A stretch of DNA of 34,847 nucleotides from an uncultured Mycoplasma sp. (GTDB taxonomy: Bacteria > Bacillota_I > Bacilli_A > RF39 > UBA660): contig CAMEXD010000012.1 of NCBI GenBank assembly GCA_945947035.1, forward strand, positions 1 through 34,847, written 5' to 3'. A program made the translations under genes and the position numbers. The stretch's first letter is position 1; every line of letters begins with the position of its first letter. Below the pieces are notes generated by a model. That model was not told the DNA's origin. It saw only the letters and a list, made by a program, of their open reading frames with translations, and did not search any database. Positions 1 to 34,847 of the stretch are shown piece after piece.

Positions 1-106
1 GATAGAATTTTTATATTCTACCTGCTTTTTCTAGTCATCTAGTCTGAACTGTAACAAATTATTTGTCTTTTTGGTTAAATCTTTTATTAAAATATAAATA
101 TATAGG

Positions 107-991
107 TTAATTATAATATTTTTTCAAATCTTCTTCTAAATTAGGATTAAACTTTTTATTTCTAATCATTTCGATTTCAAATTTATATGGAGGATACTCA
201 CCAATCCAAGGTGTTTCAAGAATTTTTGGAACGTCTTCTAAGTCTTTATTGTAAATGACATTAATTAAATTATCAAAACCAATTGTTCCATATCCAAAAT
301 TTGCATGTCTATCTTTATGAGAACCATTTATATTTTTACTATCATTTATATGAATGCAACCTACTTTTTTTAGTAAATCACGTTTTTTTAATTCTTCTAT
401 TACAGTATCAAAATGATTTATATCGTAACCACCATCTGATAAATGACATGTATCAAGACATATTCCAATTTGGTCTTTATTTTCAATTTTATCAATAATT
501 TCTTTTATTTCATCAAATGTTTTACCAACTTCAGTACCTTTTCCTGCCATAGTTTCTAAAAGAATTGTTGTTTTAGTACAAGATAAAACTTTATTTAAAC
601 CATTTGATATTGAACTAATTGCGCAAGAAACACCACATCCTACATGACTTCCTGGATGTAAAACCATTTTTTTTATTCCTAAGTCTTCACATCTTTTGCA
701 CTCATTAATTAAAAAATCTATAGAAAAATTATATTTATCTAAATCATTGGTATTAGCTAAATTAATGATATATGGAGCATGAACTACAACGTTATTAATA
801 TCAATATTATTTTCTTTCATAAGTTTCATAGCTTCATACGTTAATAAATCATTAAGTGGTAATCTAATAGTATTTTGAGGAGCACCTGTATAGAACATAA
901 AAGCATTACTTCCATAACTAATAGATTCTAAAACTGAACCCAATAATTGTTTTTCTTTACTAAAACCAACATGAGAACCAATAATTAACAT
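107..991 (-). CDS. nfo: Endonuclease IV (AP endonuclease)
   Basis: Zn-dependent apurinic/apyrimidinic endonuclease of base excision repair. The 294-residue TIM-barrel protein keeps the family landmarks: IGSHVG near the N terminus, YTGAPQNT, VVHAPYIINLAN, VLHPGSHVG, LLETMAGKGTE, CLDTCHLSDGGYD, HINDSK, KDRHANFGYGTIG and PKILETPW; the His, Glu and Asp residues in these blocks form the tri-zinc site. Length is normal for the family (about 280-300). I start at the ATG at 991 because MLIIGSH aligns with the usual MLRIGSH start, and it lies 11 nt after AAAGG; a GTG at 1000 sits too close to that Shine-Dalgarno. It is last in this minus-strand stretch, and the pilin gene upstream ends in its own terminator, so it is probably transcribed alone. 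Family identity is very secure. Confidence 0.97.
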   Translation of the reverse strand: MLIIGSHVGFSKEKQLLGSVLESISYGSNAFMFYTGAPQNTIRLPLNDLLTYEAMKLMKENNIDINNVVVHAPYIINLANTNDLDKYNFSIDFLINECKRCEDLGIKKMVLHPGSHVGCGVSCAISSISNGLNKVLSCTKTTILLETMAGKGTEVGKTFDEIKEIIDKIENKDQIGICLDTCHLSDGGYDINHFDTVIEELKKRDLLKKVGCIHINDSKNINGSHKDRHANFGYGTIGFDNLINVIYNKDLEDVPKILETPWIGEYPPYKFEIEMIRNKKFNPNLEEDLKKYYN

Positions 992-1036
992 ATTAATCAC
1001 AACCTTTTCTGTAAATAATTATATCATTAAAAGAAA

Positions 1037-1064
1037 AAAAACTCTATCATAAGATAAAGTTTTT
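1037..1064 (-). terminator. Intrinsic terminator after the 1103-1612 pilin gene
   Basis: On the minus strand AAAAACTTTATC pairs with GATAGAGTTTTT (one G-U) around a four-base loop, followed by more T residues. It lies about 40 bp after the pilin stop codon and before nfo. Confidence 0.75.
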
Positions 1065-1102
1065 AAAAAATATTATTAAAAATTATTTATTAGTTTTGTA
1101 TA

Positions 1103-1612
1103 CTAAGGAGTACAAGATGTTAAAGCTTGAACTGAACTATCAGAAATTGCATCCTCATCAGCATCAATTCCTTGAGTACCATCAGTTAAACAAATATGAT
1201 ATTTGTATGAGCCATCTGTTTGAGCAATAACTTGAATATAAGAATTTGAGTCATATTCATTTCCGTATGGACTTTTCTTTAATTTTTTCTCTAATAAATC
1301 GTTAATTCCCTCTTGCCAAGTTCCACCTGCAGTATCACATGCAGACTTTGTTGTATCACTTGTTTTAACGCTATCTTTAATACAAGCACCATTTAAGTAA
1401 TAAGTTCTATTGCCAGCAGCCCCAAATTGAGAAATAACATCATTTCTAACTGCACTAATTGCTGATTGTGCATTATCGGCATAAGTTCCCTTTCTTGCAG
1501 TAGTTAAATATCTTGTAACTGCAGGAACTGCTACTGCAACAAGTATAGCTAATATAACGATAACTGCTAAAAGTTCAATTAAAGTAAATCCTTTCTTATT
1601 TAATTTTTTCAT
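1103..1612 (-). CDS. Type IV prepilin-like protein (ComGC/pseudopilin type)
   Basis: Secreted pilin-like subunit, 169 residues. The N terminus is a classic class III signal: KKLNKKG then FTLIELLAVIVILAILVAV, with cleavage expected between Gly and Phe and the conserved Glu at mature position +5; the hydrophobic helix would hold the protein in the membrane before assembly. The rest is a small globular domain with four Cys (two may form a disulfide) and many Ser/Thr/Asp. I start at the ATG at 1612 because GAAAGGAG lies 8 nt upstream and it puts the leader peptide at normal length. It has its own promoter and terminator, although a second prepilin gene lies 88 bp upstream on the same strand. No prepilin peptidase, ATPase or platform gene is in this window, so whether it serves in competence, a pilus or secretion cannot be told. 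Confidence 0.88.
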   Translation of the reverse strand: MKKLNKKGFTLIELLAVIVILAILVAVAVPAVTRYLTTARKGTYADNAQSAISAVRNDVISQFGAAGNRTYYLNGACIKDSVKTSDTTKSACDTAGGTWQEGINDLLEKKLKKSPYGNEYDSNSYIQVIAQTDGSYKYHICLTDGTQGIDADEDAISDSSVQALTSCTP

Positions 1613-1644
1613 ATATAAATCTCCTTTCACTACCTTATAAATAA

Positions 1645-1673
1645 ATAATATCATTAAACTATATAACTTTCAA
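1645..1673 (-). promoter_or_regulatory. Sigma-A-type promoter of the 1103-1612 pilin gene
   Basis: Reading the minus strand: TTGAAA (1673-1668), a 17-base spacer, then TATTAT (1650-1645) preceded by TG one base before, an extended -10. The predicted start lies about 25 bases before the ATG's Shine-Dalgarno region. This implies the second pilin gene is not solely dependent on the first. Confidence 0.6.
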
Positions 1674-1700
1674 GATAATTTAACATAAATTGACAAAAAA

Positions 1701-2171
1701 TTAATCAATATTAAATCTTACAACTGAATCTTTATTTAAATTAGCCTCAGAAACATAACTAACTTCTGTAGTACTTGATGAAATTCCCCAAATTTTTTTA
1801 TTTTCTGCGTTTGTTGAAACTAATTTTATTGAATAATTATAAACACCTGCATTTATACACACTTTAACGCAACATTCATCAGGAGAATATAAATTACCAT
1901 CAGGATCTTTATCTAAATCTTGACCAAATAAAGAATTACTAGCACATATTTCTTTACATCTTCCTTCAGTTGGATAATATTCTTCATATTTTATTAATTT
2001 AGATTTATATTTTACATCACTTAAAAAGTTTTCTGCATCTGTTAATATTTGTTCTTTCCTTCCATTATCTACCATTTTTATTACGTTAGGAGTTGCAATA
2101 ACTGCTACAATTGCAATTAAAGTAATTACAACAATTAGTTCAACTAAAGTAAAACCTTTTTTATTTTTCAT
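1701..2171 (-). CDS. Type IV prepilin-like protein, Cys-rich
   Basis: Second prepilin-like protein, 156 residues, transcribed just before the 1103-1612 pilin. It begins MKNKKG/FTLVELIVVITLIAIVAVIA, the prepilin cleavage and helix motif with Glu at +5. The globular part differs from its neighbour: it carries a CKEIC and a CCVKVC cluster, suggesting disulfides in an exported domain. The ATG at 2171 gives the expected 6-residue leader; AAAGG is about 12 nt upstream, a little far. A TATAAT at 2201-2196 on the minus strand, 17 bp from a weak TTGTTT, may be its promoter, with the -35 falling in the T-tract side of the SASP terminator. Function beyond a pilus or pseudopilus subunit is not evident. 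Confidence 0.85.
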   Translation of the reverse strand: MKNKKGFTLVELIVVITLIAIVAVIATPNVIKMVDNGRKEQILTDAENFLSDVKYKSKLIKYEEYYPTEGRCKEICASNSLFGQDLDKDPDGNLYSPDECCVKVCINAGVYNYSIKLVSTNAENKKIWGISSSTTEVSYVSEANLNKDSVVRFNID

Positions 2172-2230
2172 AATATCACTTAGCCTTTCACTAAAATTAT
2201 ATAACATTTAAAAAATAAAAACAATATAAA

Positions 2231-2258
2231 AAAGATACAGAAAATATCCTGTATCTTT
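2231..2258 (-). terminator. Terminator after the SASP gene
   Basis: AAAGATACAG and CTGTATCTTT form a 10-bp perfect stem with an 8-base loop; the minus strand continues into T-rich sequence. It starts about 18 bp past the SASP stop. Confidence 0.88.
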
Positions 2259-2276
2259 GAAATTATTTATTACTAA

Positions 2277-2486
2277 CTATTTACTTTGAGTATTTGTATA
2301 ACCACCAAATTGTGATAATCCTCTTTCTACTAAACGTTTAGTAATTTCTCCACCTACTGATCCATTAGCTCTAGCAGTAGCATCTGGTCCTAAATTAACA
2401 CCAAATTCTCTAGCTATTTCATATTTCATAGATTCTAAAGCTTGTTTAGATCCTGGAACTACTAATTTACTTTTGTTTTGATTCAT
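2277..2486 (-). CDS. Alpha/beta-type small acid-soluble spore protein
   Basis: 69-residue DNA-binding protein of the dormant spore core; these proteins coat and protect forespore DNA and are degraded by the GPR protease on germination. Visible landmarks are the GPR site region KYEIAREFGV (cleavage after the first Glu), LGPDATARANGSVGGEIT, and the DNA-contact segment ending in KRLVERGLSQFGG. Length is normal. The start ATG has an excellent AGGAGGTGA Shine-Dalgarno 7 nt upstream. In Bacillus such genes are read by sigma-G; upstream I see only a CATTCTA resembling a sigma-G -10 and no good -35, so that is unproven. No terminator separates it from the gene ending at 2535, so read-through is possible. 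This is direct evidence that the organism belongs to a spore-forming lineage. Confidence 0.95.
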   Translation of the reverse strand: MNQNKSKLVVPGSKQALESMKYEIAREFGVNLGPDATARANGSVGGEITKRLVERGLSQFGGYTNTQSK

Positions 2487-2534
2487 GATATTTTCACCTC
2501 CTATACATTTATAGAATGTGAATTATTTTAAAAT

Positions 2535-2963
2535 TTAAAACTGGTAATTTCTACCTCTTTTAAATTTTGATTTAAAATTATCTTTTTTGTTAAAAATTAT
2601 ATTTAAATTTTTTTCATAAGTATAACTATCAACATAGCCAAATCTTATTATATCCTTTTCTTTATCACAATAAATAATATCCTTTATTTTTTCAATAATA
2701 TCATCATTTTTATTTAAAATTAAAATTTTTGTATAATTGCATCCTTTTTCTTCTTCAAGCACTACTATTATTTTGCCATCTTGATAAAAAAGATATGCAA
2801 ATGTTTTTGATAAATCATATTTATCTTCAAATAATATTATTTTAAATGGATCATATCGTAACAATATATCTTTTCTTATTACGTAATCTATAACTGGTTT
2901 TTCCTTTTTATTTAAATAAATATAACTTTTTCTTGTATGTTGTACATAATGTTTTTCTTTCAT
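2535..2963 (-). CDS. Uncharacterised 142-residue protein coupled to a transglutaminase-like gene
   Basis: I do not recognise this protein. It has no signal peptide or membrane segment, is rich in Lys, Asp and Ile, and ends in a basic tail (KSKFKRGRN). Alternating strands such as YLFYQDGKIIVVLEEE and TKILILNK suggest a small alpha/beta or beta-rich fold. Its ATG lies only 3 nt after the stop codon of the transglutaminase-like gene, and its AAGGA Shine-Dalgarno is inside that gene's last codons, so translation is probably coupled and the two proteins are likely to work together. Confidence 0.7.
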   Translation of the reverse strand: MKEKHYVQHTRKSYIYLNKKEKPVIDYVIRKDILLRYDPFKIILFEDKYDLSKTFAYLFYQDGKIIVVLEEEKGCNYTKILILNKNDDIIEKIKDIIYCDKEKDIIRFGYVDSYTYEKNLNIIFNKKDNFKSKFKRGRNYQF

Positions 2964-2966
2964 TTT

Positions 2967-4436
2967 TTATCTTCCTTTTTTATCTATTTTTGTTATTACA
3001 TTTAAAAGTTCCATTCTTTCTTTATCAAGTGCTATTTTTTCACTTTGTTTTAAATCACTCATTTTTTCAAAATAAGAATCTGTTAAAGCATCTTTTAAAA
3101 TCATATCATTACATTCATCATTGCCAAAGATTAATCTAAAAAATCTTGTTGCTTCGCTTTCACTATATCTACTACTTAAAACGTTAAAAATTGTATCTTT
3201 ATCATAACTATATTTTTTAGGATTTAAGTAGTGTTCAATTCTTCTCGTTTTAATAAATACTTTTAAAAATATATTACTTGATAAATTTTTACTTTCAAAA
3301 TCTTTTATCTCTTTCATTAAATCTTCTATATCTTGTTCTTTTATAGAGATACCATCTTCAAGATTATTAATTAAATCATCTATTTCTTTAACTTTTTTTT
3401 CATCATTTAAGTTAGTAAAAACTTGTTTTATTTTTTCTAATAAGCTTTTAGTAATAAAACTTAAATTAAATAATTGATAACTTTTATATTGTTTTTTTAC
3501 TCTTGATACTGAATTTAAGTAAAAATCTTCGTCTTCTTTTTGATTATAAACTTCTTCTTTTATTTTTTTAGCTTTTTCTAAGCTTAAACCAAAAAAATTA
3601 TAGCTATCTTCATTATCTTTTCTTTTGCTACTTTTACTATCCCAAGTTGCATCAAATTCTAGTATTCCTTTATAATTATAGGTTGTATCATTTATATAAC
3701 AAATATTAGTAACATGACCAACATTTTCTTCTTCATTAAAATAAAATCTTTTTTCAGTTTTTATTCCTAATAAATTAGCAACTGATGAAAAAATATTGGC
3801 AAATCCACTACAGACAATAGCATCTCCTTTTATAACTTTATCTAAATCTCTAGATTCATTATAATCGCCTTTTTTATTATATGCTCTATCCTTTATAATA
3901 TCATAGATAAACATCAACTTTTCTAATTCACTTAATTTAAACTTTTCTGTTAATTGTTTAATTTCTTCTACATAAGTTAAAGTATCTAAAAATTCTTTTA
4001 ATTTATAGTAATTATTGTTATTATACTCATGTCTTAAATAAACATTACCTTTAAATTTCATATTGCTAAGTTCTTTTATTTTATCATAAGAAAAATTATT
4101 TGTATTTAAATTTATAAATATATCATTTTCATAATTTTCTAAAAAAGATTTATTTTTCAAAAGATCATCTATACTATTTGTCTCTATCGTTATTTTTTTA
4201 AAATTATCTAAAGCTAAAGGATTATCAAGATATTTATGTAAACTTTCTATTAATTTTTTGGTATCAAAAAAATCATCCTCATCAATTTGACGTTCTTCAA
4301 AATTAATTTGATTTTTTATATATTTTTTCATACTCAATAATTCATTTATTTTGTCTAATTCTTTAGTATTTATATACACTGTTTCATTATTATAAGTAAC
4401 ATCATCTTCATTTTTTAATTCTACAATAAGTTCCAT
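2967..4436 (-). CDS. Transglutaminase-like (papain-fold) protein, 489 residues
   Basis: Probable cytoplasmic protein with a transglutaminase-like core in its middle: Cys209 in IVCSGFANIF, His241 in NVGHVTN and Asp262 in LEFDATWD give the Cys-His-Asp triad in the usual order and spacing. Such domains act as cysteine peptidases, amidases or cross-linking enzymes. About 200 residues before the core contain strand-rich segments without recognisable motifs, and the last 200 residues are charged and helical, possibly coiled coil. No signal peptide is seen, which is unusual for bacterial transglutaminase-like proteins that act on the wall. It lies 20 bp after thiI and is coupled to the downstream 142-residue gene. 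An extended -10 (TGTTATAAT, minus strand 4464-4456) inside the thiI tail may give extra transcription. Substrate unknown. Confidence 0.75.
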   Translation of the reverse strand: MELIVELKNEDDVTYNNETVYINTKELDKINELLSMKKYIKNQINFEERQIDEDDFFDTKKLIESLHKYLDNPLALDNFKKITIETNSIDDLLKNKSFLENYENDIFINLNTNNFSYDKIKELSNMKFKGNVYLRHEYNNNNYYKLKEFLDTLTYVEEIKQLTEKFKLSELEKLMFIYDIIKDRAYNKKGDYNESRDLDKVIKGDAIVCSGFANIFSSVANLLGIKTEKRFYFNEEENVGHVTNICYINDTTYNYKGILEFDATWDSKSSKRKDNEDSYNFFGLSLEKAKKIKEEVYNQKEDEDFYLNSVSRVKKQYKSYQLFNLSFITKSLLEKIKQVFTNLNDEKKVKEIDDLINNLEDGISIKEQDIEDLMKEIKDFESKNLSSNIFLKVFIKTRRIEHYLNPKKYSYDKDTIFNVLSSRYSESEATRFFRLIFGNDECNDMILKDALTDSYFEKMSDLKQSEKIALDKERMELLNVITKIDKKGR

Positions 4437-4456
4437 AAAACACCTCTATAATAGTA

Positions 4457-5638
4457 TTATAACATATCATTAAATTCTTTTTCATCTGTTATTTTTATAA
4501 TTTTTATATTATCAACTACTTCGTCGATTAAAGTTTCATAGTCAAACTTTTTTTCCATTTCAAGACATTTTTCAAGTTTTGGATTTATAACAGGATGTTT
4601 AGGTACAAAAATAGTACAACAATCTTCATATGGTAAAATACTAATATCATAAGTATCTATTTTTTTTGCTATATCTATTATTTCTAATTTATCAAAACAT
4701 GCAACTGGTCTTATAACAGGTGTTTTAACAACCTCATTTATTACAACCATACTATCAAGAGTTTGACTTGCAACTTGTCCAATTGATTCTCCATTAACTA
4801 TTACTTTGCAATTATATTTTTTACATGTTTTTTCTGCTACTCTATACATCATACGTCTTAATATTGTTATAACATATTCTTTATCGCAAGTTTTATAAAT
4901 TGTTTCCTGAAGTTTAGTAATAGATGCAACATAAAGATTAAAACTACTACAATAATTATGTAATTTTTTACTTAAATTTATCACTTTTTCTCTAGCATTT
5001 AAACTAGTATGAGGAATAGCTTCAAAATAAATTGCATCAAGTTTTACTCCTCTTTTTAAAGTTAGATAAAAAGCAACTGGTGAATCAATTCCTCCGGATA
5101 ACATTACAAGTCCTTTACCACCAACAGAAACAGGATATCCACCTAAACCTTTAATAGTATCTAAGTAAATATAAGTATCTTCTTTATTAATTTCAATATT
5201 TACATAAACAAAAGGATTATGAACATCAACTTTAATACCATCTATATTTTTTAAAATATATCCACCAATTATGTTGTTAAAATCCATGCTTCTAATAGGA
5301 AAAGTTTTATCACATCTTTTTGTTTCTACTTTAAATGTTTTATAATCTTTGTCTTGTAGTAAAGATAATACCTTTTCTTTTATTTCTAAAACATCAGTTT
5401 TAACTTTATAACAAAAACAATAAGAATGAATACCAAAAGTATGATTTAAAACATCTACTACTTTATCTTTTACCTTACTATCAAATTCAACAAACATTTT
5501 TGAATGTTCTTTAGTTATTTTAACGTCACTATTTTTAAGTTTTTCATATATATTATTATAGAGAGTATTAATAAAAAGATTTCTATTATCTTTTTTTGTT
5601 GTCAATTCAGCATATTTAATTAGAACAAGTTCTTTCAT
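4457..5638 (-). CDS. thiI: tRNA 4-thiouridine synthase ThiI (no rhodanese domain)
   Basis: Adenylates U8 of tRNA and transfers sulfur to give 4-thiouridine, a near-UV sensor; in some bacteria it also feeds thiamine thiazole synthesis. The 393-residue protein has the N-terminal ferredoxin-like plus THUMP region (about 1-165), then the PP-loop ATP pyrophosphatase domain with SGGIDS at 181-186, FEAIPHTS, and VNGESIGQVASQT. The segment LPYEDCCTIF carries the conserved Cys pair of the PP-loop domain. It stops there: there is no C-terminal rhodanese domain as in E. coli, which is normal for Bacilli, where a cysteine desulfurase supplies sulfur. No nifZ-type desulfurase gene is adjacent here. The start has AGGTGA 8 nt upstream and a good promoter at 5662-5690. 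Confidence 0.96.
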   Translation of the reverse strand: MKELVLIKYAELTTKKDNRNLFINTLYNNIYEKLKNSDVKITKEHSKMFVEFDSKVKDKVVDVLNHTFGIHSYCFCYKVKTDVLEIKEKVLSLLQDKDYKTFKVETKRCDKTFPIRSMDFNNIIGGYILKNIDGIKVDVHNPFVYVNIEINKEDTYIYLDTIKGLGGYPVSVGGKGLVMLSGGIDSPVAFYLTLKRGVKLDAIYFEAIPHTSLNAREKVINLSKKLHNYCSSFNLYVASITKLQETIYKTCDKEYVITILRRMMYRVAEKTCKKYNCKVIVNGESIGQVASQTLDSMVVINEVVKTPVIRPVACFDKLEIIDIAKKIDTYDISILPYEDCCTIFVPKHPVINPKLEKCLEMEKKFDYETLIDEVVDNIKIIKITDEKEFNDML

Positions 5639-5661
5639 AAAACTTTCACCTACCGCGCTTT

Positions 5662-5690
5662 ATTATACCTTATTAAATCCGATTTGACAA
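5662..5690 (-). promoter_or_regulatory. Promoter of thiI (shares its -35 with the divergent promoter)
   Basis: Minus strand: TTGTCA (5690-5685), 17-base spacer, perfect TATAAT (5667-5662), about 24 bp before the thiI ATG. The -35 is the opposite strand of the TTGACA used by the plus-strand HD gene. Confidence 0.65.
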
Positions 5691-5711
5691 TAATTTTATT
5701 TGTAGTATAAT
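5684..5711 (+). promoter_or_regulatory. Promoter of the HD-domain gene
   Basis: Perfect TTGACA (5684-5689), 16-base spacer, perfect TATAAT (5706-5711), 38 bp before the ATG. Overlaps the -35 of the divergent thiI promoter. Confidence 0.75.
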
Positions 5712-5749
5712 AATAACGTTTATATATTTTTAATTAAGAAGGGATTTTT

Positions 5750-6238
5750 ATGGATCAAGAATATTTAAAAATTATAAAAGATTTAGTTAATAATAGAAAA
5801 TTCAAAAAATTAATTAATGAAAAACATCACAACTCCAATAATAGATATAACCATTCACTTGATGTTTCTTATTATACATATAAAATTTGTAAAAAATTAA
5901 ATTTGGATTATGAAAGCGCAACAAGAGCAGCTCTTTTACATGACTTTTTCTTTAAAAGTGAGATAAGAGGACCAAAAGAGATTATTTTTCACCCTAAACA
6001 TGCTATTATTAATGCTTCAAAAATAACAAAACTTAATGATAAAGAAAAAAATATAATTTTATCTCATATGTTTCCAATTGGATATGTACTTCCTAAATAT
6101 AAAGAAAGTATTATCGTTGATATTGTAGATGATGTTGTTTCATTTAAAGATATTAAAAATATTTGCCAAAAAAATATAAGGAAGTTAGAAAATGCTCTTA
6201 GTTTTATTGCTTTTGTTTTAATTAATTTTATAAGATAA
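5750..6238 (+). CDS. HD-domain phosphohydrolase-like protein
   Basis: 162-residue protein of the HD superfamily of metal-dependent phosphohydrolases. The metal ligands are visible: His in YNHSLDVS, the HD doublet in AALLHDFFF, a further His in HPKHAI and in LSHMFPIG, and Asp in DIVDDVV. This layout is like stand-alone HD proteins found beside other housekeeping genes; substrate (nucleotide, second messenger or other phosphate ester) cannot be read from sequence. It is a single gene with its own consensus promoter, AAGAAGGG ribosome binding site 6 nt before ATG, and a strong bidirectional terminator after it. It ends at Ile-Arg with a short hydrophobic tail (SFIAFVLINFI) that could touch the membrane. 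Confidence 0.82.
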   Translation: MDQEYLKIIKDLVNNRKFKKLINEKHHNSNNRYNHSLDVSYYTYKICKKLNLDYESATRAALLHDFFFKSEIRGPKEIIFHPKHAIINASKITKLNDKEKNIILSHMFPIGYVLPKYKESIIVDIVDDVVSFKDIKNICQKNIRKLENALSFIAFVLINFIR

Positions 6239-6274
6239 AAATACCATTTTTTAATATTTTTAATTAAATATAAA

Positions 6275-6313
6275 AAGGACTATAATGAAATTATTTTATT
6301 CATTATAGTCCTT
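6275..6313. terminator. Bidirectional terminator between convergent genes
   Basis: Perfect 15-bp stem (6275-6289 with 6299-6313) and 9-base loop. T-rich sequence follows on the plus strand and the A-run before it gives T residues on the minus strand, so it can end both the HD gene and the gene stopping at 6333. Confidence 0.92.
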
Positions 6314-6332
6314 ATCTTTTTTTCTTATATAA

Positions 6333-6923
6333 TTATTTTTTTAATGTCTTGACAAATTTTTTTAATACTGGTTTTGCAAATTGTTCTTCCAGTGTTAAAA
6401 TACTACTTTTATATCTACTATATGCATCCTCATAATTTCCTTGTTCAATTTGTTCAATACAATAATCTACAACGTTATCATAAATATAATCATAAATAAT
6501 ATCTGACTTTTCTTCTTCGTTAATAGCTTCAACAATAATTGGTGCTACTTTATAATAATGCTCGATATCTTCTTTTGAAACAAAATTATCTCTAAACCAT
6601 CTTAATACTGTTAGTTCATAACAATTATCATCAAAATCTTCTTGAAAATGTTTCATACAAGCAGATGTTAAATAACAACCACCATTACTTTGTACTTCAC
6701 CGGTTGAAGGATTTTTAGAATTATTACTTTCTGAACGACTCCAGTCAGAATTTTTGCCAGAGTCATAATCATTTTTATTATTCCAATGTTCATGACTATG
6801 TCCACCATCACCATTATCAGAATAACGATTTACACTTCCGTTTTTTTCATAGCTAGTATATGTTAAATTTCCTTTGTCATCACTACTTGCATATCCCCAA
6901 TCTCTATTATTACCTTTACTCAT
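6333..6923 (-). CDS. CFI-box-like protein with low-complexity N terminus
   Basis: 196-residue protein of unknown function. Residues 1-80 are low complexity (Asn, Ser, Asp, Gly, His, Lys), with GGHSHEHW, and look disordered. From residue 81 comes a compact motif: GGCYLTSAC (Cys83, Cys89), then a DDNCYELTVLRWFRDNFV block (Cys101), which resembles the Cys/Phe/Ile CFI-box domain seen at the end of many uncharacterised Gram-positive proteins. The remaining 80 residues are helical and acidic (EQIEQGNYEDAYSRY looks TPR-like) and end in a basic KKFVKTLKK. The three Cys could bind metal or react covalently. Its ATG overlaps the end of the upstream gene by 8 bp; GGAAAGGTG lies 9 nt before it. Domain name is from memory; role unknown. 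Confidence 0.72.
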   Translation of the reverse strand: MSKGNNRDWGYASSDDKGNLTYTSYEKNGSVNRYSDNGDGGHSHEHWNNKNDYDSGKNSDWSRSESNNSKNPSTGEVQSNGGCYLTSACMKHFQEDFDDNCYELTVLRWFRDNFVSKEDIEHYYKVAPIIVEAINEEEKSDIIYDYIYDNVVDYCIEQIEQGNYEDAYSRYKSSILTLEEQFAKPVLKKFVKTLKK

Positions 6924-7215
6924 TATTTTTTACACCTTTCCAAATATAATTAATATCTCCATCATCATAAAAAATAAAATTTTTACGACCAATAAAATCA
7001 AATGCTTCATTATATTTTTTTATAATCATTTCAGTAAGTTTTAATTGTTGTTCATGATTTAATACTGAACGACTATCTCTAAATTTTTGATGTACATTAT
7101 AAGCTTCTTGAATTAGAGGAATTTGTACTCTATTATCATCTTCATAGCATTCCAACGCAAGTTGTGCTTTTAAAAGAAAATAGATATTTTTTTCTAATTT
7201 TTCTTTAATATTCAT
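6916..7215 (-). CDS. Small helical protein, partner of the CFI-box-like gene
   Basis: About 99 residues, mostly helical, no signal peptide or membrane segment; I do not recognise the family. The C-terminal part carries aromatic and acidic residues (NFIFYDDGDINYIWKG). The second ATG (7215) is preferred: GGAG ends 11 nt upstream, whereas the first in-frame ATG (7224) is only 2 nt from it. The stop overlaps the start of the CFI-box-like gene, so the pair is translationally coupled and probably functions as a unit. Similar pairing of a small helical protein with a low-complexity partner occurs in chaperone-substrate or toxin-like systems, but nothing here proves that. Confidence 0.68.
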   Translation of the reverse strand: MNIKEKLEKNIYFLLKAQLALECYEDDNRVQIPLIQEAYNVHQKFRDSRSVLNHEQQLKLTEMIIKKYNEAFDFIGRKNFIFYDDGDINYIWKGVKNNE

Positions 7216-7242
7216 ATAATGCATATCTCCTTTCTTGAACGT

Positions 7243-7271
7243 ATTGTATATTAAAAAGAACAAAAAATCAA
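7243..7271 (-). promoter_or_regulatory. Candidate promoter of the 7215-6333 pair
   Basis: Minus strand: TTGATT (7271-7266), 17-base spacer, TACAAT (7248-7243), 28 bp before the preferred ATG. Further upstream, 7369-7384 is an AAAAAGT/ACTTTTT dyad with a 2-bp centre; I see no gene between 7272 and 7444. Confidence 0.5.
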
Positions 7272-7444
7272 GTAATTAAAATAAAAGTTAAACATATCTT
7301 TAATTTTTAAAATAACGTGCTTTTAGGTTAAGAATAAAACTTACTCATTACATTTATTTTAAAGTACTAAAAAGTAAACTTTTTGTTCTAAAATATCCGT
7401 GTGATACATCATCTTTACATCAATTAGATTTTATCACAAAAAAA

Positions 7445-7472
7445 AGCATTAGAAGTTAATTCTTCTGACGCT
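7445..7472 (-). terminator. Terminator after the first DHHW gene
   Basis: Minus strand AGCGTCAGAAG and CTTCTAATGCT form an 11-position stem (one wobble, one mismatch) around 6 bases, followed by a run of eight T. It begins 38 bp after the DHHW stop codon. Confidence 0.82.
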
Positions 7473-7509
7473 ATTATTATAGAAATTATTTTATTCATTA
7501 ATATATTTT

Positions 7510-8574
7510 TTATCCTTTTAAAGTTCCACTATTATTTATTACTAAAGTACTATACATGAATAATATATCTTGATTATTAAATTCAATATAATTTAGAAAG
7601 TTTTCACTGCTTATATATCTGTTATCAATTAAAGTTATCTTACTATAATAATTAATTAAAAGTGGTGTTAAACTACTTGCAAATGAATCTCTAAAAATAA
7701 CAAGTTCTTTATTAGAATTATTATTATAATTATATATTTCGATAAAGGATGATGCTCCGTCTAAATAAACTTCATAGGAATCTAAACTATTTAATTTATT
7801 TTTATTATATACTTCATGAAAATTAGTGTTTTCCAAATAATTTACATAACATGAATTAATTATATTATTTTCTAAATATATAAGTTTTTCAGGTTTTCTT
7901 TTTATAGCAGATCGACCATAATAAACACCATAGAAATTATCATAAATATTTTCTTTATAATCTATTTTTTGATAAGAAAAATCCATTACTTTTGACATTT
8001 CAAAAACAACCTTATCTAAATTTTGTTGTTTAAAATGAGTATCAGTCTCATAATAATCATATAAATTTAAAGTATTTCTTAAATCAATTTTTGTCATATC
8101 TAATTTGTTTAATGAATTATATAAATAGTTATAATCTATTTGTAAAAAGTTTTTATCTTCTAAGTAATAATTTTTATCTGGTACAATCATAAGATATGTT
8201 TTATTATCTTCTGTTAATAATGATTTAATTTTATTTGTTTTTTCTATAAAATTATTAATAGATTTTTCATCTGTTGGATATTCACTTTTAAAAATATAAT
8301 TATCTTTAATATAGATACCATTATTATCATACATATTTAAAATATTATAATTAAAACTTGCTTTAATACTTCTAAAGTTTTCTCTAAAAGGAAAATGATC
8401 TAAAAAATATTTATCTACATTTTTTATATAATCACTATCTATTTTATATTCTGGAAAGGTTGTTAATTTTCTTCTTTCAGAAAAACTTATTTTTTCATCT
8501 TTAATAACAATTCCAAGAATTCCAAATAGAAAAATATATATAACAAATGAAATTGTAATTATTTTATCTTTCAT
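7510..8574 (-). CDS. DHHW-family (AlgX/AlgJ-like SGNH) membrane protein, copy 1
   Basis: 354-residue protein anchored by one N-terminal membrane segment (about 5-25), with the rest outside the cell. DHHW proteins resemble the SGNH-hydrolase acetyltransferases AlgJ/AlgX and work with MBOAT proteins to O-acylate exported polymers. Seen here: FSERRKLTTFP after the anchor, the region YYETDTHFKQQN where the family has DHHW/DHH, and a C-terminal FRDSFASSLTPLL block holding the probable nucleophile Ser. The Asp-Thr-His-Phe variant is a departure from the copy at 24979, which keeps Asp-His-His. The ATG at 8574 is preferred over GTG 8580 because AAGGAG lies 5 nt upstream, overlapping the stop of the MBOAT gene; the two are clearly one transcription unit. 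Confidence 0.8.
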   Translation of the reverse strand: MKDKIITISFVIYIFLFGILGIVIKDEKISFSERRKLTTFPEYKIDSDYIKNVDKYFLDHFPFRENFRSIKASFNYNILNMYDNNGIYIKDNYIFKSEYPTDEKSINNFIEKTNKIKSLLTEDNKTYLMIVPDKNYYLEDKNFLQIDYNYLYNSLNKLDMTKIDLRNTLNLYDYYETDTHFKQQNLDKVVFEMSKVMDFSYQKIDYKENIYDNFYGVYYGRSAIKRKPEKLIYLENNIINSCYVNYLENTNFHEVYNKNKLNSLDSYEVYLDGASSFIEIYNYNNNSNKELVIFRDSFASSLTPLLINYYSKITLIDNRYISSENFLNYIEFNNQDILFMYSTLVINNSGTLKG

Positions 8575-8583
8575 ACGCACTCC

Positions 8584-9960
8584 TTAAAATCTAAAATATA
8601 AAAATGGATTAAATGATGAATCTATTAAATAAGCAGTTACTAAAGTAAGTAAAGCAAGATAATAAATAGGTTCAATAAAATCTATTACAATTTTAAATTT
8701 AGTTTGTTCTAATTTTTTTATTATATTACTAAATAATGGTGTTGAAAAAATACAAGCAAGAATTATAACAATAAAATAGCTTTTAAAATAGTAAATTGCT
8801 TCACTTCCACTAAAAGAAACATCACTTATCATAAATATATTTTTTAATTCTGGTAATAGTTCTTTCATTGGCAAACTAAAGATTAAAAAGCTTATTATTA
8901 CAATAAACATTGTATAAATGTGTTTAAATACTTTTGTTTTATCAAGATATTTTTTTAAGAAAAGTTTTTCTATTATTAAAATAACTCCAAAATATAAACC
9001 CCAGATTATAAAATTAAAGCTTGCGCCATGCCAAAACCCTGTTAAAAACCATACAACAAGGATATTTCTAATCCATTTTAAAGTGCTACACCTATTTCCT
9101 CCCAAAGGAATATAGACATAATCTCTAAAAAAAGATGATAAAGATATATGCCATCTTCTCCAAAAGTCTGTAATTGATGATGCGATAAATGGATAGTTAA
9201 AGTTTTCTAAGAAATGGAAACCTAATATAAGTCCAAGTCCTATAGCCATATCAGAATATCCAGAAAAATCAAAATAAATTTGTAAAGTATAAGAAATTGC
9301 TTTTAAAATTGATGATAACGTTGTTTCTTCAATTAAAAGTCCTGGAAGCTCACCTATTACATTAGCTATTAAAACTTTTTTAGCAAGTCCTGTAATAAAT
9401 CTTTTTACACCAGAACTAAAATTAGAATAATTAGTTGTCCTATTTTTAATTTCTTTTTCTATATCACTATATCTTACAATTGGTCCTGCAACAAGTTGAG
9501 GAAAAAGTGATATATACATCATAAATGATAGTAAATTATCTGATGCTTTTACTTTATTATTATATACATCTATTATATAACTTAAAGCTTGAAAGGTAAA
9601 AAAGCTTATTCCAATTGGCAGAACAATATACAGATATGATATATTTGTTTTAAAAATAGCATTTATGTTTTCTATAAAAAAATCTGTATATTTAAATATT
9701 AAAAGTTGTCCAATATTATAAATAAGAGCAATTATTAGAAATAATTTTTTATGGTTTGTTTTTTCTATTAATTTACCAAGATAATAATTAATAAAACATG
9801 ATAATAGTAATAAAATTATATATCTTGGTTCTCCTAAAAAATAGAATAATAAACTAAATACGAGTATTATAAAATTACGATATTTTTTTGGAACTAAAAA
9901 ATAAAAAAGTAGAAATATTGGTAAAAAGTAATAAATAAAAGTTATACTAGAAAATAACAT
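8584..9960 (-). CDS. MBOAT O-acyltransferase (AlgI/PatA/DltB-like), copy 1
   Basis: 458-residue multi-pass membrane protein of the MBOAT family, moving acyl groups from inside to an extracytoplasmic polymer. Typical blocks are VAGPIVRYSDIE, QIYFDFSGYSDMAIGLG, the signature TDFWRRWHISLSSFFRDYVYIPLGGNR region, and the catalytic His in FLTGFWHGASFNFIIWG. It ends YLIDSSFNPFLYFRF, as does the paralogue at 26138. Partner: DHHW protein immediately downstream. Oddity: no Shine-Dalgarno precedes the ATG; instead a good promoter places the RNA start at or one base before the ATG, so the mRNA may be leaderless (see promoter entry). The start itself is supported by the paralogue, which begins MVFSSAIF versus MLFSSITF here. 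Acyl group and polymer are unknown. Confidence 0.9.
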   Translation of the reverse strand: MLFSSITFIYYFLPIFLLFYFLVPKKYRNFIILVFSLLFYFLGEPRYIILLLLSCFINYYLGKLIEKTNHKKLFLIIALIYNIGQLLIFKYTDFFIENINAIFKTNISYLYIVLPIGISFFTFQALSYIIDVYNNKVKASDNLLSFMMYISLFPQLVAGPIVRYSDIEKEIKNRTTNYSNFSSGVKRFITGLAKKVLIANVIGELPGLLIEETTLSSILKAISYTLQIYFDFSGYSDMAIGLGLILGFHFLENFNYPFIASSITDFWRRWHISLSSFFRDYVYIPLGGNRCSTLKWIRNILVVWFLTGFWHGASFNFIIWGLYFGVILIIEKLFLKKYLDKTKVFKHIYTMFIVIISFLIFSLPMKELLPELKNIFMISDVSFSGSEAIYYFKSYFIVIILACIFSTPLFSNIIKKLEQTKFKIVIDFIEPIYYLALLTLVTAYLIDSSFNPFLYFRF

Positions 9961-9967
9961 TATTAAA

Positions 9968-9996
9968 TTTATAATTTAAAAAAAGATCTTAATCAA
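9968..9996 (-). promoter_or_regulatory. Promoter of MBOAT copy 1, predicting a leaderless transcript
   Basis: Minus strand: TTGATT (9996-9991), 17-base spacer, TATAAA (9973-9968), then 7 bases and the ATG at 9960. The -35 lies in the loop of the upstream terminator. No ribosome binding site is present between. Confidence 0.55.
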
Positions 9997-10002
9997 GATC
10001 TT
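9983..10002 (-). terminator. Terminator of the DUF4358-like lipoprotein gene
   Basis: AAGATCTT repeated around a 4-base loop gives an 8-bp stem, followed on the minus strand by seven T. It overlaps the lipoprotein stop codon and contains the -35 of the MBOAT promoter. Confidence 0.82.
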
Positions 10003-10462
10003 ATAAACTATTAAATCCTTCCTCTAGTTTTTCTCTTCCTGATTGAGCAATGATTACAATAACTAAATTACCTTTGTTTTTTATTATTACTTCATCATCT
10101 TCTACTCCAACACAAATCCACTTTCTAGGATTTACATTTTCTTTAATTTTTGTCATTACATCATTTACATTAGCACCATCTTTAACTCTTACTAAAACAA
10201 CAGAATGAGCAACAGAACCAATACCTGATTCACTTGCTAATGCTTCTTCTATTTCAAGATCTTTTGTTCCTAAAAAATATTCCATATTTTCTTCTGTAAC
10301 AACTGTGTTTTCAAGCATCATTGGTCTTTCATCATTAGGTAATTTAGAATAAACTTTTGTCATTAATTCCTCTAAAGAACCAGAAACATTTTTTGATGTA
10401 CATCCTGTAAATACTAAAAGTCCTATAGTTAATATAAATAATAAACTAAATAATTTTTTCAT
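10001..10462 (-). CDS. DUF4358-like lipoprotein
   Basis: 153-residue exported lipoprotein: MKKLFSLLF, a hydrophobic stretch, then the lipobox VFTGC with the lipidated Cys at position 20. The mature part (SGSLEELMTKVYSKLP, VVLVRVKDGANVNDVMTKI, a KWICVG block, NKGNLVIVIIA) matches my memory of DUF4358, a small extracytoplasmic domain often found near MBOAT and DHHW genes in Clostridia and related groups. That neighbourhood is repeated here: the MBOAT and DHHW genes follow directly. Its role in acylation is inferred from context only. Strong AGGAGG 8 nt before the ATG; it has its own terminator, so expression is separate from the MBOAT pair unless read-through occurs. Confidence 0.78.
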   Translation of the reverse strand: MKKLFSLLFILTIGLLVFTGCTSKNVSGSLEELMTKVYSKLPNDERPMMLENTVVTEENMEYFLGTKDLEIEEALASESGIGSVAHSVVLVRVKDGANVNDVMTKIKENVNPRKWICVGVEDDEVIIKNKGNLVIVIIAQSGREKLEEGFNSL

Positions 10463-10556
10463 AATTTTTATCCTCCTAAATTAATTGTATCAGATATTAT
10501 ATAAAAATGCTACTAAATTTTTTTATTATAGAATAAGTTTATTTAATACAAATAAA

Positions 10557-10586
10557 AAAGATTATAAGACTTTCCTTATAATCTTT
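10557..10586 (-). terminator. Terminator of the CotD-like gene
   Basis: Perfect 12-bp stem (10557-10568 with 10575-10586) and 6-base loop, followed by TTTTTATTTG on the minus strand; 10 bp after the CotD-like stop. Confidence 0.92.
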
Positions 10587-10595
10587 TAAAGTATT

Positions 10596-10961
10596 TTAAT
10601 AATTACAACAAGAACCGCAATTTATATTAGTACATGTATTTTCTTCACAGCAAGAATATTCTGGTCTATATGTATGTCTATATACATGATTGTTTATTAT
10701 TTTAGTTCTTATTGGGCAAACATGTGGTACTTCATGCATGATTGTTCTTTGAACTATCCTTTCTTGCATTGGTTCAATAATTGGTTGAGTAACCATTCCT
10801 GGTTGTACCATTCCCATTGGTTGATTATTTACTTGATTTACTTGATTAGCACTTTGTGCAAAATCAATATCAATATTTCCTGCATTATTGTCAATATCAA
10901 TCATGCCATCTTGCATAGAAAAATTCATTGGAACTGGTCTTAAACCTCTTTTGTTAAACAT
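10596..10961 (-). CDS. CotD-like spore coat protein
   Basis: 121-residue protein without signal peptide. The N-terminal 60 residues are Asn, Gln, Met and Pro rich; then comes a His/Cys block (MHEVPHVCPIRTKIINNHVYRHTY) and a Cys-rich tail with CCEENTC and NCGSCCNY. Bacillus CotD has the same arrangement of a VPHxxP..TTxVNH..HxH segment and a C-terminal CCDY-like end, and is a structural, cross-linked inner-coat protein made in the mother cell. The match is by motif and not full-length, so CotD-like is the most I claim. The sigma-K-like promoter at 10984-11010 independently supports late mother-cell expression. AGGGGGA lies 8 nt before the ATG. Monocistronic, with its own terminator. Confidence 0.65.
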   Translation of the reverse strand: MFNKRGLRPVPMNFSMQDGMIDIDNNAGNIDIDFAQSANQVNQVNNQPMGMVQPGMVTQPIIEPMQERIVQRTIMHEVPHVCPIRTKIINNHVYRHTYRPEYSCCEENTCTNINCGSCCNY

Positions 10962-10983
10962 TATAAATCCCCCTATCTATTTT

Positions 10984-11010
10984 TATGATATGAGAAAATT
11001 AGATAAATGT
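10984..11010 (-). promoter_or_regulatory. Sigma-K-like promoter of the CotD-like gene
   Basis: Minus strand: AC (11010-11009), exactly 16 bases, then CATATCATA (10992-10984), which fits the Bacillus sigma-K form AC-N16-CATAnnnTA. The predicted RNA start lies just before the Shine-Dalgarno. No sigma-A-type promoter is evident here. Confidence 0.55.
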
Positions 11011-11057
11011 ATATGCAAATATCACAGGTTTAAAGTACAATTTATGATATTATTTTA

Positions 11058-11807
11058 TTATTTTTCTTCTATTTCAAAATCTAATAGTTCTTCACAAGTT
11101 TTTTCATATAAATCCTGTTCATGTTTAATAGTATCAATTAAAAACATTTTATCATTTTCATATTCTTTTAATCCTCTCATATAATAGTTTTTATCATCAT
11201 CTAATACTATAAATGGCATTATATTATTTTTTAAACATTCCTTAAACATAATAATTCTACCAACTCTACCATTTCCATCTCCAAAAGGATGAATTTTTTC
11301 AAATTTATAATGGAAATCAATTATATCTTCTAAAGTAATATTAGTTTTTGAGTTATAATCATTAAGTAATTTATCTATTTCTTCTTCTACTTTTTCAGGA
11401 TCAGTTGTTTTAATTACATTAATTAAACCGATTATAATTGGTACAATTTTAAAACCACCAACATTATATCTAGGATTTTCTTCATCACTAGTATTTCTTT
11501 TTAATATTTTATTCATTTCTATAATCATTGGTTTTGATAGAGTTTCATCTACATTATCCAATATATAATCAAATAATTTAAAATGATTTTTTGATTCTAT
11601 TAAATCATCTAACTTAATTAAATCATCACTTTTAGGGATAAAAGATGAGGTATCAAATATTGCTTCAGTTTGATCACTAGTTAATCTACTACCTTCAATT
11701 TTATTTGAATTATAAGAAAAATTAACTTGTGAATAATGATATATATTACCCTTAAATTTAGATTCTTTTTGTTTAATTAATTCATTTTTAATTTTATTTA
11801 CATCCAT
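11058..11807 (-). CDS. fic: Fic-domain protein with N-terminal inhibitory motif
   Basis: 249-residue Fic protein; Fic enzymes usually transfer AMP (or another phosphate-containing group) to a target protein. The active loop is canonical: HPFGDGNGRVGR with catalytic His173. Near the N terminus NSNKIEGS contains the inhibitory (S/T)xxxE(G/N) motif, Ser34 to Gly39, whose Glu38 would clamp the ATP gamma-phosphate site, making this a class II self-inhibited Fic. No separate antitoxin gene is adjacent, in keeping with built-in control. No DNA-binding domain is visible. An unusually clean 20-bp palindrome lies 23 bp upstream of the ATG. Target unknown. It sits alone between the CotD-like gene and the HerA-like gene's terminator. 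Confidence 0.93.
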   Translation of the reverse strand: MDVNKIKNELIKQKESKFKGNIYHYSQVNFSYNSNKIEGSRLTSDQTEAIFDTSSFIPKSDDLIKLDDLIESKNHFKLFDYILDNVDETLSKPMIIEMNKILKRNTSDEENPRYNVGGFKIVPIIIGLINVIKTTDPEKVEEEIDKLLNDYNSKTNITLEDIIDFHYKFEKIHPFGDGNGRVGRIIMFKECLKNNIMPFIVLDDDKNYYMRGLKEYENDKMFLIDTIKHEQDLYEKTCEELLDFEIEEK

Positions 11808-11830
11808 GATTTAATTATCATCTACTTTCT

Positions 11831-11850
11831 TTTGTTATTTAAATAACAAA
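11831..11850. promoter_or_regulatory. Perfect 20-bp palindrome in the fic leader (operator or stem)
   Basis: TTTGTTATTT followed by its exact reverse complement, no centre. On the minus strand it starts about 16 bp after a TATAAT (11871-11866) and ends 24 bp before the fic ATG, so it would lie in the first part of the transcript, a usual place for a repressor site. No good -35 is seen. Confidence 0.55.
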
Positions 11851-11892
11851 ACATTTATATTATTAATTATACTATAAAAATTATAAAATAAA

Positions 11893-11911
11893 AAGACACG
11901 AATTGTGTCTT
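11893..11911 (-). terminator. Terminator of the HerA-like gene
   Basis: AAGACAC and GTGTCTT pair (7 bp, 5-base loop), then TTTATTTTA on the minus strand; overlaps the stop codon at 11910-11912. Confidence 0.75.
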
Positions 11912-13658
11912 AGTTATACCATGTATTTTTAATATTAACATTACTACTATTTGGTTCTGGATTAGGAAGGTCAACATTTATAATCGTAGGCATTTTAAAT
12001 GAAACACCAGTAGCAAGACAAGTTCCAGGATAAAGCATTTTTAATCTGTCTACATTATAACCTGCAACATTAGGTAAAATTGATGAAACAAAATTTAAAT
12101 CATCCTTATGAAACATTTTAAAAATTAAAAAGTTACTTGCTTGAGAAATCGTTACTTCACTAAGTTCTGATGGTCTTTGAGAAATAAGACCTAAAATTAC
12201 TCCATATTTTCTTCCTTCTTTAGCAATTCTATCAAAAATATTATATCCTAAAAGTTCAGTATCTATATCGTTTTGAACATATCTATGAGCTTCTTCTAAG
12301 ATAATATGAATTGGAAATTTAGCTCTAGGGTTAAGTTCAGTTGCAAAATCAAACAACCATTTTGAAAGAATTTTAACTATAACTTTAGCAAATCTATCAT
12401 CAAGAGAATTAATATTAAAATTAATTACTTGATATTTTTTGTTATCACTACTCATTAATAATCTACAAACATATTCATTTCTATCAATTGTATCTTTATA
12501 TACAAAATACTCTTTAGAAGGGCTTTTTATTAAAGCATCAAGTCTTACTTTTAAAACATTTGCATAGTCAAACACTTTATCACTACTTAATATTCCTTCC
12601 GAAATAAGAGCAAATTCTAGTGCATTATAAAAGTCTTCTATAGTATAATATTTTTTTATAGATGCTTTTTTATAATCCAAAGACATCTTAACAAAACTTT
12701 CTAAATAATCACATACAAGTTCAATATCTTGAATTTTACCAGTTTCATTTATATATAAACATTGTTTTAAAGTAAGAGTCCATCCTCCTTTTGTTAACTG
12801 TTTATCTAAATAAATATCTTTAGTATTAAACTTTGATAATACTGACACTATCTGAGTTCTAATTTGTAAATTACTATTATTATAAATAATGTCAAGTAAA
12901 CATCTTGCAATTATATCATTTTTATACTCTAATACTTTATCTGGTTCCTCTGCAAAAATAGATACTAAACTAAGTGCTTTATCAATAATTGAAATTTGTT
13001 TTTTTTCTTCAGCTTGAAGTAAAAGAGCTATATCATCTGTACTTAAAAGATAAAAAGGAAGTGCCAAATGATTTTCATTACTAGAAAGATCAGTTGTTAT
13101 TAATCTGTAATTCAAATTACCAAATTTTCTACTTATATTAGTAAAACAATTTCGATATTCTCCATAGGCATCAAAAATAAAAATATTACTTTTAAATGGT
13201 GAACTATTAGATTCATAAAATATTTTTTGAATTAAACTTGATACCGCATATGATTTTCCACTACCAGTATTACCAAGCACTGCAAAATGATTACTAAAAA
13301 ACTTATTAATATCAATTCCTATTCTATATTTTTGATAGATAGAACTATATCCTAAACTTATATTAGATGAATCTTCACTATAAATAACATCAAGTTCTTG
13401 TTCTGTTACTAAACTAATTGTTGCTTTAAAAGATGGTTTTAATAAATCACCAAAAGTAAATTTATTATTATCAATATAACCTAAAAGATAGGAATATACA
13501 ACATTATCTTTTATTGAATATATTTCTCCAATAAATTTTTTATCATCATTAAAAACCACATATTTATTAACTAAGTTATCAACACTATAAATATTTAAAT
13601 CAAGTTTAAAAGTTATATAACCATTATCAATAGAAATAATTTTACTATCATTTAACAT
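11910..13658 (-). CDS. HerA-like hexameric ATPase (DUF87 family)
   Basis: 582-residue ATPase of the HerA/FtsK superfamily, which form hexameric rings that move DNA. After a beta-barrel-like N-terminal part (HAS-barrel region) comes Walker A in VLGNTGSGKSYAV, an FIFDAYGEY strand, Walker B in IHIILEEAHRYVQ, and the sensor/arginine region EGRKYGVILGLISQRPSELS, all diagnostic of HerA. HerA normally acts with the nuclease NurA, or in phage defence with a SIR2 or DUF4297 partner; none is encoded next to it here, so it is an orphan. The ATG at 13658 is preferred: AAGG lies 8 nt upstream, whereas the GTG at 13667 overlaps it. Downstream of rny, with a terminator between, so independently expressed. 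Confidence 0.88.
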   Translation of the reverse strand: MLNDSKIISIDNGYITFKLDLNIYSVDNLVNKYVVFNDDKKFIGEIYSIKDNVVYSYLLGYIDNNKFTFGDLLKPSFKATISLVTEQELDVIYSEDSSNISLGYSSIYQKYRIGIDINKFFSNHFAVLGNTGSGKSYAVSSLIQKIFYESNSSPFKSNIFIFDAYGEYRNCFTNISRKFGNLNYRLITTDLSSNENHLALPFYLLSTDDIALLLQAEEKKQISIIDKALSLVSIFAEEPDKVLEYKNDIIARCLLDIIYNNSNLQIRTQIVSVLSKFNTKDIYLDKQLTKGGWTLTLKQCLYINETGKIQDIELVCDYLESFVKMSLDYKKASIKKYYTIEDFYNALEFALISEGILSSDKVFDYANVLKVRLDALIKSPSKEYFVYKDTIDRNEYVCRLLMSSDNKKYQVINFNINSLDDRFAKVIVKILSKWLFDFATELNPRAKFPIHIILEEAHRYVQNDIDTELLGYNIFDRIAKEGRKYGVILGLISQRPSELSEVTISQASNFLIFKMFHKDDLNFVSSILPNVAGYNVDRLKMLYPGTCLATGVSFKMPTIINVDLPNPEPNSSNVNIKNTWYN

Positions 13659-13719
13659 GTTTAACACCTTCTTATTCTATAAATATATTATCATATAAGT
13701 TTTAAAAATTCAATTAAAA

Positions 13720-13742
13720 AAGAAGCAATTATTTTGCTTCTT
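13720..13742 (-). terminator. Terminator of rny
   Basis: AAGAAGCAA and TTGCTTCTT form a 9-bp stem whose 5-base loop holds part of the rny stop codon; TTTTTAATTG follows on the minus strand. Confidence 0.85.
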
Positions 13743-15282
13743 CTACTGCTCTTGTTTCTCTAACAACTGTAACTTTAATTGTTCCAGGATATTGCATTTG
13801 TTTTTCTATTTTTTCTTTTAATTCTCTTGCAATTCTATGGCTTTCTAAATCGTCTACTTCTTCAGGTTTTACTAATACTCTTAGTTCTCTTCCTGCTTGA
13901 AGGGCATAGCTTTTTTCAATTCCTTTTATATCATCTGCCATCTGTTCTAGTTGTTCAAGTCTTTTAATGTAATTTTCTAATGAATCATTTCTAGCTCCTG
14001 GACGTGATGCTGATAAAGCATCTGCAATTTGTACAAGTACTGAAATAATACTTGTTGCTTCAGTATCACCATGATGTGATGCTATTGCATTTATTACAAC
14101 TTCATTTTCATGACTTTTTTTAGCAAGATCAACACCAATATCAACATGGCTTCCTTCTATTTCATGATCAATTGCTTTACCTATATCATGAAATAATCCA
14201 GCACGTTTAGCAAGAGTAACATTTTCACCAAGCTCAGCTGCCATAATACCCGCTAAATGACCTACTTCAATAGAATGACTTAAAGCATTTTGACCATAAC
14301 TTGTTCTAAATTGAAGTTTTCCTAGAGTTTCAGTTAATTCTCTGCTTGCTTTTGGAATGCCAAGTTCAAATAGAGCATTATTTCCGTATTCCATGATTTT
14401 TTCTTTCATTTCTTTTACTGTTTTATCATAAATTTCTTCTATTCTTGTTGGATGAATTCTGCCATCTTTTATTAATGATTCAATTGTTATTTTTGCAATT
14501 TCTCTTCTTAATGGATCAAATGATGAAATAACTATAGCTTCAGGTGTATCATCAATTATTAAATCAACTCCTGTTATAGCTTCAATAGTTCTTATGTTTC
14601 TTCCTTCTCTTCCAATTATTCTTCCTTTCATTTCATTATTTGGAAGTGAAATTGTAGATACTGTTTGTTCATTTGATACTTCTGAAGAATATTTTTGCAT
14701 TGATAAAACAAGTAAATTTTTAGCTTTTTTGTCGACTTCTTGTCTTGCTTCTTCTTCACGATCTTTAATATATGCAGTAATTTCAGTAGACATTTCCTCT
14801 TCTACTTTTTGCATTATTATTTCTCTTGCTTTTTCTTTTTCTAAACCACTTATTTTTGATAACATATCAATTTGTTCTTGCTTTAGTTTTTCCACTTCTG
14901 CTTGATCGGTTTGAACTTTAACTAATTTTAAAGAAATTTTTTCCTCACGTTCATCAAGTAATTTTTCTCTTCTTTGAAATGTCTCGTCTCTTTTATCCAT
15001 ATTATGTTCTCTTTGGATAAGACGATTTTCTTGTTCTTTCAAGTCTTCTTTTTTTTCTTTTATTTCTTTATCAAGTTCTAATTTTAATCTATGAGCTTCT
15101 TCTTTAGCTTCAAAAATCATATCTCTTTTTGCTTTTTCAGCATCTTTTTTTGATTTTTCTAACTCTTCTGCTATTTCTTTTTTTATTTTTTTATTTCTCA
15201 AATAAATCATAAAAAGGGTAATAGCGCCACCAAAGATTAATCCTATTGCGACAAGTAGAATGGAAAGTAATAAATTATCCAT
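13729..15282 (-). CDS. rny: Ribonuclease Y
   Basis: Membrane-anchored endoribonuclease that starts mRNA decay and processes transcripts in low-GC Gram-positives. 517 residues, the usual length. Order: N-terminal membrane helix (about 5-27), a long charged coiled coil (about 30-190), KH RNA-binding domain with [20 protein letters not shown], and the HD domain with [22 protein letters not shown] (metal-binding His-Asp) and [11 protein letters not shown]-terminal [10 protein letters not shown] and [10 protein letters not shown] blocks are complete. GGAGG lies 6 nt before the ATG. The promoter begins just behind the recA terminator, and a 9-bp inverted repeat lies at the predicted 5' end of the mRNA. 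It follows recA as in Bacillus. Confidence 0.98.
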
Positions 15283-15300
15283 TATATTCCTCCATTCCTT

Positions 15301-15330
15301 TTATGTTAAATAAATATTAAATTAACATAA
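15301..15330 (-). promoter_or_regulatory. Stem-loop at the 5' end of rny mRNA
   Basis: TTATGTTAA (15301-15309) and TTAACATAA (15322-15330) form a 9-bp inverted repeat, 12-base spacer, starting at about the predicted transcription start and ending some 10 bp before the Shine-Dalgarno. It could stabilise the 5' end or be a protein site. Confidence 0.5.
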
Positions 15331-15334
15331 CTTT

Positions 15335-15363
15335 ATTGTAGAATTATTAGAGAAATAAGTCAA
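15335..15363 (-). promoter_or_regulatory. Promoter of rny
   Basis: Minus strand: TTGACT (15363-15358), 17 bases, TACAAT (15340-15335). The -35 starts within about 8 bases of the recA terminator's T-run. Confidence 0.65.
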
Positions 15364-15372
15364 GAAAAAAAA

Positions 15373-15392
15373 TGCTAGAAAAATTTCCAACA
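15373..15392 (-). terminator. Terminator of recA
   Basis: Minus strand TGTTGGAAA and TTTCTAGCA make a 9-bp stem with two G-U pairs and a 2-base (or wider) loop, followed by eight T. About 15 bp after the recA stop. Confidence 0.72.
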
Positions 15393-15406
15393 CTTTTAAA
15401 TAAAGA

Positions 15407-16453
15407 TTATTCTTGTTCTTCAAACTCTTCCATTTCTTCATCATCAAAAGAAACTTCTTGTTCTTTCTTACATTTTTCACGTACTTTTTGTTCAAGTTCA
15501 GCAAATAATTTTTTATTTTGTTTTAACATTTGTCTTACATTTTCTTTTCCTTGACCAATTTTTTCGCCATTATAAGAATACCAAGCCCCACTTTTATCTA
15601 TTATATTAAATTGAGTAGCTAAATCTATTACTTCACTTTCTTTAGAAATACCTTCGCCATACATAATTTCAACATTTGCTGTTTTAAATGGTGGAGCAAC
15701 TTTGTTTTTAACAACTTTAATAACAGTTCTATTACCCACAACATTTTCACCATTTTTTATTTGTTCAGCACGTCTTACATCAAGTCTTATTGTTGAATAA
15801 AATTTTAAAGCACGTCCTCCTGGAGTTGTTTCCGGATTGCCAAACATAACGCCAACTTTTTCTCTTAATTGGTTAATAAAAATAGCTGTTGTTTTAGTTT
15901 TATTAATTGTACCAGATAATTTTCTTAATGCTTGAGACATAAGTCTTGCTTGAAGTCCAACATGACTATCCCCCATTTCACCTTCAATTTCTGCTTGAGG
16001 AACAAGAGCTGCTACTGAATCTATTACAATAATATTTACTGCTTCACTTCTTACCAAAGCCTCACAAATTTCTAATGCTTGTTCACCAGTATCTGGTTGA
16101 GATAATAATAAATCATTAATATTTACTCCTAATTTTTTTGCATATACAGGATCAAGTGCATGTTCTGCATCTATAAATGCTGCTCTTCCACCAGTTTTTT
16201 GTACTTCTGCTATTGCATGTAGTGCAACAGTTGTTTTACCACTTGACTCTGGTCCAAATATTTCAATAATTCTTCCTTTTGGATAACCCATAACACCAAG
16301 TGCTAAATCTAAATTTAAAGATCCAGTTGAAGTTGTTTCAACTTCCATATGAGGATTTTCACCAAGTCTCATAATTGAACCTTTTCCAAATTGTTTTTCG
16401 ATATCCGCTAATACTTGATCTAAAGTTTTATCGTGTGTATCTTTTTTTGCCAT
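15407..16453 (-). CDS. recA: Recombinase RecA
   Basis: Strand-exchange and SOS co-protease protein, 348 residues, full length. Walker A GPESSGKT at 67-74, the MAW-type AEHALDP block, Walker [17 protein letters not shown] loop L1 around [13 protein letters not shown]2 in [22 protein letters not shown], and an acidic C-terminal tail ([12 protein letters not shown]) that modulates DNA binding. ATG at 16453 has GGAGG 7 nt upstream and gives the standard MAKKD-type start. The promoter is near consensus with a LexA-type palindrome just upstream of the -35, consistent with SOS control. In Bacillus the order is pgsA-cinA-recA; cinA is absent here. Confidence 0.99.
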
Positions 16454-16477
16454 AAAATTTCCTCCATTCATGGTTTA

Positions 16478-16506
16478 ATTGTAAAACAAAAAATCCAACT
16501 TGTCAA
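16478..16506 (-). promoter_or_regulatory. Promoter of recA
   Basis: Minus strand: perfect TTGACA (16506-16501), 17-base spacer, TACAAT (16483-16478), 25 bp before the ATG. Confidence 0.8.
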
Positions 16507-16538
16507 TAGTTTTTTCAAACATTTGTTTGTTGGATTTT
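16489..16538 (-). terminator. Probable pgsA terminator enclosing the recA control region
   Basis: AAAATCCAAC (minus strand 16538-16529) pairs with GTTGGATTTT (16499-16490), 10 bp, then more T. The 29-base loop contains most of the LexA-like site and the recA -35. The long loop makes it a weaker terminator than others here. Confidence 0.5.
16516..16529. promoter_or_regulatory. LexA-type SOS box of recA
   Basis: CAAACATTTGTTTG is a 6+6 palindrome with a 2-bp centre and keeps the AACA...TGTT core of the Gram-positive SOS box (CGAACRNRYGTTCG form). It ends 9 bp upstream of the recA -35. Confidence 0.55.
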
Positions 16539-16552
16539 ATTGGATAATTTTT

Positions 16553-17155
16553 TTATAAAAATTCACTTAAAATAACTTTTTTATTTATTTTATAATACTC
16601 ATACATCGAAATAAGTGACATTATTGTTCCAAAATATAAGAAAAATGATGAAACTTTAATACCAATAAGTTCAAATGGTAAATTATAGAAAAAAGTAAGT
16701 ACCATGCCAATCATTAAAGATGCTGTTTTTAATTTACCAGAAAATATTGCTGCTTGTTGTGTTCCTTCTTTAGCAACACATAATTTTATAGCATCTACTA
16801 TTATATCTCTTACTATAATAATAACTGGAATAAATGGTGAAATAAAACCTTGAGTTGCAAAAATAATAAGTACTGAATTAACTAAAATTTTATCTGCAAT
16901 AGCATCAATCATTTTACCAAAATTAGTAACTTGTTTTTTCTTTCTTGCAATACGACCATCAAAAAAATCAGTAATACTTGCAAAAATAAAGATAACACCC
17001 GCAATTATATATCTTAAATCAATTAAAATATTTTTATATAATATCTGAGGAAAAGTAATATCAAACCTATAAAAAGGAAATAAAAGCAAAAGTATAATCA
17101 CTATTGCAAAAATAATTCTTAAAAAACATAATTTAGTTGGTACATTAAATTTCAT
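16553..17155 (-). CDS. pgsA: CDP-diacylglycerol--glycerol-3-phosphate 3-phosphatidyltransferase
   Basis: Committed step of phosphatidylglycerol synthesis: joins CDP-diacylglycerol and glycerol-3-phosphate at the membrane. 200 residues with about five or six membrane helices. The CDP-alcohol phosphotransferase signature D-x2-DG-x2-AR-x8-G-x3-D-x3-D is complete: Asp63, Asp66-Gly67, Ala70-Arg71, Gly80, Asp84 and Asp88, within ITDFFDGRIARKK and the following NFGKMIDAIADK. AGGAG lies 6 nt before the ATG, and the gene follows the rodZ-like gene by 9 bp, so the two form an operon, as in Bacillus. Confidence 0.95.
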   Translation of the reverse strand: MKFNVPTKLCFLRIIFAIVIILLLLFPFYRFDITFPQILYKNILIDLRYIIAGVIFIFASITDFFDGRIARKKKQVTNFGKMIDAIADKILVNSVLIIFATQGFISPFIPVIIIVRDIIVDAIKLCVAKEGTQQAAIFSGKLKTASLMIGMVLTFFYNLPFELIGIKVSSFFLYFGTIMSLISMYEYYKINKKVILSEFL

Positions 17156-17164
17156 AAAAATCTC

Positions 17165-17611
17165 CTAACCTAATATAAAATTTCTTACTATAATATACAT
17201 TAAAATTAATACAATTACTAAGACAATACAAAGTATTATAACAATATTTTTATCTTTTTTGTAATTATAATCAATACCAATTGTATATGGAGACTTTATT
17301 TTTTTTTCAATCTCCTCTTCTTTTTTGGTATTTTCTATTCCTTCTTTGATATCATAAACTGATATTTTTGATGTTTTTGAAAATACATAATCTTGGTAAT
17401 CTTCTAAAAGTTCTTTTTCATCAAGTCCTAAATATTTTGCGTATGATTTTATAACATCTTTTAATTCTAATATATCTTTAAAAACTCTATCGTTTCCTTC
17501 TTCTAAGTTATCAATTAAAACGCTATCTATTTTTAAATCGCTAGAAACTTCTTCAATAGTAATTCCTATTTCTTCTCTTTTTTCTTTAAAGATATCTCCA
17601 ATTTCTTTCAT
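17165..17611 (-). CDS. rodZ: RodZ-like cytoskeletal HTH membrane protein (short form)
   Basis: 148 residues: an N-terminal helix-turn-helix domain of the RodZ type (IGDIFKEKREEIGITIEEVS to AKYLGLDEKELLEDY, about 3-80), a charged Lys/Glu linker, and one membrane helix (about 122-143) of the form NIVIILCIVLVIVLILMYIIV. RodZ links MreB to the elongation machinery through its HTH. Bacillus RodZ (about 300 residues) has a C-terminal outside domain; here the protein ends 5 residues after the helix, so that domain is missing. Position just before pgsA is the same as in Bacillus. The Shine-Dalgarno AAAGGA lies 7 nt before the ATG and only 23 nt after the end of rnpB. Confidence 0.78.
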   Translation of the reverse strand: MKEIGDIFKEKREEIGITIEEVSSDLKIDSVLIDNLEEGNDRVFKDILELKDVIKSYAKYLGLDEKELLEDYQDYVFSKTSKISVYDIKEGIENTKKEEEIEKKIKSPYTIGIDYNYKKDKNIVIILCIVLVIVLILMYIIVRNFILG

Positions 17612-17633
17612 GATATATCCTTTCTTTTTTTTA

Positions 17634-17986
17634 TTAACATTTAATAAGCCATGTTCTGTACCGAAAATTCGGTGGCAAACATTTATCTATCAATAATGAT
17701 TCTAAAATCGGTTCATTTTCCTATTTAGATTCCCCTACCAAAATTTGGGTTTCTCACTTGTGGGGTTTACCCGTTCCACTCCTATTATTTCTAATAAGAC
17801 TCGTCTCTATGGCACTTTATGCATCTTTAACCATGCTATAAAGTTTAGGTTAAAGACGCGCCGTTAAGAATTAATCTTACCTTAGGTTATTTTTTTCCTA
17901 AGCACAAACACTAAAAGCATCTCAGCTTTTGTGAGCATGGACTTTCCTCTACATAATTAATATGCAGCGTTTGCCTAAAATGTTAA
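17634..17986 (-). ncRNA. rnpB: RNase P RNA, class B
   Basis: Catalytic RNA that trims tRNA 5' leaders. Minus-strand landmarks: GAGGAAAGTCCATGCTC (17949-17933), GTGGAACGGGTAAACCCC (17779-17762), GAAACCCAAATTTTGG then TAGGGGAA (17753-17729), and ACAGAACATGGCTTA (17659-17645); these match the conserved core, and the CCCAAATTTTGG form is that of Bacillus class B. The ends pair: AACATTT at the 5' end with AAATGTT at the 3' end (stem P1), which sets the limits to within a few bases. About 353 nt, shorter than the roughly 400 nt of B. subtilis. It lies right after gpsB, as in Bacillus. No T-run terminator follows; the rodZ ribosome binding site does. Confidence 0.95.
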
Positions 17987-17993
17987 TATTTTT

Positions 17994-18335
17994 TTACTGA
18001 TTATCTGGATCTTTTCCATAAATTGTCTTTTCTAAATTTGATAATCTTTTTAAAATATCCAAATTAGAAAATGATGCTGTATCCTTTTGTGTTTCTTTTG
18101 CTATTTGAACATTTATGTTAGCATCTCTTAGTTGTTGTTTTAATCTTAATACTTCATCAGTTAGTTCATCTTTTTCTTTCTCTTGTTTTTTTATTATTTC
18201 AATTAATGTTTCATAATCTTGAATAATAAGATCTAGATACTGATCAACTTCCTTTAATCTATAACCTCTTGTATCAATTTTAAAATCTTTTTCTAAGATA
18301 TCATTGGGCATAAGATTTAATTTATTTTGATACAT
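17994..18335 (-). CDS. gpsB: Cell division/elongation adaptor GpsB
   Basis: 113-residue DivIVA-family protein that recruits PBP1 and other wall enzymes to the division site. N-terminal DivIVA domain (DILEKDFKIDTRGYRLKEVDQYLD), a coiled coil (about 45-85), and the C-terminal signature NLDILKRLSNLEKTIYGK, almost the same as in B. subtilis (NFDILKRLSNLEKHVFG). ATG at 18335 has GGTG 6 nt upstream; a TTG at 18347 is less likely. It ends 8 bp before rnpB. Likely partner in this window is the PBP1A at 20007, whose basic N terminus is the kind of segment GpsB binds. Confidence 0.93.
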   Translation of the reverse strand: MYQNKLNLMPNDILEKDFKIDTRGYRLKEVDQYLDLIIQDYETLIEIIKKQEKEKDELTDEVLRLKQQLRDANINVQIAKETQKDTASFSNLDILKRLSNLEKTIYGKDPDNQ

Positions 18336-18361
18336 AACAAACACCAACTTTCTACATATAC

Positions 18362-18390
18362 ATTTTAAATAAAAAAAAGAACTTTGTCAA
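18362..18390 (-). promoter_or_regulatory. Promoter of gpsB
   Basis: Minus strand: TTGACA (18390-18385), 17-base spacer, TAAAAT (18367-18362), 27 bp before the ATG. The -35 is in the loop of the upstream terminator. Confidence 0.65.
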
Positions 18391-18397
18391 TTCTTTT
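18375..18397 (-). terminator. Terminator of the tandem paralogue pair
   Basis: AAAAGAA and TTCTTTT make a 7-bp AT-rich stem with a 9-base loop, followed by a run of T on the minus strand. About 11 bp after the stop at 18408. Confidence 0.6.
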
Positions 18398-18407
18398 AAA
18401 ATTATTA

Positions 18408-18788
18408 TTACTTTCTTGTTATTTTTCTAATTAATTTAGGCAAAATACTTTTTTCTTCATTATTTAAAGGTTCTTCACCCATTTTATATACACATTTAAA
18501 TATTTCATCTTTTGTCATAAATGGTTTATATTTAATACCATTTTTTAAAAAATAATTTTCAATGCTTATCTTATCAGTATCATAAAAAGCAACATCACCA
18601 TTTTCACAGAAACTAAAGTTCTTGTATGAAATATCAGTTTCTAAATCTTTATACTTAGGTAATATTTCTTCCATGTGATAAAATATACCTGTTTTTATTA
18701 GCTTATATTCATAGTCAATTTTACCAAGATTATAAGATTTGTTTATAATACTAGTCAAATATCCTATATAAACTTTTTTTAATATCAT
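18408..18788 (-). CDS. Uncharacterised protein, tandem paralogue B
   Basis: 126 residues, cytoplasmic, family not recognised. It is a divergent duplicate of the next gene upstream: both start with a VYIGxL strand, then an IKTGIFY / IRTGIFY strand, a KYKDLET / KYQDFET turn, a block ending GDVAFYD / GDIVLDF, and an acidic helix region. The pattern suggests a small beta-barrel-like N-terminal half and a helical C-terminal half; the tail is basic (KLIRKITRK). Start is set by ATGA overlap with the upstream gene, so translation is coupled. A weak terminator follows. Confidence 0.7.
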   Translation of the reverse strand: MILKKVYIGYLTSIINKSYNLGKIDYEYKLIKTGIFYHMEEILPKYKDLETDISYKNFSFCENGDVAFYDTDKISIENYFLKNGIKYKPFMTKDEIFKCVYKMGEEPLNNEEKSILPKLIRKITRK

Positions 18789-19165
18789 ATTGTTCTTTTT
18801 TTGACATGACTACTTTCTCCTAATTTTTTTATTCTTACCATATCTTTTTCAAATTTTTCCTTTTCTTCTATAAACATTAAACTATTTAATATTTCCTTAA
18901 TAGACATATGATTCTTATAATTTATATCATTTTCTTCAAAAAAACTTCTAATTGGAATAAAATTATTAAAATCTAAAACAATATCACCTGTAATATAATA
19001 ATCATGTGTTAAATAAATTTTATTAGTTTCAAAGTCTTGATATTTATTATCTGTTATATTATAAAAAATACCTGTTCTTATAAATGTCAAATCTTTATTA
19101 CTATTTTTTACAAAATATAAATTACCTATATAAACACGATTTATATCATATTTTTTTTCAAACAT
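18785..19165 (-). CDS. Uncharacterised protein, tandem paralogue A
   Basis: 126 residues, same family as the gene it overlaps by 4 bp (see shared motifs there). It lacks signal peptide and membrane segments. The start has a strong GGAGG 4 nt upstream. Both copies are exactly 126 residues although sequence identity is low, so the duplication is old and both copies are kept. It ends in TGA, which is read as stop in this organism. No functional clue beyond the pairing; the neighbours are gpsB downstream and recU on the opposite strand. Confidence 0.7.
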   Translation of the reverse strand: MFEKKYDINRVYIGNLYFVKNSNKDLTFIRTGIFYNITDNKYQDFETNKIYLTHDYYITGDIVLDFNNFIPIRSFFEENDINYKNHMSIKEILNSLMFIEEKEKFEKDMVRIKKLGESSHVKKRTI

Positions 19166-19221
19166 AAACCCTCCACTTTCAAAAATATAATAGTCTTGTA
19201 TATTTTAAATGTCAATATTAA

Positions 19222-19317
19222 TTATTTTTTAAATCTATTGCTATTTAATTTAAACTTAGAATAACTTACATCTTTTATTAATTTAGAAAGTACAACATAA
19301 GCTAAATTATTTTTCAT
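19222..19317 (-). CDS. Small basic ORF, 31 codons
   Basis: ATG at 19317 with a strong GGAGG 6 nt upstream, reading MKNNLAYVVLSKLIKDV and a basic end, stop at 19222. It has seven Lys/Arg in 31 residues and could form an amphipathic helix. A TATAAT at 19340-19335 on the minus strand and palindromic sequence at 19341-19383 precede it. Nothing identifies a family; it may be a real small protein or a leader. Confidence 0.4.
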   Translation of the reverse strand: MKNNLAYVVLSKLIKDVSYSKFKLNSNRFKK

Positions 19318-19340
19318 AAAATTCCTCCATCCTTATTATA

Positions 19341-19383
19341 TTACTTTTGTAAAGTAATTTGTTATATTCGACAAAAGTTTACT
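19341..19383. repeat. Nested inverted repeats upstream of the small ORF and recU
   Basis: TTACTTT-TGT-AAAGTAA (19341-19357) is a perfect 7-bp dyad; its ACTTTTGT (19343-19350) is repeated inverted as ACAAAAGT (19371-19378). Lying between divergent genes, this could bind a regulator. Confidence 0.4.
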
Positions 19384-19425
19384 ATATTTTCATATATTAA
19401 AGTAGCAAAAGATTAAATTTTATAG

Positions 19426-19431
19426 TATAAT
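19426..19431 (+). promoter_or_regulatory. Probable -10 of the recU-PBP1 operon
   Basis: Perfect TATAAT with no good -35 (TAGCAA at 17 bp). The RNA start would fall only a few bases before the AGGTGA ribosome binding site at 19439-19444. Confidence 0.4.
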
Positions 19432-19449
19432 TTTTATTAGGTGAAGTTT

Positions 19450-20010
19450 GTGAAGATAAATTATCCAGGAAATATAAAAAAAAATAATTTTTCTAAAATA
19501 AATGGTTATGGAAATCGTGGTATGACACTAGAAAGTGAATTAAATGATACTAATAATTATTATTTAGAAAAAGATATTGCAGTAATTTATAAAAAACCTA
19601 CGCCTATTCAAGTAGTTTCTACTAATTATGAAAAAATAACTGAAGCTTACTTTAAACAACCATCAACAACTGACTATAATGGTATATATAAAGGATATTA
19701 TATTGATTTTGAAGCAAAAGAGACAACATCTAAAACTTCATTTCCTTTAAGTAATATTCATAAACATCAAATAACTCATTTAAAAAAAGTTATAAATCAT
19801 GGTGGAATAGGATTTTTAATAGTAAGATTTACAAAACTTGATAAAACTTATCTTTTATTTGCAAAAGATTTCATAAACTATATAGAAACTACTAATAAAA
19901 AATCAATACCAATAGATTTTTTCAGAAAGTCTGGTTATGAAATTACATTAAAACTTAGCCCAAGACTTGATTATTTAGATATAGTTGATAAATATGGAGG
20001 AATTTTATGA
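19450..20010 (+). CDS. recU: Holliday junction resolvase RecU
   Basis: Cuts Holliday junctions during recombination and chromosome segregation. 186 residues. Signature blocks closely match B. subtilis RecU: YGNRGMTLESELNDTNNYYL, VIYKKPTPIQVV, EAYFKQPSTTDYNGIYKGYYIDFEAKET (with the catalytic Asp, Glu and Lys), SFPLSNIHKHQI and SPRLDYLDI. The GTG at 19450 is chosen because AGGTGA ends 5-6 nt before it and KINYPGN aligns with the usual IRYPNGK start; the GTG at 19441 lies inside the ribosome binding site. The stop overlaps the PBP1 ATG (ATGA), the same recU-ponA coupling as in Bacillus. Confidence 0.96.
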   Translation: MKINYPGNIKKNNFSKINGYGNRGMTLESELNDTNNYYLEKDIAVIYKKPTPIQVVSTNYEKITEAYFKQPSTTDYNGIYKGYYIDFEAKETTSKTSFPLSNIHKHQITHLKKVINHGGIGFLIVRFTKLDKTYLLFAKDFINYIETTNKKSIPIDFFRKSGYEITLKLSPRLDYLDIVDKYGGIL

Positions 20011-22889
20011 ATGATAAAAAGAAGAAAAAAATTAAATTAAAATTAAAAGTGCCAAAAATAAAATCAAGAAAGAAAACCACTGATAAAAAATCACTTAAAA
20101 CTAAAAAAAATATGGAAATACTTAGAAATACCAAAGTTGTAGGAAAGAAAATCAATAAAAAAGTTGATGATAATAGTGGTAAAAAAATATCAATTCCTTT
20201 TGTTTTATTTTTAATAGGATTTGGACTTATTGGATTTTCTATTTTCTATAAAATGTTTGATATTTTAGTAGCAGTAGGACTTGTTGCTATATATATGGTT
20301 ATAGTTATTTTTACTCAAATACTTGATTTAACATCTAGAAAAAGTAAAATAAGAAAACTAATTAAAACTCTTTGTATTTTATGTTTTATCTTTGGAATTA
20401 TTGGAGTTTTGGCGTTTGTTGCTTTCTTTACTTACATAGTATTAGAGTCCCCTGAATTTGATGTTGATAATTTAAAATCTAAAGAATCAACTCTAGTTTA
20501 TGATAAAAACAATAATTTAATTGCTACTTTAGGAGATGAAAAACGTGAAGAAGTAACTTATGATGAACTTCCTGAAGTATTAATTGATGCAATTATTGCA
20601 ACAGAAGATTCTAGATTTTTCCAACATAATGGTTTTGATGCTCCAAGATTTATTAAAGCAGCTGTTGGACAAGTTTTAGGAAGAGGAGATGCAGGTGGAG
20701 GTTCTACTCTTACAATGCAACTTTCAAAAAATAGATTTTCTTCAACTGATGTATCATTAAAAAGAAAGTTTACAGATATTTATTTTTCAATATTTAAAAT
20801 AGAAAAAGCTTATACTAAACAAGAAATAATTGAATTTTACGTTAATACTCCATATCTTGGAAATTATTCTTACGGAGTTGAACAAGCATGTCAAGCATAT
20901 TTTAATAAAAGTGTTAGTGAAATAAATCTTTCAGAAGCTGCTTTAATCGCAGGACTTTTCCAAGCACCGGGAGGATACGATCCAACTCTTTATCCTGAAA
21001 ATGCTTATGCAAGACGTGAAATAGTTCTTAACTTAATGGTAAGACATGGTTATATAACACAAGAAGAAGCTGATATGGCTAATAAAATAAAAATAAGAGA
21101 TTTATTAAAAGAATCAAATACAAGTTCTAATCCATATCAAGGATATTTAGATTTAGTTGCAAATGAAGTTGAAAATGAAACAGGTCTTAATCCTTATTCT
21201 TATCCAATGATTATTTATACAAATATGGATACAAAAATGCAAGATGGTATTAATGATATTTTTAATGGTAAAACATATAAATGGCCAAATAAAACTATTC
21301 AAGCAGGAGTTGCGGTTTTAGATTCTGATACAGGTAAAATTCTTGCTATTGGAGCAGGAAGAAATAGAACTGGAGAAAGAGTTTTAAGTTATGCTACTGA
21401 TATTAAACGTCAAATAGGTTCAACTGCAAAACCACTATTCGATTATGGACCAGGTATTGAATACAATAATTGGTCAACTGGTAAAATATTTAATGATAAG
21501 AAAGTTTCTTATGGTGGAAGTTATATGAGTAACTTCGATGGAGCTTACCTTGGAAATATTACTTTAAGATATTCGCTTAGAGATTCAAGAAACGTTCCTG
21601 CACTTTTAGCATTTAGAGAAGTAGATAACGATAAAATATTAGAATTTGTAACATCTCTTGGTATAACTCCAGAAGTTGATGAAACAGGATGGCTTCATGA
21701 GGCACATTCAGTTGGAGCATTTAACGGATCTAATCCTCTTGAAATGGCTGGTGCTTATGCTGCATTTTCAAATGGTGGTTATTATTATGAACCATATTCT
21801 GTAAATAAAATTGTATTAAGAGATTCTGGTGAAACATTAGACTTTAAATCAACAAAAACAAAAGTTATGAGTGAAGCAACCGCTTATATGATTACTGATG
21901 TTTTAACAGGAGTTGCAGCTGATTCTGGAATTAGAAATGCAGCTGGAGTTGCAGTAGCTTGTAAAACAGGAACTACAAATTATGATGCTGAAACAAGAAA
22001 AATATATGGCTATCCATCTAGTGCTGATCCTGATGGTTGGATTGCAGGATACTCTAGTGAAACAACTATGGTAATGTGGACAGGATATAATGAAAACAAA
22101 AAAGGAGTTTATATAGAACATAGCCAAATGTACTATCACAGAAACAACTTATATAAATCCCTATCAAAAATAGTATACAATGGTAGTGGTAGTGCAAACT
22201 TTAAAAAACCATCAAGTGTTGTATCAGTAACACTTGAAAAAGGATCTGAACTTCTTCCTAGTGAATTTACTCCAGATAAGCAAAAAGTAACAGAGTTATT
22301 TAAAAGAGGAACAGAGCCGACTGATGTATCACAAAAATATGTACCACTTGAAAACGTAACAGAATTACAAATGCAAAAAACAGATGATGGTGTTACACTT
22401 TCTTGGGTTGATGCACCAAAAGCAGATGAAAAATTACTTAATTATGAAAAACCTGGAGATTTTGGATATTTCATTTATAAAGATAATACCCTACTTGGAT
22501 TTACAACAGAAAACTCTTACACCTTTAATACAAATAGTGTCTATGGTACTTATAAAGTAGTTACAGGTTACAAAAATATGACTACAAATAGAAGTAGTGG
22601 TGCTACTGTAAGTCTAGATTTAAATATAACCTTTAAATATAATGATACTAGTGAAGAAAACGTAGCAATTGGAGGAAACTACAATATATCAAGTAATCCA
22701 ATTTCAGTATTTAAAGATGGAGTTGATAAAACAAGCGAAGCAACAATCACAACAACAATAACCGATTTAACAACAAATACTGAAATAACTTCAATTGATA
22801 CCTCTACTATTGGAACATATCAAATAACTTATACAGCTTCCTATTTAGGAAAAAGCATGAACTATATCAAAAAAATAAATGTAAAATAA
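20007..22889 (+). CDS. ponA: Class A penicillin-binding protein (PBP1A type)
   Basis: Bifunctional peptidoglycan glycosyltransferase and transpeptidase, 960 residues. A strongly basic cytoplasmic tail (1-60) is followed by what look like three membrane helices (about 63-85, 90-112, 122-148), where class A PBPs normally have one. GT51 domain: catalytic Glu200 in ATEDSRFFQHNGFD and GGSTLTMQLSKN. Transpeptidase: STAK with Ser472, SRN at 527, KTGTT at 653. After about 740 come a fibronectin III-like segment (around KADEKLLNY to SSGATVSLDL) and a bacterial Ig-like domain (about 880-960, with DKTSEATIT and GTYQITYTAS). The start has GGAGG 6 nt upstream inside recU. Strong terminator at the stop codon. 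Confidence 0.96.
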   Translation: MNDKKKKKIKLKLKVPKIKSRKKTTDKKSLKTKKNMEILRNTKVVGKKINKKVDDNSGKKISIPFVLFLIGFGLIGFSIFYKMFDILVAVGLVAIYMVIVIFTQILDLTSRKSKIRKLIKTLCILCFIFGIIGVLAFVAFFTYIVLESPEFDVDNLKSKESTLVYDKNNNLIATLGDEKREEVTYDELPEVLIDAIIATEDSRFFQHNGFDAPRFIKAAVGQVLGRGDAGGGSTLTMQLSKNRFSSTDVSLKRKFTDIYFSIFKIEKAYTKQEIIEFYVNTPYLGNYSYGVEQACQAYFNKSVSEINLSEAALIAGLFQAPGGYDPTLYPENAYARREIVLNLMVRHGYITQEEADMANKIKIRDLLKESNTSSNPYQGYLDLVANEVENETGLNPYSYPMIIYTNMDTKMQDGINDIFNGKTYKWPNKTIQAGVAVLDSDTGKILAIGAGRNRTGERVLSYATDIKRQIGSTAKPLFDYGPGIEYNNWSTGKIFNDKKVSYGGSYMSNFDGAYLGNITLRYSLRDSRNVPALLAFREVDNDKILEFVTSLGITPEVDETGWLHEAHSVGAFNGSNPLEMAGAYAAFSNGGYYYEPYSVNKIVLRDSGETLDFKSTKTKVMSEATAYMITDVLTGVAADSGIRNAAGVAVACKTGTTNYDAETRKIYGYPSSADPDGWIAGYSSETTMVMWTGYNENKKGVYIEHSQMYYHRNNLYKSLSKIVYNGSGSANFKKPSSVVSVTLEKGSELLPSEFTPDKQKVTELFKRGTEPTDVSQKYVPLENVTELQMQKTDDGVTLSWVDAPKADEKLLNYEKPGDFGYFIYKDNTLLGFTTENSYTFNTNSVYGTYKVVTGYKNMTTNRSSGATVSLDLNITFKYNDTSEENVAIGGNYNISSNPISVFKDGVDKTSEATITTTITDLTTNTEITSIDTSTIGTYQITYTASYLGKSMNYIKKINVK

Positions 22890-22911
22890 AAGACTTGACA
22901 TTAAGTCTTTT
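22888..22911 (+). terminator. Terminator of the recU-PBP1 operon
   Basis: AAAAGACTT and AAGTCTTTT form a 9-bp stem, 6-base loop, then ATTTTTG. It overlaps the PBP1 stop codon. Confidence 0.88.
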
Positions 22912-22919
22912 ATTTTTGA

Positions 22920-22948
22920 TTGATAGAAAAGAAAATTTATTATATAAT
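22920..22948 (+). promoter_or_regulatory. Promoter of the LCP gene
   Basis: TTGATA (22920-22925), 17-base spacer, perfect TATAAT (22943-22948), 28 bp before the ATG. The -35 starts 9 bp after the PBP1 terminator stem. Confidence 0.72.
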
Positions 22949-22976
22949 TAAAGTGTTATTAAGGAGGAAATAAAAC

Positions 22977-24923
22977 ATGAAGGAAAATAAAAAAATGAAG
23001 GTAGTACTAACTATTTTACAAGTATTATGTTTCTTATCTTTTGTTTATATTGCCTACTCTATTTATTTAATCGAGGGAATAGAAACAGAAATAAGATATA
23101 TAGGAATTGGAGTATTATTTATTTTAAATATTGGGGTATTATTATTAAGAAAGATAACAAAAAAAAGAAAAATAATAAATTATATAATCTATATTATATT
23201 GTTGTTAATTTTCATTTTAATTCAATTAGGACTTGGTTATTTTATACATAAAACCTATTCATCAATTAATAATATCAATAAAACATCGATAACCTATTCA
23301 TCTGCTTTAGTTGTTTTATCAGATAGTAAAGTTAAAGCAGTTGATGCTTTAAAAGGAAAGGAAATTGGAATAGTAACTGATAAAACTTCAATTGATGGTT
23401 ATATACTTGCAAATGAAATAATTGAAAAACATAAATTAGGTGAAATTGCTACAATTGTTGAATATGATGATATTGTTACTATGATTAAAGATTTATATAA
23501 TAAAAAAATTGATGCAGTATTAACAACAAAAGACTATCCAGCAATGTTTAAATCTTTAGAAGGTTATGAAGATATTGAAGAAAAGACAAAAATAATTGAA
23601 GAACTTACAAAGAAATATAAAAAGGATGAAATTGCAAGTATTACTGGAGATGAAATGATAAACTATAATAAATCTGCTAGTATTACTGAACCATTTACAG
23701 TACTTTTAATGGGAATAGATTCAACCAGTGAAACATTAAATAAAAATGCAACAGGAAATGGTGATGCTCTAATGCTTGTTACATTTAATCCTAAAACTTT
23801 AAATGCAACAATTATGAGTATACCTCGTGATAGTTATGTTTATATTCCAAATATGGGAACAGAAAACAAAATAACTCATGCTGCTTGGGGCGGAACAAGT
23901 CATATGATAAAAACTATCGAAGGCTTTACTGGAATTGATATAAATTATTATGTAAAAATTAATTTCCAAGGGGTTATAAAACTTGTTAATTTACTAGGTG
24001 GCATAACAGTTGATGTTCCAATGGAATTTTGTGAATCAAACGCTTATCGTCAAACTTCTTCTGATAAACTTATATGTTTAAAAGAAGGCGTTCAAACTTT
24101 AAATGGAGAACAAGCACTTGCACTTGCAAGACATAGAAAAACACTATTAACTGGAGACCTTCAAAGAGGAACTAATCAACAACTTGTAGTTCAAGGAATA
24201 TTAAATCAAGCTAAAAATATAAAAAGCGCTAATCAAGCACTTAGTATGTTAGATACTATGAGTAAAAGTATGGATACTAACTTTACTACTAAGCAATTGC
24301 TTTCTTTCTATGATATATTTAAAGTTATTTTAAATACAAGTAGCAATCAAGATAATTTAATTAACATACAACAATTATATTTATCTGGTGCTAATCAAGA
24401 TATATATGATGAAAGAACAGGTCTTGTTTTATCAGATTATATTATTAATCAAAGTAGTTTAAATCAATGCGTTAAAGAAATGAAAAAGAATTTAGGACTT
24501 GAAAAAACAAGTTTAATTAAAGAAATGGATTTTGATATTGAAGATAAATTTGAAATGACTACAATTGGTAAAAGTAATTTAAGTGCTACTAAAACTTATA
24601 AATTACTTCCAAACTTCACAGGAAAAAGTTTATCTTATGCTAAAAATTGGTTAAGTTCATATGGAATAAGTGTTGAAGTTGAAGAGCAAGAAAGCACTAA
24701 AGCAGCTGGAACAATAATTAGTCAAAGTCTTCCTGAAAGTAAAAGAATTGATTTAATAAAAGGAAGTATAAAATTTGTTGTTGCAAAAGAAACACAATCA
24801 ATTGTAGATATACCTGATATTCCAGATAATGAAACCGGAGATAATACAGAAACACCATCAACACCTGATGAAGGAAATACAAAAAATCCTACAACTCCAG
24901 ATGAAGAAAATCCAACAGAATAA
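22977..24923 (+). CDS. LytR-CpsA-Psr (LCP) family protein with PASTA domain
   Basis: LCP proteins attach teichoic acids or other polymers to peptidoglycan at the outer membrane face. 648 residues. Three N-terminal membrane helices (about 8-30, 36-57, 63-90) precede a roughly 130-residue alpha/beta segment (KAVDALKGKEIGIVTDKTS, KKIDAVLTTKDYPAMF) that resembles half of a periplasmic substrate-binding fold. The LCP domain starts near 235: LLMGIDSTSE, GNGDALMLVTFNP, SIPRDSYVYIP with the key Arg284, then KITHAAWGG, INFQGVIKLVNLLGGITVDVP and ALALARHRKT. A PASTA-like domain follows (about 540-605, LPNFTGKSLSYAKNWL), and the end is Pro/Thr/Glu-rich (TPSTPDEGN). AAGGAGG lies 9 nt before the ATG. Probable partner of PBP1A upstream. 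Confidence 0.93.
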   Translation: MKENKKMKVVLTILQVLCFLSFVYIAYSIYLIEGIETEIRYIGIGVLFILNIGVLLLRKITKKRKIINYIIYIILLLIFILIQLGLGYFIHKTYSSINNINKTSITYSSALVVLSDSKVKAVDALKGKEIGIVTDKTSIDGYILANEIIEKHKLGEIATIVEYDDIVTMIKDLYNKKIDAVLTTKDYPAMFKSLEGYEDIEEKTKIIEELTKKYKKDEIASITGDEMINYNKSASITEPFTVLLMGIDSTSETLNKNATGNGDALMLVTFNPKTLNATIMSIPRDSYVYIPNMGTENKITHAAWGGTSHMIKTIEGFTGIDINYYVKINFQGVIKLVNLLGGITVDVPMEFCESNAYRQTSSDKLICLKEGVQTLNGEQALALARHRKTLLTGDLQRGTNQQLVVQGILNQAKNIKSANQALSMLDTMSKSMDTNFTTKQLLSFYDIFKVILNTSSNQDNLINIQQLYLSGANQDIYDERTGLVLSDYIINQSSLNQCVKEMKKNLGLEKTSLIKEMDFDIEDKFEMTTIGKSNLSATKTYKLLPNFTGKSLSYAKNWLSSYGISVEVEEQESTKAAGTIISQSLPESKRIDLIKGSIKFVVAKETQSIVDIPDIPDNETGDNTETPSTPDEGNTKNPTTPDEENPTE

Positions 24924-24936
24924 AAAATTAGTAATA

Positions 24937-24969
24937 AAAAACAGTCAATCATTATAATTGGCTGTTTTT
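24937..24969. terminator. Bidirectional terminator between LCP and DHHW copy 2
   Basis: 13-bp stem with one G-U (24937-24949 with 24957-24969), 7-base loop, T-runs on both strands. Serves two converging genes. Confidence 0.88.
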
Positions 24970-24978
24970 ATTTTGTTA

Positions 24979-26124
24979 CTAAAGTCCTAAATGAGTTTTA
25001 ATCATACTACTTGAAAAAGCATCATTTGATTGAGATGGAACAAAAACAACATAATCAATATCGTATTTTTCAACATAATAATTTATACCATTACCGCTTT
25101 TATTATGTCTGTAATCAATAGATACCATTTTGTTAAAACTAGGGACACTTAAAGCTTCTAATATATTGGTAAATGATGATCCAACATATAAGATATTTGG
25201 TAAATTACTTCTATTAGTATCTATAACTGTATAGCCATGATCACCTTTCATATAAGCATTTTCATAAGTATTTGCTTCAGCATAGACTTTTAAATTACTT
25301 TTCTTTTCATCTTCATATCTAATATAATCAATATCAAATTTAGGAATAATATAAAGATCTTCTGGAACTGATTTAACACTTTGTCCAATCTGATTATTAA
25401 ATGATCCATTAATAATAGTTTTACCAATATCGTAATTAGATAAATCATAAAATTTTACTCTATTATCATCTATAGTATTAATAATTTCTTTATATAAAAC
25501 TTCTGCACCTTTTGGTGTTATATGATGATCTTGTAAATAATAATACCTATTTTCGTTATTTGTATTTCTGTCGTTATTAAATATTTCATAAGCATCAATT
25601 AAAGTTATATTACTATTTAAATTTTCTTTAATAACGTTAATACTTTCTTCATAAATATAAGAACTACTTATATAACTTTTTGGCAAATTATCCTTTTCTA
25701 CTGCATCTTTTCTTGGAATTGATAAAAATATAAATTTAGCATCTATTCCATTTGCAACTTCATTTATTAATTCAACTGATTCTTTTGTTTGTTCTTTTTT
25801 CTTATTAATATCTCCTACTCTTTGGTAAGAAGCATATAATTCATTATTATGTCCAATAACAACATCACCACTATATCTTTGAAATTGAAACAAATAATAA
25901 CCCTTTACTAAATAATTTCTAAACTCTAATTGATCAGAGAATGCTGTTGTTAAATCTTCCATATATTTTCCATTTAACACACTACTAAAACTAAATTTTG
26001 GAAACGTCTGTAATTTTCTTTTTTCTAAAGTACTTACGCTTTCATTATTATTAATTGTTGTAAAAAAGAAGAAAAATATAATAAATATAAACAAACTACA
26101 AAAACAATATTTTACATATTTCAT
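24979..26124 (-). CDS. DHHW-family (AlgX/AlgJ-like SGNH) membrane protein, copy 2
   Basis: 381 residues, one N-terminal membrane anchor (about 8-24) and a large outside domain. Shared family features with the copy at 7510: TLEKRKLQTFPKF after the anchor and a C-terminal LYVGSSFTNILEAL block with the likely nucleophile Ser. Here the catalytic block is intact as YYLQDHHITPKGAEVLY. The last third carries NLKVYAEANTYEN and a final DYVVFVPSQSNDAFSS. Start: GGGTGGTG is 7 nt upstream of ATG, 13 bp after the MBOAT stop, so it is co-transcribed with MBOAT copy 2. It probably acts with that protein in O-acylation of an envelope polymer. Confidence 0.8.
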   Translation of the reverse strand: MKYVKYCFCSLFIFIIFFFFFTTINNNESVSTLEKRKLQTFPKFSFSSVLNGKYMEDLTTAFSDQLEFRNYLVKGYYLFQFQRYSGDVVIGHNNELYASYQRVGDINKKKEQTKESVELINEVANGIDAKFIFLSIPRKDAVEKDNLPKSYISSSYIYEESINVIKENLNSNITLIDAYEIFNNDRNTNNENRYYYLQDHHITPKGAEVLYKEIINTIDDNRVKFYDLSNYDIGKTIINGSFNNQIGQSVKSVPEDLYIIPKFDIDYIRYEDEKKSNLKVYAEANTYENAYMKGDHGYTVIDTNRSNLPNILYVGSSFTNILEALSVPSFNKMVSIDYRHNKSGNGINYYVEKYDIDYVVFVPSQSNDAFSSSMIKTHLGL

Positions 26125-26137
26125 AACAACACCACCC

Positions 26138-27520
26138 TTAAAACCTAAAATATATAAATGGATTATAGCTTGATTGGGCTAAAAACATAATTGTTATTAT
26201 AAATAATACTATAAGTCCAATATATTTTAATATTTCAAATAATTTATACTTTTTAAACTTTTCACAGATAACATAATAAATTGGAGTTGAAAATATAACT
26301 GCTAATATAAAGTATAAATAATAAGTTTCAAGATAAATTCTTGCTTCACTTAATGCCAAAGTCGTAAAATTAAAATTAAACATAGCAATTATTACTTCTT
26401 TGAAAATAGATAAATCTTCTAATCTAAATAACATCCAACCAATAAGTATTATTAAAAGTGTTAAAATGTGTCTTAAAACATTAGGAATCTTTTCTAAAAT
26501 ATTTTTAAATACATACTTTTCTAAAATTAAAAAAATTAAATAATATAAACCCCATAAAACAAAATTCCAACTTGCACCATGCCAAAGCCCTGTTAAAAGC
26601 CAAACTACACTCATATTAAAGATTTGTCTTTTTTTACTACATCTATTACCACCAAGTGGAATATAAATATAATCTCTAAAGAATGTTGATAGAGAAATAT
26701 GCCATCTTCTCCAAAAATCAGTAATTGATTTTGCTATATATGGAAAATTAAAGTTCTCTAAGAATTTAAATCCTAAGATTCTTCCTAAACCTATTGCCAT
26801 ATCAGAATAAGCACTAAAATCAAAATAAATCTGAATCATATAAGCAATTGCTCCAAGCCATACAACTGGAGTTGTAAACGAATCAGCATTAAAAACAATA
26901 TCATCAAGTTTACCCATTTGATTAGCAATAATAACCTTTTTAGCAAGGCCTAAGATAAATCTTTCAATACCATAGCAAAAGTCATCTAAAGTAGTTGTTC
27001 TTGTTTTTATTTCACCTTCAATAGTTTTATATCTAACAATTGGTCCTGCAACAAGTTGAGGAAATAATGATACATAAAGTAAAAGAAGAAAATAATTTTT
27101 TTGAACTTCTACTTCATTTTTATAAACATCAATTACATAACTAATTGATTGAAATGTATAAAAACTAATACCAATAGGCATTATTATAGATGGTATTGAA
27201 ATATCTAAATTAAATAAATTATTAATATTTGATAAAATAAAACCAGTGTATTTAAAATAAATAAGAAACGATAAATTAAGGGCAATTGTTAAAAAAAGAA
27301 TAAGTTTTTTCTTATTACATTTTTTAATTAAAATTCCACCTAAATAAGATATAAATACAGTTAAAAGTAAAGTAAATAAATAATTTACTCCACCAAAAGC
27401 ATAAAAAATTAAACTAAAAATAAGTAAAACTATATTTTTACATTTTTTTGGTAAACAAAAATAACATAAAAACAAAAGAGGTAAAAAACAAAATACAAAA
27501 ATTGCACTGCTAAAAACCAT
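26138..27520 (-). CDS. MBOAT O-acyltransferase (AlgI/PatA/DltB-like), copy 2
   Basis: 460 residues, multi-pass. Contains VAGPIVRYKTIE, QIYFDFSAYSDMAIGLG, the TDFWRRWHISLSTFFRDYIYIP block and catalytic His in LLTGLWHGASWNFVLWG; ends AQSSYNPFIYFRF. It is a clear paralogue of the 8584 gene with the same length and same downstream partner type. Unlike copy 1 it has a strong GGAGG 8 nt before the ATG and its own promoter, and no DUF4358 lipoprotein gene precedes it. Two such pairs in one window suggest two substrates or two conditions. Confidence 0.93.
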   Translation of the reverse strand: MVFSSAIFVFCFLPLLFLCYFCLPKKCKNIVLLIFSLIFYAFGGVNYLFTLLLTVFISYLGGILIKKCNKKKLILFLTIALNLSFLIYFKYTGFILSNINNLFNLDISIPSIIMPIGISFYTFQSISYVIDVYKNEVEVQKNYFLLLLYVSLFPQLVAGPIVRYKTIEGEIKTRTTTLDDFCYGIERFILGLAKKVIIANQMGKLDDIVFNADSFTTPVVWLGAIAYMIQIYFDFSAYSDMAIGLGRILGFKFLENFNFPYIAKSITDFWRRWHISLSTFFRDYIYIPLGGNRCSKKRQIFNMSVVWLLTGLWHGASWNFVLWGLYYLIFLILEKYVFKNILEKIPNVLRHILTLLIILIGWMLFRLEDLSIFKEVIIAMFNFNFTTLALSEARIYLETYYLYFILAVIFSTPIYYVICEKFKKYKLFEILKYIGLIVLFIITIMFLAQSSYNPFIYFRF

Positions 27521-27542
27521 AATATTTCCTCCAACTAAAGAT

Positions 27543-27572
27543 ATTATATATTAATTATATCTTATTAATCAA
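27543..27572 (-). promoter_or_regulatory. Promoter of the MBOAT-DHHW copy 2 operon
   Basis: Minus strand: TTGATT (27572-27567), 18-base spacer, TATAAT (27548-27543), 23 bp before the ATG. Confidence 0.55.
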
Positions 27573-27603
27573 GATAAAGAAACAATAGTTTTAAATATAT
27601 TAT

Positions 27604-27709
27604 CTAATTTGCTTCAACTGCAAATGATGTATTATTAAAAAAATCCAAGAGCGCTTCCAAGTGCTATACCAGCATTATTACTGACTAAAGTTATTATAAC
27701 ATTACAAAT
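27604..27709 (-). pseudogene. Possible decayed coding remnant
   Basis: In the 405-bp gap 27521-27925 the minus strand reads NVIITLVSNNAGIALGSALG then FF-stop; removing one T from the 7-T run at 27643-27637 lets it continue NNTSFAVEAN to a stop at 27604. The Gly/Ala-rich helix looks like the end of a membrane protein or a small exported peptide. No start codon or ribosome binding site is found, and stops occur further upstream, so it is most likely a relic. The rest of the gap (27710-27829) shows nothing else. Confidence 0.3.
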
Positions 27710-27840
27710 TTACGAAGAAATATCAATATTTGAAGTATCAGTCCACGTTTAGAAAAATAAAAAGTCTTAAAAACTAAACTATTATATTTAGAAACATCTT
27801 TAATAGTAATTATTGCTCTAATATTTTTTTAACACAAAAA

Positions 27841-27876
27841 AATGTGTTATTTTCTATGAGATAATTTTAACACATT
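27841..27876 (-). terminator. Terminator of the ABC exporter operon, with an alternative pairing
   Basis: AATGTGTTA (27841-27849) pairs with TAACACATT (27868-27876), 9 bp with an 18-base loop, then T-run on the minus strand. A third element TAACACA (27830-27836) can pair with 27843-27849 instead, so two exclusive hairpins are possible. Confidence 0.68.
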
Positions 27877-27925
27877 TTCTTTATTCTTGTCTATACAATT
27901 TATTATTTAATATTAAAGTAAGTTA

Positions 27926-29704
27926 TTAAACTTCTTCAAATTGAGAATTATATAGTTCTGCATAAAAACCATTTTTCTTTAATAATTCTTCATGAGTTCC
28001 TTGTTCAACAATATTGCCTTCTTTTAATACTAAAATTAAATCAGCATTTTTTATAGTAGATAATCTATGAGCAATTATAAATGAAGTTTTACCTTTCATA
28101 AGTTTATCCATAGCGATTTGAACTAATTCTTCAGTTCTAGTATCAACATTACTTGTTGCTTCATCAAGAATTAAAAATGGTGAATCTTTTAACATACCTC
28201 TTGCAATTGTTAAAAGTTGTTTTTCTCCTGCTGAAAGTGAATCTGCATCTTCTAAAATAGTATCATACCCTTCTGGTAATGTTTTAATATAGTGATCTAG
28301 TCCTACTTTTTGACATACTAATTTTACATCATCTAATGTTTTATTCTTACCATTATAAACAATATTTTCATATATTGTACCATTGAAAACCCAAGTATCT
28401 TGTAATACCATTACAAATAAATCATGAATATTTTCTCTTGATAAATCTTTAATTGATATACCATCTATTGTAATATCACCAGAATTTATCTCATAAAACT
28501 TCATAAGTAAATTTACTAATGTTGTTTTTCCAGCACCAGTTGGCCCAACAATTGCAATTTTTTGACCTTTTTTAACATCAGCACTAAATCCTTTGATAAT
28601 AGGATCTTCATCATATGAAAAACAAACATCCAAAAATTTAATATTACCTAAAGCATCTTCTTTCTTTAATAATTTCATATTTACTTCTTCAGTCATTTCT
28701 TTTTCATCTAGGAAATTAAATACTCTTTCAGATGCTGCCATAGTTGATTGAAGACTAGTAAAAACATTTGCTAAATTAACAAGAGGAGATGTAAATAATC
28801 TTGTATAAATCATAAAAGCAACAATTGTACCAATTAATACTTCTCCATTTATAACTAAATAAGCACCAGCAACACAAATACATACATAAGAAAAGTTACC
28901 AATAAAATTCATAATAGATGGCATAAGTCCTGATAAGAAAGAACTTTTTTTAGAACTATTATATAATTCATTATTTATTTTTGTAAATTTTTCTTTTACA
29001 TCATCACTTGCATTATAAACCTTAACAACATCGAATCCTGAATATACTTCTTCGATATGTCCATTTAAGTTTCCTAATTCCTTTTGTTGTCTTTCAAAAT
29101 ATTTTTGAGAGTTTTTTAAAATAATCATCATTAAAACAAATCCAATTATGGTTGATAAAATTGCAGTTATTGCCATAACATAATTTGTTATAAACATCAT
29201 AATAAGTACTCCAACAAATAATACACTTGATGAAAATAAAGTAGAAATACAATCACTTAAGTTATTTCCTATTGTCGATACATCATTAGTTACTCTAGAC
29301 AAAATGTCTCCATAAGATGTTTTATCAAAATATTTAAGTGGTAATTTATTTATTTTTACACTAATTTCTTGTCTTAATTTATAAGATATCTTATTAGTTA
29401 CAATATTCATAATAAAACCTTGAATATAATTAAATATAAAGCTTAATAGATAAATTATAAGTAAAGTTATAAAAATATTTTTAACTTTAACCATATTTAT
29501 TTGTCCAAATAATCCTTCAGTAATAAGATTAGTTAAATCTTGTAATTTATTTGGTCCAATAATGGAACAAATACTAGCAAATATTGATAATACAATAGCT
29601 ATTACTATTGGAATTAAAAATGGTTTACAATATTTTAATAATTTTTTTAATGTTTTTTTAAAGTCTTTAATTTCAACTTTAGATATATTTTTATGTTTAT
29701 TCAT
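27926..29704 (-). CDS. ABC exporter half-transporter, subunit with catalytic Glu
   Basis: 592 residues: six-helix membrane domain (about 28-320) then nucleotide-binding domain. Walker A GPTGAGKTTL, Q-loop VLQDTW, signature degenerate as SLSAGEKQ, Walker B FLILDEATSNVD with catalytic Glu, and H-loop IIAHRLST. In heterodimeric exporters of the BmrCD/TM287-288 type one subunit has the intact Walker B Glu and H-loop, and this is that subunit. It overlaps the upstream partner by 8 bp. Substrate (drug, lipid or peptide) cannot be told. Terminator about 50 bp after the stop. Confidence 0.93.
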   Translation of the reverse strand: MNKHKNISKVEIKDFKKTLKKLLKYCKPFLIPIVIAIVLSIFASICSIIGPNKLQDLTNLITEGLFGQINMVKVKNIFITLLIIYLLSFIFNYIQGFIMNIVTNKISYKLRQEISVKINKLPLKYFDKTSYGDILSRVTNDVSTIGNNLSDCISTLFSSSVLFVGVLIMMFITNYVMAITAILSTIIGFVLMMIILKNSQKYFERQQKELGNLNGHIEEVYSGFDVVKVYNASDDVKEKFTKINNELYNSSKKSSFLSGLMPSIMNFIGNFSYVCICVAGAYLVINGEVLIGTIVAFMIYTRLFTSPLVNLANVFTSLQSTMAASERVFNFLDEKEMTEEVNMKLLKKEDALGNIKFLDVCFSYDEDPIIKGFSADVKKGQKIAIVGPTGAGKTTLVNLLMKFYEINSGDITIDGISIKDLSRENIHDLFVMVLQDTWVFNGTIYENIVYNGKNKTLDDVKLVCQKVGLDHYIKTLPEGYDTILEDADSLSAGEKQLLTIARGMLKDSPFLILDEATSNVDTRTEELVQIAMDKLMKGKTSFIIAHRLSTIKNADLILVLKEGNIVEQGTHEELLKKNGFYAELYNSQFEEV

Positions 29705-31454
29705 GTTCCAACTCCTTTAAAGATAATTGCGATAAAGCTATTTCTTTATATAATTTGCAATTTTTCAAAAGCTCTTCGTGTTTACCCATACCAACACATT
29801 TCCCTTCATCTAAAACAATTATCTTATCAGCATCTTTAATTGTTCCAATTCTACTTGCTACAATTAAACAAGTTTTATCACTCATTTTATTTTTTATTTC
29901 TTTTCTTAAAGCTAAATCAGTTTTATAATCAAGAGCTGAAAATGTATCATCAAATATTAATATTTCTGGATCTCTTGCTATTGCTCTTGCTATAGATAAT
30001 CTTTGTTTTTGTCCTCCAGATACGTTTGTTCCTCCTCTTGCAATATGAGAATTAACACCATTTGGCATTTTTGATACAAATTCATGTGATTTTGATATCT
30101 TTAAAGCATTAGTAATTTTTTCATCAGTTGGTTTTTTGTTATCTTTATGACCTAAAGATAAATTATCTTTTACTGTACCACTAAACATAATTGCTTTTTG
30201 TTTAATATATCCTAATTTATCATATAATTTTTCTAATTTATAATCTTTTACATTAACACCATCTACTAAAACTTCACCTTCTGTTGCATCATAAAATCTT
30301 GGTACTAAATTTATTAAAGTAGATTTACCACTTCCTGTTTTTCCTATAAAGGCAATAGTTTCACCTTTTTTTGCTTTAAAACTGATATTATAAAGCATAT
30401 AATCTTCGGCATCAGGATACTTAAATGACACATTTTTAAATTCAACAGTACCAATTTCTTTACCTTCTAATACATTACCATCTTTTATTGTTTCATCAGT
30501 ATCTAATACTTCTATTATTCTTTTAGCACTTACACTTGCTCTTGGATAAATAATAAAAATCATAGTAAGCATAACAAATGACATCACAACTTGCATAGCA
30601 TAACTAGAAAAAACAATCATATTACTAAATAAATCTATCTTTTCTAACATATTAGCTCCATTTATCATGTATGCTCCAACAAAATAAATTGTTAAAGTAA
30701 GCATTGACATAATAAAATTCATTCCAGGATTCATAATTGACATAAGTTTACCAACAAAGGTTTGAGTTTTGGTAAGATCATTATTGGCATTATCAAACTT
30801 TTCTTGTTGATAACCTTCAGCATTAAATGCTCTAACAACTCTAATACCAATTAAATTTTCTCTTGTTATTCTATTTAAATTATCTGTTAATTTTTGAATT
30901 ATCTTAAATTTTGGAAGGGCAAAAACAATAAGAATTGTTACCATTATTAAAAGAACACCAATTGCACCCGCTGTTACTATACTCCAAGTAAAGTTTTTAT
31001 TAACTATTTTTATAATTGCCCAAATAGCCATAATTGGAGCTTTTATAATAAGTTGAAGCCCCATAGATAAGAAAAATTGTACTTGAGTAACATCATTAGT
31101 AGTTCTTGTAATTAAGCTACTTGTCATAAATTTTTTCATTTCTTCATTACTAAATAATCCAACTTTAGAAAAAATTTCATATCGTAAATTTCTTGAAAAA
31201 CTAGTGGCTAAAAGACTTGAAAAATAACCAGTAATAAATGCTCCAAGTAAACTTAAAAGTGCACATAAAAGCATTTTAGAACCAGGTATTAAAATATCTT
31301 TCAAAGTAGTTGCTTCACTTTGAAGTAAAGCAGTTATACTTTGCATATAATCAGGTAATTTTAAATCTAAATATACTTGTCCTATAATAAATATAGTACA
31401 GATAAATATATATAATAATTGCTTTTTATTTAATTTTTTAATTAATTTAAACAT
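29697..31454 (-). CDS. ABC exporter half-transporter, subunit with degenerate Walker B
   Basis: 585 residues, first gene of the exporter operon. Membrane domain (about 12-300) followed by nucleotide-binding domain: Walker A GKTGSGKSTL, canonical signature VSGGQKQR, but Walker B is LIFDDTFSALD, with Asp in place of the catalytic Glu, and the H-loop His is replaced by Ser (VASRIGT). That pattern is the known non-hydrolysing site of heterodimeric exporters, complementary to the partner gene downstream. Start ATG 31454 has AGGAGG 6 nt upstream; the frame stays open 27 codons further up but there is no ribosome binding site there. A palindrome lies over the predicted transcription start, so a repressor probably controls it. 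Confidence 0.93.
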   Translation of the reverse strand: MFKLIKKLNKKQLLYIFICTIFIIGQVYLDLKLPDYMQSITALLQSEATTLKDILIPGSKMLLCALLSLLGAFITGYFSSLLATSFSRNLRYEIFSKVGLFSNEEMKKFMTSSLITRTTNDVTQVQFFLSMGLQLIIKAPIMAIWAIIKIVNKNFTWSIVTAGAIGVLLIMVTILIVFALPKFKIIQKLTDNLNRITRENLIGIRVVRAFNAEGYQQEKFDNANNDLTKTQTFVGKLMSIMNPGMNFIMSMLTLTIYFVGAYMINGANMLEKIDLFSNMIVFSSYAMQVVMSFVMLTMIFIIYPRASVSAKRIIEVLDTDETIKDGNVLEGKEIGTVEFKNVSFKYPDAEDYMLYNISFKAKKGETIAFIGKTGSGKSTLINLVPRFYDATEGEVLVDGVNVKDYKLEKLYDKLGYIKQKAIMFSGTVKDNLSLGHKDNKKPTDEKITNALKISKSHEFVSKMPNGVNSHIARGGTNVSGGQKQRLSIARAIARDPEILIFDDTFSALDYKTDLALRKEIKNKMSDKTCLIVASRIGTIKDADKIIVLDEGKCVGMGKHEELLKNCKLYKEIALSQLSLKELEHE

Positions 31455-31509
31455 ATACACCCTCCTTTTTAATATATTATTGATTATTAACTTTGTATGT
31501 CTTATCTTT

Positions 31510-31537
31510 TTATGGAAATTATAAATTGTTTCCATAA
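31510..31537. promoter_or_regulatory. 28-bp palindromic operator-like site of the ABC exporter operon
   Basis: TTATGGAAA and TTTCCATAA separated by 10 bp. On the minus strand it begins at the predicted +1, downstream of the -10, a common place for MarR/TetR/PadR-type repressors. As RNA it would also form a 9-bp stem. Confidence 0.65.
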
Positions 31538-31542
31538 GAATG

Positions 31543-31571
31543 ATTATAACACGGATATTTTAAGATGTAAA
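31543..31571 (-). promoter_or_regulatory. Promoter of the ABC exporter operon
   Basis: Minus strand: TTTACA (31571-31566), 17-base spacer, perfect TATAAT (31548-31543) with TG one base before it (extended -10). Among the strongest promoters in the window. Confidence 0.75.
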
Positions 31572-31613
31572 ATAGTTAATTTAATTATAAACATAATTAA
31601 TATATCGTGAAAA

Positions 31614-31646
31614 AAAGCACTAAATATTTTCTGCATTTAGTACTTT
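31614..31646 (-). terminator. Terminator of the flavoprotein gene
   Basis: 12-bp stem with one G-U (31614-31625 with 31635-31646), 9-base loop and six T on the minus strand, 8 bp past the stop codon. Confidence 0.88.
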
Positions 31647-31653
31647 TTTATAA

Positions 31654-32982
31654 CTATTTTAATTTATCTTTTATAACTTTATATCCATTTAATCCTGAAG
31701 TTACTGCTCCTTCCATAGTTGAATACATCTTTTGTTTTGTATAATCTCCAACAATAAATAATCCATCTATTCCTATATCATTTAAACATCTTTTTTTATC
31801 ATTATAAGGACTGAATTTATAAAACTTATCTTTATGTCTTATCACTCTATAATCTATAATATAATCTTCAATATCAATACCTATTTTTTTTAAATCTAAT
31901 ATTACTTTCATAAGAATTGTTTCATCATTTAAATCAATATATTTATTGGGATCATCTAAAATAATTGATAGTCTTCCAGCTTTCATTTTAAAAGTTGTTC
32001 TTGATTCTTCAGTAAAACTTGTAGGAAATATTTCTGGTGCGAAAGTTGTTCTATCAAGAGGCATCATTTTTGTAGTTAAATTAATATGAATTGTTAAGGC
32101 ACTTGATGTTGGTATACTTAATATTTTATTTTTATTTTCATTATCTAAATTACTTATTATTTTTTTAGTATTACCAAGATCTGTTGCTAAAACAACAAAT
32201 TTTGAATAAATATTGGTTGTTGTTTTAACTCCTATTACTTTTTTATCTTTATAAATTAATTCTTTTACTTCACAATCTTTTTGTAAAACTCCACCAAGTT
32301 CTATAAATTTTTTAATAATTGGCTCTATTAAAACATCACTCATACCACCTTTATAAGCACCAATTCTTAAACTTATCATATGAAATAAAGATGGATAGAA
32401 AAGTCCAAAAAAAAGTTTAGAAGAATACTCATTAATTGGCAAGAAGAATATTCCTGTACTTAAAGATTTTACAATATAATTTATTACATTTTCTCTTATT
32501 TTATATTTATGACAAAATTCTAAAATACTAAATTCATCTAGTTTTTTAGGTTTAAAGGTATAATATGTAAAACCTATTATAAATAGTTTTATTAAAGATA
32601 ATTTATCTTTATAATTTAAAATTTCTCTATTTTCTAAAAAATCTTTAATAAAGGTAATTGGATTATGAAAAGGAGAAATACATAAAATTATTTTTTTATC
32701 TTTATCAATTATTATTTCTGCTTCTTTTTCCCATTCTACAATATCATTTAATTTTACTCCTACTTCTTTTAGAAGTTTTGGAAGTTTTGTATAAAAACCT
32801 ATATGTTTATGAAATCCTGATTCAACATAAAAATTTCCATCATATCTTGATGATGTTCTTCCTCCTAAAAAAGATTCTTTTTCAATTAAAAGAACTTTCT
32901 TTTTTAATTTTGCTAATTTATAAGAAATAGTAACACCAGCAAGTCCTGATCCTACTACGATAAAATCATATTTTTCTTTCAT
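31654..32982 (-). CDS. FAD-dependent oxidoreductase of the phytoene desaturase/amine oxidase family
   Basis: 442 residues. FAD-binding Rossmann motif VVGSGLAG (Gly11, Gly13, Gly16) followed by VLLIEKESFLGGRTSSRYDG and FYVESGFHKHIG, then a C-terminal IDGLFIVGDYTKQKMYSTMEGAVTSGLNGYKV, the typical FAD-closing block of carotenoid or squalene-type desaturases and protoporphyrinogen oxidases. Substrate unknown; no terpenoid synthesis gene is nearby. It is monocistronic by layout: the gene upstream ends in a strong terminator and it has its own terminator. Shine-Dalgarno AAGGA 8 nt before the ATG. No signal peptide. Confidence 0.82.
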   Translation of the reverse strand: MKEKYDFIVVGSGLAGVTISYKLAKLKKKVLLIEKESFLGGRTSSRYDGNFYVESGFHKHIGFYTKLPKLLKEVGVKLNDIVEWEKEAEIIIDKDKKIILCISPFHNPITFIKDFLENREILNYKDKLSLIKLFIIGFTYYTFKPKKLDEFSILEFCHKYKIRENVINYIVKSLSTGIFFLPINEYSSKLFFGLFYPSLFHMISLRIGAYKGGMSDVLIEPIIKKFIELGGVLQKDCEVKELIYKDKKVIGVKTTTNIYSKFVVLATDLGNTKKIISNLDNENKNKILSIPTSSALTIHINLTTKMMPLDRTTFAPEIFPTSFTEESRTTFKMKAGRLSIILDDPNKYIDLNDETILMKVILDLKKIGIDIEDYIIDYRVIRHKDKFYKFSPYNDKKRCLNDIGIDGLFIVGDYTKQKMYSTMEGAVTSGLNGYKVIKDKLK

Positions 32983-33015
32983 AAAATCTTTCCTTTTTTA
33001 TTAATATGTACAAAA

Positions 33016-33043
33016 AAAGTAAAATTATTATTAATTTTACTTT
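33016..33043 (-). terminator. Terminator of the collagen-like/DUF5661 operon
   Basis: Perfect 12-bp stem (33016-33027 with 33032-33043), 4-base loop, T-run on the minus strand, 5 bp after the DUF5661 stop. Confidence 0.92.
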
Positions 33044-33047
33044 CTTT

Positions 33048-33305
33048 TTATAATTTGCTTTTTAAATAACTTTCAAAATTTGTTAATCCATAAGTTTTGT
33101 TATAGTAATTAGTAAATTCATTTAAATGAGCTAAAGCAATTTTAGCCGTTGCTATTAAATTATCATTAGTAACATTAGTTAAAGGATTAATAGTACCATG
33201 TTCTAATTCAATATTTATTCCTTCCAAAAACTCTTCAGGTGTAAATTTATCAAAATTAACATTAAGCATTGATGCAGCATAAATAGCATCTTTTAAATTA
33301 TACAT
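33048..33305 (-). CDS. DUF5661-like small protein
   Basis: 85 residues, cytoplasmic. The block FTPEEFLEGINIELEHGTINPLTNVTNDN and IATAKIALAHLNEF.NYY fits my memory of DUF5661 (GLEVELEHG...TGKIALAHLKEFPDYYTRL), a small helical family of unknown function, widespread in Bacillota. AGGAGG lies 5 nt before the ATG; the gene starts 14 bp after the collagen-like stop, so the two are in one operon. Why a DUF5661 protein follows a surface protein is not known. Confidence 0.72.
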   Translation of the reverse strand: MYNLKDAIYAASMLNVNFDKFTPEEFLEGINIELEHGTINPLTNVTNDNLIATAKIALAHLNEFTNYYNKTYGLTNFESYLKSKL

Positions 33306-33319
33306 CTTATCCTCCTAAA

Positions 33320-34325
<1,006 letters not shown>

Positions 34326-34437
34326 TAATTATAAAGTCTAATTTTAAAATAATTATTAATAATATACGCATTTGTTATATTTTGCACAGAATTATAATCA
34401 TATATTAAATCAGGAGGTAAAATAAATTATTAATATT

Positions 34438-34818
34438 ATGAATAAATATAAAGTATGCGTATATGCAATTTGCAAAAATGAAGAACAATTTGTCAAAAGA
34501 TGGGTTAATTCAATGAATGAAGCTGATGCAATATATGTTTTAGACACTGGTTCAACCGATAATACTGTAAAATTACTAAAAGAAAATAATGTAATTGTAA
34601 AAACAAAAGAAATTAAACCATGGAGATTTGATGTTGCAAGAAACGAATCATTAAAAATGATACCGAAAGAATTTGATATATTAGTTTGTACAGATTTAGA
34701 TGAAGTATTTGTTAAAGGGTGGCGCAAATCTTTAGAACAAATCTGGCAAAAAAACACTAATAGATTAAGATATATCTACAACTGGAGTTTAGACAAGAAA
34801 AGTGAAAAAATAATATAA
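34438..34818 (+). CDS. GT2 glycosyltransferase, N-terminal part, frame broken at the window edge
   Basis: 126 residues before a stop. It begins YKVCVYAICKNEEQFVKRWVNSM, then VLDTGSTDNTVKLL, KPWRFDVARNESL and DILVCTDLDEVF with the metal-binding DxD-type motif, so it is the front half of a family 2 glycosyltransferase (GT-A fold). Such enzymes are normally well over 200 residues; here a stop falls after SLDKKSEKII. A +1 insertion in the A-run near 34802-34807 would restore an open frame to the window end, so this is a frameshifted, split or wrongly sequenced gene. The AGGAGG at 34411-34416 is 21 nt from the ATG, unusually far. A TATAAT is at 34393-34398. Next to the collagen-like gene, so a role in glycosylating its Thr residues is plausible. 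Confidence 0.65.
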   Translation: MNKYKVCVYAICKNEEQFVKRWVNSMNEADAIYVLDTGSTDNTVKLLKENNVIVKTKEIKPWRFDVARNESLKMIPKEFDILVCTDLDEVFVKGWRKSLEQIWQKNTNRLRYIYNWSLDKKSEKII

Positions 34819-34847
34819 TTATTTTTTCCTTAAGAATTCCAATGGAA

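Follow-up and report, generated by a model that had tools for sequence, protein, structure and literature searches.

Two near-consensus divergent promoters on one -35 heptamer between thiI and an HD-domain gene: a real but probably incidental overlap

What does it mean when two divergent genes appear to draw on a single -35 sequence? The question is raised by the gap between thiI and a gene encoding an HD-domain protein in the window (the whole stretch of 34,847 nucleotides that was analysed). The first-pass annotation described back-to-back promoters here that share one -35 sequence, and proposed that RNA polymerase could serve only one gene at a time, which would place a tRNA-sulfur gene and an HD phosphohydrolase in built-in antagonism. 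The feature is real and its sequence is unusually clean. However, it is of an ordinary kind and has been over-interpreted. The explanation that we favour, with a probability of about 0.78, is that these are two ordinary near-consensus sigma-A promoters that share a -35 because the gap is short and the -35 is nearly palindromic, and not because antagonism has evolved.

The promoter pair and its flanking genes

On direct reading the region runs ATTATA (5662-5667), CCTTATTAAATCCGAT, TTGACAA (5684-5690), TAATTTTATTTGTAG, TATAAT (5706-5711), and the boxes, spacers and coordinates first given for it are all correct. The HD-gene promoter, on the plus strand, consists of TTGACA (5684-5689; a 6/6 consensus match, in the sequence and in the scan) and TATAAT (5706-5711; 6/6) with a 16-bp spacer, for a total of 12/12. 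The thiI promoter, on the minus strand, consists of TTGTCA (5685-5690, read from 5690 to 5685; 5/6) and TATAAT (5662-5667, read from 5667 to 5662; 6/6) with a 17-bp spacer, for a total of 11/12. As had been claimed, the heptamer TTGACAA does contain the two -35 hexamers, which are shifted by 1 bp from one another. The heptamer lies at the midpoint of the 111-bp gap between the thiI start (5638, minus strand) and the HD start (5750, plus strand). The two -10 boxes are 38 bp apart and are embedded in a 9-bp perfect inverted repeat (TTATTATAC at 5660-5668 and GTATAATAA at 5705-5713), so that both -10 regions are identical across 9 bp. Transcription of the HD gene is predicted to start at about 5718 (plus strand), 7 nt past the -10, and that of thiI at about 5656-5655 (minus strand), which would separate the two starts by approximately 62 bp.

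The thiI gene (4457-5638, minus strand) encodes a tRNA uracil 4-sulfurtransferase of 393 aa (TIGR00342, above cut-off), and the family search identifies its product as ThiI with THUMP and ferredoxin-like domains. A gene for a transglutaminase-like protein (2967-4436, minus strand; a weak match, below cut-off) begins 20 bp downstream, and a gene for a 142-aa protein of no assigned family (2535-2963, minus strand) lies 3 bp beyond that. Both are probably carried on the thiI transcript. On the other side, the HD/HDIG-domain protein (5750-6238, plus strand; 162 aa; PF01966, TIGR00277) is probably a metal-dependent phosphohydrolase; its only match among solved structures is a weak one to 2ogi, a structure of unknown function. 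Sequences resembling ribosome-binding sites precede both start codons, AGGTGA (5646-5651, minus strand) in front of the thiI ATG (5638) and AAGAAGGGA (5736-5744, plus strand) in front of the HD ATG (5750). No RNA element was found in either leader.

Downstream of the HD gene lies a probable terminator of its transcript (6275-6313), a 15-bp hairpin and then a U run (-18.5 kcal/mol, z -6.0), which the scan missed because of its 9-nt loop. This strong hairpin and U tract make the HD gene probably monocistronic. The terminator is convergent with a gene at 6333-6923 (minus strand), the product of which matches a CFI-box C-terminal domain below the curated cut-off. A DNA copy of part of that gene, 73% identical, is present elsewhere in the own genome (G000:C10:4332-4634), and the gene may be a member of a small paralogous family.

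Rarity of the pair and sharing by chance

Are both promoters real? At a threshold of at least 9/12 the scan found 154 sites in the DNA and 148 +/- 10 in shuffles, which is no excess, so only near-consensus quality and position are convincing for this pair. Those are distinctive. Over the first 18 kb the plus site is the sole 12/12 promoter, with the minus site among five 11/12 matches in the scan, and the entire window holds one 12/12 site. Dinucleotide shuffles of the 111-bp gap gave any 12/12 site in 3 of 20,000 cases and matches of at least 11/12 on both strands in none of 20,000. On average a shuffled whole window held 0.11 sites of 12/12 and 0 shared pairs, and the exact shared pattern had no match in an independent set of 100 window shuffles. 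It is found once in the genome to which the window belongs (1.17 Mb). Since dinucleotide shuffles never yielded such a pair, the thiI and HD promoters are both very probably real sigma-A promoters, as judged from sequence. A near-perfect version of the shared pattern occurs at 17 places in 147 genomes compared with about 5 for a reversed control, in a count that let the upstream gap exceed its intended length by one base. Of these 17 places, ten are in divergent gaps, which make up 16-23% of divergent-plus-tandem gaps, and this enrichment suggests that such sites behave like real promoters.

A rare sequence is one matter and the sharing of a -35 is another. TTGACA is nearly palindromic, in that the opposite strand, one base along, reads like TTG(A/T)CA. 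Therefore, any TTGACAA gives a good -35 to both strands. How often would a -35 be shared by chance? The sample comprised 774 kb of the window's own genome and 1.6 Mb of relatives, with the best promoter per strand taken from each divergent gap, and for the null, unrelated tandem promoters of these genomes were joined back to back as artificial gaps. Genes were called by a simple ORF script and not a trained gene finder, which makes the gap counts approximate. In this synthetic null the -35 is common to 9-11% of best pairs. In the real gaps the -35 boxes coincide (+1 register) in 4 of 19 pairs from the own genome and 2 of 34 from relatives, and the pooled 6/53 is no different from the null (P = 0.54). 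The null of roughly one in ten random back-to-back pairs with a common -35 is a warning against inferring regulation from sequence alone.

The own genome taken by itself is less clear-cut. At a threshold of at least 9/12 its 4/19 is above the null with P of about 0.08-0.09, and at one of at least 10/12 sharing reaches 4/7 (P = 0.0017, in one out of twelve combinations of threshold and set). A reverse -10 at the sharing distance turns up in 10 of 39 cases there, against 11% (P = 0.009). When the exact pattern is counted across the family, the sharing register of 17 bp is somewhat favoured, with 10 cases where the mean is 4.0 (P = 0.009), but no preference is seen for the entire 15-17 bin (P = 0.44); rows of this gap histogram from outside the family are those among the matches listed. 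The own-genome excess is a weak and unproven hint, a lead and not a result, and these figures leave room for some selection or mutational tendency toward sharing in the lineage. Two other comparisons were set aside. A contrast of divergent with tandem promoters (9/58 vs 1/88) is uninformative because divergent gaps must contain a reverse promoter anyway, and the synthetic null replaced it. Perfect non-overlapping back-to-back pairs, present at one locus only, are an unfair control, as that pattern is far more demanding.

Perhaps this lineage builds divergent pairs on one near-palindromic -35 (TTGWCAA), where a single docking site for sigma region 4 decides by a coin toss between two near-consensus promoters and so limits or anticorrelates the expression of the two genes. 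Such pairs would be the -35 counterpart of bidirectional promoters with a shared -10. We consider this improbable. Candidate shared -35 boxes are also present in five other divergent gaps of the own genome (L100, L107, L109, L135 and L148). Their neighbours include a thioredoxin-like gene (L100), an ABC transporter/deaminase pair (L109), a RuvA gene (L135) and a NifU-like/S1 pair (L148, which qualifies through a looser reverse -10 criterion), and there is no common theme. For four candidate regions a counterpart could be located in the same-genus genome and aligned. Three of them (L100, L107 and L135) retain the shared box and the reverse -10, with one spacer at L135 changed by one base. However, sequence identity as a whole is so high that this retention does not prove constraint.

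The thiI neighbourhood in relatives

A conserved device that sets thiI against the HD gene should appear in relatives as the gene pair kept together with its shared -35, and this was not found. thiI is present in 139 of 147 genomes and HD relatives in 78 of 147. Among the matches listed, no genome other than the own one places thiI within 10 kb of an HD gene, and the nearest cases on one contig are 14-16 kb apart. Conservation of the pair in relatives, a requirement of the antagonism idea, fails. In 27 of the 29 relatives whose neighbourhood was read, thiI has a same-strand gene upstream, often close by. These upstream genes encode, for example, trigger factor or a cysteine-desulfurase-like aminotransferase class V. 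The other two relatives have an unrelated divergent gene upstream of thiI. The ORF script caught the HD gene in part of the HD loci, and HD neighbours in relatives were accordingly read in part.

The own genome is a fragmented assembly, 71% complete. The sole same-genus genome (G001, 97% identical in a nearby protein) is without window positions 2535-7480 and has a contig break there. As a separate observation, thiI of two relatives (L049 and L054) lies directly downstream of, or overlaps, a gene for a cysteine-desulfurase-type aminotransferase class V, an arrangement that is absent at thiI of the own genome.

Exclusion, coordination and known overlapping promoters

In the favoured explanation both promoters would be active. 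From the 111-bp gap one would drive thiI and probably the genes downstream of it, the other would drive the monocistronic HD gene, and constitutive transcription of each strand from these housekeeping (sigma-A) promoters would be expected. The footprint of the holoenzyme extends from roughly -55 to +20. Since the predicted starts are separated by about 62 bp, one bound polymerase should keep a second from binding, and holoenzyme is very unlikely to sit on both promoters simultaneously. Nor should one -35 heptamer be jointly occupied by sigma region 4 of two holoenzymes. Polymerase would thus load in one orientation at a time. This part of the original proposal stands to the extent that the overlap on one heptamer is seen and exclusion is inferred from known footprints, but exclusion is not regulation. 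If both promoters are active, the site is a clean natural test object in which two near-consensus promoters compete for one -35.

The site fits an arrangement already described, the overlapping divergent (back-to-back) sigma-A promoter pair. Sigma-A promoter sequences lie on opposite strands and face divergent genes, and their core elements overlap, directly at the -35 and presumably also in their footprints. The Pc and Pr promoters of the Bacillus subtilis plasmid pLS20 are alike in that opposite-strand sigma-A promoters occupy the same DNA, so that polymerase should be able to bind just one of them at any moment (PMC4207663); that paper treats exclusion at overlapping promoters as demonstrated. 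However, the favoured assignment for pLS20 places the -10 of one promoter on the -35 of the other, whereas here only the -35 is common. The pLS20 promoters differ several hundred-fold in strength and a dedicated regulator drives the switch. Here the boxes match at 12/12 and 11/12, strength being judged by sequence, and no regulator is seen, so neither the unequal strengths nor the differential regulator of a pLS20-like polymerase switch is apparent at this site.

Bidirectional promoters are another comparison. They share a -10 and have starts 7-25 bp apart (Warman et al., 2021, cited in PMC10268837; PMC12825309). As here, a near-symmetric core element can serve both strands and steric exclusion is expected. 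However, it is the -35 that is common at this site, with the -10 boxes and predicted starts much further apart (38 and about 62 bp), so the defining feature of the shared -10 type (Warman/Grainger) is absent. A literature phrase search of incomplete coverage returned no description of two promoters on one shared -35 heptamer, which is not evidence of novelty.

Could the shared centre coordinate the genes instead, with a repressor, or supercoiling from one transcript, moving both together? There are precedents. In Acinetobacter ddrR/umuDAb the -35 boxes of the two divergent promoters overlap a single inverted repeat that acts as an operator, which makes coordinated control possible (PMC7273328), and divergent promoters can aid each other through supercoiling, as with ilvY/ilvC (discussed in PMC4469952). 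However, ddrR/umuDAb has a known repressor that binds there and related genes under coordinated control. At the present site no regulator gene is adjacent, and near the box there is only an imperfect dyad, TTAAATCCGATTTGA (5673-5687). In 774 kb of the own genome the core of this dyad, AAATCnGATTT, is found at one intergenic and two coding positions, with no sign of a regulon. An operator at the shared box was also considered and rejected, as no repeated dyad was found in the sampled own genome. Coordination is therefore unlikely.

The antagonism originally proposed is that polymerase on one promoter represses the other, so that expression of thiI and of the HD gene would be reciprocal. Both promoters are close to consensus, which makes competition more plausible than at the weak bidirectional promoters of E. 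coli and alone keeps the idea worth considering, and the predicted footprints would have to overlap. Five tested E. coli promoters of the shared -10 class have basal activity too low for competition, and as wild types they showed little of it; the partner was repressed only upon strong activation or when the -35 was improved (PMC12825309). The improved -35 speaks for antagonism here and the wild-type behaviour against it. Also against it is a divergent pair in the E. coli appY promoter island, which is transcribed at high levels both ways and whose promoters partly overlap and start 64 bp apart (PMC4469952). That island differs from this site in being a region of many promoter-like signals, silenced by H-NS, and not a single shared near-consensus -35. 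We know of no functional connection between thiI and the HD gene, neither is a DNA-binding regulator in family searches, and a regulator site was not found. With the pair unconserved, thiI usually codirectional with its upstream gene and sharing at the pooled null rate, the proposed antagonism of tRNA-sulfur gene and HD hydrolase is supported by nothing except physical overlap and is quite improbable. It is also quite unlikely that only one promoter is real and the other's hexamers are a by-product of AT-rich DNA and a near-palindromic -35, as the presence of ATTATA at every distance upstream of strong TTGWCAA promoters in relatives might suggest, because, besides the shuffle result, both sides combine a 6/6 -10 and a 16-17 bp spacer with a ribosome-binding site downstream and a gene for which a promoter is required.

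A few observations concern other DNA. The window holds two separate gene pairs that, judged from their translations, appear to encode a membrane-bound O-acyltransferase and an AlgJ/AlgX-like partner (7510-9960 and 24979-27520, minus strand). A protein encoded at 33320-34294 (minus strand) has a long GPTGPT collagen-like repeat and resembles surface collagen-like proteins, and two proteins encoded at 1103-2207 (minus strand) have type IV pilin-like N-terminal motifs (KKGFTLIELLAV and KKGFTLVELIVV). In relatives, CIRCE-like repeats (of the TTAGCACTC and GAGTGCTAA types) surround strong TTGACAA promoters (G045:C11:34008-34062, G011:C53:2317-2372 and G018:C31:2350-2403), and the genes at these sites are possibly HrcA-controlled heat-shock genes.
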